Below are positions 1 through 64,000 of a DNA stretch of 64,000 nt, in pieces. Numbering within the stretch: the first letter of the stretch is position 1; the number at the start of each line of letters is the position of its first letter. The notes below the pieces were generated by a model. It searched no databases, was not told the DNA's origin, and worked only from the letters and a program-made list of their open reading frames with translations. The translations under genes were made by a program, and so were the position numbers. Origin of the DNA: Opitutaceae bacterium (GTDB taxonomy: Bacteria > Verrucomicrobiota > Verrucomicrobiia > Opitutales > Opitutaceae); contig JABTUS010000001.1 in the NCBI GenBank assembly GCA_015075305.1, positions 558,001 through 622,000 on the forward strand. Direction: 5' to 3'.

Positions 1-71
1 GCCGTCAGTCCGTGATGGCCCTCGAGCGCGAGGCGCGCAGCATCGAGAGCGAACTGGGAGTCAAGCCATGA
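1..71 (+). CDS. C-terminal end of an unidentified protein (partial)
   Basis: An open frame enters from the left edge and ends at TGA 69-71. Only about 22 residues are visible, charged and helix-like (ALEREARSIESELGVKP at the end). The stop overlaps the ATG of the next gene in an ATGA junction, which suggests the two are translationally coupled. The visible part is too short to assign a function, but its Glu/Arg-rich character fits a coiled coil like its neighbour. Confidence 0.5.
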   Translation, partial: RQSVMALEREARSIESELGVKP

Positions 72-790
72 CCCGGAAGGCCATCGTCGTCCTAGGTTCG
101 TCAGTCAGCGCGCTTCTTGCGATGGGAGCCGGGGTCACCTCCTACCAGCAGATGCAGCGGGAACAGCGCGAAGCATTGAAGGCAACGGTTGTCGCGATGG
201 AGTTTTTCGACGGCACCATGGAACGCGTCAAGTCGACGATCATGCAGTCCACCGATCTGCGCGAGGATCTGCTGCGTCGGACCGATGCCCTGCTGCAGGA
301 CACCGTGAGTTCCGAACGCGAACTGCTCGACCACAGCGCGCGTGTCGCTGAGCTCGGCAGGCGTCGCGCCGAACTCAGCCCCGAGGCGTCCCGCATTCTG
401 GCGGAGGCGCGCGCCGGTCTCGGCCAGGCCTCCGAGGCCATGGGCAAGTGCGAAAAGATCATTCGTGAGGACAAGCTGAAAGCCAGCCAGTCCGCCCGCA
501 TCGCCGAACAGATCCGGAGCAAGACCGAGCAGATGCAGGGTCTTCGCAACGATCTCGGCCGATTTGAAAGTCTGGTCGCCCGATGTGAGGCTCTGAACTC
601 CAGCCTTGAGTCCTATGCGGCCCAGAATCGCGAGGCGCTCGAACGCATTCAGGCCATCAAGAAGCAGGCGGAGGAGCGCCGCGACATCCAGCGGACGCGG
701 CAAGAGGCATCAAAGGCGGCGACAGAGCGCCTTTCCAAACTCCAAGCCGAACTCCAGCACGATCTGGAGGCTCTCCGGCCCGAGAAGTGA
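68..790 (+). CDS. Membrane-anchored coiled-coil protein, unknown function
   Basis: This 240-residue protein starts with a hydrophobic segment (about residues 5-25, AIVVLGSSVSALLAMGAG) that can be an uncleaved membrane anchor or signal. The rest is almost entirely Glu/Arg/Lys/Ala-rich and should form a long coiled coil. I see no enzymatic motif. It overlaps the preceding frame by 4 bases, so it is probably the second gene of an operon beginning outside the window. A structural or scaffolding role at the inner membrane is possible but is only inferred from composition. Confidence 0.65.
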   Translation: MTRKAIVVLGSSVSALLAMGAGVTSYQQMQREQREALKATVVAMEFFDGTMERVKSTIMQSTDLREDLLRRTDALLQDTVSSERELLDHSARVAELGRRRAELSPEASRILAEARAGLGQASEAMGKCEKIIREDKLKASQSARIAEQIRSKTEQMQGLRNDLGRFESLVARCEALNSSLESYAAQNREALERIQAIKKQAEERRDIQRTRQEASKAATERLSKLQAELQHDLEALRPEK

Positions 791-864
791 ATCAGGCTGC
801 GTGCCTCCGCGCTGCCGTGCGGGAGGGCAAACGAGGATTGTCTCAGGCCTCATGGTCTTCTGAG

Positions 865-1233
865 ATGGAGCGCATGACGGACAAAGTTCAAGCATTGGTT
901 GAGGATGCGACGCTCGATTTCACATTGGGGGAGACCGAGACGGCGCTGGCCAAGCTTGCCCGCGCCACTGCCTGCTCGCCGGACTCCTTTGAGGCCTGGC
1001 ATGCAACGGCGGAAATCAACCTTTCACTGCGCCGCCTCGACGCCGCGCTTGCGGCTGCGGAAAGAGCCTTTGCCCTTCGCAAGGGCGATCTCTTCATCAA
1101 TACAACCTTGTCGCGAATCTGGATGGAGCGTGGGGAAAAAGCTAAGGCTGAACACTTTGGAGCTCAGGCAAGAATCCTGGGCTGGAAGGATCAGCTGGCC
1201 AATCCTTCACCGGAAAAGGATGGACTCGCCTGA
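865..1233 (+). CDS. Small TPR-like protein
   Basis: A protein of about 122 residues with helix-pair periodicity typical of tetratricopeptide repeats (ETALAKLARATACSPDSFEAW, then RLDAALAAAERAFALRKGD). These motifs mediate protein-protein contacts. I chose ATG 865 (a second ATG lies at 874) rather than the in-frame GTG 787 that overlaps the upstream stop, because the extra residues look non-conserved. No signal peptide is visible, so it is probably cytoplasmic. Its partner is unknown. Confidence 0.6.
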   Translation: MERMTDKVQALVEDATLDFTLGETETALAKLARATACSPDSFEAWHATAEINLSLRRLDAALAAAERAFALRKGDLFINTTLSRIWMERGEKAKAEHFGAQARILGWKDQLANPSPEKDGLA

Positions 1234-1475
1234 CGCGGGATTCGTCGAACCGATGCGCGGAACGGTTCCCGCTCTTGACAAGCTCGAACTTACCCTGGCC
1301 CTGGCTGTCGGTGCTGATCGCGATCGAAAGACGCTTCAGCTTCGTCGGGAATGAAGATCGGGAGCGACTTCCCTGGGTGGTGATTCAATTCGTACTGGGC
1401 CTGTGCCTTCACTGAGCGGTTAAGTGAGTTGAAAGTCGTGGACATCGCCGGCGACACCAGCCTAATGTTCGGTGC
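1234..1475 (+). other. Non-coding gap
   Basis: About 240 bases between the TPR gene and the small membrane-protein gene. Open frames here lack support from composition or start sites. I see no convincing hairpin terminator or RNA gene. Confidence 0.4.
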
Positions 1476-1718
1476 ATGTCTTCGCCGGATACCAAATTTC
1501 CCGTTACAGCAGTGAGTCTGGTTGTGGATGCCATTCTCGTGATCGGATTCTTTCTGCTCATGCTCTGGGTTGTGGAATCCCATGTCCCCTCCACGGATCC
1601 AAAGATGATTCTGCTCTGGGGTGCCTTGGGCTCGGCATGCCTAACCGGAGTGTTCTGGCTGGCCTTGCAGATGTTTCGCGTCGTCCTGCAGGCGCAGCGC
1701 CAGCAGAAGAGGAAGTAA
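1476..1718 (+). CDS. Small two-helix inner-membrane protein
   Basis: An 80-residue protein with two clear transmembrane helices: about residues 12-33 (VSLVVDAILVIGFFLLMLWV) and about 45-68 (LLWGALGSACLTGVFWLALQM). They are joined by a short polar loop, and the tail is basic (QAQRQQKRK), which predicts the C terminus is cytoplasmic. I do not recognise the family. It lies just upstream of mntR on the same strand, but nothing visible ties the two together functionally. Confidence 0.55.
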   Translation: MSSPDTKFPVTAVSLVVDAILVIGFFLLMLWVVESHVPSTDPKMILLWGALGSACLTGVFWLALQMFRVVLQAQRQQKRK

Positions 1719-1758
1719 CGCGTTGACTCAGGTGATCGCGGCACCCGAATTTGCCTGA

Positions 1759-2208
1759 GTGCCAGATGACTTCAAGCCCGACTCCGAAACGCCGCGAACC
1801 ACAGCGGCGGTTGAAGATTATCTCGAACGGATCCGGGAGCTGATTCGCAGCAAGGGCTATGCCCGCGTGGTCGACATCGCGGCGGAGCTCAAGATCTCCC
1901 AGGCGAGCGTGACCACCATGATCCAGCGCCTGGATGCGGAGGGCCTGGTCAAGTATGAGAAATACCGGGGCATGGTCCTGACGAGCGCCGGTGAGGCGGT
2001 GGCCACCCGCATTGCGCATCGGCACGAATTGCTGACCACCTTCCTCCGACAGCTCAATCTTCCCGAGGCGGTCATCGAACACGATGTCGAGGGCTTGGAG
2101 CATCATGTCAGCCAGGAGACATTCTCGGCCATTGAGTCACTGTCACGCTACCTCGCGGCAAATCCTGGCGTCCTGCAGCAGCTGACAAATTTTCAGCGGG
2201 AGAAATGA
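1759..2208 (+). CDS. mntR: Manganese-responsive DtxR-family regulator MntR
   Basis: A 149-residue metal-dependent repressor. Residues 15-75 form the winged-helix DNA-binding domain (EDYLERIRELI, then ISQASVTTMIQRLDAEGLV). The dimerisation/metal domain follows. The residues that bind Mn2+ in known MntR proteins can all be seen: Asp and Glu in EDYLERI, His in RHELLTTFL, and the Glu-Glu-His set in EGLEHH. The start is a GTG directly preceding PDDF. It would sense manganese and repress or activate Mn transport and efflux genes, but none of the usual targets (mntH, mntABC, mntP) lies in this window. Confidence 0.88.
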   Translation: MPDDFKPDSETPRTTAAVEDYLERIRELIRSKGYARVVDIAAELKISQASVTTMIQRLDAEGLVKYEKYRGMVLTSAGEAVATRIAHRHELLTTFLRQLNLPEAVIEHDVEGLEHHVSQETFSAIESLSRYLAANPGVLQQLTNFQREK

Positions 2209-2277
2209 TCGGGAACCGCCTCCGCGCAATCCAGGCAATTCGCTCCACAACCATTTCCGGATCGCCGGGGCATGTCG

Positions 2278-3183
2278 TCAGGATTCCATTGCCTCCGCCC
2301 GACGCTTGGAAATCCGCGAACCTGCAAGGATCGCCAGCTCGAACAGCGCATAAAGTGGCAGGGCAAACATTGTCTGCGTGAATGGATCCGGCGTTGGTGT
2401 GACCACGGCTGCAAGGATGAAAATACCCACCACCGCATGGCGCCGATACTTGCGCAGCGTGGCTACCTCAAGCAGGCCCATATACACCGCCAGCACAATC
2501 ACGAGTGGGAATTCAAACGATGCCCCCACCCCGGCCACCAGCCAGGTCAGCAGGCTGTAGTACGCTGCGGGCGTCCATCGCAGTGCAAAGCCAAACAGCT
2601 GGTTGAGCTCGATCGACACCCGGATCGTGCTCGGAACCAGCAGCCAGAAGCTGAAGGAGCATCCAAGGACAAACAGGACGACTGCCGACAGCCCGACCGG
2701 CGCCACCATTTTCAGTTCCTTTTTCGTCAATGCAGGTGAGACAAACTGGCCAAAGAAGAAAACGATGAAGGGGGACGCCAGCAGCAATCCGCCAACCGTG
2801 CACATCTGGATCACCACGGAAAACCCCTCCATGATGGAGGTGGTCCCCAATTCAACCTTGACGTCGGGGTACTCCGCCGCAATCCGGGTCAGCGGCTGCA
2901 GGAGCACGTGGTTGAACTGCTTCAAGAAGACGCCGACGAGGCAGGCGCACGCCACAAAGGCTATCGCGCTCTTGACCAGGGTCCAGCGAAGCTCCTCCAG
3001 ATGCTCAAAAAACCCCATGGGTTTCTCGCGCGGATCGATCGGCGCTTCAGTTTCGTTGTCAGAGTCGGAAGATGAATCGGTAGGCTGGCTCACCGTGGAA
3101 GAGAACCGCCCAGATTGAACACTTTCTGCCGGATGGCTAGCCCGTAGCGCGGCCGGCTCGGATGCCGGCAGCTTTTGCTTCAT
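2278..3183 (-). CDS. tatC: Sec-independent protein translocase subunit TatC
   Basis: A 301-residue polytopic membrane protein, the twin-arginine signal receptor of the Tat translocase. After a non-conserved polar N terminus of about 50 residues comes the family signature ([14 protein letters not shown]), then six predicted transmembrane helices and the conserved [10 protein letters not shown] loop. ATG 3183 ([10 protein letters not shown]) was chosen because the frame upstream is unrelated low-complexity sequence. It diverges from ppdK. The window holds obvious Tat clients: ActB has RRHFFK and the beta-helix protein has GRRRFL. The polar N-terminal extension is longer than in typical TatC. 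Confidence 0.93.
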
Positions 3184-3294
3184 GGCATCGCCTCCCCTGC
3201 GTCGTTGACACCCCGCCCTGTCGCCGTATTGGCTCAACCCTCCGCGTGCACACGCACACGGATCCATTTCCAAACACGCATCACATCCACATTT
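3184..3294. promoter_or_regulatory. Divergent tatC/ppdK intergenic region
   Basis: About 110 bases separate the divergent starts of tatC and ppdK, so promoters for both genes should lie here. I do not see a clear consensus -35/-10 pair. The frame of ppdK stays open upstream into this region, which is why its start needed choosing. Confidence 0.4.
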
Positions 3295-6078
3295 ATGGCC
3301 GCAAAATCCAAAGCGAAAAAGTCTGCCCCTCGGGGCAATGCAGGCGCCAAAGCAGCGTCCTCGAAGAATGCAAAGTATGTCTATACCTGGGGCGCCGGCA
3401 AAGCCGACGGCAACGGTACGATGAAAAACCTTCTTGGGGGCAAGGGCGCGAATCTGGCCGAAATGACCCGCATCGGCCTCCCCGTGCCTCCCGGCTTCAC
3501 GATCACCACGGAGGTTTGCACCTATTTCTACGCAAACAAGAGGTCCCATCCGGCCTCGCTTCAGGCGCAGATCGAGGCGGGCATACGAAATATGGAGAGG
3601 ATCATGGGCTGCCGCTTTGGCGACGCCAGGGGATTCCCGCTTCTCGTCGCCGTGCGGTCCGGTGCCCGCGACTCCATGCCGGGCATGATGGACACCATCC
3701 TCAATCTCGGACTCAACGACGAAACCGTTCTAGCCCTCGCGGCGGCAACGAAAAATGACCGCTTCGCGTGGGACTGCTACCGTCGTTTCGTCCAGATGTA
3801 CGGCGACGTCGTCCTGGGGGTCCAAAAGCGCGAGGGCGAGGATCACGAGCCGTTCGAGACAGTCATTCATTCCTACAAGCACGAAAAATACCACGCTGAC
3901 ATTGAGGATTCGAAACTGACGGCGGAAGACCAGCGGGAGCTCGTCGTTCGTTTCAAGGATCTCGTCAAGGAACGCACGGGCAAGGGCTTCCCATCCAACC
4001 CATGGGACCAACTGCGCGGAGCAGCGGGCGCCGTGTTCGGTTCATGGATGAACGACCGGGCGATTGTCTATCGTCGCAAGTACAACATCCCCTCGGAATG
4101 GGGCACTGCAGTGAACGTTCAAGCCATGGTGTACGGAAACACCGGGGACACCTCCGGCTCCGGAGTCGCCTTCACGCGCAATCCCGCAAATGGCACCAAT
4201 GAGTTTTACGGCGAATTCCTCATCAACGCGCAGGGCGAGGACGTCGTTGCGGGTGTTCGCACCCCCGAGCCGGTGATCAACCTGAAGAAGGAAATGCCGA
4301 AGTCCTACGCGGAGCTGCTCAAGGTGCGCGCCATCCTGGAAAAGCATTTCAAGGACGTTCAGGACATCGAGTTCACGATCCAGGAAGGCAAGCTGTTCAT
4401 GCTTCAGACGCGCAACGGCAAACGCACCGCCGCAGCCGCGCTCAAGTTCTCCATCGACATGGTCAGGGAGAAGTTGATCGACTGGAAAACCGCGATCCTG
4501 CGCAACCCCGCCGACCAGCTCGAGCAGTTGCTCGCGCCCATTTTCGATCTCACGGAAGTCAGGAAGGCCCAGGCCATCGCAACAGGTCTTCCCGCCGGAC
4601 CCGGAGCCGCCACAGGCAAGATCTACTTCAACGCCGAACGCGCGGTTGCCGCCGCGGACAAGGGCGAAAAGGTGCTGCTCGTGCGCATCGAGACCTCGCC
4701 CGAGGATCTCCGCGGCATGATCGCCGCCGAAGGCATTCTCACCGCGCGCGGTGGAGTGTCCTCCCATGCCGCCCTCGTGGCGCGGCAGATGGGCAAGGTC
4801 TGCGTCTGCGGCGCATCCGCCCTGGAACTGGACTACGACAAGAAGACCTTGTCCGTCGACGGCAAGGCCTTCAATGAAGGTGATTTCCTCTCCATCGATG
4901 GCACCTCCGGCACCGTCTATGCCGGCCAGATCAAGACCGCTCCCTCGGAGATCATCGCCGGGCTTCTCCACAATGACGCCGCTGCAAGGAAGACTGAAAA
5001 GTTCAGAAATTACAGCCAGTTGATGAAGTGGTGCTCTCAAGCCACCCGGCTTTCGGTCAGAACGAATGCGGACACGCCGGAGCAGACACAGAACGCGATC
5101 GCGTTTGGTGCGGTCGGCATCGGCCTCACACGCACGGAACACATGTTCTTTGAAGGCGACCGCATCGACGCGATGCGTGAAATGATTCTCGCTGAAACGC
5201 AGGATGCCCGCAAGGCGGCCCTCGCCAAGCTTCTGCCCTATCAGCGCGCCGACTTCCTTGGAATCTTCAAGGCGCTCAAGGGTTTCCCGGCAACGATCCG
5301 ATTCCTGGATCCTCCCCTGCACGAATTCCTCCCCCAGACAAAGGAGCAGCAGATGGATCTCGCCCGAAAGCTGGGCATCCCGGTCGAGAAGATCATGCAT
5401 CGGGTGCACGAACTGCACGAATTCAATCCAATGCTCGGGTTCCGTGGCTGCCGTCTGGGAATCAAGTTCCCCGAAATCACCGCGATGCAGGCCCGCGCTG
5501 TCTTTGAAGCGGCGGTTGAGGCAAACAAGGGCGGATTCAAGGCGAAGCCCGAAATCATGATTCCGCTCGTCGGCTTCAAACGGGAGCTCGATCTTCAGGT
5601 CGCACTCGTCCACGAGGTGGCCGCCGCCGTGCAAAAGGAAACCCGGAAGAAGATCAGCTATTCCGTCGGCACCATGATTGAGATTCCACGCGGAGCACTC
5701 ACCGCCGACGAAATCGCCTCCACCGCGGAATTCTTCAGCTTCGGCACCAATGACCTGACCCAGACCACCCTTGGCATGTCACGCGACGATTCAGGTTCCT
5801 TCCTCGGCGCCTACCAGGAGGCTGAGATCTTGAAGAAAAACCCCTTCGCAAGCGTCGACCAGACGGGTGTGGGCCAGCTCATGAGGATCGCCATCGAGAA
5901 GGGCCGCCAGACCCGTCCGGACATCAAGCTCGGCATCTGCGGAGAACATGGAGGCGATCCAGACTCCGTGAAGTTCTGTCACAGGCTGGGTCTGAACTAC
6001 GTCTCCTGCTCGCCCTATCGGGTGCCGGTTGCACGCCTTGCCGCGGCACAGGCTGCAGTCGCGGACCTAAAGAAATAG
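3295..6078 (+). CDS. ppdK: Pyruvate, phosphate dikinase
   Basis: A 927-residue cytoplasmic enzyme interconverting pyruvate + ATP + Pi with PEP + AMP + PPi. The N-terminal ATP-grasp domain shows [21 protein letters not shown] and [14 protein letters not shown]. The swivelling phosphohistidine domain has [16 protein letters not shown] with the catalytic His at about residue 491. The C-terminal TIM barrel ends in FGTNDLTQT and [13 protein letters not shown] 3295 gives an unusual Lys/Ala-rich leader of about 30 residues ([14 protein letters not shown]) before the conserved start; the still longer upstream frame looks non-coding. It is a stand-alone transcript, ending in a strong terminator. Confidence 0.96.
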
Positions 6079-6120
6079 GACCTTCAGGGAGATCGCCTCC
6101 AACACATTGTCCACATGACT

Positions 6121-6152
6121 GCCCCGCGCTTTCACCAGCGCGGGGCTTTTTT
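6121..6152 (+). terminator. Rho-independent terminator after ppdK
   Basis: A perfect 9-bp stem, CCCCGCGCT / AGCGCGGGG, with a TTCACC loop is followed by C and six T residues. It lies 43 bases after the ppdK stop. Confidence 0.9.
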
Positions 6153-6270
6153 GTCAGCTTGTATGGACAATGGATTTCATGTGGACGCTCCTGCCACCCA
6201 TATTCGGTTAATAGTCTGAATAAACGGCCGATAGGGTATCGACACCGGTAATCCACACGCTCCCGTCCGC

Positions 6271-6789
6271 ATGCCTACAACCGAAGGAATCAGCGATCTG
6301 CTGTGTCGCACAGCCATGACACACGCCGTGCAGGAAGTCATGCGGACCATGCTCAATCTATCCACCGTGTTTCACAGCGAAATAGATGCAAGAAAGCCGG
6401 GCGGCATTGCGGCCGCGATCAATGGTCCGCAGGTGGTTGGCACCGTTGGATTCCTGGGCGACATCGATGGTTTGCTTTACCTTTTCCTTGGATCGGATTT
6501 CGCCACCAACGCCGCCGCGCATCTGCTCGGTGTCACGAGTGAGGAGCTCGAGTCAGATGGTGATGAGGCGATCAACGATGCCATCGGGGAACTGACCAAC
6601 ATGACCGTTGGGACGTTCAAGAACCAGCTCAGCGATCGCGGCATCCAGTGCAAACTGACGATTCCGTCCATTCTGCGCGGCAGCAACTTCAGGATCGAAC
6701 CCACCAGTACCGTCACCCGTCGAACCTATCGCTTTGATATCGGATCACACTCTCTCATCACGGATCTTCTCATGAAAACCGAGGCTTGA
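6271..6789 (+). CDS. CheX-family chemotaxis phosphatase-like protein
   Basis: A 172-residue protein of the CheC/CheX/FliY phosphatase family, which dephosphorylates receiver domains such as CheY. The single helix with the catalytic Glu-x-x-Asn pattern is visible as AIGELTNM (Glu107, Asn110), preceded by a CheX-like region (FLGDIDGLLYLFLGSDFATN). The length fits CheX. The gene directly downstream encodes a receiver-containing protein, a natural substrate. No flagellar or che operon is in the window, so the pathway is probably a non-motility phosphorelay. The exact target is inferred from adjacency. Confidence 0.8.
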   Translation: MPTTEGISDLLCRTAMTHAVQEVMRTMLNLSTVFHSEIDARKPGGIAAAINGPQVVGTVGFLGDIDGLLYLFLGSDFATNAAAHLLGVTSEELESDGDEAINDAIGELTNMTVGTFKNQLSDRGIQCKLTIPSILRGSNFRIEPTSTVTRRTYRFDIGSHSLITDLLMKTEA

Positions 6790-6826
6790 TCCGATTTGAA
6801 GTGCACCTTTGCCGACCGACATCTCC

Positions 6827-7996
6827 ATGCGCTACAAAATCCTAACCGTAGACGACTCCAAGACCGTGCGAATCATCGTGAAGAAGGCCTTCAGGACCTT
6901 CGATTGCGAGATCATCGAGGCATCCAACGGAGTTGAAGGTCTGGCTGCGGCCGCGAAGGAGCGGCCCGATGTCATCCTCCTGGATTTTACCATGCCTGTC
7001 ATGGACGGCGTGGAGATGCTGACGAAGCTCAAGTCGGATCCGACCCTGAAGGCGATCCCCGTGATGATGCTCACTGCCGAAGGAGGGCGTGACAATGTCC
7101 TCAAGATCGCGAAGATCGGCGTTCGCGATTACATCGTGAAGCCGTTTCGCGAAGAGGTTCTGGTCGAAAAAGTCGGACGCGTCATCGACCTCAAACCTCT
7201 CTGTGAGGGCCCGCTCAAGGCAAAGAGCATACTGGACAGCGCGACCATTCTCGTTGTGGAGGACAAACCGGCCATTGTTCAGCAGATACAGGAGGGATTG
7301 AAGCACACCCCATGGAAAATCACCGGGGTTGCCACCACGAATGAGGCGATCGATTTCTGCAGTCGCAACCAGACTGACCTCGTCATCATATCGCTTTCGC
7401 TTCCCGACGACTCTGCATTCACACTTTTCGGACTCATCTGCACGAACGTGAAGACCAAGTATACCCCGGTCTTCGGACTGGTGGTGAAGACCGAACTCCA
7501 TGCGCAGCAGCAGGCGCAGCAGGTGGGCTTCACTTCAATCGTAACCAAGCCCTTGGACATCCCGGAACTTGAAGCGAAGATGTCAAAGGCCATGAACCTC
7601 GACACATCCCAGCGCTACTTTTCAACCGACCAGGATGTCTTTGTCCTCAAGATGCCGGAAGTAGCCTCACAGGCTGCGGTGAATGAAATGCTGACATACC
7701 TCAAACCAAAGATGTCCGAGGCGGTGGATGGAGGCATTTGCAAGGTGGTTCTCGATCTGCGTGAACTCAGGCGCCTGGACATGATCGCCATCAAGGCGCT
7801 CCTTCAGGCGATTCAGCATTGCCGCGAGTTTGGACTGCAATACCTGCTTGTCGGAAACAGCCAGATCATCAGCGAATGCAAGGGCTTCGAGGACACAAAG
7901 GCCTGGACGTTCGTCGATACCATGGAGGAAGCCAGGAACGGCTTTTCACGTTCCAACAGTGCAGTTTCCGCACAGCCCGCCGCCGTCGGAGCATAA
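6827..7996 (+). CDS. Double receiver protein with C-terminal STAS-like domain
   Basis: A 389-residue protein with three domains. Receiver 1 (residues 3-122) is complete: Asp9/Asp10, phospho-acceptor Asp53 in VILLDFTMP, Thr83 and Lys105. Receiver 2 (about 138-255) keeps the acidic pocket and Lys241, but has Ser189 where the phospho-acceptor Asp should be (DLVIISLSLP), so it should not be phosphorylatable. Residues about 268-375 resemble a STAS/anti-anti-sigma fold (VVLDLRELRRLDMIAIKALL). ATG 6827 was preferred to TTG 6809. It lies 37 bases after the CheX-like gene. A role in partner switching is inferred. Confidence 0.8.
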   Translation: MRYKILTVDDSKTVRIIVKKAFRTFDCEIIEASNGVEGLAAAAKERPDVILLDFTMPVMDGVEMLTKLKSDPTLKAIPVMMLTAEGGRDNVLKIAKIGVRDYIVKPFREEVLVEKVGRVIDLKPLCEGPLKAKSILDSATILVVEDKPAIVQQIQEGLKHTPWKITGVATTNEAIDFCSRNQTDLVIISLSLPDDSAFTLFGLICTNVKTKYTPVFGLVVKTELHAQQQAQQVGFTSIVTKPLDIPELEAKMSKAMNLDTSQRYFSTDQDVFVLKMPEVASQAAVNEMLTYLKPKMSEAVDGGICKVVLDLRELRRLDMIAIKALLQAIQHCREFGLQYLLVGNSQIISECKGFEDTKAWTFVDTMEEARNGFSRSNSAVSAQPAAVGA

Positions 7997-8036
7997 AATC
8001 CCATCTTGCCGCGTCGCTGACGCGGCTCCCTGCGAG

Positions 8037-8066
8037 CCCCGTGCCTTGAACGGCACGGGGTTTTTA
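8037..8066 (+). terminator. Rho-independent terminator
   Basis: A 9-bp perfect stem, CCCCGTGCC / GGCACGGGG, with a 6-base loop is followed by five T residues. It closes the CheX-like and receiver-STAS transcription unit. Confidence 0.9.
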
Positions 8067-8203
8067 TTGGCCGCACTTCGGCAAGCCATGGGCAATAGAT
8101 GTCCGTTAGCCATGATTTCTCCTCTAGAAACAGTGGAAAATGCCGATGAGAACCCCGGGTTTAGATGCCGTCTTTCCGTGCGAACGGAAAGTCTCTGTCT
8201 CTC

Positions 8204-8776
8204 ATGAATTTCCTCTCCTCATCGCCTCACGCGAACGGGCTGGTCCTTTCGCGCTGCGTTGCGCTGACGCTGTTCGCGATCGTTGGATCGGAAAGCGCGG
8301 CCCGTGCGCAACCGCAGCGAGTCAGATCAGAATCCTTCACCTCGGATGGAGGCTGGGCTGAAAGGTCCTCCGCTGTCAGCTCACCCTATCTGGCGGTCAT
8401 CCTCCCCCCGGCTCTCAGGTTCGAGGCAACACCACCTCCAACTGATCCCACTCTCCGCCTCGCTGCAGGTGCGCCGCCGCGGCCCGGTGGCGTCATTGAG
8501 GAAGTTGCTGCGGAAAACAAGGAGGCCGCCGTTGTGACCGCCCCTCCAGCCGCCTTGCCCGCCGTATCGAGCGAGGCATCGACGGGTTCCGAGCCGGCAG
8601 CCGAAGGCTCCCGATCGCCCGCCAGCCATCCACCAGTCGCCATCCTTCACGACGACCTTCAGCGTGAGGTCCGCCCGGAGGATGTCCTCCCGTACTTTCA
8701 ATTCCCAGGCTCGGTGCAATCCGCGCCGGCTCCCGCCCCCATGCCGGCGAGTTCCGCCACCTATCGCCAACGATGA
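8204..8776 (+). CDS. Secreted Pro/Ala-rich protein, unknown function
   Basis: A protein of about 190 residues with a Sec-type signal peptide (hydrophobic stretch LVLSRCVALTLFAIVG, cleavage likely after SAARA). The mature part is low-complexity, rich in Pro, Ala, Ser and Glu, without a domain I recognise. I placed the start at ATG 8204, where the signal peptide begins; an in-frame ATG at 8165 would add 13 residues. The stop overlaps the ATG of the following TPR gene (ATGA), so they are translationally coupled. A periplasmic or surface linker role is only a guess. Confidence 0.55.
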   Translation: MNFLSSSPHANGLVLSRCVALTLFAIVGSESAARAQPQRVRSESFTSDGGWAERSSAVSSPYLAVILPPALRFEATPPPTDPTLRLAAGAPPRPGGVIEEVAAENKEAAVVTAPPAALPAVSSEASTGSEPAAEGSRSPASHPPVAILHDDLQREVRPEDVLPYFQFPGSVQSAPAPAPMPASSATYRQR

Positions 8777-10041
8777 TCTGCATGCGCTCATTCCTGTTCC
8801 CCTGTCTGGTGGCGATCCTTGCACCTTGCGCAAGTCTTGCGGCCGAGGGTCACGATGGCATCCCAGAGGCGGCCGCCGCCCCCTACATTGCGGCTGCACC
8901 AAAGCCGGGAGAGATCACCGAAGCCGAGATCAGGAGCTTTCAGAGCATCGGGGACGCCAAGACTTCCCAGGGAGACTACGACTCCGCCGAGATCGCCTAC
9001 CGGCAGGTTCTCGCGGCACGTGCGACTCCCGAGCAGGATCGCGACGCCCTCCTCGGCCTCGCTCGCATGTACCGCCGAAGCAATCAGCTCACGCGATCCG
9101 CGGCCGTGTACGAGAAGCTGTTGAAGGAGTTTCCATCAGACAATGCGCTCCCCATAGTCTATCTTGAACTTGGCCGTGTGCACCGTGCGCTCGGGGCCTA
9201 TCGGCTCGCGATTGCCCGGTTCTACAGCGTGATCAACTCCACGCTGAAGCTTCCCGAGAATGGCCAGGAACTGTACCGGCAACTTGCGCGAACAGCCCAG
9301 TTCGAAGTGGCTGAAACTCATTTCCTCGCCGGAGATTATCAGGAAAGCGCCCAGTATTTCTCACGTCTCAAGCTCCTGGACCTCGCACCGGCCGATCAGG
9401 CTCGGGCGAGTTTCAAATCAGCCTTCGCCCTTTATCGCGCGGGCGAGTATGAAAAGGCCGTCGCAAGCCTGCGTTCCTTTCTCGAACAATACTCCCTGGA
9501 TGAAAACACCCCCGAGGCCCGGTACCTGCTCTCCATGTCGCTGCGCCGGCTCGATCGCAATCAGGAGTCGCTCGTCGCCGCGCTTGAACTCCTGAAAACC
9601 GAGCACGGTCGCACGGATGAGGATCCCAAACGCTGGGCTTACTGGCAGCGCAAGACGGGCAACCAGCTCGCAAACGAATTCTACGAACAAGGCGACGCCG
9701 GAAGCGCTCTCACCATCTATCTTGGTCTCGCCGCACTCAGCAATGAGCCGTCGTGGCGACTCCCCGTTTTCTACCAGATTGCCCTCTGCTATGAACGACT
9801 GCGCTCGGTGGGCAAGGCTCGCGAATACCTCCAGGCTGTCGTCAAGGATGCCGGGACACCGAAAGACGGCTCATCGCCAGGCTCTGATCTTGCGGAACTC
9901 GCCAGCATGGCCGCCTGGCGGTTGAAGCAGCTTGACTGGGAGGACACCGCCGACCGTCAGCTCAATTCCTTTTTCCAAACCTCCGACTCGCCTAAGCACC
10001 CTGAGATGGCCACTACTCTTGCTGCATCACCGCAGACATGA
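8773..10041 (+). CDS. Exported TPR protein
   Basis: A 422-residue protein with an N-terminal signal peptide (FLFPCLVAILAPCASLAA) and, from about residue 55 onward, multiple tetratricopeptide-like helix pairs (GDYDSAEIAYRQVLAAR, RRSNQLTRSAAVYEKLLKEF, GEYEKAVASLRSFLEQYS). It probably sits in the periplasm or is attached to the outer membrane as an assembly scaffold. It is the middle gene of three linked by ATGA overlaps, so it should be made together with the Pro-rich protein and the small helical protein. The substrate is unknown. Confidence 0.7.
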   Translation: MICMRSFLFPCLVAILAPCASLAAEGHDGIPEAAAAPYIAAAPKPGEITEAEIRSFQSIGDAKTSQGDYDSAEIAYRQVLAARATPEQDRDALLGLARMYRRSNQLTRSAAVYEKLLKEFPSDNALPIVYLELGRVHRALGAYRLAIARFYSVINSTLKLPENGQELYRQLARTAQFEVAETHFLAGDYQESAQYFSRLKLLDLAPADQARASFKSAFALYRAGEYEKAVASLRSFLEQYSLDENTPEARYLLSMSLRRLDRNQESLVAALELLKTEHGRTDEDPKRWAYWQRKTGNQLANEFYEQGDAGSALTIYLGLAALSNEPSWRLPVFYQIALCYERLRSVGKAREYLQAVVKDAGTPKDGSSPGSDLAELASMAAWRLKQLDWEDTADRQLNSFFQTSDSPKHPEMATTLAASPQT

Positions 10042-10430
10042 GTTCGCACGACCCCCTCCAGAATCACTTGCAGCTTTGCGACGAGCTTCACCAACTCGCC
10101 CTTGAGGAAAACCGCCGCATCAAGGAAACCCACCAGGCTCCTGATCGCGACCTGGTTGAACGTCGAAAGGGTCTTCTCAAAAGGCTCGACGAAAGTCTTG
10201 TTCGCATCAAGGCGCCCGAGTCTTCCGTCATTCCCGCTGACACAGCCAGCCGGAAGCAACGACGGGAAATCGTGGAAAAGGCGCGCACCCGGATTCTCCA
10301 GATCCTGCACCTGCAGAAGGAAAATGAACAGTTGATCCTTCGGTACAGCCTCGGCAGCCCCCGACAGCAGAGCGCCCCCGTTTCACCACCTGCGTCTGTT
10401 TTGCAGAAAATCTACGACAGTCATCGTTGA
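10038..10430 (+). CDS. Small charged helical protein
   Basis: A 130-residue protein predicted to be nearly all helix and rich in Glu, Arg and Leu (RRKGLLKRLDESLVRIK, then ILQILHLQKENEQLILRYSLG). It has no signal peptide or membrane segment. Its size and helix pattern recall export-chaperone-like proteins such as FlgN, but there is no diagnostic motif. Its start overlaps the end of the TPR gene (ATGA), and a large histidine kinase follows after a 47-base gap. Function unknown. Confidence 0.6.
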   Translation: MSSHDPLQNHLQLCDELHQLALEENRRIKETHQAPDRDLVERRKGLLKRLDESLVRIKAPESSVIPADTASRKQRREIVEKARTRILQILHLQKENEQLILRYSLGSPRQQSAPVSPPASVLQKIYDSHR

Positions 10431-10477
10431 CGTCCTGACTGATTTCGCAGGCTGTTCGGGCCGCTTTCCTTCCACTC

Positions 10478-13276
10478 ATGCCCACGGCGCGAATCCTGGT
10501 TCACGAGAACGCTTCACTCAACCTGGAGTCTGTCGCGTCCACATTGCGGGATGCGGGATACAGCACCTCGTGCGTGCGCACCCAGACGCGCGCTGAATTC
10601 ATCGACGCCATCGACAACCTCCGGCCGGGTCTCGTCCTGTGCGACCACGAGTTCGGTGACCTCAAATCGCTGGATGCAATTGATCTGGTCCGAAAACGTC
10701 TGCCGCAAACGGACTTCGTTGTCCTGTCAGAAACCCACGATGAGGATCGTGCGGTCGAATGCATCAGGCGGGGGGCCACCGACTGCGTGGTCAAGGATCG
10801 TCCGGAACGTCTGCTTGCGGTCATTCGTTCCGCCCTCGATCGCCAGCGCCTCCGCCGTGAACATCGTCGACTGGAACGCCAGCACCAGATTCTCTTTCGC
10901 CTCATTCCGAGTTTTGTCTGCGTGTTGACGAAAGAGGGCATCCTGGTTGAGGCCAATCCCCCCTGGAGCCAGCAGCTCGGCTACCAGCGCGAGGAATGGA
11001 TCGGGCGTCCTCTCGGCGACTTCGTGGATCCCAGCGACCGAAGCGCATTTCTCGGATGGTGGAGTTCGCTGTCCGGCCAGAACAGGAACGCGGAGGCAAC
11101 CGCAGACGGATGCGAGGTCCGAATGATCGGCCGCACCTCAGCCTCCCGCTATGTCACGTGGACCGCGCGCATGCATCGCGCAGAAAACCTCGTTTATGCC
11201 TCCGGGCACGACACCAACGACAGACACGTGGCGGAGAGTTCCCTCCGGAACAGCGAGGCGCGTTTCCGGGCGATGGCGGATTCAGCTCCAGCATTCATCT
11301 GGATCTCCGGGATCGATCAATCCCGCACCTATTGCAACCGGCCGTGGCTCGACTACACGGGCCTCAGCCTCGCCGAAGCAAACAGTGAGGGATGGATGGA
11401 GTCCGTTCATCCCGAGGATCGTCCACGCGTTCGCGCGATCTACCAGAACAGCTTCTCCGCCTGCCGCGCCTTCAGGGTGGAATACCGGCTGCGACGCTTT
11501 GATGGACTCTACCGATGGATCATTGACAACGGTTCCCCCAACTACAATTCGGAGGGCGGACTGATCGGGTTCATTGGCTCCTGCATCGACATCAACGACC
11601 AGCACGAGGCGGAGGCGCGCCTCACCCAGCGTGCAATAAAGCAGGCGGCGCTTGCCGGCTTCGGTCGCTTCGCCCTGGCCCAGCACCCCTTCGACGACAT
11701 CGTGCGCGAAGCCGCACGTCTGATCAGCGAAACACTCCGGGTGAATATGAGCCAGGTCCTGTCTCTTTCACCCACGGATCTCTCCATACGGTTGATTGCC
11801 GGACACGGATTCGAATCTTCCGCCCTCCCTCTTTCCGTCGGGGAGGTGCGCGTCGAGGCGCTGATGGCCGCAGGGCATGTTCTCGCGGAACAGCCCGAAC
11901 ACTTCCCCGGGCGTTCGCTGCATGGCGTTCTTGGAGTTGTTTCCGGCTGTTCGGTTCCCATCTCCAGCACCAAGCGTCCCTTCGGATTCCTGACCGCGCT
12001 CAGCCAGCACGAAATGACGTTCGCCCGGGACTCAATCGACTTCCTCCATGGCATCGCCAACATACTCGGCAGCGTCCATCAGCGGGAATTCGCGCGCGCG
12101 GCGCTCGAGGAAAGCGAACAAAAGCTGCTGCAGTCGCAAAAAATGGAGGCGGTCGGCATCCTCGCAGGTGGCGTGGCCCATGACTTCAACAATCTACTCA
12201 CCGCCATCCGCTGCTACGGAGACCTGCTCCACGAGGATCTCGCGGCGATGCCCGAGCTTCAATCGAGGGCCGCGGAGATTCTCAAGGCCACGGCGCGGGC
12301 CAGTTCACTGACCGGCCAGCTGCTCGCCTTTAGTCGCAAGCAGATTGTGCAGCCGGAGGTTCTCGATCTGAACAACATCATCACGGACCTCAGGGATCTG
12401 CTGCGTTCGCTCCTGAGCGAAAACATAAATCTGGTCGTCAACCCCGCCGCCGGCGCGGTTCATTTTGAAGCCGACCGGAACCAGTTCGACCAGGTGGTCA
12501 TCAATCTTTGCATAAACGCCCGCGACGCCATGCCCCAGGGAGGCAGCATCACGATCGACATCGGCTCGCGGAATTTGGAGGAAGGCAATGCGCACGGACT
12601 GGGCGCCGGCGATTATGTTGAACTGCGCATCTCCGACACCGGAACCGGAATTCCCGAGGATCTGCAGCCGCGTCTGTTCCAACCCTTTGTCACCACAAAG
12701 CCCAAGGGCCGCGGCACAGGCCTTGGACTCGCCACCTGCGCTGTCATCATCAAGAGCTGCCAGGGATCAATTTCCTTTGAGAGCGTCGTGGGAAAGGGCA
12801 CCACCTTTCTGGTCCTGCTGCCGCAGCTGCCCGCCTCGACAAATCCACGCGCTTCCGACGACGACGCCGTCGTTTTCGAAGGCACGGAACGCATTCTCCT
12901 GGTCGAGGATGACGAGGCGATTCGCACAGTGACGGCCGCGATTCTCGAGAGCATAGGATACCGGGTGCACGCCGTTTCAAGCGGAGCGGATGCGCTGGAT
13001 TACTGCTCGCATCCGGATGTTCCGCCATTCGATCTCCTTCTCACCGACGTGATCATGCCCAACATGGGTGGACGGGAACTGGCGGACCGCTTCTCCAGGC
13101 TTTTTCCGGGAATCGGCATTCTCTTCATGTCCGGATACGTCGGCGACTCAAAGATCCTTCAGGCCGTCCAGGACGCAGGCGCCCGTTTTCTCGAAAAGCC
13201 GTTCACCCGGACCAGCCTCGCACGCAAAGTGCGGGAATCGCTCGATCTCGCATCGAAGGAGCCGGCACGCACCTAG
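10478..13276 (+). CDS. Hybrid sensor histidine kinase (REC-PAS-PAS-GAF-HisKA-HATPase-REC)
   Basis: A 932-residue cytoplasmic signalling protein with no membrane segment. In order: receiver (1-125, acceptor Asp56 in LVLCDHEF, acidic pair reduced to His9-Glu10); two PAS domains (about 150-255 and 262-385, with RFRAMADSAPAFIWI and HPEDR); a GAF-like region (about 395-545); HisKA (GILAGGVAHDFNNLLTAI); HATPase (NARDAMPQGG, GTGIPEDLQPRLFQPF); and a C-terminal receiver (LLLTDVIMPNMGG). Input is probably a soluble ligand or redox cue through PAS/GAF. No cognate DNA-binding regulator is adjacent. Its stop shares a CTAG with the convergent HAD gene. Confidence 0.92.
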   Translation: MPTARILVHENASLNLESVASTLRDAGYSTSCVRTQTRAEFIDAIDNLRPGLVLCDHEFGDLKSLDAIDLVRKRLPQTDFVVLSETHDEDRAVECIRRGATDCVVKDRPERLLAVIRSALDRQRLRREHRRLERQHQILFRLIPSFVCVLTKEGILVEANPPWSQQLGYQREEWIGRPLGDFVDPSDRSAFLGWWSSLSGQNRNAEATADGCEVRMIGRTSASRYVTWTARMHRAENLVYASGHDTNDRHVAESSLRNSEARFRAMADSAPAFIWISGIDQSRTYCNRPWLDYTGLSLAEANSEGWMESVHPEDRPRVRAIYQNSFSACRAFRVEYRLRRFDGLYRWIIDNGSPNYNSEGGLIGFIGSCIDINDQHEAEARLTQRAIKQAALAGFGRFALAQHPFDDIVREAARLISETLRVNMSQVLSLSPTDLSIRLIAGHGFESSALPLSVGEVRVEALMAAGHVLAEQPEHFPGRSLHGVLGVVSGCSVPISSTKRPFGFLTALSQHEMTFARDSIDFLHGIANILGSVHQREFARAALEESEQKLLQSQKMEAVGILAGGVAHDFNNLLTAIRCYGDLLHEDLAAMPELQSRAAEILKATARASSLTGQLLAFSRKQIVQPEVLDLNNIITDLRDLLRSLLSENINLVVNPAAGAVHFEADRNQFDQVVINLCINARDAMPQGGSITIDIGSRNLEEGNAHGLGAGDYVELRISDTGTGIPEDLQPRLFQPFVTTKPKGRGTGLGLATCAVIIKSCQGSISFESVVGKGTTFLVLLPQLPASTNPRASDDDAVVFEGTERILLVEDDEAIRTVTAAILESIGYRVHAVSSGADALDYCSHPDVPPFDLLLTDVIMPNMGGRELADRFSRLFPGIGILFMSGYVGDSKILQAVQDAGARFLEKPFTRTSLARKVRESLDLASKEPART

Positions 13277-13896
13277 CCAGGCGGCATGCCGCCAGCCGGA
13301 TGCTGCCGGCTTGGCACCCGCACAAACGACATGCCCGCGGCAACCGCCCCTTGAATGCCCGGTTCCGCGTCTTCAAACACAAGACAATGCCCCGGGTCGA
13401 CACCCATGCGCCTGGCCGCAAGCAGAAACATGTCAGGCGCGGGTTTTCCGCGGCCGGGCGCGACATCGCGCGGAGTGACAACGATGGGGAACAACTCCCG
13501 AAGCCCCGCCGCCCTTAGGGACGGATAGGCAACTTCCGGCGTACCGCCCGTTGCGATCGCCATTGGCTTCCTGCCCGCCTCCCTGCGGGCGATCTCCGCC
13601 ACCGGCTCGATCACCTTGAGATCGGTCATCAATTCAAGATAAAGTGACTCCTTCCTTTCGGTCACCTCATCGGGATCGATGGTCAGACCGTAGCGCTTTG
13701 CAAAAAGCTCTGCAACCTGCCGGGTATGCACGCCCCCCAATTCGTAGAAATAGTCCTCGTCGAGCTTACGGTCCAGGCCGCACCGCCGCATCGCCTCATC
13801 CCACGCCCGGTAGTGAACCGGCATGGAGTCGACCAGCGTGCCATCGAGATCGAAGATGAATCCTGAAAAGTCCCCCGGAGGGATTGAAAGCTGCAT
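13273..13896 (-). CDS. HAD-superfamily phosphatase, beta-phosphoglucomutase-like
   Basis: A 207-residue HAD subfamily I hydrolase. Motif I is DLDGTLVDS, with the nucleophile and acid/base Asp pair; motif II lies around IATGG; motif III/IV is seen as RGKPAPDMFLLAARRMG and VFEDAEPGIQGAVAAGM. The helical cap sits between motifs I and II. This layout fits beta-phosphoglucomutase or small sugar-phosphate phosphatases, but substrate cannot be read from sequence. The gene is convergent with the histidine kinase, and the two stop codons share the same four bases. Confidence 0.85.
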   Translation of the reverse strand: MQLSIPPGDFSGFIFDLDGTLVDSMPVHYRAWDEAMRRCGLDRKLDEDYFYELGGVHTRQVAELFAKRYGLTIDPDEVTERKESLYLELMTDLKVIEPVAEIARREAGRKPMAIATGGTPEVAYPSLRAAGLRELFPIVVTPRDVAPGRGKPAPDMFLLAARRMGVDPGHCLVFEDAEPGIQGAVAAGMSFVRVPSRQHPAGGMPPG

Positions 13897-13932
13897 ATTG
13901 GCTCACCAGCAAGCCGGTTCACCATTCACTCG

Positions 13933-13957
13933 TAAACGGCAATCGCATCGATTGCCG
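13933..13957 (-). terminator. Hairpin between the sulfatase and HAD genes
   Basis: A perfect 9-bp inverted repeat (CGGCAATCG / CGATTGCCG) with a 3-base loop occupies 13937-13957. On the minus strand it is followed by TTTA. It lies about 120 bases after the sulfatase stop and could end that transcript. The T tract is short, so this is moderate evidence. Confidence 0.45.
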
Positions 13958-14077
13958 CCTCAAAAACTTCGAGCAACCGCAAACGGAAGGCACGCGTGCA
14001 TGGGCTGTAATCGGGACAACAGAAGCATCGACGGAAGCCTCGAGGATTCCATTCCTATCTCCGCCGCTGACGAGCCG

Positions 14078-15664
14078 TCAGGGATGATAGTCGGACAGCG
14101 CGTGCGCGCGGATTTCCGCCAGCTTTCTGTCCCATTGCGCTGCAAGCTCCCGAACCCGTTCAGGCAAAGCCGCAGCCAGGTTGTGTGATTCACTTCTGTC
14201 ATTCGCCAGATTGTACAACCCCCACGGCCCCTCCGGCACGGCGACAATCTTCCAGTCACCCAGACGAAACGCCCGATTGCCCTCGTGCTCCCACCAAAGC
14301 CCATCGCTGACATGAACCGCGGGAATATTGTGATCGAACGAGGCCGAGAAACTCACTCCCGGCGCCGGTGGAACGGGGAGATTGTTCCATGGCGCGGATC
14401 TCTGTGCGCCAACAAGGTCGAGAATGGTCGGAACAACATCCACAAAATGGAGGGGTGCCGTTCTCAACCCGCCTCGCTCGTGGATCCCCGCGGGCCAGCG
14501 GACTATGAACGGGGTGGAGATGCCGCCCTCATGCACCCACGTCTTGTGACGTCGAAACGGCGTGTTGGAAGCGCTGGACCAGCCGGGTCCGAGGCAAAGA
14601 AAGGTGTGCTCCGATCCGGGTGCGGCTGATGGGTCATGTCCACCTCCACGCACCATGATTTCCGCGCTTGCTCCATTGTCGGAGGCAAAGAGAACGATCG
14701 TATTCTCCTCTGCGCCCATCGCCTTGATCTGCTCGAGGACGCGTCCAATTTCCCTGTCCATGCGGTCCACCATCGCCGCATGGATCGCCATCTTGTTCGC
14801 CTGGAATGCGCGCTGGGCATCCGTCAGTTCCGACCATGGCAGCGGGCGGTTGATTTCTCCGGGGCCAAGCTTGGCGAGATCGTCGGGCCAGTCATAGGGG
14901 GGACCGACATCCCTCTCCATCATGGGATCGGGATTGTTTGTGATTCCCATGCGGGTGAGTCGCGCGTAGCGCTCCGCCGCAACAACATTCCAGCCCACAT
15001 TGTAGGTGTCATGATACCTCGCGATGTCAGCCGCGGGTGCCTGCAGCGGAAAATGTGGAGCGATGAAGCAGAGATACTGGAAGAACGGGCGATCCGCAAA
15101 TTTCGCGGCGTGCTCACGAAGCTGATCGACCGCACGCGTGGCAATTTCCGTGGTCACATAGTAGTTGTCCCTCTGCGGAATCTGCTTCCCGTCGAGGGTG
15201 TGGTGCTCGGCGCTGAAATTGTCATTCGTGTTGGCCGTCACGTCGAAGCTGTGGTCAAAGCCGCTGCCGAGCGGTTTGCCGTCGATGTGCCACTTGCCTG
15301 AATGGTAGTTCTTGTAGCCGAACGGCCGAAGCAGCTCGGAGAGCAGTCCAGCCCACCCCGGACGCACGCCCTTCATACCGCTTTTCACGCCGGCCACCAG
15401 ATCCCGCCGCACTTCCTGCGCATAGTATCCCGTCATGATGGACGCCCGCGACGACCAGCAGCGCGCCGTGTTGTACATCTGCGTGTAGCGCAGTCCTCCC
15501 GCTGCGAGTGCGTCCAGATTGGGCGTCGCAATCTCACCACCATAGCAGCCCAGGTCGGAAAACCCCATGTCATCCGCGAGGATGAGCAGGACATTGGGAC
15601 GCTCGGCCGCAAGTGCCGTTGAGGAGAGCAGACAGCAGGCGAGCAGGAATCGAGGTAGCTTCAT
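14078..15664 (-). CDS. Exported sulfatase (arylsulfatase family)
   Basis: A 528-residue type I sulfatase. The signal peptide is KLPRFLLACCLLSSTALAA. The N-terminal metal site is seen in RPNVLLILADDMGFSDLGCYGG, and the formylglycine motif is ARCWSSRASIMTG. Further conserved blocks are KWHIDGKPLG and VLFASDNGAS. The Cys would be matured to formylglycine for hydrolysis of sulfate esters, most likely on polysaccharides in the periplasm. The core motif reads C-W-S-S-R, with Ser in the third position where Pro or Ala is commonest. ATG 15664 was chosen because the signal peptide starts there. No anaerobic or aerobic maturase is in the window. Confidence 0.92.
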   Translation of the reverse strand: MKLPRFLLACCLLSSTALAAERPNVLLILADDMGFSDLGCYGGEIATPNLDALAAGGLRYTQMYNTARCWSSRASIMTGYYAQEVRRDLVAGVKSGMKGVRPGWAGLLSELLRPFGYKNYHSGKWHIDGKPLGSGFDHSFDVTANTNDNFSAEHHTLDGKQIPQRDNYYVTTEIATRAVDQLREHAAKFADRPFFQYLCFIAPHFPLQAPAADIARYHDTYNVGWNVVAAERYARLTRMGITNNPDPMMERDVGPPYDWPDDLAKLGPGEINRPLPWSELTDAQRAFQANKMAIHAAMVDRMDREIGRVLEQIKAMGAEENTIVLFASDNGASAEIMVRGGGHDPSAAPGSEHTFLCLGPGWSSASNTPFRRHKTWVHEGGISTPFIVRWPAGIHERGGLRTAPLHFVDVVPTILDLVGAQRSAPWNNLPVPPAPGVSFSASFDHNIPAVHVSDGLWWEHEGNRAFRLGDWKIVAVPEGPWGLYNLANDRSESHNLAAALPERVRELAAQWDRKLAEIRAHALSDYHP

Positions 15665-15841
15665 GTGGAGAACATTGTGCCTGTCACCGCGTGTGGACAA
15701 TTGCGGAATCAAATTGGAATCCCGTGTGGGAGACTCCGTGCATCTTCAGGCGCTCCCGGCTGACCAATGCCTTGTGATTGCGGATCTTCATGATTCCCGG
15801 CCTTGCGTTGAGGGCTCGTTTGACGCCACGATGGGCGGCAA
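15665..15841. promoter_or_regulatory. Divergent region between sulfatase and pseudouridine synthase
   Basis: A 177-base gap between divergent genes that must hold both promoters. I see no unambiguous promoter boxes or inverted repeat. Confidence 0.35.
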
Positions 15842-16642
15842 ATGTCTGAACTGCCCACAGTCCGCGTGCAGAAGTTCCTCGCCGATGCAGGGATTTGCTC
15901 GCGTCGTGCGGCCGAGGCGCTGATTGCCGGCGGAGAGGTCTGGATCAATGGAAAAGCGGCAGCCATCGGCCAGAAGGTGGATCCCGATTCCGACAGGATC
16001 GTCGTTCGCGGAAAACAGGTTCGAACGTCGCCACAGCCACGGATGACACTCGCAGTCCACAAGCCTCGGGGCCTGGTCTGCTCCAATGACGATCCCCAGA
16101 ACCCTGACACGATCTTTGATCTGCTGCCGCGACAGTACGCCCGGTTCCGCTTTTTCTGCGCAGGCCGTCTCGACAAGGACAGCGAGGGACTCGTCATCCT
16201 GACGACCGACGGCGAGCTGGCCAATCGCCTCATGCACCCGCGAAACACGATCGTCAAACGGTACCAGGTGCGGCTGGCCGAGCCCTTCCCGTTCAGGCGC
16301 CTTTCCACACTACGCAAAGGCGTCATGATCGAGGGCGAACGCCATCGCGTCGAGTACGCGGCTTTGGTCAATCCAGCCCGTGACGACACATCGGAGAACC
16401 TGGATGTCTGGATGCACCATGGAAAGAAGCGGGAAATTCGCCTGCTCTTCCTGGCGCTGGGTTATGAGGTGAAACGGCTTCGCCGCTACCAGATCGGCAC
16501 CTTTCCCCTCAAGGGAATCCCATTGCGTGGAGGCCGACAACTTTCCATGAAGGAAATCGAATCACTCTTCACCGTTTCCTCCGCACCACCGACCCGATCG
16601 GCTGTCAAATCGACGGCCGTATCCCACCCATCCAGCCCATGA
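15842..16642 (+). CDS. rRNA pseudouridine synthase, RsuA/RluB/RluF family
   Basis: A 266-residue RNA-modifying enzyme. Residues 5-65 form an S4 RNA-binding domain (VRVQKFLADAGICSRRAAEALI). The catalytic domain has the family motif GRLDKDSEGLVILTTDGELANRLMHP, with the nucleophilic Asp at about residue 111. Domain order and length match RluB/RsuA, which modify large- or small-subunit rRNA; I cannot tell which target from sequence alone. The stop overlaps the next gene by 4 bases. Confidence 0.9.
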   Translation: MSELPTVRVQKFLADAGICSRRAAEALIAGGEVWINGKAAAIGQKVDPDSDRIVVRGKQVRTSPQPRMTLAVHKPRGLVCSNDDPQNPDTIFDLLPRQYARFRFFCAGRLDKDSEGLVILTTDGELANRLMHPRNTIVKRYQVRLAEPFPFRRLSTLRKGVMIEGERHRVEYAALVNPARDDTSENLDVWMHHGKKREIRLLFLALGYEVKRLRRYQIGTFPLKGIPLRGGRQLSMKEIESLFTVSSAPPTRSAVKSTAVSHPSSP

Positions 16643-17466
16643 AGCTTCATTCCATCCTCCTTGCGACCTTCCTGGCATCGACATGCAGCGCCCTGGTGGC
16701 CGTTCCGCTCGGCGTCGCCACCACCGCACACATCAAGCCCGATGCAACGTCCGCCAAACTGGCCACACTCGCCGCCGGCACCGAGTTGAAGCCCGTCGCC
16801 GGTGCCGCTTCCGCCCCTGGCTGGCTGGCAATCGAGGTTACCGGTCCGCACGATGTCTTCGTCCAGAACAAGGAAATCACAAAGTCACTCGATGTCCGCC
16901 CCGGCGCCGAGCTCCGGCTCGAGCCTTCTGCAACGGCACCAATCGTCGCCTTGGCCAACGCAGGCGAAACTCTGGATATCACAGGGCTCCATGGCCGTTG
17001 GACCAAACTCAGGATGAACCGCACACTGACGGGCTACATCAAACTCCCCACAGCCCGGCTTCCCGAAGCAGCCGTGCCCGTTGGAACCCGGGCCCCCGCA
17101 CCCGGCACGCCTTCCCCTGCTCCCGTGGCACCGCCCCCCACCGCACCGGCAGCCTACGGAACATCCACACCCGGCGCAGCGGCACCCGCTGTGGGCTTGT
17201 CAGATAGCAGCGCCGGGGTGCTTCCTCGGACTTTTCAGGGGCGTTTTGTTTCCACCCGGAGTCCATTCAAGCCACGGCGTCCCTACGACTGGGCCCTCAC
17301 GGATGAATCCGGAACCCGTTTCGCCTATCTCGATGTGTCACGTCTGCTCCAGACCGAACAGATCGAAAAATATGCGGACCGCTTCATCTCTGTTTTTGGC
17401 GCCGCCAAGCCTCTCCCAAACAGCAAGGACTTCGTCATTGTCGTCGAGAGCCTTCAGTTGAAGTGA
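16639..17466 (+). CDS. Exported SH3-like-domain protein
   Basis: A 275-residue protein with a signal peptide (MKLHSILLATFLASTCSALVA), then two SH3b-like segments (about 25-75 and 88-135; LRLEPSATAPIVALANAGETLDITG and WTKLRMNRTLTGYIKLP). A Pro/Ala-rich linker follows (about 145-195), then a C-terminal beta-rich domain (about 205-275). Bacterial SH3 domains often bind cell-wall peptides, so a periplasmic envelope role is likely but unproven. It is coupled to the pseudouridine synthase by an ATGA overlap and sits 15 bases before folD. Confidence 0.65.
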   Translation: MKLHSILLATFLASTCSALVAVPLGVATTAHIKPDATSAKLATLAAGTELKPVAGAASAPGWLAIEVTGPHDVFVQNKEITKSLDVRPGAELRLEPSATAPIVALANAGETLDITGLHGRWTKLRMNRTLTGYIKLPTARLPEAAVPVGTRAPAPGTPSPAPVAPPPTAPAAYGTSTPGAAAPAVGLSDSSAGVLPRTFQGRFVSTRSPFKPRRPYDWALTDESGTRFAYLDVSRLLQTEQIEKYADRFISVFGAAKPLPNSKDFVIVVESLQLK

Positions 17467-17481
17467 CGTCGAACCTGCTCC

Positions 17482-18360
17482 ATGGAAATCATCGACGGCA
17501 ACCGGGTCGCCAGTACAATCGTTGAGGAGCTCAAGGCCGAGGTCGCGGCCTTCACCGGACGAAAACCGTGCCTCGCGCTCGTCCGCGTCGGAGAGGATCC
17601 CGCATCCGTTTCCTACGTGCGCAAGAAGGAGAAGACCGCCGCCGAAATCGGCATAACCGGCCGGGTTATTCTCCCGCCTGAAACCATTTCCCAGTCTGAG
17701 CTCTCCTCCCTGATCGACGAACTCAATGCCGATGACGCGGTGGATGGCATTCTTGTCCAATCGCCCCTGCCCAAACAGATCGACGAGCTGGCCATCTTCC
17801 GCCGCGTGCTTCCGGAGAAGGATGTCGACGGCTTTCATACAATCAACCTCGGGAAGATAGCACAGGAGGACGACACCGGGTTCGTTTCCTGCACGCCGGC
17901 CGGCATTCTCGAACTGCTGCGGCGCAGCGATGTCGACCTGAATGGCAAACATGTCGTCGTCCTTGGACGGTCACTTATCGTCGGCAAACCCGTGGCGCTG
18001 CTCGCCCTTCAGAAGAAGGCCGGCGCAAATGGAACGGTTACGATCTGCCATTCCGGCACACAAAATCTCCCGGCGATCACCCGCCAGGCGGATGTGCTGA
18101 TCGCAGCCATCGGACGTCCGGAGTTTGTGACCGCGGACATGGTGAAACCCGGAGTCGTCGTCATCGATGTAGGGGTCAACAGGGTCGCCGACCCCACAAA
18201 AAAATCGGGATATCGCCTGACTGGGGACGTCCACTTTCCAAGCGTGAGTCCGCTCGCATCCAAAATCACCCCGGTTCCCGGAGGCGTGGGGCCAATGACG
18301 GTTGCGATGCTGATGAAGAACACGGTCAAAGCCTACCGCCTTAGAAAAAAAGCGGGTTGA
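17482..18360 (+). CDS. folD: Methylenetetrahydrofolate dehydrogenase/cyclohydrolase FolD
   Basis: A 292-residue bifunctional enzyme of one-carbon metabolism. It oxidises 5,10-methylene-THF with NADP and hydrolyses the product to 10-formyl-THF. Conserved sites are the catalytic Lys in SYVRKKEK, the substrate motif [15 protein letters not shown], the Rossmann segment [17 protein letters not shown] and the terminal [10 protein letters not shown]. Length is normal. It follows the SH3-like gene on the same strand and may be cotranscribed with it. Confidence 0.95.
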
Positions 18361-18488
18361 GCACCCAGCTCCCTATTGATTGCAGATCATAGTCTTAAAA
18401 AAACGTAAAGCATCGTGATCTGGGGTCCTTCACTCATGCGCTGTCTTGCACGGGGGGCGTTTTTCAATCCTTCTCCCGACAGCAATCG

Positions 18489-19616
18489 ATGTTCGCCCCA
18501 AAAATTCTGGTTGTCGATGACCAGCCGATCAATGTCCAGGTTCTGAAGCGAAAGCTTGAACGCGAACAACTGCAGGTGCTGACCGCCTTCTCCGGCGCCG
18601 AGGCACTGGAGGCGGTCGCGAAGGAGAAACCGGATTTGATTCTCCTGGACGTCATGATGCCCGACATGGACGGCATCGAAGTGTGCACGAGGCTCCAGGC
18701 ATCGGAGGAAACCAAGTCGATTCCAGTTATTTTCATCACCGCACGCGCCTCCAAGGAGGCGAAACTTGAGGGTCTCGGGGTTGGGGCGGTCGACTACATC
18801 ACCAAACCCATCGATCTCGACGAGACGTTCGCACGGATCCAGACGCAGCTTCGATTTGTGGCCGTCAACCGCGAGATGGCGGAACTGCAGCATCGACTTC
18901 TGGAGTCGCGCAGGACTGCGACCATTGGAGCGGTCACACAGGGCATTGCGCACAACTTGAACAATCTCCTGGGTATTGTCCTCGGTTATCTGGACCTCAT
19001 CAAGGCGCATCCCGATCGTCCGGAAAGTGTCAAACGCAATGCGGGCCAGGTGGAGAACGCCGTCCATCGCATAGTCGCCATCATCAAGCAGCTCAGCACA
19101 CTGATGGTGAAGTCGCGTTTCCCGACCGTGAAGCGCCCGGTCAGTCAACTGATCGCAGGCGCGACCGAGCGGTATCAGATCGAGTACAGGATCACGGAGC
19201 GTGTATTCGTCGACAATCCCCTGGGCGACCAGGCCATCGATACGCATGTGGAGGTGTTTGAGGATCTGCTCTCCAAGCTCCTCATCAACGCCTGGGAATC
19301 CTACGGATCGGCGGCGCCGTTGGACAACCGCCCGATCTGGCTGCGCACCGAACTGGTGGAGCGCCCTGGCGGGGCCAGTGTGCTTTTCCGGATTGAGGAT
19401 CAGGGGAACGGAATCGACGACGGAATTCGCGATCACATGTATGAGCCGTTTGTGAGTTCCAAACAAACGGTCGGTGTCGGCATGGGACTGACGATAGCGC
19501 GCCATGCCATGCGCAGCCTCGGCGGCGAAGTGATCCTGGTGGATCGACCCGGCGGGGGGACAATCGCACAGATTCAGCATCCCGTGGAGCAAAAGATGCC
19601 GCGTTCGGGCACCTGA
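18489..19616 (+). CDS. Receiver-histidine kinase hybrid protein
   Basis: A 375-residue protein with an N-terminal receiver (residues 4-122; DDQ, acceptor Asp in LILLDVMMPDMDG, ITKPID with the conserved Lys) joined to a histidine kinase core. The phospho-accepting His is in GAVTQGIAHNLNNLLGIVLGY, the N box is LINAWESYG, and the G boxes are EDQGNGID and VGMGLTIARHA. There is no membrane or sensor domain, so it likely acts inside a phosphorelay, with its own receiver as input. It stands alone between folD and proC, with no adjacent partner regulator. Confidence 0.87.
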   Translation: MFAPKILVVDDQPINVQVLKRKLEREQLQVLTAFSGAEALEAVAKEKPDLILLDVMMPDMDGIEVCTRLQASEETKSIPVIFITARASKEAKLEGLGVGAVDYITKPIDLDETFARIQTQLRFVAVNREMAELQHRLLESRRTATIGAVTQGIAHNLNNLLGIVLGYLDLIKAHPDRPESVKRNAGQVENAVHRIVAIIKQLSTLMVKSRFPTVKRPVSQLIAGATERYQIEYRITERVFVDNPLGDQAIDTHVEVFEDLLSKLLINAWESYGSAAPLDNRPIWLRTELVERPGGASVLFRIEDQGNGIDDGIRDHMYEPFVSSKQTVGVGMGLTIARHAMRSLGGEVILVDRPGGGTIAQIQHPVEQKMPRSGT

Positions 19617-19661
19617 TCGGTTTACATGCGGGCCCGATGTGTCTAGGCATCCGGGGTTCCT

Positions 19662-20468
19662 ATGCCAAAACTCGCTTTCATCGGCGCCGGCCGCATGGCC
19701 TCAGCCATGGTCGATGGCCTGCTCTCCCAGGGAGCATACAGGGCGGCCGATATCTCCTGCTTCACTGCTTCGGGGAAATCAGCCGCCACTCTCGCCCAGC
19801 GAACGGGCATTCGGCACTGCGAATCGCCCGATGCCTGTCTCGACGGCGCGGACATCGTCGTCATCGCCTTCAAACCCCAGCACCTCGCGTCCGCCGATCC
19901 CGGCCTGGCTGCGCTTACTGCCGGCAAGATGGTGCTCTCGGTGCTGGCCGCCAAGCCCCTGGCCCGACTCCGGAGTGTGTTCCCCCACGCACGCGCAATC
20001 GTCCGTTCAATGCCCAACACACCCGCCGCGATTGGCGCCGGCATCACCGGCTGGTGCGCCGACTCGACTCTGACGCCCGCTGACCGCACCCGCCTCGTCG
20101 GCCTCCTGCGCGCGATCGGCACGGAAATGGAGGTTGCGGAGTCGAAGATCGACGCATTGATGGCGATCAGCGGCTGCGGTCCCGCCTTTGTCTTCGAATT
20201 CACCGCTGCACTGCGCGAAGCCGGTGTTGCCGCCGGACTGCCCCGCGAGCAGGCGCAGCGGCTGGCGGTCGAAACGGTGCTTGGCTCAGGCCGGTTGATG
20301 GCCCGCACACAGAGCGAACCCGAGGCGCTGCGCAATCAGGTGACCTCCCCCGGCGGAACAACATTTGCCGGACTCCAGGTCATGGCTGCCCGCGACTTTC
20401 GAGGCATGATGCTCGAGACCGTCATGGCCGCAAAAGCCCGCTCCGAGGAGTTGAGCCGGGACAATTGA
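19662..20468 (+). CDS. proC: Pyrroline-5-carboxylate reductase
   Basis: A 268-residue enzyme for the last step of proline synthesis, reducing pyrroline-5-carboxylate with NAD(P)H. It shows the N-terminal Rossmann motif FIGAGRMASAM, the SMPNTPAAIGAG motif, and the C-terminal substrate region SGCGPAFVFEF and VTSPGGTTFAGL. All family landmarks are intact and the length is normal. It precedes hldD on the same strand by about 70 bases. Confidence 0.95.
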   Translation: MPKLAFIGAGRMASAMVDGLLSQGAYRAADISCFTASGKSAATLAQRTGIRHCESPDACLDGADIVVIAFKPQHLASADPGLAALTAGKMVLSVLAAKPLARLRSVFPHARAIVRSMPNTPAAIGAGITGWCADSTLTPADRTRLVGLLRAIGTEMEVAESKIDALMAISGCGPAFVFEFTAALREAGVAAGLPREQAQRLAVETVLGSGRLMARTQSEPEALRNQVTSPGGTTFAGLQVMAARDFRGMMLETVMAAKARSEELSRDN

Positions 20469-20541
20469 AGCACAGTCGACGCACCGCCAGCAATCGTTTC
20501 AACAACCGGATGGCCTCAACAATCAAGTCTGGGAGAACACT

Positions 20542-21546
20542 GTGAGCACGCTTCAGGGACGCATTCTGGTGACAGGTGGGGCCGGCTTCATCGGCAGCGC
20601 ACTCGTCTGGGCGCTCAACAAGCGCGGAATCACGAACATAGTCATCTCCGATGTTCTCGGCTCCGACGAGAAGTGGAGGAATCTGGTTGCCCTCCGGTTT
20701 GCCGACTATGTCGAAGCGGACGTCTTTCGTCGCAAACTGAACGAAAGCCGCGATGCCTTTGGGCAGTTCAGCACGGTCTTTCATCTTGGAGCGTGTTCAG
20801 CCACCACCGAAAGAAATGCGTCCTACCTGGCTGACAATAATTTCGGCTACACGAAGGAGCTCGCAATGTGGTCGATCGACCGCGGCATGCGGTTCATCTA
20901 CGCATCCTCTGCAGCCACCTACGGCGACGGTTCCCAGGGCATGGACGACAGGGATCTCAATCTCCAGCGCCTTCGCCCGCTCAACATGTACGGGTATTCC
21001 AAGCACCTTTTCGACCGCTGGGCACAGTCGCACGGCTGTCTCGACAGGCTGGTCGGACTGAAATATTTCAACGTCTTCGGTCCGAACGAGGACCACAAGG
21101 GAGACATGCGCTCACTGGTCAACAAGGCGTTCCAGCAGATTCAGGCCTCGGGAAAGGTGCAGCTTTTCAGGAGCTACAAGCCTGAGTTCAAGGACGGCGA
21201 ACAGATGCGGGATTTCCTATACGTCAAGGACGCCGTGGAAATGACCCTGCATTTCGCCGAAAAATCCCCGGCCGCGGGCGGGCTCTACAATCTCGGATCG
21301 GGTGAATCCAACACCTGGATCACACTCGCAACCGCAATTTTTTCAGCACTGCATCTCAAGCCGGTGATCGAGTTCATCGACATGCCTGAAGCGCTGCGCG
21401 GCAAATACCAGTATCATACACGCGCAGACATCAGCAAACTCCGTGGACAAGGCTATGACCGGCCGGTCACGGCGCTGGCTGATTCCGTTCGCGACTACGT
21501 CGGAAATTATCTGGTGCCCAATAGGAAACTGGGAGAGCAGGAGTAA
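20542..21546 (+). CDS. hldD: ADP-L-glycero-D-manno-heptose 6-epimerase
   Basis: A 334-residue extended short-chain dehydrogenase. The NADP-binding motif is TGGAGFIGSALVWALN, and the catalytic Tyr-Lys pair is in YGYSKHLFD. The region FNVFGPNEDHKGDMRS and the length match HldD/RfaD rather than generic sugar epimerases. It makes the heptose donor for lipopolysaccharide inner core, consistent with a Gram-negative envelope. Start is GTG 20542 with GGGAG at 20531-20535 as ribosome-binding site. Confidence 0.9.
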   Translation: MSTLQGRILVTGGAGFIGSALVWALNKRGITNIVISDVLGSDEKWRNLVALRFADYVEADVFRRKLNESRDAFGQFSTVFHLGACSATTERNASYLADNNFGYTKELAMWSIDRGMRFIYASSAATYGDGSQGMDDRDLNLQRLRPLNMYGYSKHLFDRWAQSHGCLDRLVGLKYFNVFGPNEDHKGDMRSLVNKAFQQIQASGKVQLFRSYKPEFKDGEQMRDFLYVKDAVEMTLHFAEKSPAAGGLYNLGSGESNTWITLATAIFSALHLKPVIEFIDMPEALRGKYQYHTRADISKLRGQGYDRPVTALADSVRDYVGNYLVPNRKLGEQE

Positions 21547-21556
21547 TTGCGCGGGT

Positions 21557-21583
21557 GGTCGGCACAGTCGAATAGCGCCGACC
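21557..21583. terminator. Inverted repeat between convergent hldD and cytochrome genes
   Basis: GGTCGGC (21557-21563) pairs perfectly with GCCGACC (21577-21583) across a 13-base loop, directly after the hldD stop and before the end of the respiratory operon. It is placed to act as a bidirectional terminator, but there is no clear T run. Confidence 0.4.
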
Positions 21584-21620
21584 TCAACCTTCGCCAGTCA
21601 AACATCGATCCGCGCCGACT

Positions 21621-22298
21621 CTACGGCATCGCTTCGAGTTCGGCAACGGTCCAGGACTTCGAGCCGCGAGCGGCATCCTTTGTGCGAATCTCGGTAACCC
21701 TGGCAGGATCAACTGGGGCAGCCTTGTTGCCCCATTCCTGACGAATATAGGTCAGGACGTGGGCGATGCGATCGTCGCTCCAGTTGAAGCCGCCAGCGCC
21801 CTGCCCAAAGGCGGGCATGACCCCATTGAAGGTTCCTCCGTGCACCTTGAGCTCACCGGTCAAACCGTGCAAAAGAATGCGGATCACGCGATCCTCGCTG
21901 CCATTCACCCATTCCGAGTTGGCCAGCGGGGGAAATGCTCCCGGCACGCCCTGCCCCGTGGCCTGGTGACAGGTCACACACATGCCCGGCGTGTTGTACA
22001 AGCGGTTGCCTGCGGCTACCGGATCGACCGCGACGGGGGGTGCCTTGCTGGCCATCGCCAGATCGAAGTGTTCATCCTGAACCAGGGGGCTGAAGCTGCC
22101 CCGGTAGTGCACCATGTAAATCGCGCAGACAAAGACCAGCGTGGACAGGAGCGCCAACAGGAACAGCGATGTCACGGACGTGCCATCCTTCGCCTCTGCC
22201 TTCTTTCTAATCAAATCAGCGTGGGCCTGCTGAATCGCTTCATCGGAGTTGTCACGCAACTCGACCTTGGGACCGGATGATGACGATTCGGCGCTCAT
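21621..22298 (-). CDS. Membrane-anchored monoheme cytochrome c (CcoP-like position)
   Basis: A 225-residue protein with one transmembrane anchor (about residues 42-64, SLFLLALLSTLVFVCAIYMV) and a periplasmic class I cytochrome c domain. The heme is attached at CVTCH, and a likely axial Met is in GVMPAFGQG. Classic CcoP has two hemes; only one is seen here. It is the last gene of the respiratory operon, overlapping the CcoO-like gene by 4 bases, and probably carries electrons for the CcoN-like module. Confidence 0.85.
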   Translation of the reverse strand: MSAESSSSGPKVELRDNSDEAIQQAHADLIRKKAEAKDGTSVTSLFLLALLSTLVFVCAIYMVHYRGSFSPLVQDEHFDLAMASKAPPVAVDPVAAGNRLYNTPGMCVTCHQATGQGVPGAFPPLANSEWVNGSEDRVIRILLHGLTGELKVHGGTFNGVMPAFGQGAGGFNWSDDRIAHVLTYIRQEWGNKAAPVDPARVTEIRTKDAARGSKSWTVAELEAMP

Positions 22299-22975
22299 TT
22301 GTGGCCTCCCTCCGCTCCAGCTGCTTCCGCCGGCTTGGCGACATACAGGTTTGCTGCCTCAGGATACGCGTGGGTGTCTTTCAAGCTCAGCAAATAGGAA
22401 ACCAGTGCTTCAGCGCGGTCAGTCGCCACAATTTCATAGCCTGCCGGGGGCTGCGCCTCCGCGGGAAGCAGCTGTTGAATGGATCTGTGGGAGCGCTCCC
22501 CCACGATCTTTCGGGTTTCAAAAAGAAAGCGGTAGGACGGCATCATCGAACCGGGTGACGTGAGCTGCGCGTTGTAGAGATGCCGAACATGCCAGTCCCG
22601 TCCATCCTGCCCCTCCTTGCGAACGCCGACGTAGCGCAGATCAGGGCCGATTCGCTGACTCCCCAGAAGCACGAACGGATCATTCACGTACTCGCGCGCA
22701 ACACTCTGCCTGTCGCCCCAGCCCTGCTTGTCATCGATGCCATATCCGGGGCGTCGCGTCTGTTGAGTGTGACAGGCTGCACAGCCAAGATCCCGATACA
22801 CCAGCCGCCCCTGTTCGGCGATTCCGGATATCGGAACCGGGTAGGAGACGCCGTCATTGGGATCCAAGTGCGGGATCATCCGCCCGTAGGTGATCTGGTT
22901 GACCATGACCACACCAACCCACGACAAAGCCAGCGCGGCAAAGAGTCCCAGGTAGAAAAAGAGCGAGCGTTTCAT
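22295..22975 (-). CDS. ccoO: cbb3-type oxidase cytochrome c subunit, CcoO-like
   Basis: A 226-residue protein with an N-terminal membrane anchor (FFYLGLFAALALSWVGVVMV) and a CcoO-type cytochrome c domain. Visible are heme motif CAACH, the conserved segment QRIGPDLRYVGVR, DWHVRHLYN, and the axial Met region GSMMPSYRF. All match CcoO, which passes electrons from CcoP to subunit I. Heme binding looks intact even though the neighbouring subunit I homologue lacks its ligands. It is linked to both neighbours by 4-base overlaps. Confidence 0.87.
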   Translation of the reverse strand: MKRSLFFYLGLFAALALSWVGVVMVNQITYGRMIPHLDPNDGVSYPVPISGIAEQGRLVYRDLGCAACHTQQTRRPGYGIDDKQGWGDRQSVAREYVNDPFVLLGSQRIGPDLRYVGVRKEGQDGRDWHVRHLYNAQLTSPGSMMPSYRFLFETRKIVGERSHRSIQQLLPAEAQPPAGYEIVATDRAEALVSYLLSLKDTHAYPEAANLYVAKPAEAAGAEGGHK

Positions 22976-24450
22976 CGAATGACGGCCTCCTTCGTGCCGG
23001 TGTAGCCTGAGGAGGTGGAGGAGCGGAACAGCGCGCAGCAGCAGCAGCCCGCCTTGCGGAATGTGCGCATGAGGTTAACAGCGAAAAGCAATTGACCGAT
23101 GAGGAGAATTGTCGCCGCCAGAGTCTGCGCGGAAAGGTAGGGCTTCAACTGTTGCATCACCGCCAGAAGAGGCGGAGGTGTTTCCTGGCCCGAGGGCAAT
23201 GCGTTGATCAGAAAACCCTGTTTCAGCCCACCGACAGTGAGGGCGGCGACACCGAGAGTCACGCCGATCACCGACAGCCAGAAATGGGCGGTCACCAATC
23301 CACGCGAGCTCCATTCCACACCGAGGATTTTCGGCACCAGGTAGTAGAGTCCGCCAAGGGCCACGAGGCTGAAAACACCCAGGAAGAACAGCTGGGATTG
23401 CGCCGGAAGCACCAGCGTGAACTGGGTGATCTCGGCAACTGACCTGAGGCTCAATGCGACGGTGGAAAGCGCCCAGAGGAGCAGTGCAAGGACTGCGAAT
23501 GAAAAGAAGCGCAGCGTTCCCGAAGTCTCCCCCGTGGCGCGCGGCCCCAGCAGAGTCGGCAGAAAGTTGATGGCAAGGACCGCCCAGGTCACAACAATCA
23601 TCAGGGTGCCGCTGACCCCTGCCGATACGACCCAGGCTGGAACAGGAGCCCCGGACAAGCGGGCAAGCCCCGCCCAGCCTCCAAAGAGAGCGAGCATCCA
23701 AAAGCCATAAATGCTGATTGAGTAGTTGTTGATCGGGCGACTCAGAAGCTTGGGTAGAAAATAGTATAGCGCACCCAGCGCAACGGGGAGGAGGTAAAGA
23801 TGGATCAGCCCCTGCGCAAACCAAGTGTGGACAATCGCCTGAACCGTGCCGCGAACCGGGTTGATGAACAGCATGATTTCAGTGAGCGAGAAGATCCATG
23901 GGAACCAGAAGAGCGCGCCGAGAAGATACCACTGCGATATGTACACGGGCCGGATTTTCCCATACTGATAAACTTGGAAAATCCACATTCCAATGAATGC
24001 ATACGCAACGAAGAGCAGCGGAGCCGCATAGGCGGGCAGCTCGAGCATTTCGAGTGACGTGCCGTCGCCAAACATCACGCCGCCAGCTCCGATCGCGACA
24101 CCCAGGTTCCAGAAGGAGATGGCAACAAGAAGCAGCGCAGGCTGAGGCAGCATGCTGCGGGACAGCCTGGCCAGCAACCAGACGGAAAGAGCAAAGGCGG
24201 CATTGAATCCCCAGCCGTAAATCAAGGCAATGCTCTCGGCCCCGCGTGTGCGTCCATAGGTCAGGCACTCCAGGTCGCCGAGAAAATTCGGTGCATGGAG
24301 CTTGATGGAGGATATCACCGCCAGCACCGCGCCGATGAGCAGCCAGCCCGCCGCAGAGGCCGCAAACAAGGATACGGGGGCCCTCAGCGATGCATCAATT
24401 GCCGCATCGTCAGATTGGGATGACCCGCTTGAATTCGATAGTGAAGCCAT
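22972..24450 (-). CDS. CcoN-like heme-copper oxidase subunit I homologue lacking all metal ligands
   Basis: A 492-residue, roughly 12-helix membrane protein of the CcoN family. Fold landmarks match CcoN: LTYGRTRGAESIALIYGW, ALYYFLPK, ISIYGFWML, LYYLVPKIL and AHFWLSVIG. Aligning these blocks to the CcoN pattern I know, the low-spin heme His of helix 2 becomes Glu72, the helix 6 copper His becomes Gln213, the helix 7 His-His pair becomes Ala263-Arg264, and the helix 10 HxH becomes Gln351-Ser-Gln353. The catalytic Tyr position is Gly257. It should bind no heme or copper. The C-terminal tail carries four consecutive Cys. A structural or electron-transfer scaffold role is inferred. Confidence 0.8.
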   Translation of the reverse strand: MASLSNSSGSSQSDDAAIDASLRAPVSLFAASAAGWLLIGAVLAVISSIKLHAPNFLGDLECLTYGRTRGAESIALIYGWGFNAAFALSVWLLARLSRSMLPQPALLLVAISFWNLGVAIGAGGVMFGDGTSLEMLELPAYAAPLLFVAYAFIGMWIFQVYQYGKIRPVYISQWYLLGALFWFPWIFSLTEIMLFINPVRGTVQAIVHTWFAQGLIHLYLLPVALGALYYFLPKLLSRPINNYSISIYGFWMLALFGGWAGLARLSGAPVPAWVVSAGVSGTLMIVVTWAVLAINFLPTLLGPRATGETSGTLRFFSFAVLALLLWALSTVALSLRSVAEITQFTLVLPAQSQLFFLGVFSLVALGGLYYLVPKILGVEWSSRGLVTAHFWLSVIGVTLGVAALTVGGLKQGFLINALPSGQETPPPLLAVMQQLKPYLSAQTLAATILLIGQLLFAVNLMRTFRKAGCCCCALFRSSTSSGYTGTKEAVIR

Positions 24451-24465
24451 GCTTTGAAGTGGATG

Positions 24466-24801
24466 CTATTTCCGCGACGCATTCATTTCAGCGATCGTCA
24501 GTTCCATTGCCCGATCGATGGGAAGGCGGACTCTGCCCGCCCCCTGATCCACCCAGCCATAGGTTGTCGCAGCCGCGGCCTCCTTCTCGTGAAGCTCGGC
24601 CAGCTTTGCGCTCCGGCCTGCCGGGGTGTTTTTCCACTGCTCGTCCTCCGCGCCTCCGGCGTAGCTGCGTGCAGGAACCGGATCCTGCCGGACCAGCGCG
24701 TAGATCACTATGAAGATCGCAAAGGCGACCGCGATCACCAGTGCCGAAAAAAACGACAGGCGCGGGCGGAATGCGTCGGATTTAGTCTGGGGAAGACTCA
24801 T
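24466..24801 (-). CDS. Small membrane protein of the alternative complex III operon (ActG-like position)
   Basis: A 111-residue protein with one transmembrane helix (FFSALVIAVAFAIFIVIYALV, about residues 17-38) and a soluble tail ending in WVDQGAGRVRLPIDRAMEL. A similar pattern of IPIDRAMEL near the C terminus occurs, as I recall, in small proteins of other respiratory clusters. ATG 24801 overlaps the end of actF by 20 bases. It sits between actF and the CcoN-like gene, so it may be an accessory subunit that connects or stabilises the two complexes. Identity with ActG is inferred from position only. Confidence 0.65.
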   Translation of the reverse strand: MSLPQTKSDAFRPRLSFFSALVIAVAFAIFIVIYALVRQDPVPARSYAGGAEDEQWKNTPAGRSAKLAELHEKEAAAATTYGWVDQGAGRVRLPIDRAMELTIAEMNASRK

Positions 24802-26089
24802 GATAGGTGAGACATTCTGCGATCCTTGGATCACGGATCGGGATCAGTTTTGTCGTGCCAAAGCTCCGGAGGTACGCCCAGATGCAGATTCCACCGATGC
24901 CGACAACGGCGGTGAGTGTCCAGATCTGGTGGACCGCGAGGAAAGGCAGGGGATCGCCGAGCGCGTTCTTCTTGGATGGCCAGATATTGTAGATCATGTC
25001 GAGCAGCACGATCGCGGCGATCGTCACCGCCACGCGTGGCATCGCGACCTTGTTCAACTTGCGCTTGTAGCTGAGAAGGAGAAAAAACGGCCAGAAGAAA
25101 TGTCCAAAAAGCAGGGTCATGCCGACCCATTTCCACTGGTTCGGCTGGCCGTCGCTGTTGTTGATTTCGCGCAGGTTGTACCAGAACGTCTCCTCGGGGA
25201 CGTTTGCATTCCAGATCAGAAAGTACTGCGAAAACGTCACGTACCCCCAGAACACGGTGAACGTCAGCATGAGCATGCCGATGCAGTAGAGGTGGTTGTC
25301 ATTCAGGATTCCCTTCAAATCACCCCGGTACCACAGCCAGATCATCATGATGATGCCGGCGGAAAGGGCTGCGCGCACGCAGTTCGCAAAATACCAGACA
25401 CCGTACATCGTGGAGAACCAGTGGTACTCAAGGGATTTCACCCAAAGTATGATCGCGATGGTCAGAGTTATCGCGGTTACGGGAATCCCAAACGCCGAAG
25501 TGATTCGATTCTGCCGTGTCCAGCCGGCGTCACCATCCGAATCCTGCGCGAACGAGGCCCGGCGAAGACGTGCGGAAAGCCAGGTCCAGATCGCAAAGCA
25601 TGCGACCGTGATGATGACAAACATCGTGGGATTCAGCAATCCCGACTTCTTCACCCAAAGTTCATCCGTTCCGACCGTCCCGTGACCTCCCACCAGCGAT
25701 AGATCGAAGGCGGGATTCATCCATTTCCAAACCGAGCCCGGATAAATGACGACGGCCAGCAGCAGCGGCACGAAGAGCAGGGCGAGCCACTTGAAGGACG
25801 CCAGGCCGTGCTCGAACTGGCGGCGCAGGACGACCGACCATGAGGCATCGAAAACGTGGTGGATCATCACCAGCAGCAGCATGCCCAGGGCCACGCCACC
25901 CCAGAAAGTGATTCCCACCAGCCACGAGAAGGCGATCTTGGAGGGATCGGTGAAAAGCAGGCCAAGCGCGGTGAGCAGCACTCCCGCCACCCCGATCGTC
26001 AATGCCCTGCCGCCGGCCGGTGCCCGCGCACCCGCCGAGGACGGCGTTGCGGGCACGGCTGAAGAGGATGATGCAGCGTGTGTACTCAT
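24782..26089 (-). CDS. actF: Alternative complex III membrane subunit ActF
   Basis: A 435-residue integral membrane protein with about 10 predicted helices, related to ActC/NrfD-like quinone-interacting subunits. Signature segments include LLVMIHHVFDASWSVVLRRQFEH and SLEYHWFSTMYGVWYFANC. ActF is the second large membrane subunit of the quinol:cytochrome c oxidoreductase. The N terminus is a 25-residue Ala/Ser/Pro-rich polar extension. It overlaps actE by 4 bases and is followed by the small membrane protein. Confidence 0.9.
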   Translation of the reverse strand: MSTHAASSSSAVPATPSSAGARAPAGGRALTIGVAGVLLTALGLLFTDPSKIAFSWLVGITFWGGVALGMLLLVMIHHVFDASWSVVLRRQFEHGLASFKWLALLFVPLLLAVVIYPGSVWKWMNPAFDLSLVGGHGTVGTDELWVKKSGLLNPTMFVIITVACFAIWTWLSARLRRASFAQDSDGDAGWTRQNRITSAFGIPVTAITLTIAIILWVKSLEYHWFSTMYGVWYFANCVRAALSAGIIMMIWLWYRGDLKGILNDNHLYCIGMLMLTFTVFWGYVTFSQYFLIWNANVPEETFWYNLREINNSDGQPNQWKWVGMTLLFGHFFWPFFLLLSYKRKLNKVAMPRVAVTIAAIVLLDMIYNIWPSKKNALGDPLPFLAVHQIWTLTAVVGIGGICIWAYLRSFGTTKLIPIRDPRIAECLTYHESSPD

Positions 26090-26706
26090 TGGATGCCAAG
26101 CTCCGCGCGATGCGATGCAGGAACGTCTTCAACCCTGCCGCGCTGCGCGCGCTGCAGGGCGCGAACGTAGGCGACCACAGCCCAGCGTTCCGACGGCTCC
26201 AGTTTGTCCGCATAGGACATCATGGTGTTCTTGCCATGGGTGATCGTGTTGAAGATCTCGCCGTCCGCCATCTTGACCAGTCGGTCATCATGATAGGTTG
26301 GCGTGGCGCCCATGCCGTAAAGTTTCGTTATTCCATTGCCGTCTCCCAAGGCCCCGTGGCACGGTGCGCAATAGATCTGATAGCGTTCTTTCCCGTGATG
26401 AAGGAACTGCGCGTCCACGGTGAGATCCTTGGGAATGCCCATGAGCCAGGCGCCATTCGAAATCTTTCCTTCATACAGCGCCGTGTTCTCCCGGAGGTCT
26501 CCCCTCGCGACAACACCCTGTGGCATCGGACGATCAGCCATTCCATCGGCAAAAAAGGCGGAGGAGCCCTGCGCCAGGTAATGGGCCTGCCGATCCATGT
26601 CCGGAAAGACTTCCAGCGGCGGACGCAGGGACTTGCTGCCGCGGAACCCAAAGATCCCAACGGTCAGCACCACGACGAAAAACGTGACATAGTAGACGTA
26701 GCGCAT
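26086..26706 (-). CDS. actE: Alternative complex III monoheme cytochrome c, ActE
   Basis: A 206-residue protein with an N-terminal membrane anchor (YVYYVTFFVVVLTVGIFGF) and one c-type heme motif, CAPCHGALGDGNG. The likely axial Met is in NTMMSYADKLEP, and the C-terminal helix is WAVVAYVRALQRAQ. ActE carries electrons from the complex toward the terminal acceptor. Its gene lies between actD and actF as in known act operons. Confidence 0.9.
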   Translation of the reverse strand: MRYVYYVTFFVVVLTVGIFGFRGSKSLRPPLEVFPDMDRQAHYLAQGSSAFFADGMADRPMPQGVVARGDLRENTALYEGKISNGAWLMGIPKDLTVDAQFLHHGKERYQIYCAPCHGALGDGNGITKLYGMGATPTYHDDRLVKMADGEIFNTITHGKNTMMSYADKLEPSERWAVVAYVRALQRAQRGRVEDVPASHRAELGIQ

Positions 26707-26708
26707 GG

Positions 26709-27242
26709 TCAGGCTTCCAGCTCCGATATCTGTTTACCGCCCACCTTCTCCAGCAATGCCCGCGTGGCGCTGAGATTGAACTTCGGATCGCGCGCCTCGA
26801 TCACAACCAGGTACTTGTCATCGAGCCCCTTCAGGATGTGATCCGACTTGAGCACGGGGTGATAGTGCATCGGAAGGCCGTTGAGAATGAACATGCCGCC
26901 AATCGTGGCGAACGCAGTGAAGAGAATCGTCAGCTCGTAGGAAACCGGGAACGCAAACATCGGGCTGAAGAACGGCTTGCCGCCGACGATCAGGGGATAG
27001 TCAAACGCATCCGTGTAGTAGATCAGCAGCATGCCCGTCGTGAATCCCAGTATTCCGCCTGCAAGCGAAAAGCGAGGCACCCTTGAGCGACGCACTCCCA
27101 TGGCGCGATCCATACCGTGCACGGGGCAGGGCGTAATGCAGTCCCAGAACTTGTAACCGGCGTCGCGGACTCCCTCCGCCGCATGATAAATGTCGGGAGC
27201 CGTGTCGAACACGGCAACGAGACCATAAGGTTGTGCAGCCAT
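26709..27242 (-). CDS. actD: Alternative complex III subunit ActD (DUF3341)
   Basis: A 177-residue membrane protein. The N-terminal soluble part (LVAVFDTAPDIYHAAEGVRDAGYKFWDC, then TPCPVHGMDRAMG) matches DUF3341, followed by two transmembrane helices (about 60-80 and 100-122). ActD is a structural subunit without cofactors. The gene starts 39 bases after actC and ends 2 bases before actE. Confidence 0.92.
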   Translation of the reverse strand: MAAQPYGLVAVFDTAPDIYHAAEGVRDAGYKFWDCITPCPVHGMDRAMGVRRSRVPRFSLAGGILGFTTGMLLIYYTDAFDYPLIVGGKPFFSPMFAFPVSYELTILFTAFATIGGMFILNGLPMHYHPVLKSDHILKGLDDKYLVVIEARDPKFNLSATRALLEKVGGKQISELEA

Positions 27243-27281
27243 CTCTGGAAAGGGTTGTTGTTGGCGACGCGTTCGACGGGT

Positions 27282-28739
27282 TTAGTGGGCGCCACGGTCA
27301 CCATGACCGGAGGCTGCGTCGGGATGTCCATGCGGATCCGCCTGCGGCATCACAGCCTTGAGCTCGGCCATGGGCATGAGCGGCAGGAACCGGATGAAGA
27401 GAAGGAACAGGACGCTGAAGACCCCGAAGGTTCCAAAGAACGTGAAGATATCGACCACCGTCGGGCTGAAATAGCCCCAGCTCGAGGGGAGAAAATCCCG
27501 GGCGAGCGAAGTCACGATGATCACGAACCGCTCGAACCACATTCCCACGTTCACAAAGATCGACAGCACCCACACGAGAGCGGTGTTCTGGCGGACCGCC
27601 TTGAACCAGAAGAGCTGCGGCGTGAGCACATTGCAGGAAATCATGATGAAGTAGGCCCACGCATACTGCCCGAACGCCCGGTTGATGAAGGCAAATCCCT
27701 CGTAGGGGTTGGCTCCATACCAGGCGATGAAGAACTCCATGCCATAGGCGTATCCCACCATGGTGCCGGTGGCCAGGGTGATCTTGCACATGCAGTCGAT
27801 GTGGTACTGCGTGATGAGGTCCTGGAGGCCATAGATCGCGCGGAGCGGGAGCATCAGCGTCAGGACCATGCCGAAACCCGAGAAGATCGCCCCCGCCACG
27901 AAGTAGGGCGGAAAGATCGTTGTATGCCAGCCGGGGATCAGCGAGACCGCGAAGTCAAACGACACGATGGTATGCACTGAAAGCACCAGCGGTGTCGCGA
28001 TGCCCGCAAGGATGAGGTAGGCCATCTCATAGTTGCTCCAGTGGCGGTTGGAACCCCGCCAGCCCATCGCAAAAATGCCATAGAGGATTCCGCGAAGCCG
28101 ATTGCCGGCTGCGGTGAAGCGATCCCGCAGGATGGCAAGATCGGGAATGAGCCCGACATACCAGAAGAGGACCGACACGGTTCCGTACGTTGAAACGGCA
28201 AACACGTCCCACTCGAGCGGGGAACGGAAGTTCTGCCAGATTGAATTGGCCGACGGAATCGGGAAGAGGTACCACGCGAGCCAGACGCGCCCCACGTGAA
28301 AGACCGGAAAGATCGCGGCGCAAACAACCGCAAAGATCGTCATGGCCTCGGCTGCACGATTGATCGACGTGCGCCATTTCTGCCGCAGGAGGCAGAGAAT
28401 GGCCGAGATCAGCGTGCCCGCATGGCCGATGCCGATCCAGAACACGAAGTTGACGATGCCCCACGCCCAATTGACCGGATTGGCAAGGCCCCAGACGCCG
28501 ACACCCGTCCCGACCAGATAGATCAGGCCCGCGATCGTGAAGGAGGCGATCATGGCGGCCAGAACGAAGCATACCCACCACCAGGTGGGCGTCTTCCCTT
28601 CGATGATGCCGCAGATCTTGTCGGTTACCCAGCCAAAGCTGCGGTTGTTTTCGACAAGCGTCGCGCGGGGGAGTATGGCCGGTTTTACCTCCTGAAGGAT
28701 GGCCGGCGCCGGGTAGCTGGATTCAACAGCGGGTGGCAT
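27282..28739 (-). CDS. actC: Alternative complex III quinone-binding membrane subunit ActC (NrfD/PsrC family)
   Basis: A 485-residue membrane protein with about 10 helices. Family features include [59 protein letters not shown] and [18 protein letters not shown]. ActC binds menaquinol and passes electrons toward ActB. The C-terminal tail is His/Asp-rich. The start overlaps the actB stop. Confidence 0.94.
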
Positions 28740-31700
28740 TAGCTGAGTCCTCCGAAGGATGTATTGGAACCCTTGCCGCCAAGCTTCGGTCCCGTGTTGC
28801 TGCCGTCGGGAGGAATGGCACCATGGCCATGGCTCTGTTTCTGTTCACCGTGGCCGTGTTCATCATGAGCGGGGTGATTCTTGGCTTCATATTCCTTGCG
28901 GCTGAGCGGAAGGCTGACGTAGTCCGGCATCTCCGGATTTGGATTTCTGAATCTTCCCAGATAGGTCGTGCGAGGACGAATGTTGAGATACCCGAGCACG
29001 GCATAGTCCTGCTCGCGAGCCTTGGCCTTCGATACCGCGCTGTTGGGATCCTTGATGTTGCCGAAAACGATGGCGTCGACGGGGCAGACCTGCTGACACG
29101 CCGTCTTGACGGTTCCGTCCGGAATCTCCACACGGGAGGACGCCCCCGCCTTCACCTTCTGAAGGATCTTGGCGTGCTCGATGCGCTGAACGCAGTACGT
29201 GCACTTCTCCATGACGCCGCGCATGCGCACGGACACCTCGGGATTCTTCACCATCTTGACGAGCTCCGGCATGCCGGAACGGCCGAGCGGCCCCATGTAA
29301 AGTTCATCGATCGAGCGCTTGTTCCAATCGAAGAAATTGAAGCGGCGCACCTTGTACGGGCAGTTGTTCGCACAGTAGCGGGTGCCGATGCAGCGATTGT
29401 AGGCCATCACGTTCAGCCCCTCGTCATCGTGAACCGTCGCATTCACGGGACACACGGTCTCACAGGGGGCGAGTTCGCAGTGCTGGCAGGCGACCGGTTG
29501 CACCACAACCTGGGGATCCTCCGGAATCACCTTGTTGCCCTCGCCTCCGAACGCCGCCGCATCCGCACGACCGTCAGAGTAATAGCGATCCAGCCGGATC
29601 CAGTGCATTTCACGCCCTCGCAGAACCTGCTGCTTGCCGACGATCGGAATGTTGTTCTCAGCCTGGCAGGCGATCACGCACGCGTTGCAGCCGGTGCAGG
29701 TGTTGAGATCGATCGACATCCCCCACTGGTGCACACCCTTGTAGTCGGGGCTTTCGTAGAGCGAATTTCCACGCGGAGTCCCGGCCGCAATCGCCGCAAG
29801 CGGGAGGTTCTTGTCCTTGCCCAGGTTCGCGGGCGCATGGGACTCCATGCCGATCGAATTCACCCAGTCCGGATCGCGCGCGAATTCATCCAGATTTGCC
29901 TCTCGTACGATGTCGCGACCTTCCATCGACCAATGCTCCTGGGTGTTTGCCAGCGCGTAACGCCGCGGTGTCACCTCGATTTTTCCGCCTGCGGCAACTG
30001 TCGCCGCGCTGGTCGTCCTGAGCGGATAGAAATCCTGACCGGTCTTGCTGCCGATCCGTCCGGAAACCTTCCGGCCATATCCAAGCGGCAGGATGATCGT
30101 ATAATCCGAAAGGCCCGGCTGGATGTGCATGGGACCCTCCACTGTGCGCTCACCCACCGTCACCTTTCCAACAAAGGCCATCTCCTTGCCTTGCACAAAT
30201 TCCGCAGCCTGCTTGCGAGCCACCTGAAGCAGCGCGCTGCCCGGCTCGATGCCAAGTTCCTTTCCAAGCCTGGGGCTCACGAGAATGGCATTGTCCCAGG
30301 CAATCTTGGAAATCGGGTCCGGACACTCCTGGAGCCAGCCGTTGTTGGCATATCGACCGTCATCGACCTTCGCATCCCCAACGAACCGCACCTCCAGCGA
30401 GTCCTTTGAAAACACCGCCGGCGCATAATTGGCGGCATTGATGGTGTTGCGCAGACCCCCGGAGTTCAGGCGGACACTCGCCACGGGATAGGCGGATCCG
30501 GCCAAAACACCGTCGTGAAGAAACCTGCGGAAGGCTCCGTCACCAGCGAGTCTCGAGATCGTCGCCTGCACGAGCGCATGGGGATCCGTCGTCGTTTCAT
30601 TCGCCAGCCGGGCAAACAACTCGATGTCCGTCATCCCGCCAAAAAGCGGAAGAATCTGGGGCTGAATCGGCACGACTGTTCCATCCGCCGTGCGGGCATC
30701 GCCCCACGACTCCAGGTAGTGCGCCGCCGCAACATGCGTCGACGAAGCCTGCGATGTCTCATCGGCGTAATATCCATAGCGAATGACATTCGCCACGTTC
30801 TTCAGCGCGTCGCCGAAACCGAGGTTGGCAGGCGCATTGTAGACCGGATTGCCATTGACGATGACCAGCGTCCGCACGTTCCCACCCTTCATGGCGGAAA
30901 CAAGCTCGGCAATGGGCACGATGCCTTCGCCCTGGGAAGGCACCGAAACAAAATCAACCGTGGAACCAATGTTGCCCAACGCCGCATTCAGCGCATGAAC
31001 GATGCTGTGGACGGCGACGGGCAGGTGCGGTCCCGCCACCACGGCGCACGAGCCGCGATGCTCATTCAGGTCCTTCGCAAGCGCCGTCAGCCACTTGTCC
31101 TTTTCCTTGAAATCAATCCCCGCCGCCAGGGGTGCAAACGTGGAGTCACCCGTGACCGCCTGCGCCAGGGCCGCCACGAAACCCAGCATGTGGCTTGTTG
31201 CGAGCCGAAGGCGGTGATCGGCGAGCGATCCCGTCACCGTCAGATTGCTCTCCACCGCATACAGGCGGTTCATCCGATCCGTGGGCTTCGTCATCCGACG
31301 CCCTCTGGCATAGTCTCGGGCGTAGGCAAGCGAGTGGGACTCGTTGTTGAAAATATCGGAGTCGATCGCAACAATGCGACTGGCCCGTTCAAAGTGATAG
31401 ATCGGCTTGACGTCGGATCCGAAGACGGCGCGACCCGCCTGAACAGGCACTTCGTTCGAAACCGGCTCATACGTCGACCAGAGCGCACGCGGATACCGCG
31501 CACGCAGTTTCGAAACCAGGGCCGACCGGGTGGGTGACGTGGATTCGTCAACGAGGAAGGCAAGTCCACCACCGCCGTTTGTGCCGTAGGACCGTGAGAT
31601 GCCTGTCAGCACTTCGTTGATGGCCGCCGCATCCACCGCGGATCCCTTCACCGTATGCGTCGTCGAGCGATCCGGGTCGTACAGATCAAGGATCGATGCC

Positions 31701-32128
31701 TGCGCAAGGATCGTGGTCGCTCCTCCGTACGGAGCGTAGCTGGGATTGCCCTCCAGCTTGGTCGGACGCCCCTGATGCGTTTCAGCAAGGAGAGGAATCG
31801 CCCCCCCCTTTGCAGGCATGGCGGTGGCAAAATAGAGCGGAAGACCCGGAATGACGCCTTCGACCGATTTTCCGTACGGGAGAATCTTCTCTTCGGGACG
31901 ACGGCAACCAGACGCCAGGCCGACACCGCCCAGTGCAAAGGAGGCGGCCATGATCTTGAAGAAATGGCGGCGGTCCACACCGTTCAATTCAGACGCGCCT
32001 GCTGGAAATTCACGCGCAACCTGTTCCTGGAAACCGGGCGTGGCCGCGAGTTCGTCGAGGCTGCGCCAGTAGCGCGGCCCGCTGAGTTCACGTTCCGACG
32101 GTTCGGGATGCTGAAATTCGCGTTTCAT
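28739..32128 (-). CDS. actB: Alternative complex III iron-sulfur / molybdopterin-like subunit ActB
   Basis: A 1129-residue periplasmic-side subunit. A Tat-like motif RRHFFK at residues 53-58 is followed by a hydrophobic stretch and a lipobox LASGC (Cys75). A molybdopterin-oxidoreductase-like domain (ActB1) follows, then a four-cluster ferredoxin-like domain (ActB2) with [47 protein letters not shown] and [11 protein letters not shown]. In known ACIII the first domain carries no molybdenum. ATG 32128 overlaps actA (ATGA). The longer upstream frame lies over the actA gene and was discarded. Confidence 0.95.
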
Positions 32129-32781
32129 CGATGGCAGCCGGAGCAGCTTTGCGGAGGTTGAACGTTCCAGTCGTGCACAAATTTCTTTCCCTGCTCGATC
32201 TGTCCCTGCGCTCCCTGCGGATGCACCCAGTCGAGCTTCGTGACGAGTTCGGGCGAACGAAGGACTTTCTCCGGTGCGCGGTGGCAATCCAGGCAGAATC
32301 CCATCGATAGCGGCTTCTCATGGCGAACCACCTCCATCTGGTCGATACGACCATGGCATTCGACGCAGGAAACACCGCGCGTCACGTGCACGGAGTGGTT
32401 GAAATAAACGTAATTGGGCATCACGTGCACGTTGACCCACGGCACGGGATCGCCGGAGGCAAAACTCGTGCGCACCGGCTCAAGCTGAGGGCTGCTGGCC
32501 TTGATGATGCTGTGGCAGTTCATGCAGGTCTGCGACGTCGGAATATTTGAATGCGCCGACTTATCCACATTGCTGTGACAATAGCGGCAGTCGATCCCCA
32601 GATTGCCCGCGTGAAGTGCATGGCTGAATTCAACAGGCTGCACCGGCGTATATCCGACCCGCGTGTACTTCGGCGTCGCGTAATACGTGGTCGCCGCGGT
32701 CACAATCCCGCCCAAAACCAGCAGATATATCACGATCTGCAGGGGCAGCCGATTGGCCGATTTCGGAAACAGTTTCGACAT
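32125..32781 (-). CDS. actA: Alternative complex III multiheme cytochrome c, ActA
   Basis: A 218-residue protein with an N-terminal membrane anchor (LPLQIVIYLLVLGGIVTAA) and five CxxCH heme motifs: CRYCH, CMNCH, CVECH, CLDCH and CSGCH. Several His residues can serve as distal ligands (PVEFSHALHAG, YFNHSVHV). Five hemes is standard for ActA. It starts the seven-gene act operon, which continues into the cbb3-like genes. Confidence 0.94.
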   Translation of the reverse strand: MSKLFPKSANRLPLQIVIYLLVLGGIVTAATTYYATPKYTRVGYTPVQPVEFSHALHAGNLGIDCRYCHSNVDKSAHSNIPTSQTCMNCHSIIKASSPQLEPVRTSFASGDPVPWVNVHVMPNYVYFNHSVHVTRGVSCVECHGRIDQMEVVRHEKPLSMGFCLDCHRAPEKVLRSPELVTKLDWVHPQGAQGQIEQGKKFVHDWNVQPPQSCSGCHR

Positions 32782-32814
32782 GTTCGGTGATTCTCCAGTT
32801 TGGCGGCAGCCGCC

Positions 32815-33018
32815 CTACACTGAGTCCGCCTCGCGCGAAACCGCGCGGCTATCAGGACGGATTGCAAACGGCAGCGCTCCTTCGCGACCGGAGTTCTGCG
32901 ACGTTGCCGCATGCGAGGGCGGTGACGACCGGGCCAGCAGCGCAGGCGCCGTTCCTACGGCGGCAAAGAGCGCCACCAGCTTTCCAAAAAAGGTTTTGCG
33001 CGAGGAGGGATTAGTCAC
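32815..33018 (-). CDS. Small exported protein upstream of actA
   Basis: A possible 67-residue protein starting at GTG 33018. The N terminus RKTFFGKLVALFAAVGTAPALLA resembles a signal sequence, and the remainder ends in FAIRPDSRAVSREADSV. It lies 33 bases before actA on the same strand, so it would be the first gene of the respiratory operon. I do not recognise the family and see no strong ribosome-binding site. Coding is suggested by signal-like architecture and position only. Confidence 0.45.
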   Translation of the reverse strand: MTNPSSRKTFFGKLVALFAAVGTAPALLARSSPPSHAATSQNSGREGALPFAIRPDSRAVSREADSV

Positions 33019-33158
33019 AGGTCGTCAGCGAATTGGTAAAGGGCTGCGAATCGAAGGAAGCGCCGGGTGGAATGTAAACCAAAAATTCCCAAACTCTTCG
33101 TGGAAAGAGCAAGCCATAAGCTGAAAAGGAGGTTCAGGCAGTCCGCACTAATCGTCCG

Positions 33159-33200
33159 CTGATGCGCCGCGCGGGCAATTTCCGAACATCAGCGCATCAG
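33159..33200. repeat. Inverted repeat overlapping the end of the ABC-transporter gene
   Basis: CTGATGCGC (33159-33167) pairs perfectly with GCGCATCAG (33192-33200) across a 24-base loop. The right arm covers the stop codon of the ATPase gene. It could terminate the transporter operon or mark the upstream boundary of the respiratory operon. There is no T tract. Confidence 0.4.
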
Positions 33201-33892
33201 TCGAGGAAACGTCCATCCCGCATCGAAAGAATGTGATCACATCGATTTGCAATTTCAGGATTGTGCGTCACCAGCACAACTGCCTGTCCATTCTCCTTCG
33301 CGAGTCGCGTCATCAGATCAAACACGACGGCCGAATTTTTCACGTCCAGATTTCCAGTCGGCTCATCGGCGAGAATTATCTCAGGCTGATTCGCGAGCGC
33401 GCGCGCAACCGCCACCCGCTGCTGTTCGCCACCGGAAAGCTGCGTTCCCAGCCGGTGGGTCTTCTCACCAAGCCCCACTGCGTCGAGAAGCGCGCGGGCG
33501 CGATCCTCCATCTGCCCAAGTGTCAGCCTGCCAAGCTTCCGCATCGGCATCATGACGTTTTCGAGGGCGGAAAACTCGAGCAGCAGAAAGTGAAACTGGA
33601 AAACAAAGCCGATGTGCTCTCCCCGCGCCGCGGTCCTGGCCTCATCCCGCGTATTCGACATCAGCCGCCCATTGATCCAGATCTCCCCCTCATCCGGCCG
33701 ATCAAGGAGTCCGAGAAGATAAAGCAGCGTGGACTTTCCGCAGCCCGACGGCCCGACCACGGCATAGACCTGCCCGCGCCGCGCCTCGAAGGACACTCCC
33801 CGCAGGACATGCACCCTTCCCTCACCCTGCCCAAGGTGGCGATGAAGGCCGGAACAGCGCAGGACCAGATCGTTTGACGCGAATGATGCCAT
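33197..33892 (-). CDS. ABC transporter ATP-binding protein, LolD/MacB type
   Basis: A 231-residue ATPase. Walker A is GPSGCGKST, the signature is LSGGEQQRVAVARAL, Walker B is IILADEPTGNLD, and the H loop is VLVTHNPEI. The sequence type (LLGLLDRPDEGEIWINGRL) is that of the LolD/MacB/FtsE group, which powers MacB-type permeases. I chose ATG 33892 over TTG 33907. It follows the permease gene by 15 bases in a four-gene transport operon. Confidence 0.92.
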   Translation of the reverse strand: MASFASNDLVLRCSGLHRHLGQGEGRVHVLRGVSFEARRGQVYAVVGPSGCGKSTLLYLLGLLDRPDEGEIWINGRLMSNTRDEARTAARGEHIGFVFQFHFLLLEFSALENVMMPMRKLGRLTLGQMEDRARALLDAVGLGEKTHRLGTQLSGGEQQRVAVARALANQPEIILADEPTGNLDVKNSAVVFDLMTRLAKENGQAVVLVTHNPEIANRCDHILSMRDGRFLD

Positions 33893-33907
33893 GTGGATTG
33901 GAGACAA

Positions 33908-35158
33908 CTACTGCGCGGTGCCGCGTATCACATCCCCGGGTTCAAGACGCGCCGCCCGCCTGGCCGGCACCAGGCTCGCGAGCATCACCATGCCGATCGA
34001 TATGCCCACCGCGGACACGTAGTGCCAGACCGACCGCGACACGACAAAATGATCCGACGTGAATATGCCGCGGATTCGTATCGGCATTGTCGATACGGCT
34101 TCCGTCACGACCCAGCCGAGTCCGCAACCCAGGATCGCACCAATCGTCAGCACAATCGCCGCCTGCCAGAGGAATATGCGAGTGATGTCCTGCCGCGTGT
34201 ATCCCATGGACCTCAGGATCGCGATGTCCTTAGTCTTTTCCATGACAATCAGCGCAAGCGTGTTGTACATGGCGAGGCCGGCGATGAGGGTGAAAACGGA
34301 CACCGTGATTCCGGTCGAGATCCGCAGCGCGCGAAAGACATCAAGCCAGGTCTTTTCCCGCTGCTGCCAGGAGGTCACGCTGTGCTCCAGCACCGACTGC
34401 ATCCGCCCCGCGTCCTCCGGTGCGCGCTCGCGATTGAACAGGTCAACCTGGATGAATGACGCGCCCGTGGCCTTCTTGAGGAGCGACCTTGCCTCCCCCA
34501 TGTGCATGAAGACCCGCACCTTGTCGATGTCCCCAATCCCCGTTTCATACACGGCGGACACCCTGTAGCGCCGCAGTTCGGTGCCCGCCTTGAGCAGGAC
34601 CGAATCGCCAACCTGCACCTGGAGCCGGTCCGCCAGCCGGATTCCGAGAAGAAGCCCGGTTGGGTGGTCGCGAAAATCCGCAAGATCCCCGCGCACAATC
34701 TGACTCGCGAGGTCCGACACGGAGAGGTGATCGTCAAGATTGATGCCATAAACCCGCGCCTCGTCCGCCTTGAAGCTGGAGCGGATCTCCGATGATCCGT
34801 ACACGACCTCGGAAATCCCCGCGACATTCGCAAACTGCCGGAGCGCCTTGATCACCAGTTCGGGCTCCTCGATTCCCTCAATGTACCGCACACCGTCCTT
34901 CAACTCGATGGAGTATCCCGCATTTTCGCCGCCGCCATTGACCTCGATTGTGCGGATCGTCGGCTGAATTCGATCCTCAACCCGGATTGCGCCATTTGTC
35001 CCAAGCACTGTGCGAATGAAAAACTCCTCGAAGCCGGTTGTCGTCGACTGGGTGACGACAAAGAGGCCGACGCCCAGAACGATGCACGCAAGGCTCATGA
35101 GCATCGCCCGACGCCGTGCGGTGAGAAACCGCAGCGCTATGCGAAACGTCGTCGACAT
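33908..35158 (-). CDS. FtsX-like ABC permease (LolC/MacB type)
   Basis: A 416-residue permease. One transmembrane helix near the N terminus (MLMSLACIVLGVGLFVVT) precedes a large periplasmic domain (about 45-270). Three more helices form the C-terminal FtsX domain (VSVFTLIAGLAMYNTLALIV, LTIGAILGCGLGWVV, ISIGMVMLASLVPARRAA). The segment KTKDIAILRSMGYTRQDI is diagnostic for LolC/E and MacB permeases. Together with the ATPase, adaptor and TolC-like protein it would form a tripartite exporter or lipoprotein transport system. ATG 35158 was chosen on the start of the conserved helix. Confidence 0.9.
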   Translation of the reverse strand: MSTTFRIALRFLTARRRAMLMSLACIVLGVGLFVVTQSTTTGFEEFFIRTVLGTNGAIRVEDRIQPTIRTIEVNGGGENAGYSIELKDGVRYIEGIEEPELVIKALRQFANVAGISEVVYGSSEIRSSFKADEARVYGINLDDHLSVSDLASQIVRGDLADFRDHPTGLLLGIRLADRLQVQVGDSVLLKAGTELRRYRVSAVYETGIGDIDKVRVFMHMGEARSLLKKATGASFIQVDLFNRERAPEDAGRMQSVLEHSVTSWQQREKTWLDVFRALRISTGITVSVFTLIAGLAMYNTLALIVMEKTKDIAILRSMGYTRQDITRIFLWQAAIVLTIGAILGCGLGWVVTEAVSTMPIRIRGIFTSDHFVVSRSVWHYVSAVGISIGMVMLASLVPARRAARLEPGDVIRGTAQ

Positions 35159-35204
35159 GCGAATTGTTGGGAATGCGGCGAAACGAGCCTGATCCGGCAG
35201 GGCC

Positions 35205-36347
35205 TCAGGGTTTGTTTCCGCGCCGCGTTTCGACCTGAACACGGACCTTGTCGCCCGCCCGCACGGTGTCGAGCTGCTCGACCAGGACGAGTTCTCCCTC
35301 CTTCAATCCCTCCCGAACCTCGACCTGATTCAGATTGGTGAAACCCGGCACAACAGGGCGCAGGTCAACCGTGCCATCATTCACAACGAACACCTTGCCG
35401 TCAAAGAGCGCCCGCCGGGGAATGACCAGCGCGTCGGTGTGGGAATCAACCACGATGCTGACGTCTCCGGTCAGTCCAGGCACAAGTTTTTCCGGATCAA
35501 TATCGACCGCCAGGTGGACAATGTACCGCTGCGTCGCGGGATCCGCCGTGGGAAGCACCTTGGCAACATGGCCGGCGAAGAGCTGGGTTCCATATCCCAG
35601 GAATCGGATGGACGCCTTGTCTCCAACCTTGATGCCGGAAAAATTCTCCTCGCTGATCCTGGCTTCAACCTTCCGGGTGTTCGAGATCAGGGTCGCGACA
35701 ACTGACTCGCCGCTGATGATGTCGCCCGGAAAGGCCGTGACCTCGGATATCTGGCCATCCGTGGGGGATGTCACCGTCATCCGCTCAAGCCGCAGTTTCA
35801 ACACCTCAAGCCGGTTCTTGAGGGAGGCTATGACTGATTCCGCCTCCACCTTCTCAATGGCCAGCCTGCGCTCAATGCCGCGCACGTTGCCGCCCGCCCG
35901 GTCGAGCGCCTGCCTGGAAATCGCCCCGTCCTTGCTCGCGCGCTCCGCATTGGCCAGATCCACCCTGGCATTCTCGAGTTCAAGCTCGATCAGCGACCCC
36001 ACCGCGCGGCGCTCCATCGCGGTTTTCAACGCGTTTTCGTTCGCCACGATCTCCAGTTCGAGATCACGCGTGTCGAGCTTGATCAGAAAATCACCCTTTT
36101 TCAAACGCTGCCCGATCTTCAGATCGCCCTTCTCGACAAGTCCGCCAAAGGCGGAGCGCACCACAACCACCCGCTCCGCATTCACGGTTACGCTTCCCGG
36201 CACCGCGCTCGCCGCCAGTTCGCGGATGACAGGGGCCGCGACAACAACCGGGCGGGCGCGCAGCCAAAGCGAATATCCCAGGGCGGCGACAACGACGAGG
36301 ACGCCAAGAATCTTGAGGAGAGTGAACAGGCCGTTTCGCTTGGTCAT
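35205..36347 (-). CDS. Periplasmic adaptor protein (HlyD/MacA family)
   Basis: A 380-residue protein with one N-terminal membrane helix (LLKILGVLVVVAALGYSLWL). Adaptor domains in order: a split lipoyl domain (VVVRSAFGGLVEKGDLKIGQ ... MTVTSPTDGQISEV), a coiled-coil hairpin (about 95-190), a beta-barrel (VEARISEENFSGIKVGDKASI) and a membrane-proximal domain (ALVIPRRALFDGKVFVV). It links the inner-membrane MacB-like pump to the outer-membrane channel. It overlaps the TolC-like gene by 4 bases. Confidence 0.91.
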   Translation of the reverse strand: MTKRNGLFTLLKILGVLVVVAALGYSLWLRARPVVVAAPVIRELAASAVPGSVTVNAERVVVVRSAFGGLVEKGDLKIGQRLKKGDFLIKLDTRDLELEIVANENALKTAMERRAVGSLIELELENARVDLANAERASKDGAISRQALDRAGGNVRGIERRLAIEKVEAESVIASLKNRLEVLKLRLERMTVTSPTDGQISEVTAFPGDIISGESVVATLISNTRKVEARISEENFSGIKVGDKASIRFLGYGTQLFAGHVAKVLPTADPATQRYIVHLAVDIDPEKLVPGLTGDVSIVVDSHTDALVIPRRALFDGKVFVVNDGTVDLRPVVPGFTNLNQVEVREGLKEGELVLVEQLDTVRAGDKVRVQVETRRGNKP

Positions 36348-37741
36348 GGAGGAGGAGGCATAGTCAGAACCAGTGCGGGATCACGGCCGATCGCCGAAAG
36401 CAGTTCGGCCAGCCGCCCCATCAGATCCGCGCGTTGAATCATCGCCTGGATCAGGACTCCATCCCGTGCAATCGTGATGCCGTCGATTTCCGAGGGAGCC
36501 GACGAGCCAAACTCAATATCCTCGGCCTTCTTCCTCACGAAGAGATTGTATTGATCCAGCGTCACTTCGCTCAAGGCCGTGCTTCGCGCGGAGAAGTCTA
36601 CCTGCCGCACCAGGGATTGAACCGATTCGGAAATCTCCCTGCGGCGATCATCCCGCTCCTCCTCCAACTGGCGCTGGCGCAGGCGCGAGGCCCGCCGCTG
36701 GGCGGGCGTCGAATAGCCGTCGAAGACGTTCCAAGTGATGTTGATTCCGCCATAGAGGGACTGTGTGCGCGCACGATCAGCCGGACTGCCCGTATAGCTC
36801 AATTCATCCTGGTATGCACCCGTGACAAAATTCACCTTTGGACGAAGCGTCTTGTCGATGATCTGGTAGTTGAGCTTCTCCTGCTCGAGACGGAGCTGCA
36901 CCGCCGCCAGGCGGAAATTGCCCTGCTCGGGATCCGACCGATGGAGCTCAGCCATCGACCTGACAAGCTCGACCGGGTAATCGATGTGCGGGATCAACGA
37001 CGGAACCGATTCGTTGGGCAGGGAGTCAATGCCCGCGAGACGTTCGATTGATTCCCTTGCATAGCGACAATCCTCCTCCGCCCGATCGAGATCGAGCCGC
37101 GCCTGTTTCACTTTGGTCTCCGCATTGAGAATGGATGCCGGTGGAGTCTCCCCGGCCTCGATCTGCGCCTTCACCTGTTTCTCCTCCTCCAGCGCCAGAC
37201 GATGCGCATAAGCCGCCTTGGCGGCGGAGGCCTTCAGCACGACGAGCCTGAGATAGGCCGCGCGAATCTCCAGGAGCAGCAGCCTGCGGACTTCGGCAAC
37301 GTTGTTCTCGGTCGCTCGTGCGGCGATCTCGCTCAATTTGGTCCCGGCCTTGAGCGCACCCCAGTGGTAAATGGGCTGTGTCAGGGAAAAATTGTAGGCC
37401 AGCTTGTCGGCCATCAGGGGTTCGGACCTGTCGATGCGCTGATCCCTCGCATAGCTGTAGGTGAGATTTCCGCCCGCCTGTGGCAGGCTCCTCGCCCGGG
37501 CAACGCGTATGTTCTCCCTTGCGATCAGCACCTCGAGATTCGAGCCAATCGAACGGGGAGACTGCTCCATCGCCTTCTGCAGCAGCGGCGCAAGCTCGGG
37601 AAACACAACCTCCGCCACGGGCACTGCCCGGGCGTTGGAAGCCGCCGGTGCCTGGGCCTGCGCATACACTGCGCAAAACGCAAGAATCGCACCCAGCCTG
37701 AGCGCGGACGTGGTCAGGGTTCTCAAGAGTGTTTCAGCCAT
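36344..37741 (-). CDS. TolC-family outer-membrane efflux protein
   Basis: A 465-residue protein with a signal peptide (LRLGAILAFCAVYAQA) and two repeated helical TolC/OEP halves, with periodic Ala/Glu/Arg-rich helices and strand segments (AGGNLTYSYARDQ; VNFVTGAYQDE; GGINITWNVFDGYS). The motif WNVFDGYSTPAQRRASRLR is characteristic. It forms the outer-membrane tunnel of the tripartite exporter whose other parts follow in the same operon. ATG 37741 starts the signal peptide. Confidence 0.9.
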   Translation of the reverse strand: MAETLLRTLTTSALRLGAILAFCAVYAQAQAPAASNARAVPVAEVVFPELAPLLQKAMEQSPRSIGSNLEVLIARENIRVARARSLPQAGGNLTYSYARDQRIDRSEPLMADKLAYNFSLTQPIYHWGALKAGTKLSEIAARATENNVAEVRRLLLLEIRAAYLRLVVLKASAAKAAYAHRLALEEEKQVKAQIEAGETPPASILNAETKVKQARLDLDRAEEDCRYARESIERLAGIDSLPNESVPSLIPHIDYPVELVRSMAELHRSDPEQGNFRLAAVQLRLEQEKLNYQIIDKTLRPKVNFVTGAYQDELSYTGSPADRARTQSLYGGINITWNVFDGYSTPAQRRASRLRQRQLEEERDDRRREISESVQSLVRQVDFSARSTALSEVTLDQYNLFVRKKAEDIEFGSSAPSEIDGITIARDGVLIQAMIQRADLMGRLAELLSAIGRDPALVLTMPPPP

Positions 37742-37898
37742 CGGCGGCAGACAGAGCAATCGGGCAGACGGCGGAAGCTTGCAAGCGATTGCAATCTCGA
37801 AAATCAATGGCCTGCGGAATCGTCACTGCGCTGGCCCTGTGAAAGCTTTTCCGGACTTCGGTTCCCGCAATATCAGCTCGGAAACCGGCTGAAGCCGG

Positions 37899-38564
37899 TC
37901 AAGGCAGCGGGCGAACCTTGATGTTGCGGTAGAGAACCCGGCTCTCCGGATCGTGACCTTGAATCGCAAATGTTCCGTGATCGATCAGCCGGCCGGCATA
38001 ACTGGGCTGGCGTTCGGGATGCTCCTCCTCCGTGTAATCCGAAATCGGGCGGTCATTGACAAAGGTTTCAATGCGCTTGCCCTGGACCTTGATCCTCAGC
38101 GTGAACCACTCGCCGTCCTTTGCCGGCGCCTCATAGTTGTCCTTGATCGCATAGACTCCCGCCGTGCGTTTCGGGTCCTTGTGTGAATTGTTGACTTGGA
38201 TCTCATAGCCCTTCAACGGCCAGCCCTTCGCCTGCCACTGGGTGTGAAAATAGACGCCTGAATTCGCCTTCGGAAACGTCTTCACATCCAGCTTGAGCTC
38301 AAAATTGCGGAAATCGTGATTCTGCACCGGGCCGTCATAGAAGAGATGCGAGCGCGGACCGAATGCGATCAACTCGCCATGGCTGACCGAGAAGGTCGAC
38401 GGCCCCTCTTCGGAGACCCTCCAGCCGGACAGGGATGTTCCGTCAAACAACAACCGCCAGCCCGCCTTTTTCTCGGCGGGCGTCAGCTTGTTGTTTTCCG
38501 CCGCAGAGCATGTGAGCATCAGTGCGACAAACGTGATTAGAAGGCCGGATGGTCTAGGGGACAT
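37899..38564 (-). CDS. Exported DUF1080 (3-keto-disaccharide hydrolase-like) protein
   Basis: A 221-residue protein with a signal peptide (LLITFVALMLTCSA) and a single concanavalin-like jelly-roll domain of the DUF1080 family (WRLLFDGTSLSGWRVSEEG, DFRNFELKLDVKTFPKANSGVYF, YEIQVNN). Some members act on 3-keto-glycosides; others have unknown substrates. It is monocistronic here. With the sulfatase, beta-helix protein and heparinase it fits a polysaccharide-degrading lifestyle. The sequence 37884-37899 at its end forms the palindrome ACCGGCT-GA-AGCCGGT. Confidence 0.88.
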   Translation of the reverse strand: MSPRPSGLLITFVALMLTCSAAENNKLTPAEKKAGWRLLFDGTSLSGWRVSEEGPSTFSVSHGELIAFGPRSHLFYDGPVQNHDFRNFELKLDVKTFPKANSGVYFHTQWQAKGWPLKGYEIQVNNSHKDPKRTAGVYAIKDNYEAPAKDGEWFTLRIKVQGKRIETFVNDRPISDYTEEEHPERQPSYAGRLIDHGTFAIQGHDPESRVLYRNIKVRPLP

Positions 38565-38627
38565 GGTGAATAAGATCGGAAAGCGCGGGAAGCAGTTGAT
38601 GCGGCACCCGCGCAGAAGAGGAAAAGC

Positions 38628-40700
38628 CTATGCGCGCGCAGGGATCTCCGCAACATAGGGTTCCTCCCGCAGAACAGCGGGGTGCCGGCCGCTCAGCAGG
38701 AGCAGCCACTGCCGCGCGCACGTTGCCGTCACGAGCAGAACCAGGACAAGAAACGCGCCCGTCACCGCGACATTGATGTACTGGTTCATCAACTGATTCT
38801 TCCAAACAGCGATCATCTCCGGAGCGCCCCCGTGCGCAATCTGCGCGGTCAGCTTGTCCGCAGCGCTCAGGAATCCGAGGCGCGGATCTGCGGCGAAAAT
38901 CTTCTGCCACCCGGCGGTCATCGTCACGGACAGAAGCCAGGCGAGCGGGAGGAGCGAAACCCAGGCGTACCGCTGCCTGCCCATCTTGATGAGCACCGTT
39001 GTGCCGAGTGACAGCGCAATCACAGCCAGGAGCTGGTTGGCGACTCCGAAAATCGGCCAGAGCGAGTTGATGCCTCCCTGGGGGTCAATCGTGCCTTGAT
39101 AGAGAAACCATCCCCAGCACAGGACAAAGCTCCCGCTTGCGAGCCAGTTTCCCACTGTTGAATCCGTGCGCCCGAGCGGCTTCCAAACGTAGCCAAGCAG
39201 ATCCTGCACAAGAAACCGGCCCACCCTTGTACCCGCGTCGATCGTTGTCAGGATGAACAGCGCCTCGAACATGATCGCAAAGTGATACCACAGCGCGAGC
39301 GCCTCCTTGCTGCCGACAACTCCCGCAAACATGTGGGCCATGCCAACGGCAAACGTCGGGGCCCCACCCGCGCGACCGACCATCGTCTTCTCCCCCACAT
39401 CCGCGGCCAATGCCTCCATCTGACCGACACTCACCGGGAAACCCAGCTCAGTCACCTTCGCCGTCACCGCCGCCGGCTCACCCACGATGTTTATCGCAAA
39501 ATACTCGCCCGGCTCCATCACGCACGCGGCGATCAGGGCGATGACACCGACAAGCATCTCGGTCACCATCGCACCGTAGCCGATGACCCGAATGTCACGT
39601 TCGCTGGAGATGAGCTTGGGCGTCGTGCCCGAAGCGATGATCGAATGAAATCCCGACACCGCAGCGCAGGCGATGGTGATGAAGCAGAATGGGAAAACCG
39701 CTCCTGCAAACACGGGGCCGGTGCCATCGATGAATTTCGTGAACGCCGGCATCTTGAGGGTCGGTGCCACGATGATGATCGCAACGCCGAGCAGAGCCAC
39801 CGCGCCGATCTTCATGAACGTGCTCAGGTAGTCGCGCGGTGCCAGCAGGAGCCAGACCGGAAGTATGCTCGCGAGAAAGCCATAGGCCATGATCCAGATC
39901 GCCAGCTTGTCCTTCTCAACCGTGAGAATGCCTTCCAGCGGAGTCCCGTGAATCCACTGGCCTCCTACCACGGCCATCACGAGCCCGGCGACTCCACCAA
40001 TGCTCACGAGAGCCACGCTCAGCTTCCCAAAGCGATGCCCAAGGCCCATCGCCAGCGCGATGGGAATCGTCGCAACGATGGTGAACAACCCCCACGGACT
40101 TTCCGCCAGCGCCCGCACCACCACGAGCCCGAGAACGGCAAGGATGATGATCATGATCGCCACAATGCTGATCAGGGCCAGAAGCCCCGCAAACGGACCA
40201 ACTTCATCACGCACCATCTGGCCAAGCGACTTTCCTCCGCGCCGAGTTGAGCAAAACAGTATGATCGAGTCGTGCACCGCCCCGCCAAGCGTGGCGCCAA
40301 TGAGAATCCAAAGGAGTCCCGGCATGAATCCAAACTGCGCCGCCAGCACCGGCCCGACCAGCGGCCCGGGTCCCGCAATCGCAGCAAAGTGATGCCCGAA
40401 GACGACCCATCGGTTCGTACTGACATAGTCCTTTCCATCCTCCTTGACGACCGCCGGTGTCAGGCGCTTGTCATCCAAGGTCAGCACCTTCGCCATCAGC
40501 CAGGCGGAGTGAAACCGGTAGGCGATCGCGAAAACGCACACGGAGGCGATCACCATCCAGAGCGCGTTCACCGGTTCATTCCTCGTCCACGCCAGCACCC
40601 CCATCGCCAGCGCGCCGCTCAAAGCGACCGCGGTCCAGCCGATTCCTCGAAGGATCCTGCGCAGGGAAGTTTGCGTTCTTGGAGTGGCAGCGCTGTTCAC
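38628..40700 (-). CDS. cstA: Carbon starvation protein CstA (pyruvate/peptide transporter family)
   Basis: A 690-residue membrane protein with about 16-18 helices. Conserved segments include STNRWVVFGHHFAAIAGPGPLVGPVLAAQFG, ATLGGAVHDSIILFCSTRRGGKSLG, FCFITIACAAVSGFHSIIASGTTPK and TTIDAGTRVGRFLVQD. Family members import pyruvate or peptides under carbon limitation. I placed the start at GTG 40700 (upstream GAGAG); GTG 40739 is also possible. It is monocistronic and divergent from the beta-helix protein gene. Confidence 0.92.
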   Translation of the reverse strand: MNSAATPRTQTSLRRILRGIGWTAVALSGALAMGVLAWTRNEPVNALWMVIASVCVFAIAYRFHSAWLMAKVLTLDDKRLTPAVVKEDGKDYVSTNRWVVFGHHFAAIAGPGPLVGPVLAAQFGFMPGLLWILIGATLGGAVHDSIILFCSTRRGGKSLGQMVRDEVGPFAGLLALISIVAIMIIILAVLGLVVVRALAESPWGLFTIVATIPIALAMGLGHRFGKLSVALVSIGGVAGLVMAVVGGQWIHGTPLEGILTVEKDKLAIWIMAYGFLASILPVWLLLAPRDYLSTFMKIGAVALLGVAIIIVAPTLKMPAFTKFIDGTGPVFAGAVFPFCFITIACAAVSGFHSIIASGTTPKLISSERDIRVIGYGAMVTEMLVGVIALIAACVMEPGEYFAINIVGEPAAVTAKVTELGFPVSVGQMEALAADVGEKTMVGRAGGAPTFAVGMAHMFAGVVGSKEALALWYHFAIMFEALFILTTIDAGTRVGRFLVQDLLGYVWKPLGRTDSTVGNWLASGSFVLCWGWFLYQGTIDPQGGINSLWPIFGVANQLLAVIALSLGTTVLIKMGRQRYAWVSLLPLAWLLSVTMTAGWQKIFAADPRLGFLSAADKLTAQIAHGGAPEMIAVWKNQLMNQYINVAVTGAFLVLVLLVTATCARQWLLLLSGRHPAVLREEPYVAEIPARA

Positions 40701-40942
40701 GTGTGGGCTCTCAGGACAGGTCGAAAAGACTCCGCTCACACCAGCAGGAAAGGCGTCGCACTGTCAACCGTCGGTCCACGAAACGCCGGCATCGAGGCGT
40801 CACGGAAAATTTCCCCCTGACAAGGGGTGTCCATTTGACGCAATCACTTGCGACAGCACACTCCGGCCTGGCATGCGGGTTTGCCATGACCCGCGGCAGT
40901 GACGAACATCAGGCGTCCGGCACCTCCAGAGCAGACAACCAA

Positions 40943-42598
40943 ATGAGAACCCCATTCTCCTCCTCCCCTCAGGATCCAGATCAGCTTGACGCGCATTCGC
41001 TGGCGCAACCCGCCATTGTCGCGAAACCACCCGCCACGTCGCAGTACGGGCGGCGGCGGTTCCTCCTCGGGCTTGCGACGGGCGCCACCGCCGGCCTCGC
41101 CGCTGTACATCGCTTGAGCGCCACACCTGCGACAGCCCGTGGACCGGTGACCTACGAGGCTTTCGGTGCGGTCGGCGACGGCAGAACGGATGACCTGCCC
41201 GCGATCGTCGCCGCCCACGCTTTCGCCAACGACCGCGGTCTCACCGTTCGCTCACGACCCGACGCCACGTACCATCTTGGCCGCCGCGCGCTCACCGCTG
41301 TCATCGCAACCGACACCGACTGGAACACATCGCGCTTCATCGTCGACGACACCGACGTCGAGAACCAGCGAACCTCCATTTTTGCAGCGCGCTCGCTGCT
41401 TGCGCCGATTTCCCTCCGATTTTCCACGCTCAAGCGCGACCAGCGGCGGCTCGAGATCGCCCCACCCCGGGACTGCTGGGTGCGCGTCGAAAACAGCCGC
41501 AAACGCGTCTACATCCGGCGGGGCCTCAACCAGAACAGCGGCACGGCGCAGCGCGACTGCTTTGTCTTGCGCCGTGACGGAAGCATTGAAGGCGACATCG
41601 ACGGTGATTATGCCGCGATTACCGGAATCGAGGCCCTGCCCATTGACGATCAGCCGCTGGTCCTGCGGGGAGGCGTGTTCACGACCATCGCAAACGGCGC
41701 ACCAGCAGCCAAGGGATACGGCTACTGGTCCCGCAACATCTTGATCTCGCGCTCACGCACGACGGTTGTCGGTGTGACCCATCACATCACCGGCGAGGGC
41801 GAGACCGGGCAGCCCTACCGCGGGTTTCTCGACGCCAGTCGCTGCGCTGATGTCACCTTTCGCAACTGCTTCGTCACCGGACACAAGACCTACTCCACAA
41901 TCGGCTCCGCCGGCAAACCGGTGAGCATGGGAACGTACGATTTGAACGCCAGCGAGGTCGTGAACTTCACATTGAGCGGCTGCCGCATGGACAATATCTG
42001 CGACACCTCGCGCTGGGGTGTCATCGGCACGAATTTCTGCAAGAACCTCCTGCTCGAGGACTGCACGCTCTCTCGCATGGACACTCACCAGGGCGTTTCA
42101 GGGACCTACACGATCCGCCGCTGCACACTCGGGCACGCCGGTCTCAACGCCATCGGCCGCGGCGTGCTGACGGTCGAGGACTCCACCATCAAGGGCCGGT
42201 CATTCCTGAACCTGCGCATGGACTACGGCAGCACCTGGGAAGGCACGGTTGTGATCCGAAACTGCCACTGGCTGCCGGGCTGCGGCGCGGCCGTTCAACC
42301 GTACCTGCTCAACGCGAACAACGATGGCCGGCACGACTTCGGCTATCCCTGCTTCATGCCGCGCGAGATCACCGTCGACGGGCTTGTGATTGATGATCGC
42401 CATGCTCCAAACGGCTACAAGGGCCCGTTCCTCTTTTCGGATCCCGACGGCCCGCAATCAGAATCCGAAGCGCGACCGTTTTCGTACAGCCTGACGGAGA
42501 AGGTGACGCTAAACGGGGTTGCCGTGGCCAGCGGACTTCCCCTGCGCACGTCGCCCGATGCCGCATTCGCCGCCAGGGTGCGGGTGATATCGCTGTAG
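40943..42598 (+). CDS. Tat-exported right-handed beta-helix protein (pectate lyase-like)
   Basis: A 551-residue protein. A polar N terminus precedes a Tat signal (YGRRRFLLGLATGATAGLAA, RR at about 38-39). The mature part begins with the pectate-lyase-3 type motif YEAFGAVGDGRTDDLPAIVAAHAFA and continues with repeats typical of a parallel beta-helix (VTFRNCFVTGH, LLLEDCTLSRMD, YTIRRCTLGHAG, VVIRNCHWLPG). A polysaccharide lyase or glycosidase role outside the cytoplasm is likely; catalytic residues cannot be assigned. The start could instead be ATG 40886. Confidence 0.8.
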   Translation: MRTPFSSSPQDPDQLDAHSLAQPAIVAKPPATSQYGRRRFLLGLATGATAGLAAVHRLSATPATARGPVTYEAFGAVGDGRTDDLPAIVAAHAFANDRGLTVRSRPDATYHLGRRALTAVIATDTDWNTSRFIVDDTDVENQRTSIFAARSLLAPISLRFSTLKRDQRRLEIAPPRDCWVRVENSRKRVYIRRGLNQNSGTAQRDCFVLRRDGSIEGDIDGDYAAITGIEALPIDDQPLVLRGGVFTTIANGAPAAKGYGYWSRNILISRSRTTVVGVTHHITGEGETGQPYRGFLDASRCADVTFRNCFVTGHKTYSTIGSAGKPVSMGTYDLNASEVVNFTLSGCRMDNICDTSRWGVIGTNFCKNLLLEDCTLSRMDTHQGVSGTYTIRRCTLGHAGLNAIGRGVLTVEDSTIKGRSFLNLRMDYGSTWEGTVVIRNCHWLPGCGAAVQPYLLNANNDGRHDFGYPCFMPREITVDGLVIDDRHAPNGYKGPFLFSDPDGPQSESEARPFSYSLTEKVTLNGVAVASGLPLRTSPDAAFAARVRVISL

Positions 42599-42865
42599 CC
42601 CGAATCCCTGGATCCCAGGCCATCGCCCCGACGGATTTCAGCAAGGCAATGCCGGCCTTCCGGCGGCATTGAAAACAGGATCGTCGTCTGACATTCCCCG
42701 GCAGCCGCATTCTACCTCGGACCTTGGAGCGGCGGTGCCTGGCGACCAAGTGGAATGGACGATCTGCGTGACTCGGCGCGCATCGATTTGTCGTCGGCAT
42801 GCGAATCATCGATTCCGCCTAAGAAATCTCCCGCATTTCCGTCATCATTCCAGATTCCGCCAATC
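42599..42865. other. Non-coding gap
   Basis: About 270 bases between the beta-helix gene and the TonB-like gene. I see no convincing gene, terminator or RNA here. Confidence 0.4.
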
Positions 42866-42922
42866 ATGAAACCCAAGCTGCAATTCAACAAGCCCGGCCG
42901 CATGCGGGCACTCATCCCATGA
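42866..42922 (+). CDS. Possible 18-residue leader peptide ahead of the TonB-like gene
   Basis: A short frame starts at ATG 42866, encodes MKPKLQFNKPGRMRALIP, and ends in a TGA that overlaps the ATG of the TonB-like gene (ATGA). This is the same overlap style used by coupled genes across the window. It might help translation re-initiate at the downstream gene. The peptide is basic and not recognisable, and such a short frame can occur by chance. Confidence 0.25.
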   Translation: MKPKLQFNKPGRMRALIP

Positions 42923-43590
42923 ACCGCGACCTCATTATCGGACTCTCCGTTTCCGCCGCACTTCACGGCGGGGCATTCTTCACCGGTCTTCTCTTCGAAA
43001 AGAATACACCGGTTGCGCCGGGCAGAAAGGAAGCGCCCGTCATCGAACTCATCCAGTTGCCTCCCGCGTCCCCGGAGGACGAACCTGAGATTCCGGATTC
43101 GATAGAGGATGAACCTGAAAAACCTTCCGAGCCAGCTCCACCCATGGCTCCTGAGATTGTCTCCTTGGTCAAATTGGATAACTTTGTCCAAAAGCCCCAG
43201 ACACCTCCGGCTCCCGGCATTGAGCGCCCTACTGGCAGCATAGTGATTCCCACCGGTCGCCCCGGCGTCGGAAATCCCGGGGCCAGGATCAAGGAGCTCT
43301 TCAGCCTGGACAACCTGGACCATGCTCCGCAGGCCCGGTTGCAGGCCAAACCCAGCTATCCTTTCGAGATGCGCAAGGCCGGAATCACTGGAGAGGTACT
43401 CGTTGGATTCATCGTCAGCTCGAGTGGAGACGTCCTCGATGCCACCGCACTCAAGTCGTCCAGCCGCGAATTCGAATCCGCCGCTGTGCAGGCGGTCTCA
43501 AAATGGAAGTTCAAGCCCGGTCGAAAGGCCGGACGGGCGGTCAACACCCGCATGCAGATTCCCATCCTGTTCAACATCGCCGACGAATAA
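42919..43590 (+). CDS. TonB-family energy-transducing protein
   Basis: A 223-residue protein with the three-part architecture of TonB. An N-terminal transmembrane helix (LIIGLSVSAALHGGAFFTGLLF) is followed by a Pro/Glu-rich periplasm-spanning region (about 45-115; EPEIPDSIEDEPEKPSEP). The C-terminal TonB domain is PSYPFEMRKAGITGEVLVGF ... AVQAVSKWKFKPGRKAG. It couples the proton gradient to outer-membrane receptors. ExbB/ExbD and receptors are not in the window. Confidence 0.88.
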   Translation: MNRDLIIGLSVSAALHGGAFFTGLLFEKNTPVAPGRKEAPVIELIQLPPASPEDEPEIPDSIEDEPEKPSEPAPPMAPEIVSLVKLDNFVQKPQTPPAPGIERPTGSIVIPTGRPGVGNPGARIKELFSLDNLDHAPQARLQAKPSYPFEMRKAGITGEVLVGFIVSSSGDVLDATALKSSSREFESAAVQAVSKWKFKPGRKAGRAVNTRMQIPILFNIADE

Positions 43591-43706
43591 ATGGAGGCAA
43601 GGGAGACATGAACGCTTGCAATGAGCGTCGGGCGACTACCTCCCCATGAGCGTTTTGCCTCGCATCCCCGAGAATCCTGTTCTGATCTGCCAGGGATTTG
43701 ACCGAA

Positions 43707-43749
43707 ATCAGATCCCTTGACGGGCCTCTTTTTGAATCTAGGATCTGAT
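43707..43749 (+). promoter_or_regulatory. Promoter and operator-like inverted repeat of the toxin-antitoxin operon
   Basis: A -35 box TTGACG (43717-43722), a 16-base spacer and a -10 box TAGGAT (43739-43744) lie just before the antitoxin ATG at 43752. A perfect 9-bp inverted repeat flanks them: ATCAGATCC (43707-43715) and GGATCTGAT (43741-43749), the right arm covering the -10 box. This arrangement suits autorepression by the antitoxin or toxin-antitoxin complex. The start site predicted from the -10 box falls at the ATG, so the mRNA may be leaderless. Confidence 0.6.
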
Positions 43750-43751
43750 CC

Positions 43752-43979
43752 ATGGAAATTTTGAATCTTTCCGAAGCAAAGCCGCGTATGGGCCGGTTGA
43801 TCGATCGGGCCCTGCGCGGGGAGGCCGTGGTCATTCGGCGGGGAAGCCGATTGATCCAGCTCACGGAATATCTTGTTCCAGAGCCGATCCCCGAACGTCC
43901 CGTCGGATACTTCAGGAGACGACGCTCTGCATACGCTGTCGCCAATGGTGCCCCCTTGGATGCATCTTCCGTCCGTTGA
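43752..43979 (+). CDS. Phd/YefM-type antitoxin
   Basis: A 75-residue protein whose N-terminal half resembles Phd/YefM antitoxin DNA-binding domains (MEILNLSEAKPRMGRLIDRALRGEAVVIRRG). Its Arg-rich C terminus (YFRRRRSAYAVANGA) would wrap the toxin. It lies 3 bases before the MazF/PemK-like gene. It would neutralise the toxin and repress the promoter upstream. The unit is small and self-contained, typical of horizontally moved modules. Confidence 0.7.
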   Translation: MEILNLSEAKPRMGRLIDRALRGEAVVIRRGSRLIQLTEYLVPEPIPERPVGYFRRRRSAYAVANGAPLDASSVR

Positions 43980-43982
43980 GCA

Positions 43983-44318
43983 ATGCATCAGTGGGACATC
44001 GTCCGAGTCCGAATCAATCCGAAGGATCGCGACGCGCATCCCGCCATTGTCATTTCGTGTGAGGAAGACTGCCAGGACGCGGAATTCCTCCGCATCAATG
44101 TGCTCTATGGCACAAAAAGAGTTCCAGCGGCGCCACTCGATCCCTGGCAGGTCCTGCTAAATGGAGCGGATGGCCTTGAATTCCAGACGGCGGTCGACTG
44201 CGGCATTTTCTATCTGGTGCCCAAGGCTTCGTGTTCGCCAGCGATCGGCACCGTCGGTCTCGAGCGGCGCCGGCAGATCGGGCGAAAGATAAACGAAGTC
44301 CTGCGGTTGCCGAGATAG
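43983..44318 (+). CDS. MazF/PemK-like toxin
   Basis: A 111-residue protein starting MHQWDIVRVRINPKDRDAHPAIVIS, which matches the beginning of MazF/PemK/CcdB-fold endoribonuclease toxins (WDIV.V...... HPAIVIS). A C-terminal segment follows (GLERRRQIGRKINEVLRLPR). The usual short RGD-like active-site segment is not obvious, so ribonuclease activity is not certain. It follows its putative antitoxin by 3 bases. Confidence 0.65.
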   Translation: MHQWDIVRVRINPKDRDAHPAIVISCEEDCQDAEFLRINVLYGTKRVPAAPLDPWQVLLNGADGLEFQTAVDCGIFYLVPKASCSPAIGTVGLERRRQIGRKINEVLRLPR

Positions 44319-44410
44319 GCTGTGAGCGCACAACACATGCGCCGGAGCAACCTTCTTTGATCGGCGGAAAATTGCGCCGGGCTCTCACGAACAGGTTCCG
44401 CCGCCCAGCC

Positions 44411-45316
44411 TCAGACCGCTTCGCCCAGACGCTCCCCCATGCGGGCGTAGGTTTCCCGATGTTCACGACTCTGGCCGAGAATGTCGTCATCGATGCGGAT
44501 TCGACCTCGTTCAAACAGTGTGATCACGCAGGAGCCTCCGAACTTGAACATGCCCTTGCTTTCACCCTTCGCCACGCGGCTCCCGTCAAGATAGGCCTGC
44601 ACAATTGAACCGACATTCGTCGCACCCACCTCGATCATTGCGACACTGCCGAAAGCGGTGTCGCGAATCACCGTGACCCGCCGCTTGTTCTGAACCAGGC
44701 GCTGGATATTGATTCGAAGCGCAATGGGGCTTACCGAATACAGCCAGCCGTTTATCAGCCGCCCCGCATCCGGCACACCTGCGACCGGGAAATGAAAGCG
44801 GTGGTAGTCTATGGGACAGAGCCGCGAAATGACCATCGCGCCCCCGGAAAAGGTTGCCGCCAGCCCGGCGTCCTGGAGGAGGCCATACAGTGAGAAGGTC
44901 GCCCCCTTGACGTAGAATCCATCCGCCTCATCGACGTTTGAAAAGGCCAGGTGTCGTCCATCCGCGGGCAACACCGCGATGCGATCGTTGGCCGGCTCGC
45001 AAATTGGCCGGGCCTCCGGCTTGAGTGCCCGCGTGAAAAATTCGTTGAAAGTGCGAAACCTGAAGGCCGACTTTGCGAACTCATCGACATCGAGATCATA
45101 CTTCTCGATGAACGGCAGGACCAGGCGCGCGCTGTGAAGCCGGTTCATGCGCCAGCCGAACCATGCGGACAGCAGCCACCGCCTCGCGATCAGCCAGGTG
45201 GCCAGACGACCGACCGGATTCTCATAGGCCCAGCGGAGCCAGCCTTCCCCATAGATGGCCTCCGTCTCGACGCTCCGCGTGCGTCGATTGAAATAGCGGA
45301 TGGGCTCCGGCTTCAT
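44411..45316 (-). CDS. psd: Phosphatidylserine decarboxylase
   Basis: A 301-residue proenzyme that makes phosphatidylethanolamine at the inner membrane. Conserved blocks are RTFNEFFTRALKPEARPI, VISRLCPIDYHRFHFPVAG and the self-cleavage site KFGGSCVITLFERGR. Cleavage before Ser262 would leave a pyruvoyl group on a 40-residue alpha chain. The site reads GGSC instead of the usual GST or GSS. It is the last gene in a run with dnaJ, grpE, an AsmA-like gene and manA. Confidence 0.93.
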   Translation of the reverse strand: MKPEPIRYFNRRTRSVETEAIYGEGWLRWAYENPVGRLATWLIARRWLLSAWFGWRMNRLHSARLVLPFIEKYDLDVDEFAKSAFRFRTFNEFFTRALKPEARPICEPANDRIAVLPADGRHLAFSNVDEADGFYVKGATFSLYGLLQDAGLAATFSGGAMVISRLCPIDYHRFHFPVAGVPDAGRLINGWLYSVSPIALRINIQRLVQNKRRVTVIRDTAFGSVAMIEVGATNVGSIVQAYLDGSRVAKGESKGMFKFGGSCVITLFERGRIRIDDDILGQSREHRETYARMGERLGEAV

Positions 45317-45322
45317 TCGCCC

Positions 45323-46462
45323 TCAGAAAAACTTCTTCGCCTTCTCGAACCAGCTCCGCGCGGTGGGATTCTCAGCGTCACCACTCACCAGCGCAAACTG
45401 CTCCAGAAGCTTGCGCTGCTCGGAATTGAGCGACTGCGGAACCTCGACATGCACGCGCACGAGCTGGTCACCCTGGTCGCCGCGAGTTCTCAGTGAGGGC
45501 ATGCCCTTGCCTCTCAGACGGAACGTCGTTCCGCTCTGCGTGCCTGCGGGCAGTTTTAGCGAGGCCTTCCCGAAAAGTGTGGGCACCTCGATGCCGCCAC
45601 CGAGCGTCGCAAGGGTGAACTTGATGGGAATTTCGCAGAACAGGTCGTCGCCCTGCCGCTCAAACAGCTCGTGGTCGCGCACGGAGAGCACGATGTAGAG
45701 ATCGCCAGCCCCTCCCCCTGCGACGCCGGCCTCGCCATTGCCCATCGAGCGCAGCCTCGAGCCGGTGTCCACGCCCGCGGGAATGCGCACATTGATCTTG
45801 GCCGTTTTCGGAACACGCCCCTCCCCGCGGCACTGTCCGCAGGGCTTTTCAATCTTCGTCCCGGCGCCTCCGCAGGTGGGGCAGGTCTGCGTAAATGTAA
45901 TGATTCCGCCACTGCGACGAATCTGACCGGATCCGCGACAGGTCGGACAGGTGGCGCGTTTCGAACCCGGCTCCGCTCCGCTGCCTTCGCAGCGTTCACA
46001 GACCATGTTCTTGCGGAATGCGATTTCCTTTTCCACGCCGCTCGCGGCCTCCTCGAGCGAAATTTCAAGATCGTATCGCAGGTCCGCTCCGTCGCGACTG
46101 CCGTCCCGGGAGCCCCGGCCGAACATCTCGTCGAAAACGCCGCCTCCTCCCCCGCCCCCGAACACCTCGCGAAAGATGTCGAAGGGATCATGGAACCCAC
46201 CGCCCCCGCCTCCCCGTGGCCCGCCCGCGCCAGCACCTTCAAAGGCTGCATGGCCGAAACGATCATACGCGGCTCGCTTTTCAGGATCCTTGAGCACCTC
46301 GTAGGCGTGGGATATTTTCTTGAACATCTCCTCCGCCTCCTTGTTGCCGGGGTTCTTGTCGGGGTGATATTGGACAGCTTTCTTCCGATACGCCTTCTTC
46401 AGGTCCTCTTCGGACGCACCCTTGGAAACGCCCAGCAACTCGTAGTAATCTTGTTTGGACAT
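45323..46462 (-). CDS. dnaJ: Chaperone DnaJ
   Basis: A 379-residue type I DnaJ. The J domain (residues 2-70) has the HPD motif in [10 protein letters not shown] Gly/Phe-rich linker follows (about 75-130), then four zinc-binding CxxCxGxG motifs ([32 protein letters not shown]). The C-terminal substrate-binding domains close the protein. It stimulates DnaK and delivers clients. ATG 46462 ([11 protein letters not shown]) was chosen over an in-frame upstream start. grpE lies 75 bases upstream; dnaK is not in the window. Confidence 0.96.
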
Positions 46463-46537
46463 GGTCTTGGTCTGCCGTTTCGGGCGGAAGTCCCCTGGCA
46501 ATGCGACGCCTCGCAGGGCGTGCGCCTTTGACGCCAG

Positions 46538-47140
46538 TTAGCTTGAGGCCTCCATGGTTTTCCCCGCCGCACCGCTGGAAATCACAACCGTGGCAGGCCG
46601 CAAAACCCGCCCGTTGAGACTGTAACCAATCCGCACAACCGAAATTACCGATCCGTCTTTTACTTCCCTGCTGGGTTGAGCGGAGACCGACTCATGCAAA
46701 TTGGGATCAAATACCTGCCCAACAGGATTGATTTCCTTGAAACCATGCTGCGCCAAGGCGGTTTTCGCCTGCGTCAGCACCATTTCCACGCCACCAACCA
46801 CCGTCTGGATGTCAGCGTTGGGTGCCTTTGCCGCAGTCAGCCCAAGACCCAGACTGTCAAGCACGGGAATGAGGTCCTCCAATACGCGCGATGCAGCAAA
46901 CTGCCGAAGATCGTCCTTCTCACGAATCGTCCGTTTGCGAAAATTCTCCAAGTCAGCCATCGATCGCAGGTAACGCTCGTAGTTCTCCGATGCGGATTTC
47001 CGGGCTTCCGCCAGCTCGGTTTCGAGTCGTTGGATCTCCGCAGGCGATCCCTCAACAGATGTCGCTGGGGCTCCAGCAGTGTCGGAAATTGGCTTGGACT
47101 TCGGCTCGGTCGTTTCTGTCGACGGGTCGTTCTCGTTCAT
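46538..47140 (-). CDS. grpE: Nucleotide exchange factor GrpE
   Basis: A 200-residue GrpE. After an acidic low-complexity N terminus comes the long coiled-coil (LETELAEARKSASENYERYLRSMADLENFRKRTIREKDD). The C-terminal beta domain has the signature GVEMVLTQAKTALAQHGFKEINPVGQVFDPNLHE. It releases ADP from DnaK. ATG 47140 was preferred to TTG 47158. It precedes dnaJ in the same operon. Confidence 0.93.
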   Translation of the reverse strand: MNENDPSTETTEPKSKPISDTAGAPATSVEGSPAEIQRLETELAEARKSASENYERYLRSMADLENFRKRTIREKDDLRQFAASRVLEDLIPVLDSLGLGLTAAKAPNADIQTVVGGVEMVLTQAKTALAQHGFKEINPVGQVFDPNLHESVSAQPSREVKDGSVISVVRIGYSLNGRVLRPATVVISSGAAGKTMEASS

Positions 47141-47158
47141 AGGAAAACGACCATTCAA

Positions 47159-47965
47159 CTACTTCTTCGGGCTTTCTTCAAGTTTCTCGATGATACCCTT
47201 AAAAATGCCTCCGGCCTTCTTTCCCGTGTTTTTCAACAACTCTGCAGGTTCATGCATGGCTCCACCAATCGCCCTGCCCAGTGAACCTGGAATGATTGCC
47301 GACAAGGCGCTGCCTATCGCCCCAATGCCCGGAAGCGCACCCGTGATCAACTGCTTGGGGTCCGTTATGTCGGTGTATTCCTTGTCCAGATTGAGATTCA
47401 TCTCCCGGATCGAGGGCTTCTCTTTCCCGCCCGAATAATCGACGAACCGGACCTTGGAAAACCGAAGGTGCAGCTTTCGAATCAAAAATTCCGTCTTCGC
47501 CGCAGGTTCCGTCTTTTTCTGTCCATCGTTCGTGGAGCCCGCCATGCGCTCCTGAAACAGCTTGAAGTTTGTCATGCTCTGGCTGTCCGTCACAATGGCC
47601 ACCAGGGCGACATCGACGACCGCGCTGTCAATGATCGCTCGTTTTCCACCAATCAGCGACCAAAGATCCGTATCAGCCTTGAACTCGCGGAGCTGGATGA
47701 ATTCCGGCGTCGGCCAGCCCTCGGGATTGTTGATGGCCAGGCCGGTGACACTGGCGTCGCCCTTGAACGGATTGACCGCCATCTTCTTGATTTGGACGTC
47801 AAAACCCGTGCGCTTGCGCACAACGCTCTGCACCACCGACGGGAGGAAGAGCATCCATGCCACCGCAATGAGCGCAAAGAGAATGACAAACGACAAAAGG
47901 AGTTTGAAAAGCGCCCCGCCGCGACACCGGCGCAGGCCTGTAAGGGAAGGGTAAGTCGTCTTCAT
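47159..47965 (-). CDS. AsmA/DUF748-like membrane-anchored protein
   Basis: A 268-residue protein with an N-terminal transmembrane helix (LFKLLLSFVILFALIAVAWMLFLP). A short domain follows resembling the start of AsmA-like proteins (TGFDVQIKKMAVNPFKGDASVTGLAINNPEGWPTPEFIQLREF). Full AsmA-like proteins are much longer and move phospholipids between membranes; this short form could be a periplasmic partner. Start chosen at ATG 47965; GTG 47986 abuts manA. It lies between manA and grpE. Confidence 0.7.
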   Translation of the reverse strand: MKTTYPSLTGLRRCRGGALFKLLLSFVILFALIAVAWMLFLPSVVQSVVRKRTGFDVQIKKMAVNPFKGDASVTGLAINNPEGWPTPEFIQLREFKADTDLWSLIGGKRAIIDSAVVDVALVAIVTDSQSMTNFKLFQERMAGSTNDGQKKTEPAAKTEFLIRKLHLRFSKVRFVDYSGGKEKPSIREMNLNLDKEYTDITDPKQLITGALPGIGAIGSALSAIIPGSLGRAIGGAMHEPAELLKNTGKKAGGIFKGIIEKLEESPKK

Positions 47966-47986
47966 GGTGAAATCACGGGGCTTCAC

Positions 47987-48934
47987 TCATGCGAAGTTCT
48001 CCGTGACAAGAACGAGCGTAGCGCGTTTGGCCGTGAAGTGGAAGGCTGAGTCGTAGGGCAGGATGACATTTGCCCCCATTTCGAGAAATTCGCCCTCATC
48101 CGTCGCAACGCTCCCCGTCACAATACTAAGCAGCCGAGGCTGTTCCTTGGCGGAAAAATCGATCGTCTCCCCAACCCGCAGCGGCACCCGCCGAATGCGA
48201 AATTCCGCTGCGTCCGCAATCACTGCCTCCACCGGAGACGCACGCACCGGAGCCGGCTCCTTCATCTCCCAGTCAATCGACGCAAGCGACTCCGCAACAT
48301 GCAGTTGCCGCGGCTTCCCATCGAGTCCCAATCTCCCCCAGTCGTACACGCGATAGGTGGTGTCGGAGTTCTGCTGGATTTCCAGAATCAGATTTCCCCC
48401 ATCGATTGCATGCACCGTCCCACTGCGGACAAGAATCGAATCACCGGCAGCGACTTCGAACCGGTGCACACATCCCTCAAGTGTCTGATCAACCAACGCC
48501 TTGGCAAAATTCGCCCGCGTGGTCGACCGTTTGAGTCCCACAAGCAGTCCCGCGCGCGGCTTTGACGAGGCAATGAACCAGTTCTCCGTCTTCGGTTCAC
48601 CCCTCAGCGCCGGAGCGATATCGGCGGGCGGATGCACCTGCAGACTTAGCCGCTCCCGGCAGTCGAGCCACTTGACCAGGAGAGGAAAGCGCCGCGCAGG
48701 ATCATGGTTGGGTCCCATGACAGCGCTGCCATGTCGCTCAAGCACCTGACGCAGCGTAAGTCCCTTCCAATCGCCCTGGGCAACAACAGACTGGGCCTCC
48801 GGCCGATCAACAATCTCCCAGCTTTCTCCAATCGGGCGCCCCTCCGGAAGCTCCCGCTGCAGTTCGTTTTCCATGGAGCGTCCGCCCCAAACGCGTTCCT
48901 GATAAAGAGGCACAAAGCGCAGAATTTCAGTCAT
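47987..48934 (-). CDS. manA: Mannose-6-phosphate isomerase, class I
   Basis: A 315-residue zinc enzyme interconverting mannose-6-phosphate and fructose-6-phosphate. The zinc ligands are seen in LSLQVHPP and in TENWF (Glu), and the catalytic/metal region is SGTVHAIDGGNLILEIQQNSDTTYRVYDWGR. Length and layout match the short Bacillus-type ManA. It supplies mannose precursors for envelope sugars and would process mannose from polysaccharide breakdown. It is the first gene in the minus-strand run ending in psd. Confidence 0.92.
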   Translation of the reverse strand: MTEILRFVPLYQERVWGGRSMENELQRELPEGRPIGESWEIVDRPEAQSVVAQGDWKGLTLRQVLERHGSAVMGPNHDPARRFPLLVKWLDCRERLSLQVHPPADIAPALRGEPKTENWFIASSKPRAGLLVGLKRSTTRANFAKALVDQTLEGCVHRFEVAAGDSILVRSGTVHAIDGGNLILEIQQNSDTTYRVYDWGRLGLDGKPRQLHVAESLASIDWEMKEPAPVRASPVEAVIADAAEFRIRRVPLRVGETIDFSAKEQPRLLSIVTGSVATDEGEFLEMGANVILPYDSAFHFTAKRATLVLVTENFA

Positions 48935-49047
48935 GAGGGATTCAATCGTCTACCGGCACCAAGCGGGTTAATGATGGACAACCCAATCGGCGAAATCCGA
49001 TGATTCGGAAATTCGCACAGCAGGGTGCCGATGTGCACTCAGATCAG

Positions 49048-51630
49048 ATGGCCAAATCAGCAAGTTCAAACACAAATCCAAGAGGCGCCCTCGCCGGTGT
49101 GCGCCACCGCCCCAACTGGCCGGTGGCCATCATCCTCTTCATACTGGGGATCTTGCTGGCAGTGGCGTTCATGGACTATTCTCCCGCCCAGAGCCGCTGG
49201 ATCACGACCAACCCCACTGAAAAGAACTGGGTGGGGCTGTTTGGCGCCGAGATGTCCTACATGACCCTGCATTGGCTGGGAGTCAGCACCTGGCTGGTGC
49301 CCATTTTCCTGATCTGGTTTGGAATCGTTTCCATCCGCAATGCCCGCCGTCTCGCGATCACACGCATGGTGGCGATGCTGCTTTGCATCGGATCCTTCTC
49401 GGGTCTGTGGGCAATGTGGGAGGGCTTTGGCGTTTCCCAGTACTTCACCGAGGGCCCCGGCGGACAGCTCGGGCGCCTGGTCTATCAGGACGCCTTCAAG
49501 GAAACCCTCGGCGTATTCGGTTCAATCGTGCTGATGGGCTCACTCTACGCACTGAGCCTGCTTTTCATTTTTTCCAAGGACATCACGACCGAGCTCGAAA
49601 GAATCGCGGCAGCCGTCAATGCTTGGATCGAGAAGCGTCGCTTGCGCCGCGCCGAAGCGGCTGCGTTGAAACAGGAAGTTGACGAAATGCAGGCGAAGCA
49701 ACGCGCCGTCGAAAAGACCGCCCTCGAGCAAAAACTGGCGACCGCCGCAGCAGCAACGGCAGCCGCAAAGGCGCTCGCCGCAAAGAAGGCCATGCAGGCT
49801 GAGGCCCGCGCCCAGGAAGAGGCCTTGAACCAGCAGAAAAAATCCGCCGCAGGCAGCCCGTCCGAAAACACGATGACGGAGGGTCTCGCCGACGACATCG
49901 TCCCTGACGACGCTGCGGAGGCCCCCGGCCCGGATGCCTCGGCGACAGGCGCGGGTTCGCCAGCGTCGCGAAATTCACGTTCGAAAGAGGGCGCCACAGC
50001 CACATCAGCCAGCGATCTCGCCGCGCAGGCGGGCGGGCGCTTCGAGCTCAACATCGTCAAGCCCGAGGAAACCAAGAGGGCGAAAGCCGCCACTCCAACT
50101 CCAACCGACTCAAATTACCAGTTTCCCCGCCTCAACCTTTTGCGGGAACAGACGCCCATCGCCCCGGAGAACTCCGAGGAGGAACACCGCCGCAATGCCG
50201 AGAACCTCCTGCGCATCCTGAGCGAATTCGGCGTCCAGGTCTCCCTCGGCGAGATCCATGTCGGCCCCGTCATCACCCGCTACGAGGTCGTGCCTGCCCC
50301 GGGGGTTCGCGTGGAAAAAATTGCGGGACTCGACAAGAACATCGCCCTCGGCATGCGCGCACAGTCCGTGCGCATTCTTGCGCCGATTCCCGGCAAGGCC
50401 GCCGTTGGCGTCGAGGTGCCCAACCTGCATCCCACGCCTGTCGGCATGCGCGAGATTCTCGAAAGCGAAGACTGGGGCACCGCGCTGGCCAAGGGAGAGA
50501 TTCCGGTGGCCCTCGGCAAGGATGTCTCCGGAAAACCCATCGTCTCCGATCTCACCAAGATGCCCCACCTGCTCATCGCGGGTGCAACGGGATCCGGCAA
50601 ATCGGTGTGCCTCAACTCCATTGTCGCCTCGATTCTCTACTCGAAAAGCCCCAGCGAGCTGCGCCTGATCATGGTCGATCCCAAGATCGTCGAGCTGAAG
50701 ATTTTCAACACGCTTCCGCACATGCTGATTCCGGTGGTGACCGAGCCGAAAAAGGTTCCCGCCGCCCTGAAATGGCTGCTCGGGGAGATGGACCAGCGTT
50801 ACCGGATTTTTGCCAAGGTGGGTGTGCGCAACATCGTCGGTTTCAATCACCGCAAACGCGGCTCCGACACCGCCGCCAAGGACCCTTCACTGCCCGAACA
50901 GGCCTCGCTGGAGGGCATCGACCCGGGGCTTGACGACGGACTGGAAATACCGGAGCGGCTCCCGTACATCGTCATCATCATCGATGAACTCGCCGACCTG
51001 ATGATGGTCGCCCCGGCTGAGATAGAAACCAGCATCGCCCGCCTGGCACAACTCGCCCGCGCCGCCGGAATTCACCTCATCATCGCCACCCAGCGGCCGT
51101 CCGTGAACGTCATCACCGGTGTGATCAAGGCCAACCTGCCTTCGCGCATCGCCTTCCAGGTCGCTTCCCAGGTCGACTCACGCACCATCCTGGACACGAA
51201 GGGAGCCGACACACTCATCGGCCGCGGCGACATGCTCTTTTCCCCTCCCGGAACCTCACGCCTGGTGCGCGCACAGGGCGCGTTTGTCTCCGACGACGAG
51301 GTCAACAGCGTCGTGGACTTCCTAAAAAGGAACGGCCCACCGGTCTTCGCCAACGATGTCCAGGCCCAGATCGATCGCGACGCGCGGGAGGATTCCGACG
51401 ACGAGGATGCGGACGACGGCGACATGGGCGATGACGCTGAGCTCTATCAACAGGCCCTTGACGTCCTGCGTTCAACGCGCCGCGCGTCGACATCCATGAT
51501 TCAGCGCCGCCTGCGCATCGGCTATAACCGCGCCGCCCGCATCATGGATCTGATGGAGCAGAAGGGCGTGGTGGGGCCGGACAATGGGTCCAGTCCCCGC
51601 GAAATCCTCATCGACCTGGACTCGCTTTGA
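49048..51630 (+). CDS. ftsK: DNA translocase FtsK
   Basis: An 860-residue division and chromosome-segregation protein. Four transmembrane helices at the N terminus (for example VAIILFILGILLAVAFM) are followed by an Ala/Glu-rich linker (about 195-370), then the motor. The motor has Walker A GATGSGKSVCLNS at 512-524 and Walker B YIVIIIDELADLMM. The C-terminal gamma winged helix is MIQRRLRIGYNRAARIMDLMEQKGVVGP, which reads KOPS-type sequences. ATG 49048 was chosen over ATG 49000. It is likely essential. Confidence 0.95.
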   Translation: MAKSASSNTNPRGALAGVRHRPNWPVAIILFILGILLAVAFMDYSPAQSRWITTNPTEKNWVGLFGAEMSYMTLHWLGVSTWLVPIFLIWFGIVSIRNARRLAITRMVAMLLCIGSFSGLWAMWEGFGVSQYFTEGPGGQLGRLVYQDAFKETLGVFGSIVLMGSLYALSLLFIFSKDITTELERIAAAVNAWIEKRRLRRAEAAALKQEVDEMQAKQRAVEKTALEQKLATAAAATAAAKALAAKKAMQAEARAQEEALNQQKKSAAGSPSENTMTEGLADDIVPDDAAEAPGPDASATGAGSPASRNSRSKEGATATSASDLAAQAGGRFELNIVKPEETKRAKAATPTPTDSNYQFPRLNLLREQTPIAPENSEEEHRRNAENLLRILSEFGVQVSLGEIHVGPVITRYEVVPAPGVRVEKIAGLDKNIALGMRAQSVRILAPIPGKAAVGVEVPNLHPTPVGMREILESEDWGTALAKGEIPVALGKDVSGKPIVSDLTKMPHLLIAGATGSGKSVCLNSIVASILYSKSPSELRLIMVDPKIVELKIFNTLPHMLIPVVTEPKKVPAALKWLLGEMDQRYRIFAKVGVRNIVGFNHRKRGSDTAAKDPSLPEQASLEGIDPGLDDGLEIPERLPYIVIIIDELADLMMVAPAEIETSIARLAQLARAAGIHLIIATQRPSVNVITGVIKANLPSRIAFQVASQVDSRTILDTKGADTLIGRGDMLFSPPGTSRLVRAQGAFVSDDEVNSVVDFLKRNGPPVFANDVQAQIDRDAREDSDDEDADDGDMGDDAELYQQALDVLRSTRRASTSMIQRRLRIGYNRAARIMDLMEQKGVVGPDNGSSPREILIDLDSL

Positions 51631-51663
51631 AGCAGCCCATCCACCGCCTTGAACAAAAGCGGA

Positions 51664-51693
51664 GCGTTGTGTCGGAAAGTCTGGTCACAACGC
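51664..51693 (+). repeat. Inverted repeat between ftsK and rodZ-like gene
   Basis: GCGTTGTG (51664-51671) and CACAACGC (51686-51693) can form an 8-bp stem around a 14-base loop. It may attenuate or end ftsK transcription, but no T tract follows. Confidence 0.35.
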
Positions 51694-51745
51694 CCACTTC
51701 CGTCTTCCCTCAGGCCGCCAATTCAACTTCATCCTATTGAGCCCC

Positions 51746-52576
51746 ATGCAGACGATCGGAGAACGACTTGAGGAAGCCCGCAAACGGAAAGGGGTCTCCA
51801 TCCGCGAGGTCGCGGAGGCGACCAAGATCCGGGGTGATTATCTGCACAAGTTTGAGAACAACCAGTTCGATCTCTCCCTGCCTGAAATCTACGTGCGCGG
51901 GTTCCTCAGATCCTACGCCACGTTTCTGAAGCTTCCGGGCGACAAGATCGTCAACGATTACAAGGGACTGGGTCTCGGAGAGGCCAAGGGGCGCGGCCTG
52001 AACCGCGAAAGTTTCGGGCGGATGGATCTTTCCGTATCATCAGCGAAGGGTGCAGCCAGAGAGGTGCTGCCGTCGACACCTCCCGGCACTGAAGCCGCAC
52101 CGGAAGCTTCGACCGCTGAAAACAATCCCGCAACCTTTCGTCCGCGCGCATCAGGTCCGCAGATCGATCAGACCCTTGTCATCAAGGGGGTGCTCGCGCT
52201 CGCAGGAATCGGCGTGTTGATCCTGCTCATCGTCCTGCTCGTTAAATTGTTCAGCAGCGATCCCACGAAGCCGAACGCGGCTGCGAACGGAGCGGCGAGC
52301 GCGGTTGCACCGCGACCGGGTGAGACCGTTGTCACCGTATTTGCGATGGACAACGCCTTTCTCACCGTCCGCCAGCTCAACGACAATCTCGTCCTTTTCA
52401 GTGGAGCGATGTCACGGGGTGACTCCCGGGCGTTGCCGTATCGGACTGCGCTTCGCATCGAGGCCGAGCCCTTCCGTGCCGTCGAACTCGAGATAAACGG
52501 CATCCGCTACCCGATGCCGGATCGCCTCGCTGATCTGAAGGCGCCCGCCTCCCGGACAACTCCCTCCGGACGTTGA
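51746..52576 (+). CDS. RodZ-like helix-turn-helix membrane protein
   Basis: A 276-residue protein. The N-terminal Xre-type helix-turn-helix (TIGERLEEARKRKGVSIREVAEATKIRGDYLHKFEN) and the RodZ hallmark LPEIYVRGFLRSYATFLKL precede a linker. One transmembrane helix follows (GVLALAGIGVLILLIVLLVKLF, about 147-168), then a periplasmic DUF4115-type domain. In rod cells RodZ links MreB to the elongation machinery. ATG 51746 is preferred to TTG 51737. Confidence 0.87.
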   Translation: MQTIGERLEEARKRKGVSIREVAEATKIRGDYLHKFENNQFDLSLPEIYVRGFLRSYATFLKLPGDKIVNDYKGLGLGEAKGRGLNRESFGRMDLSVSSAKGAAREVLPSTPPGTEAAPEASTAENNPATFRPRASGPQIDQTLVIKGVLALAGIGVLILLIVLLVKLFSSDPTKPNAAANGAASAVAPRPGETVVTVFAMDNAFLTVRQLNDNLVLFSGAMSRGDSRALPYRTALRIEAEPFRAVELEINGIRYPMPDRLADLKAPASRTTPSGR

Positions 52577-52742
52577 CGGCCTGTTTCCGGGAGCGAAAAC
52601 GCGCCCCTCCAGCCGTTTTCCCCCTCCGTTGGAGATGACATGCTTTGTCATGCCCAGGGGACGTGCGACGCTACAACTCGCCAGAGATTTCGCTATCCAC
52701 GCACAGCCTATGCCTATGGTCGGAGGCCCAACCACCAACCGC

Positions 52743-53402
52743 CTATCGGCAACTCAGGCCCACCGGCGGCCCCATGACTTCCTTCAACACGAACGCCCGC
52801 CGCAGATTCTCCGCGCCCCTGAGATCCCGCAGCAGGGATTCGCGGGCTGCATCGTCCCTGTGGGATTCGACGGCAGGCGCTTGCGCGCGCGCAATTTCAG
52901 CCGCTCGCGCGAGCTCCTGCTGACGTTCTCTCTCAAGCGCGGCGGCCTGATCCCTGAGCTGACGCAGACGCCTGCGCTCCGCCTTCTCAGCCACCGCAGC
53001 CTCCGCGCGCACCGCTTCCTCGCGACTGCGCAGCGCCTCCGCCGCGCGGCGAAGCATCTCCTCAATCGGACTCTGTGAAACGGGCCGGGGCGCATCCAAG
53101 GGGCCCGCCGCCGGATGGGCTGGCTCCGCAGACGTCGAAGGCAGCGGCGGGGGAGGTCCTTCACCGCGCCGTTCAGCAATCCTGCGGCGCATCTCCTCCC
53201 TCACCTGACGCTCACGCTCCGCCTGTTCCGGATCCTGTCCTTTCCTCTCCGCACTCGTTCGCCTTTCTGCGACATCCGGAATCCCGTCACCATCGTAGTC
53301 CGCACTCTCACCCTGCTTCGCGCGGCGGCGCTGGTTGACCCAGTACGCGATCACGCCCGCCACGACGGCGATAAACTGAATGTGCTCAAAGATCCAATCC
53401 AC
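52743..53402 (-). CDS. Membrane-anchored coiled-coil protein with DxDxDG motif
   Basis: A 219-residue protein starting at GTG 53402. A single N-terminal membrane helix (IFEHIQFIAVVAGVIAYWV) is followed by DYDGDGIPD, a calcium-binding-loop-like motif seen in thrombospondin type 3 and dockerin-like repeats. An Arg/Glu/Ala-rich helical body follows, with a Pro-rich linker (GPPPPLPSTSAEPAHPAAGP). I do not recognise the family. It follows floA by 38 bases on the same strand, so it may belong to the flotillin/NfeD operon. Confidence 0.6.
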   Translation of the reverse strand: MDWIFEHIQFIAVVAGVIAYWVNQRRRAKQGESADYDGDGIPDVAERRTSAERKGQDPEQAERERQVREEMRRRIAERRGEGPPPPLPSTSAEPAHPAAGPLDAPRPVSQSPIEEMLRRAAEALRSREEAVRAEAAVAEKAERRRLRQLRDQAAALERERQQELARAAEIARAQAPAVESHRDDAARESLLRDLRGAENLRRAFVLKEVMGPPVGLSCR

Positions 53403-53440
53403 GGGGAGAATGCGCGCTCGCGGGCGCCAAATATCGAGCG

Positions 53441-54454
53441 TTACGATTTCTGCTTCGGATCCGCGATGCTCTGCCGCATCGAGGTGTCCGCCTGGATGTT
53501 CTCCATGCGATAATAGTCCATCACGCCAAGGCGTCCGTTTCGAAACGCATCAGCCATGGCGAGCGGCACCTGGGCCTGCGCCTCAACAACCTTGGCCTGC
53601 ATCTCCTGGACCTTCGCCTTCATTTCCTGCTCGAGCGCCACGGCGGCCGCACGCCGGATTTCCGCCTGCGCCTGCGCCATGTTCTTGTTCGCATCGGCCT
53701 GCGCGACCTGCAGCTTCGCGCCGATGTTCTCGCCGACGTCCACATCGGCGATGTCGATCGAAAGAATCTCAAACGCCGTGCCGACATCGAGTCCGCGATG
53801 CAGCACGGTCTTGGAAATGTTGTCGGGCGATTCAAGCACGGCCTTGTAGCTCTCAGCCGTGCCGATGGTCGTGACAATGCCTTCGCCCACGCGCGCAATG
53901 ATCGTGTCCTCCTTCGCGCCGCCGACGAATCGGTCGAGATTGGTCCGCACGGTCACGCGGGCCTTCACCTTCACCTGGATTCCATCCTTGGCCACGCCAT
54001 CGATGGTCATGCGTCCGCCCTCGGGATTCGGGCAGTCGATCACCTTGGGGTCGACTGAAGTGCGAACCGCCTCGACCACGCTCTTGCCGGAGCCCTTTGT
54101 GGCAAGGTCGATCGCGCACGCCCGCTGCCAGCTCAGCTCTATGCCCGCCTTCTGCGCCGCGATCAGCGCATGCACGGTCGGCACGACGTTGCCGCCGGCC
54201 AGAAAATGCGCCTCGAATTCATCGATGCTGATTTCGATTCCGGCCTTCTTCGCTGTGATGCGCGCATCCACCATCAGACCGTAGGGGACTTGCCGGAGCC
54301 GCATGGCCACCAGATCGGAAAACCCGACATAGGCGCCCGCGAGCCAGGCCCGCAGCCATACGCTGAAGAAGGAAAGAACGATGAAGAGAACAATGAGGAC
54401 GACGATGCCAACCGGCACCGCGATCCAGAGAACGGAGGGACGAAGGATTTCCAT
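53441..54454 (-). CDS. floA: Flotillin-like protein FloA
   Basis: A 337-residue SPFH-family scaffold of membrane microdomains. It has an N-terminal membrane hairpin ([29 protein letters not shown]), then a long SPFH domain ([58 protein letters not shown]). The C-terminal helical region is Ala/Glu/Gln-rich ([23 protein letters not shown]). The whole length matches YqfA/FloA. It sits directly after an NfeD gene, its usual partner. Confidence 0.95.
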
Positions 54455-54463
54455 GATGGGAGA

Positions 54464-54925
54464 CTAGGGTTTGGTGACGACAACTCTGAAACTGTCAACG
54501 GAGACAACACGCAGCGTCTCGCCGGTCGAAACGGGCCCGGACTGGCAGAACGCATCGTATCGCTTCCCGCCAATCAAGACATATCCGGACGGCGTCAGGG
54601 GCGTCTCGGCTGTCGCCTCAGAACCGACAAGCGTGCCCTCGGGCGCGGCGTGACTGCTGGCGACGATCGAAGTGCGCAGGAACATCCTCCGTCCAATCTT
54701 CGTTTTGGGAAGGATGTAGAACTCAACGAACAACATGATCGCAACCAGCAGGAGCGCAATGCCCAGCGCAGACATTCCACCCGCCGCGCCGTAGGTCGAA
54801 AAGGAGAGGATCACGCCGGCAAACAAAGCGAGACAGCCTATGATGCCCAGTATTGCGCCGGGCACGATCACCTCAAAGGCGAGCAACGCGATGCCGCAAA
54901 GAAACAGGAGTCCAATGGCGTTCAT
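54464..54925 (-). CDS. Short NfeD-like membrane protein
   Basis: A 153-residue protein with about three transmembrane helices (IGLLFLCGIALLAFEVIVPG; LGIIGCLALFAGVILSF; LGIALLLVAIMLFVEFYIL) and a C-terminal OB-fold NfeD domain (LVGSEATAETPLTPSGYVLIGGKRYDAF). NfeD proteins pair with flotillins; this sits between the long NfeD protease and floA. ATG 54925 overlaps the end of the long NfeD gene by 4 bases. Confidence 0.9.
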   Translation of the reverse strand: MNAIGLLFLCGIALLAFEVIVPGAILGIIGCLALFAGVILSFSTYGAAGGMSALGIALLLVAIMLFVEFYILPKTKIGRRMFLRTSIVASSHAAPEGTLVGSEATAETPLTPSGYVLIGGKRYDAFCQSGPVSTGETLRVVSVDSFRVVVTKP

Positions 54926-56442
54926 GAATCGATGCGCTCCACAGTCCATCCGAATTCCGATCGCGAAGTCACGACTATCCGGGAACCGCGTTCGATCGAA
55001 CCCACGGCAACCCGCGCCTCATACCGCCGCCCATCCACCTCGATCTGGCCGCTGGGAAACAGCCCGGTCACCGCAATGCCCTTCGATCCAATCAGGGAAT
55101 CGTTTCCTGCGAGCCGATCCGGATCGCCGCCAGAAACCTGCGCCGCACTGCCCACACTGGCCGTGAGCACCATGCGATCCCAAAACCAGCTTCGGGGAAG
55201 AAAACGCGCGAGCACCAGGGCGAGTCCGATCGCGATGCCGACTCCCACGCCGAGATTCACGAGCGGTTGGAGAAAAATGTCGGGTGAAAAGGTGACGGGC
55301 TCGTTTGGCCAGAGGTCCGCCATCGACCACAGCAGCGAGCCCAGCATCAGCACGATGCCCAGGAGCGCCACAACCACGACGCCCGGAAAGAAGAAGAGTT
55401 CGATCAGGAAAGCCGCGAGTCCAAGGATGAAAAACAGGATCGGCTCATGCCCGGAAAATCCGGCGATGTAGTGGCCGAAAAACACAGCCGTGAGGAGAAC
55501 CCCCGCGGTCACCCCAAAGATGCCAAAGCCCGGTGTCTTGAACTCGATGAATGCGCACAGCAGACCCAGCCCGAGCAGGATCGGCGAGAGATTGTTGAGC
55601 AGCACCGCAAACTGCTCGGCCCAGTTCACCTCAAGCTGGCGCGTCGTGCCCGGAGTGGCGCCAAGGTCGTGCAGGAGCGTCCCGAGATCCTTCGCAATCC
55701 CGGCCGCAAGGAGCGGCTGCGGCGGATCGCCATAGGCTTTGATGGCTTCCGTGGCGGTGAGCGAAAGGAGCTCACCCTTCGGCTTCAGCAGGACGTCGCC
55801 GATCTTGAGTTCATAGTCGGAATCGATCATCGCGGAAATCACCTGGCCCCGATAGCCCTTGCCCTCGGAAATCGCACGAACCCTCGCCCGCAGGTAGCTG
55901 ACGATCTTCTGCTTCATCGAGGCGTCGATCTCTCCGCCCGTCGCCAGGACCGGTGCCGCCGCGCCGATCACCCCGACCGGTGAAAACCAGATTTCGTCCG
56001 TCATCGCGGAGATGAAGGCGCCGGCCGAGAGCGCCTCGGAATTCACGTAGGTCACGGTTTTCCCCGGAAAGCGTTCGAGCGCCTCCATGATGTCAAAGGT
56101 CACATCAAGCGCCCCGCCCGGAGTCTTCATGTCGAGCACGACAATGTCCGCGTTTTCCTCAATCGCCTCCTTCAACCCGCGACGAATCACATAGAGGATG
56201 GGTTTGGCGATCGCCTCCCGAACAGGAATGACCACAACACGCTTGGGCCCCGCCGCGGACGTTTCCGCATCGCCCGCGACCACTTCGGCTCCAGCCAGGG
56301 TGGTCGCAACAGACTGCCCATCCGCCTCCTTCCCGGCCGGCGGTGCGGTCGACGCCGCCTCCTGCGCCGCAGCGTGGACGAGCCAGGACAGCGTGCCCGC
56401 CAGGGCGATCAGCCAGAAAAATCTGCGGAGTATTCGCGGCAT
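54922..56442 (-). CDS. NfeD1-type membrane serine protease
   Basis: A protein of about 506 residues. A signal peptide (ILRRFFWLIALAGTLSWLVHA) precedes a ClpP/S49-like serine protease domain (VVLDMKTPGGALDVTFDIMEAL, catalytic Ser in SEALSAGAFIS, likely Lys in DASMKQKI). Several transmembrane helices (about 285-420) and a C-terminal OB-fold NfeD domain (LIGSKGIAVTGLFPSGQIEVDGRRYEA) follow. Related proteases cut stomatin-type partners at the membrane. Starts at 56442, 56454 and 56460 are possible. Confidence 0.9.
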   Translation of the reverse strand: MPRILRRFFWLIALAGTLSWLVHAAAQEAASTAPPAGKEADGQSVATTLAGAEVVAGDAETSAAGPKRVVVIPVREAIAKPILYVIRRGLKEAIEENADIVVLDMKTPGGALDVTFDIMEALERFPGKTVTYVNSEALSAGAFISAMTDEIWFSPVGVIGAAAPVLATGGEIDASMKQKIVSYLRARVRAISEGKGYRGQVISAMIDSDYELKIGDVLLKPKGELLSLTATEAIKAYGDPPQPLLAAGIAKDLGTLLHDLGATPGTTRQLEVNWAEQFAVLLNNLSPILLGLGLLCAFIEFKTPGFGIFGVTAGVLLTAVFFGHYIAGFSGHEPILFFILGLAAFLIELFFFPGVVVVALLGIVLMLGSLLWSMADLWPNEPVTFSPDIFLQPLVNLGVGVGIAIGLALVLARFLPRSWFWDRMVLTASVGSAAQVSGGDPDRLAGNDSLIGSKGIAVTGLFPSGQIEVDGRRYEARVAVGSIERGSRIVVTSRSEFGWTVERIDS

Positions 56443-56560
56443 TGTGCCCAGCATGCTCATCGACGCCCGTGTGTGCAAGTGCCACAGTGCACGAAAATTG
56501 CCTCGAATTTCCACAAATCCGTTGGCCAGCCCGGATTTCTCCACCTTACTCCTTGGAACC

Positions 56561-57484
56561 ATGGAAGCTGTCCCCTACCTCGGAGAGAACCTGACCCGCT
56601 GGCGCGTCGGAAACTCCACGTTCCTCGCCATGCCCGAGCGTGGCGCCCGCCTGATGAACTGGAATGTGGCCCTGGCCGACGGCTCCGTCCGCGATGTCAT
56701 CTACTGGCCCGAACTCTCATCCCTGGATGAATTCCCCAAGGTCCGCGGCGGCAATCCCATACTTTTCCCATTCAACGGACGGACATTTGACCACGGCGAC
56801 ATCCACTTCTGGCGCGCCCCCGACCAGATTCGCCGCCCCATGCCGATGCACGGAATCGCCCGCCAGGCGAAATTCACCCTCAGGCATGCGAGCGAACGCA
56901 GTTTCACCGCAGTGCTGCAGCCGGATGAAGAGTCCAAACTGGCGTACCCTTACGACTACGAATTCGCCGTCGTCTATCGTTTCGCGCCCCTGGGGCTGAC
57001 CTGTGAATTCATCCTCACGAACCGCGACACACGCCCGATCCCCTGGAGCGCGGGGCACCACTTCTATTTCACGCTCCCCTGGACCGAGGGCCACACACGC
57101 AGCGACTATGCGATCCGCATTCCTGCGGCGAAACGGATGAAGCAGGACATGACGACCGGCAAACTTCTGCCCGGCCCCACGCTGCACCGCGAGGAGCGGC
57201 TGAACCAGCCCTTGCTCGTCGACACGCTGCACCTCGCACTGAAGACCAACGAGGTTGTCTTCGGCCCCGCCGGCGCTCACGACGACGTGACGATCCGAAT
57301 CGGACAGGAAAAGAAGCCCGGCCCCGACGCCACATTCGTCACCTGGACGCCGGACGACACAGCCCCCTATTACTGCGTGGAACCGTGGATGGGCCCACCC
57401 AATGCCATCGAGAACAAGGTCGGCCTCCACTGGGTCCAGCCCGGCCAAAGCCAGAGCTTCGCGGTCGAGATCGTCATTCGCTGA
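56561..57484 (+). CDS. Aldose 1-epimerase family protein
   Basis: A 307-residue galactose-mutarotase-fold enzyme that interconverts alpha and beta anomers of sugars. Landmark motifs: GGNPILFPFNGR, MPMHGIARQ (substrate His), SAGHHFYFTLPW (second His) and YYCVEPWMGPPNAIE (catalytic Glu). It is divergent from the NfeD-FloA operon. The subtype resembles LacX-like or hexose-6-phosphate mutarotases, but the substrate is not determined. Confidence 0.88.
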   Translation: MEAVPYLGENLTRWRVGNSTFLAMPERGARLMNWNVALADGSVRDVIYWPELSSLDEFPKVRGGNPILFPFNGRTFDHGDIHFWRAPDQIRRPMPMHGIARQAKFTLRHASERSFTAVLQPDEESKLAYPYDYEFAVVYRFAPLGLTCEFILTNRDTRPIPWSAGHHFYFTLPWTEGHTRSDYAIRIPAAKRMKQDMTTGKLLPGPTLHREERLNQPLLVDTLHLALKTNEVVFGPAGAHDDVTIRIGQEKKPGPDATFVTWTPDDTAPYYCVEPWMGPPNAIENKVGLHWVQPGQSQSFAVEIVIR

Positions 57485-57500
57485 AGGAAATCGCTGCCGC

Positions 57501-57522
57501 GGGAAAGCTGGCGGGACGCCCG
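57501..57522. repeat. Short palindromic repeat, copy 1
   Basis: GGGAAAGCTGGCGGGACGCC followed by CG lies just after the aldose-epimerase stop. It shares the frame GGGAAA(G)CTGGCGnGAnGCC with copy 2 at 57630-57650. The type resembles REP elements. Confidence 0.45.
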
Positions 57523-57593
57523 CAATGGTCGACAGGATTGGGTCGACGGAATCGACACCGGGCGCCCGGGCGTTTGCCGCCCTGCAGTACCAA

Positions 57594-60020
57594 TCAAGGA
57601 TTGGTCGACTCCTCGTGGTCTCGTCGATTGGGAAACTGGCGCGATGCCAGTCCGGGCACGCGAAATTGGCTTACATTCGTGAATGCAGCGTAGCTGGTCT
57701 TTCCACCGCTCGAACGAATTCGTGCAAATGTGAAATCGCCTTCAATTCCCTTTCCAAACTTTCGCTGGGTGCCGTCCGAAATGATCACGAGATCCTCCGC
57801 GCCATGGGCGGTGGTCACACGGTAGGCCAGTGCGGCGGGATCCTCGAGTTTGACCTCTTCGACAAAGACTTGGGATTCGTCAAAGCGCGAGCGATCGGCA
57901 TACGGCTGGATCAGGGTCGCCATGCGATCGAGCGCAGGATTGCCGGTCAGTTTTCTGCTGAACACCAGCCAGTCGATGGCGCGGTAACCGGGCTCGCCCG
58001 CAAGGCCTCCCAGGTTTGCATCGCCCATGGACTTGGTGCGCGAGGTTGCCGCCGCTGCCAATCGATCCTGCGCGATGAGGAAACCGACCTTGCCGGTGGA
58101 GACGAAACCCGCCGCGCTCTCGACCATGGTGGAGGGCGTGTGGAGGTTGAACTCCATTTCCTGATTGCTCCCCACCGTGCTCACTTCGTCGATGATCAGC
58201 CAGTATTGAGCCTTGGCGAAAACCAGGTGACGCCGGTGCCGGGCTTTCTGGTAGGGAACATAACCGTCATGGCTGGCAGCGAAGTATTCAGTGCGCGACT
58301 GCGGCGACCAGATCTTGTCATAGCCGGGCAGGTTCCGCTTTTCCGGGACCGCCTGATTGATCGTGAGCATGTTGTGCGCGCGCGGGTGCTTGTACCAGGT
58401 GATCTGGGAGGGCTCCAGATAATTGAGTTTCCCGAGGCCGGCATCCACCGCGATGGGAATGCCATTGGCATAGATCTCGAATGAAAGCTGGTCGGAGTGA
58501 CTGTGATTCTGGTGATCGCCGTAGTTGAAAATGAGAAAGTAAGAGGCGGGGTCCCAGGAGTCGCGCATCACCATGAAACGCGACTGAGGAAAATCGATGG
58601 AACGCGCCTTCGGCTCAATGGGTGCGACCGGCAGGGTGGCAAGATCGTCGGGTTTGAATTCCTCCCGGACAGCACCGACAAAATCCCCGCGGTGGAAGAA
58701 CACCGACATTTCCCGAAGGAGCGGCACGAGGTCGCGTCCGCGGGCCGCGTCATTGAAAGGAGCGTTGACGCCGACCGGGGTTGTGGTGAGCGCGTAAAAT
58801 TCGATGAACTTTTCCAACCGCCCCAGGAAGTGGTCCAGCAGGCTGGAGTCTCCGGCAAAATGGCGGAGCATCAGCATGTATCGGTGAAAGACCGAGAACA
58901 TGTAGGATGCGTAGCTGGTCGTGCGCTCCACGTAGCCGCCGTCCTCAAGGATGTCGTTTTCCAGGTGCAGGACCATGTTCTGCCGGCCCCTTTCAAGCCA
59001 GGACTTCGACTCATTGAACTCAGGCAGGGCGAGAGCGGCGTAGGAGAGCGTGTGCGCCGTATGCGTCTGCCAGTTGTAGGGGTGGAACGGCGTCCTGATC
59101 AGGCACTGGTCGAGCCAGCGCGAGGAACCGAGGATGATCTTGAGCAGCCGTTTGGTTGTGTCAGGGGATATCTGCCCAACAAAAACGCGCAGGGCGTTGA
59201 TCAGGCGCTCGGTCCGGTTGGAGAGCCCCAGTTCGTACCAAACGAAATCGTACGAGGTCGTCACGTGGATGACCTCCTCATGCTTCACCCGGTCGAGCTG
59301 ATCATACCACTGGTTGAACACACTTTCGAATGCGGCCGCGGTCTCCCTGCTCCCATCCACAAGGAAGCCGGCGATGAGCGCATCGATGAATCCCAGATAG
59401 TGCACCCCCCACTTGCTTGCGTTGGGGTAGGTGTGATTGAAGTCGACGTTCTCGCCCCAGACGACCCCGTGGAGCGTGAATCCCTTCGACGGAGAGTAAA
59501 CCTGATCACGGGCCTCAAGGATCTCCCGCTTCCGCACCGGATCCGCAGCGACGTCCTGAAGGAACTCCCCGACAGTGATGAACGAGCGCTTGTTTCCGGC
59601 ATCATAGTTCGACAGCCGCCGATTGTCGGGCCGTCGAACAAAATACTCGTGCAGCAGGCGCGAGACACGCTCCGAGTCACCCGCAGCCGCGGCTGCCCGC
59701 AGCTCCGACCCGATTCCCGGGATTTCCAACGAAGCTACGAGCTCTGCATCGCTGATGTAACGGATCTTGTCCCTGAAGTAGTCCGCATCGAGATAGACGT
59801 CGTGCCACTCCGACAACTGAAGCCGCAGATCGAGCTTGCTGCGGTCGCCTTTGGGCACCGGCTGTCGGCAAAGGGCGCAGTACCAGACGCCATCCACCTG
59901 ATAGGCGGTGTTCTGCAGGGAAATGACCGGTCCCGACCGATCGAGTTCGGCGGCAGCTCCGGATGCAATCAAGCAGATCAACACCAGCAGAAACCGGATT
60001 GGGGAATGGAAGAACATCAT
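57594..60020 (-). CDS. Exported heparinase II/III-like polysaccharide lyase
   Basis: An 808-residue protein. A signal peptide (FFHSPIRFLLVLICLIASGAAA) is followed by an alpha/alpha toroid domain (about 60-460; TYPNASKWGVHYLGFIDALIAG, HTAHTLSYAALALPEFNESK, DGGYVERTTSYASYMFSVFHRY). A C-terminal beta-sandwich heparinase II/III domain has FNYGDHQNHSHSDQLSFEIYANG and VDAGLG, carrying the conserved His residues. It likely cleaves uronic-acid polysaccharides such as alginate or glycosaminoglycans. The last 25 or so residues come from a repeat and look non-native. ATG 60020 starts the signal peptide. Confidence 0.87.
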   Translation of the reverse strand: MMFFHSPIRFLLVLICLIASGAAAELDRSGPVISLQNTAYQVDGVWYCALCRQPVPKGDRSKLDLRLQLSEWHDVYLDADYFRDKIRYISDAELVASLEIPGIGSELRAAAAAGDSERVSRLLHEYFVRRPDNRRLSNYDAGNKRSFITVGEFLQDVAADPVRKREILEARDQVYSPSKGFTLHGVVWGENVDFNHTYPNASKWGVHYLGFIDALIAGFLVDGSRETAAAFESVFNQWYDQLDRVKHEEVIHVTTSYDFVWYELGLSNRTERLINALRVFVGQISPDTTKRLLKIILGSSRWLDQCLIRTPFHPYNWQTHTAHTLSYAALALPEFNESKSWLERGRQNMVLHLENDILEDGGYVERTTSYASYMFSVFHRYMLMLRHFAGDSSLLDHFLGRLEKFIEFYALTTTPVGVNAPFNDAARGRDLVPLLREMSVFFHRGDFVGAVREEFKPDDLATLPVAPIEPKARSIDFPQSRFMVMRDSWDPASYFLIFNYGDHQNHSHSDQLSFEIYANGIPIAVDAGLGKLNYLEPSQITWYKHPRAHNMLTINQAVPEKRNLPGYDKIWSPQSRTEYFAASHDGYVPYQKARHRRHLVFAKAQYWLIIDEVSTVGSNQEMEFNLHTPSTMVESAAGFVSTGKVGFLIAQDRLAAAATSRTKSMGDANLGGLAGEPGYRAIDWLVFSRKLTGNPALDRMATLIQPYADRSRFDESQVFVEEVKLEDPAALAYRVTTAHGAEDLVIISDGTQRKFGKGIEGDFTFARIRSSGGKTSYAAFTNVSQFRVPGLASRQFPNRRDHEESTNP
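57630..57650. repeat. Short palindromic repeat, copy 2, inside the heparinase C terminus
   Basis: GGGAAACTGGCGCGATGCCA followed by G contains the hairpin CTGGC-GCGAT-GCCAG and resembles copy 1 about 130 bases away. It lies inside the last codons of the minus-strand lyase gene, so the terminal residues of that protein (about GLASRQFPN) are encoded by the repeat. Confidence 0.5.
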
Positions 60021-60038
60021 GGGAAACGGCAGGACTTC

Positions 60039-60067
60039 GCATTCCGCCGAAGGTCGCCGCGGAATGC
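60039..60067 (-). promoter_or_regulatory. Inverted repeat just upstream of the heparinase-like gene
   Basis: GCATTCCGC (60039-60047) and GCGGAATGC (60059-60067) are perfect 9-base arms around 11 bases. The repeat lies 18 bases upstream of the lyase ATG, a position suited to an operator or a 5' UTR hairpin. The protein that would bind it is unknown. Confidence 0.45.
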
Positions 60068-60086
60068 AATCGCCGGGTTGAGGTTC

Positions 60087-60112
60087 GTTCAAACAGCCTG
60101 TCCCTGAATCCT
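60087..60112 (+). repeat. Direct repeat, copy A
   Basis: 26 bases with core CAGCCTGTCCCTGAATCCT, matching 61088-61113 with one mismatch. The two copies flank the VapBC module about 1 kb apart in the same orientation. Confidence 0.7.
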
Positions 60113-60162
60113 ACGCCAACTCCACCCTCAGCGGCCTCGCAACCCCGCGTAAAACCTCTCCG

Positions 60163-60264
60163 GCGCAATTGCGCAAAACGGGTCCCCGGCGCACGACGGA
60201 ACGTGCGCGTCCATACGAAAAGGCATCAGGGATCGGATGTCTGCGGTCACTGTCACATCCGATC
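60163..60264. repeat. Cluster of perfect palindromes in the non-coding gap
   Basis: Within 102 bases there are three structures: the 12-base palindrome GCGCAATTGCGC (60163-60174); GCGCACG and CGTGCGC around ACGGAA (60189-60208); and GATCGGATGT and ACATCCGATC around 14 bases (60231-60264). The last lies 45 bases after the vapC stop and may act as its terminator. The rest of the 60021-60308 gap has no gene I can support. Confidence 0.6.
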
Positions 60265-60308
60265 ATCCGGTTCCCATCCGGCCAGATCTGTGGTCAGGAT
60301 GGCGCAGA

Positions 60309-60743
60309 CTATTTGGTGAATTCCCGGACGATTTCCTCGGGTCGGCGTGCCGTCACGTCGGCAAACTTTCGGAAATCGCGATCATCGGTGATGACGACGC
60401 TGCCGTGCGCCTTTGCCAGCGCCGCCATGTAGCAGTCGATGAAATCGACCTTCACCTTTGCGAAGCGATCAAACGCATCGAGGATCACGTCGCCATCCTC
60501 CACCTCCACGCCTTCGTGCAGGACCAGCTCGCGCAACGTCCGGGCTACCTTGCTGCGTTCAAAATCGTAATACGACACCAGGACCCAGCACACTTCCGCG
60601 AGCGTCACATGCGAAATGGCGAGCATGACCTGACTTGTTTGCGCAAGCTCGAACAATGCCCTGGCCTTGGGTGAATGCGCCGGATCATCGGCCAGCAGAA
60701 AACGGAGAATCACGTTGGCGTCGAGCTGGTGCCCGGCGCTCAT
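60309..60743 (-). CDS. vapC: PIN-domain toxin, VapC-like
   Basis: A 144-residue PIN-domain ribonuclease. The acidic metal-binding residues are in QLDANVILRFLL (Asp), TLAEVCWVLVS (Glu), VDFIDCYMAALA (Asp) and VVITDDRDFRKFADV (Asp). VapC toxins cut specific RNAs, often tRNAs, when freed from antitoxin. The start overlaps the antitoxin stop (ATGA). The module lies between direct repeats in an accessory patch beside a tRNA gene. Confidence 0.88.
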   Translation of the reverse strand: MSAGHQLDANVILRFLLADDPAHSPKARALFELAQTSQVMLAISHVTLAEVCWVLVSYYDFERSKVARTLRELVLHEGVEVEDGDVILDAFDRFAKVKVDFIDCYMAALAKAHGSVVITDDRDFRKFADVTARRPEEIVREFTK

Positions 60744-60985
60744 CGGGCATACCTGCGTTTCGCCTGCTCGTGCCGGGCAGCCCTAAGTTGCGCAGCAGTG
60801 GGCGGCATTTTGTCCGTTTTCAGGCTTCCATACAGGGAACCGGTCGAAGCCCGCACCGGTTCCAGAATGACATGCTCGCCCTCGAAGCGGTAAAGGATCT
60901 TGTGATTCGACTCCAAGTGCAGGAACTGCCGCACCTTGGCCGGGATGGTCGTCTGGCCGTTTCGCGAAAGAGTCGAAGTTGTCAT
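60740..60985 (-). CDS. vapB: AbrB/SpoVT-type antitoxin, VapB-like
   Basis: An 81-residue protein with an N-terminal AbrB-like swapped-hairpin DNA-binding domain (STLSRNGQTTIPAKVRQFLHLESNHKILYRFEGEHVILEPV) and a C-terminal toxin-binding tail rich in Arg/Ala. The ribosome-binding site AAGGA is 7 bases before the ATG. It would repress the operon at the repeats just upstream and block the PIN toxin encoded next. Confidence 0.85.
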   Translation of the reverse strand: MTTSTLSRNGQTTIPAKVRQFLHLESNHKILYRFEGEHVILEPVRASTGSLYGSLKTDKMPPTAAQLRAARHEQAKRRYAR

Positions 60986-60991
60986 GGTAAT

Positions 60992-61018
60992 TCCTTAGAA
61001 TTGGACAATCTCCTTAGA
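60992..61018 (-). promoter_or_regulatory. Putative VapB operator
   Basis: Two direct copies of TCCTTAGA (60992-60999 and 61011-61018, given on the + strand) flank ATTGGACAAT, whose arms ATTG/CAAT are inverted. The site sits immediately upstream of the vapB ATG and includes its ribosome-binding site, so binding could block both transcription and translation. TTGACA is found further upstream (61052-61047, minus strand) but no well-spaced -10 box. Confidence 0.4.
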
Positions 61019-61087
61019 TATTGCCTGAAATCAAGAATGGAGTTTGTGTCAACCGCCGCATGGGACGGGCCAAATTCAAACAAGCCC

Positions 61088-61113
61088 GTTCAAGCAGCCT
61101 GTCCCTGAATCCT
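61088..61113 (+). repeat. Direct repeat, copy B
   Basis: A 26-base copy of the repeat at 60087-60112 with one mismatch. It lies immediately next to the stop of the BrxL-like fragment. A shorter related piece, AAGCAACCTGTCCCT, occurs at 61312-61326 on the other side of that fragment. Confidence 0.7.
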
Positions 61114-61129
61114 CCGCTCCGGACTTCCA

Positions 61130-61309
61130 TCATTCCACGAGCATCTTGAAGACCGCGTCCACGGCGTCCTTGTAGAACTCGATCGTGAGTTTTGTCCAAT
61201 ACTCGTCAGGCAGGTCGTTGAGCTGGCGGCGGGCAGCGACGGGCAGGAGGAGGACTTGGGCACGCTTGTCGATGGCCAGCTCCACCACCTTCGCGGCGTT
61301 GGGTCCCTC
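61130..61309 (-). pseudogene. 3' fragment of a Lon-like, BrxL-type protease gene
   Basis: Reading the minus strand from 61309 gives an uninterrupted frame of 59 residues ending at TGA 61130-61132. Its sequence includes AAKVVELAIDKRAQVLLLPV, ARRQLNDLPDEYWTKLTIEF and YKDAVDAVFKMLVE. The pattern LPV.ARRQL.DL.D....K..I.FY.DA.DAVFK.L is, from memory, that of the C terminus of Lon-like BrxL proteins of BREX defence systems. The rest of the gene is missing; it is cut at the repeat at 61312-61326. I read it as the remnant of a deleted defence gene. Confidence 0.6.
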
Positions 61310-61311
61310 AG

Positions 61312-61326
61312 AAGCAACCTGTCCCT
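61312..61326 (+). repeat. Partial third copy of the dispersed repeat
   Basis: AAGCAACCTGTCCCT matches AAGCAGCCTGTCCCT at 61093-61107 with one mismatch. It marks the truncation point of the BrxL-like fragment. Confidence 0.5.
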
Positions 61327-61565
61327 ACCTCGCCCCCTGAGAAGCGCTCTGCCCAACGGACCGCCAGCGAGACACTCTGCGATGGAACGCCGCAAATGGA
61401 CTGCCCAAGCACCGTAAGAACGGCGACCTTGTATATCTTGGGAGTCGTCGCCGCCCAGAATAGTTGACAAAATAGAGCGCCCTTTGACGTGTTAGCCGTC
61501 TTATGTGAGTCGACACGCAGCAACAGTCTGACAATATCTAACTAATCATATACCAGTAAGTTATG
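61327..61565. other. Gene-poor, partly AT-rich stretch next to tRNA-Ser
   Basis: About 240 bases between the repeat and the 3' end of tRNA-Ser. The part from about 61460 to 61565 is visibly richer in A and T than the surroundings. Two overlapping minus-strand frames exist but look non-coding. This is the side of a tRNA gene where integrative elements usually insert; no duplicated tRNA 3' end was found in the window. Confidence 0.45.
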
Positions 61566-61653
61566 TGGCGGAGAGGGAGGGATTCGAACCCCCGGGAGCT
61601 TTCGCCCCAACGGTTTTCAAGACCGTCGCGATAGACCACTCTGCCACCTCTCC
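61566..61653 (-). tRNA. tRNA-Ser (anticodon UGA)
   Basis: An 88-nt class II tRNA with encoded CCA. The acceptor stem GGAGAGG pairs with CCTCTCC, the discriminator is G, and the anticodon loop CTTGAAA contains TGA. A long variable arm is present (TTGGGGCGAAAGCTCCCGG region) and the T arm contains GGTTCGAATCC. All these features identify tRNA-Ser reading UCA codons. Confidence 0.95.
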
Positions 61654-61770
61654 GGATGAGCTACGCAAGGCCCAACCTCAATGAGCCCTGCCGGCATTTT
61701 CAACTCCCAAAAATTTCAGCCCCGCTCGACTGCGCAAACGGCACGGGCCACCGTCATGCCACGACAAGGG

Positions 61771-62598
61771 CTAATTTCCGGAACCTCCGGACTTTGCATT
61801 TCCAATATTGGTGAGGGGCAGGATGAGATTCGTGCCGCCATTGCCTCCTCCGGTGCCGCCAATGACCAGCGGCGAACGGCCATCCCACTTCTCCACGATC
61901 TGAAGCTCAATCAGCCCGGGCGTCTCCTTCAGCGCAAGTCCACGGATGCGAATCGCATCAGCCTCGCCCTGCGCCTTGATCTTCGCGGTCTCCGCCTCGA
62001 TCTGCGCCTTCTGCTGCGTATAGCGCGACTTCGCCGCCTCCTGCTCCTGCACCATCTTCGCTTCAATCGCCTGCTCAAGCTCCTTGGACAACGTGATGTT
62101 TTCAATCACCAGGTCCTCGATGAACAGCAGGCTTCCAACCTTCTCACGTGCCGCCGCCAGCGACTTCGTCTTCACATCCTCGCGCTGCCGCACAATCTGC
62201 TCGGCGCTCTGAAGCGCGGTGACTTCCTTCAGGGCCTCCTGAACACGCGGCGCCACCAGGCTTTCAAACGGGTCGCCCGCATAGTCCTTGTAAATCTTGA
62301 CCACCATCGCCTCCGGAATGCGGTAAAGCACCCGCAGCGTCACGTTCACCTGCTGCAGATCCGAGGAATAGCACTCGGACTCCAGCGACTGCGTCTGCTG
62401 CTTGACCATCACCCGCACCAGACGCGAAACCATCGGCACCTTTGTCCCAAAGCCCTCGGGGCGCGGTTGTTCATCGACCTTGCCCAGCGTGACAAGCACA
62501 CCGCGTTCGCCGGGTTCGACGACATAGGTGCACTGCGACAATGCGATGACGGCCACTACAATGAGTATGCCAACGCCAACCAGTTTTCCGGGGTTCAT
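61771..62598 (-). CDS. Prohibitin/HflC-like SPFH protein
   Basis: A 275-residue SPFH-domain protein. An N-terminal membrane anchor (LVGVGILIVVAVIALSQC) precedes the SPFH domain (YVVEPGERGVLVTLGKVDEQPRPEGFGTKVP, DLQQVNVTLRVLYRIPEA, RVQEALKEVTALQSAEQIVRQREDVK). A coiled-coil follows (EAKMVQEQEAAKSRYTQQKAQIEAETAKIKAQ), then a Gly/Asn-rich tail (GGTGGGNGGTNLIL). Prohibitin-like proteins form ring scaffolds that regulate membrane proteases. It is a separate transcript near tRNA-Ser. Confidence 0.9.
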   Translation of the reverse strand: MNPGKLVGVGILIVVAVIALSQCTYVVEPGERGVLVTLGKVDEQPRPEGFGTKVPMVSRLVRVMVKQQTQSLESECYSSDLQQVNVTLRVLYRIPEAMVVKIYKDYAGDPFESLVAPRVQEALKEVTALQSAEQIVRQREDVKTKSLAAAREKVGSLLFIEDLVIENITLSKELEQAIEAKMVQEQEAAKSRYTQQKAQIEAETAKIKAQGEADAIRIRGLALKETPGLIELQIVEKWDGRSPLVIGGTGGGNGGTNLILPLTNIGNAKSGGSGN

Positions 62599-62783
62599 AT
62601 CGCCCGAAAAAACGACCGGACAGCCACGGGATCAAGCTTCTCCGATGGAGAATTGCCGTGGATTTTTCCATGGAGCCGTGATTCGAATCCGACCCAGCCC
62701 CGGACAAGCTGCAAAACACAGCCCTGAATACGGCACTCCGCGGACTTGCCGCGACCATCGAAAGTCGGTGAGGAACTGGATGC

Positions 62784-64000
62784 ATGGGAGCACCTGTCAC
62801 AGTCTCATCGGATGAACTTGCCGAAGTGCAGGGGCTCTACGGTCCGTTTCAGTTTCCGGAGAGTCTGCTTCAGAAAATCTGGCTGCGCCGGGAAATCGAC
62901 ATCGCAAGCGCGCACACCCAGTGCGGCCGGCGCGTGGAGGTGATCCACCCCGGGCGATGGAACCGCCTCGGCGGACCCGATTTCAAGCACGCGCGTCTTC
63001 GCCTCAACGGCGTGGAAACAACGGGCGACATCGAGCTTCATCTTCGCGCCGAGGACTGGAGGCATCATGGCCACCATCGGGACCCCGCCTATGACCAGGT
63101 TGTGCTTCATGTTGTGCTCTGGAGCGGACCGGACCCGCGCACCGAACAATCCGCGGGGCGGTCAATTCCCACCCTGGCCCTGCTGCCGCTGCTTCTGTAT
63201 CCATTGGAAGAATACGCAGCCGACGCGGTGGTCGAGCGCCTTGCCGACCGGGCCTGCACGCGGGCCACCGAGGAGCTGCTCACCCTGCCAGATCAAGAGC
63301 GCCGCAAGACACTCCGCCTTCACGCGGCGGCCCGCTGGAAACAAAAGGTCAGCTACCTCAAGCGGCGGATTGACCGGCTCGGATGGACAGACGCCTGCCA
63401 CCACACCGCGCTGGAGATTCTCGGCTATCGGCACAATCGCGCGCCCATGTTCCGGATCGCACAGCGATGGCCGCTCAATGCATGGCAAGCCGATCCCTCT
63501 CCCGTCGCCGAGGCATGCGCAGGCGAGACGGGCCGCTGGAGCATGCAGGGCGTGCGCCCGGCCAATCACCCGGCAACGCGGCTGCGGCAATACGCTCAAT
63601 GGACACGCGCAGTGCCCGACTGGCCCGCGCTTTTTCTGGATGCCGCCGCCGTGCGCGCTCTGTCGGGCATTTTTCCCGCTGATGCACCTGTCAATCCGGA
63701 GACCGGCTCACGGGCATTCCGCTCATCCACAGGAATCACGCGTACCCGTGCGCACATTTTCCAGCATTGGTGCGGCGCGGCATTCGGCGGTCCGCGCCTC
63801 GACACCCTGATCTGCAATCTACTTCTGCCAGCACTCTCGTTTCAATCCAACGCAGACGGCGCACAGGCGCTCTGGCTTCATTGGTACGCAGGGGATCTTC
63901 CTCCACACATTGCGCAATCGCTTCGTGACCTCGACCTCCTCTCGTACGAGCAGCCGATCTGCCATGGGCTCGTGCAGGGGCTTCTCGGCTGGTGGATCGA
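62784..64000 (+). CDS. DUF2851 family protein (5' part; runs off the window)
   Basis: An open frame of at least 405 residues continues past the right edge. It begins MGAPVTVSSDELAEVQGLYG and contains LLQKIWLRREIDIASAHTQ, RWNRLGGPDFKHARLRLNG, GDIELHLRAEDWRHHGHHRD and YDQVVLHVVLWSG, which match DUF2851, a family of unknown function. GAGGA precedes ATG 62784 by about 10 bases. The conserved GDIELH and HVV segments suggest an enzymatic metal-binding core, but no reaction is known to me. Confidence 0.85.
   Translation, partial: MGAPVTVSSDELAEVQGLYGPFQFPESLLQKIWLRREIDIASAHTQCGRRVEVIHPGRWNRLGGPDFKHARLRLNGVETTGDIELHLRAEDWRHHGHHRDPAYDQVVLHVVLWSGPDPRTEQSAGRSIPTLALLPLLLYPLEEYAADAVVERLADRACTRATEELLTLPDQERRKTLRLHAAARWKQKVSYLKRRIDRLGWTDACHHTALEILGYRHNRAPMFRIAQRWPLNAWQADPSPVAEACAGETGRWSMQGVRPANHPATRLRQYAQWTRAVPDWPALFLDAAAVRALSGIFPADAPVNPETGSRAFRSSTGITRTRAHIFQHWCGAAFGGPRLDTLICNLLLPALSFQSNADGAQALWLHWYAGDLPPHIAQSLRDLDLLSYEQPICHGLVQGLLGWWI

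Follow-up and report, generated by a model that had tools for sequence, protein, structure and literature searches.

The window, i.e. the whole stretch of 64,000 nucleotides that was analysed from a contig of an Opitutaceae bacterium, carries on its minus strand an operon with the gene order ActA, ActB, ActC, ActD, ActE, ActF, a small ORF, NL, OL and PL, where NL stands for a CcoN-like subunit I, OL for a CcoO-like and PL for a CcoP-like cytochrome c (Table 1). ActA was recognised by its heme motifs, ActC as a member of the NrfD family and ActD by its Pfam match, whereas the remaining Act names were given by position and are to be taken as our assumption. The criterion for an alternative complex III operon (ActA to ActF in order, a pentaheme ActA and an ActD) was met, with ActB and ActF named by position. 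The start of the longest ORF of ActB overlaps ActA, and its true start probably lies further in. No match was obtained in a Pfam search with the ActF-like protein, nor in Pfam or NCBIfam at E 0.001 with the small ORF that follows it, which could encode an extra subunit.

Table 1. Genes of the operon, and NL codons aligned with cofactor and active-site residues of Pseudomonas stutzeri CcoN.
Feature	Position in the window	Strand	Remarks
ActA-like cytochrome c	32125..32781	minus	five CxxCH
ActB-like iron-sulfur protein	28739..32287	minus	presumed name, from position and reading
ActC-like membrane protein	27282..28739	minus	NrfD family
ActD	26709..27242	minus	Pfam ActD, 207.9 bits
ActE-like mono-heme cytochrome c	26086..26706	minus	
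ActF-like membrane protein	24782..26089	minus	presumed name, from position
Small ORF between ActF and NL	24466..24834	minus	similar ORF at that place in many relatives
NL, CcoN-like subunit I	22972..24450	minus	492 aa, intact ORF; 0/7 heme/copper ligand or active-site residues
Glu72 codon, at His60	24235..24237	minus	phmmer alignment; P. stutzeri numbering; position computed from the ORF start
Gln213 codon, at His207	23812..23814	minus	phmmer alignment; position computed
Gly257 codon, at Tyr251	23680..23682	minus	phmmer alignment; position computed
Ala263-Arg264 codons, at His257-His258	23659..23664	minus	phmmer alignment; position computed
Gln351-Ser352-Gln353 codons, at His345-Val-His347	23392..23400	minus	phmmer alignment; position computed
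OL, CcoO-like mono-heme cytochrome c	22295..22975	minus	one CxxCH; Pfam FixO, 74.5 bits; N-terminal membrane anchor by eye
PL, CcoP-like cytochrome c	21621..22298	minus	one CxxCH; conserved Met161

The initial annotation had described NL as an intact gene coupled to neighbouring cytochromes that keep their heme motifs. The frame was indeed intact, and 4-base overlaps were confirmed between NL and OL (22972-22975) and between OL and PL (22295-22298). For the cytochromes the description was only partly right: each has one CxxCH, but a true CcoP carries two hemes c, and PL, with its single motif and a score of 30.1 bits where the ccoP cut-off is 179.95, did not meet this criterion of a cbb3 complex. 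The criterion of a CcoO-like subunit with one heme c was met by OL on its FixO match and its motif; on the ccoO equivalog it scored 69.8 bits against a cut-off of 200.65.

When NL was aligned by phmmer to the CcoN of P. stutzeri (3mk7), an E-value of 3.2e-35 was obtained, and the CcoN landmarks were placed where the initial annotation had them. The identities of the seven ligand and active-site positions of P. stutzeri CcoN are those of the cbb3 literature and are assumed here; the letters and places come from the alignment. At these positions, the substitutions H60E, H207Q, Y251G, H257A, H258R, H345Q and H347Q were read, corresponding to the same non-ligands (E72, Q213, G257, A263-R264 and Q351/Q353) that had been proposed from the sequence alone, and a MAFFT alignment of 108 rows gave the same code, EQGARQQ (0/7). 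An AlphaFold2 model of NL (mean pLDDT 89.1, pTM 0.90) could be superimposed on 3mk7 over almost its whole length (Z 50.2, rmsd 1.9 Å, 453 residues), so the structural check that had been suggested came out in favour of the CcoN fold. A chance resemblance to CcoN was rejected on the E-value and Z score.

Only four of the 492 residues of NL are His, compared with 16 in each of two canonical relatives (L028 and L107); none of them occupies a ligand site of helix 2 or helix 10, and two are in helix 6. Glu134 and Ser246, equivalent to P. stutzeri E122 and S240, are retained. By descent NL met the requirement for the heme-copper oxidase superfamily (Pfam COX1, 141.2 bits against a cut-off of 34.8), whereas the ccoN equivalog TIGR00780 was not met (131.7 bits against 583.15). 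An active CcoN, the core of a C-type oxidase, is defined by six His that act as ligands and by a Tyr in helix 7, and with 0/7 NL did not satisfy this definition either. As judged from the alignments and the predicted structure, NL keeps the CcoN fold and its cofactor sites are gone; the absence of bound cofactor is itself an inference.

A frame-shift or assembly artefact was rejected because two proteins encoded in other genomes of the same genus retain 0/7 (L027, 80% identical to NL) and 1/7 (L030) of these residues. The initial annotation had stated that its proposal would be refuted if residues such as His208 or His217 occupied the heme or copper sites. Both are kept in L027, but neither is found at the corresponding places of L030 or of L135, a relative with 57% identity, and they were rejected as displaced ligands.

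The distribution of NL was followed in three sets of genomes. Within the same family (61 genomes, that of the window included), 57 genomes had a place matching at 190 bits or more, giving 58 places as one genome (G013) has two; the next matches, at 125 bits or less, belonged to other proteins of the oxidase type, most of them in frames of around 780 aa. No stop was found within the match in 57 of the 58 places (the window's own included), the exception being G054 with one TGA. In the phylum, a match at E 1e-38 or better was present in 64 of 288 genomes, and more diverged members lie outside this sample. The third set, the best 80 of 380 relatives from a scan of named genomes, is biased to close relatives; these came from Verrucomicrobiota or its subgroups (Opitutaceae, Opitutales, Puniceicoccaceae and others) and one from Omnitrophota (L180), the nearest named relative among them being Opitutaceae bacterium UBA6669.

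Of the 105 loci examined, 103 have ActF next to NL in the same stretch. It is missing from L027, where the contig starts within NL, and from L046, an additional canonical copy that is separate from the act genes. The latter (G013:C1 3327784-3329115) is of the act type with no act gene match near, in a genome that also has an operon copy; its reading as a 999-aa fusion was rejected, as the added length appeared by eye to be merely a stop-to-stop extension. In L117-L119, ActE and ActF are present, no ActA, ActB or ActD match was found and ActC is missing from its usual place. All the OL (53/53) and PL (52/52) proteins found among 57 family loci contain CxxCH. In seven loci of another family, f7 (L108-L112, L115 and L116), the PL match is located about 0.9 kb before NL and not behind OL, and represents another or a moved cytochrome.

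The number of retained residues was bimodal. Among 104 full-length NL proteins, including that of the window and leaving out L060 and L083, which are truncated by contig ends, 32 keep 7/7, none keeps four to six and 72 keep three or fewer (three residues, n = 2; two, n = 5; one, n = 45; none, n = 20). The best 80 of the 380 named-genome relatives, further loci with the bias mentioned, comprised 69 with 7/7, five with one residue and three with none, plus the partial states L154 (4/7), L205 (3/7) and L191 (2/7). Geminisphaera colitermitum TAV2 (L152) is among those with 7/7. L101 and L104 retain just H60 and H347, the ligand pair of the low-spin heme b, the active site being lost, and H60 is kept in several class-level members. 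These partial states look like stages of loss. The replacement codes vary by lineage (for example QQGRHQQ, ANTSRRW, FNAAEVL, HSAQKFI, SESSHFV and EQGARQQ). Ligand loss is not uniform across act operons, uniformity being what the initial annotation had put forward for checking, as intact and ligand-less forms occupy the same slot in different genera. Because intact versions fill this slot elsewhere, NL looks like a C-type oxidase linked to alternative complex III whose cofactors were lost, probably on more than one occasion.

The claim that NL is not a decaying gene was supported by its comparison with the congener L027, which gave a dN/dS of about 0.05-0.06, at a saturated dS of 2.0-2.5, and by the frames of the family, stop-free in all places but one. 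By the NG86 method, dN/dS ranged from 0.05 to 0.29 in ligand-less pairs versus 0.01 to 0.07 in four canonical pairs. At an ActC identity near 80%, NL identity was 66% in canonical pairs and 35% in lost pairs. Constraint on the ligand-less NL, as estimated from these sequence comparisons, is relaxed yet present; the fast evolution and higher dN/dS also fit a slow degeneration. Out of 143 columns conserved at 95% or more in 46 deduplicated canonical NL, 41 were released and 39 were still conserved at 90% or more in 71 lost proteins (L060, L083, L135 and near-duplicates excluded). The released columns include the ligands and P. stutzeri E122, W203, T215, S240, H337 and R437.

The partner cytochromes were compared in the same way. 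Position 107 of OL is Met in 21 of 22 canonical operons versus 2 of 42 lost ones, a shift that we read as a change in the partner accompanying ligand loss. At position 145, the presumed axial Met, a His, Lys or Arg was found in nine of the 42 lost operons and in none of the 22 canonical ones, in a region that is partly gapped; these replacements (L039, L061, L064, L065, L070, L072, L073, L082 and L106) would alter the redox potential. Met161 of PL is invariant in 21 canonical and all 42 lost rows. Both cytochromes c are kept, and OL looks retuned, not merely kept.

The number of losses inferred depended on the genes used. In a tree of ActB, ActC and ActF (96 rows, quick method; L083 scored as lost on its two visible sites), 13 state changes were obtained, at least 10 of them forced by well-supported branches. 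The OL+PL tree (63 rows, without L046, L060, L076, L079, L083 and one row lacking a PL match) gave eight changes, at least four forced; the window, L027 and L030 fall within a clade of 19 rows, 11 of which are canonical. The tree of NL itself, built without the seven columns and excluding L060, L083, L117-L119 and 14 near-duplicates, required three changes, two of them forced, and a separate NL tree of the family alone required one. As the lost rows evolve fast, long-branch attraction is likely in this NL tree. The discrepancy between 13 changes in the operon tree and three in that of NL leaves the number of losses, and the choice between convergence and gene exchange, undecided.

A history with a single loss, or with few, after which the core gene moved between operons by exchange, is an alternative to many independent losses that we regard as rather unlikely. 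It would account for the few changes in the core's own trees and for the poorer fit of the NL data to the grouping of the neighbours (p 0.028). Against it, a single clade of the family's lost rows was rejected by the OL+PL data (p 0.0017), the operon tree forces its many changes, the replacement residues vary from one lineage to another and partial states such as L154, L205 and L101 exist. When the 228 columns that differ between states were dropped, the NL tree rose to six changes, although only one was forced and the removal is by design biased toward that outcome. Convergent loss is favoured over exchange of the core gene, which is not excluded.

The genome of the window has five further PF00115 matches, four above the cut-off, including a full CcoN (644.9 bits), and by inference O2 reduction does not depend on the window NL. 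At another locus of this genome (L134; contig C14, 30000-42000), as in L004 and L006, two heme-copper-type genes are adjacent; the second gene of the L134-type pair reached only 31 bits on COX1, below the cut-off, lacks by eye one His around helix 7 and is perhaps another altered core in the window genome. Each of the lost genomes among 48 examined has at least two PF00115 matches, the working status of each not being established. In G061, a canonical NL is the only PF00115 match and a search for a bd oxidase gave no match, so the intact NL plausibly functions as an oxidase, within a search that did not extend to further types of terminal oxidase.

In 20 of 105 loci (19 ligand-less, plus the canonical L107), an A-type COX1 follows downstream at a distance of 3-4 kb and on the same strand, and L046 has one 6.7 kb upstream. 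No adjoining A-type oxidase was found, in the stretch examined, in the loci of the window's family other than L046. Given this lack and the canonical L107 with an A-type neighbour, adjacency does not strictly track ligand loss.

NL resembles the CcoN of the P. stutzeri cbb3 oxidase in fold, length, landmark order and CcoO-like and CcoP-like neighbours; it differs in having no ligands for heme b, heme b3 and CuB and no active-site Tyr, in its location in an act operon and in a CcoP-like partner with one heme motif. In PMC8498564, Refojo et al. (2010) are cited for a C-type oxidase that adjoins alternative complex III, both in Opitutaceae and in methanotrophs of the Verrucomicrobiota. The window NL occupies the same slot among the same neighbours, but while that system is described there as an oxidase, NL is ligand-less in the window, many relatives and four PmoA-bearing genomes, and intact in other genera. 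The supercomplex of alternative complex III and aa3 oxidase of Flavobacterium johnsoniae (Sun et al., 2018, as cited in PMC8361435) is similar in that complex III is coupled to an oxidase module; its partner is an A-type oxidase, whereas here the adjoining module is a C-type core without cofactor sites.

The four PmoA-bearing genomes belong to family f8 and carry a ligand-less NL (SESSHFV in three, ADAAHQT in one); their best ccoN matches were of 27-34 bits, with nothing else near the CcoN cut-off. That PmoA marks verrucomicrobial methanotrophs within this class is an inference. A cbb3 oxidase adjoining complex III is reported for verrucomicrobial methanotrophs (PMC8498564, PMC6688271) and tied to low-oxygen growth (PMC6688271), and cbb3 and aa3 genes are also reported for them (PMC11102522). 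We infer, without comparison of locus tags, that the published cbb3 gene is the ligand-less NL gene. No description of a ligand-less CcoN in an act operon was found in the literature searched, which did not cover subscription papers and supplements, and an earlier one is not excluded.

The explanation to which we lean, with some reserve, is that NL descends from an oxidase and has become a cofactor-free scaffold that holds two cytochromes c at complex III, the attachment, the relay, the acceptor and the absence of cofactors being inferred. The ancestor would have been a heme-copper oxidase of the C-type (cbb3-like), made of a CcoN-like core and two mono-heme cytochromes c and encoded together with alternative complex III. 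In the window and in many related lineages, the residues for the low-spin heme, the high-spin heme and CuB and the active-site Tyr are gone from the core, as is much of what surrounds them on the proton path and at the propionates; the fold, a different group of conserved residues and the two cytochromes c remain. At present NL most likely serves as a membrane scaffold holding the two cytochromes c against complex III, with electrons passing from quinol through the hemes of complex III and the OL and PL cytochromes to another oxidase, which in several families would be the A-type oxidase encoded directly downstream. The cofactor-free scaffold beside alternative complex III proposed in the initial annotation is supported by alignment, model and synteny, but its attachment and role rest on gene order only. 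Points against this explanation are the lack of physical or biochemical evidence of a complex, the fast evolution and raised dN/dS of lost members, the Glu134 and Ser246 still present in NL, the loose relation between A-type neighbours and ligand loss, and the changes in OL.

It is also conceivable, but in our judgement improbable, that NL lost its cofactors once another oxidase had replaced it, is on its way out and only aids the assembly or stability of the membrane part of complex III or of the cytochromes, without any role in electron transfer. The fast evolution and raised dN/dS of lost members would agree with this, as would the further PF00115 matches of the window genome and of the lost genomes examined, whose activity is not established. 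Nevertheless, dN/dS stays well below 1, the frames are intact in all but one of the family places, and the heme motif in every OL and PL found, together with the PL Met161 of all lost operons, points to working cytochromes. Still less credit is given to the idea that NL uses different residues to bind heme or some other cofactor and has acquired a new function, redox or regulatory: a few relatives do keep H60 and H347, or H60, but the window NL has four His in all, neither helix 2 nor helix 10 has one at its ligand site, and its helix 6 pair is not conserved in L030 and L135.

Beyond the window, we are evenly divided on whether the scaffold explanation extends to a recurrent route, in which an oxidase core repeatedly sheds all its heme and copper sites and the complex is kept as a cytochrome relay from complex III to a different oxidase; the "cbb3" of the methanotrophs would then be no oxidase. 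Annotation by profile only will keep labelling ligand-less NL proteins as oxidases. If the explanation holds, a heme-copper oxidase core can lose its entire catalytic equipment yet stay under selection, and the intact and stripped forms of NL in the same slot of related genera would constitute a natural experiment on the non-catalytic purpose of subunit I.
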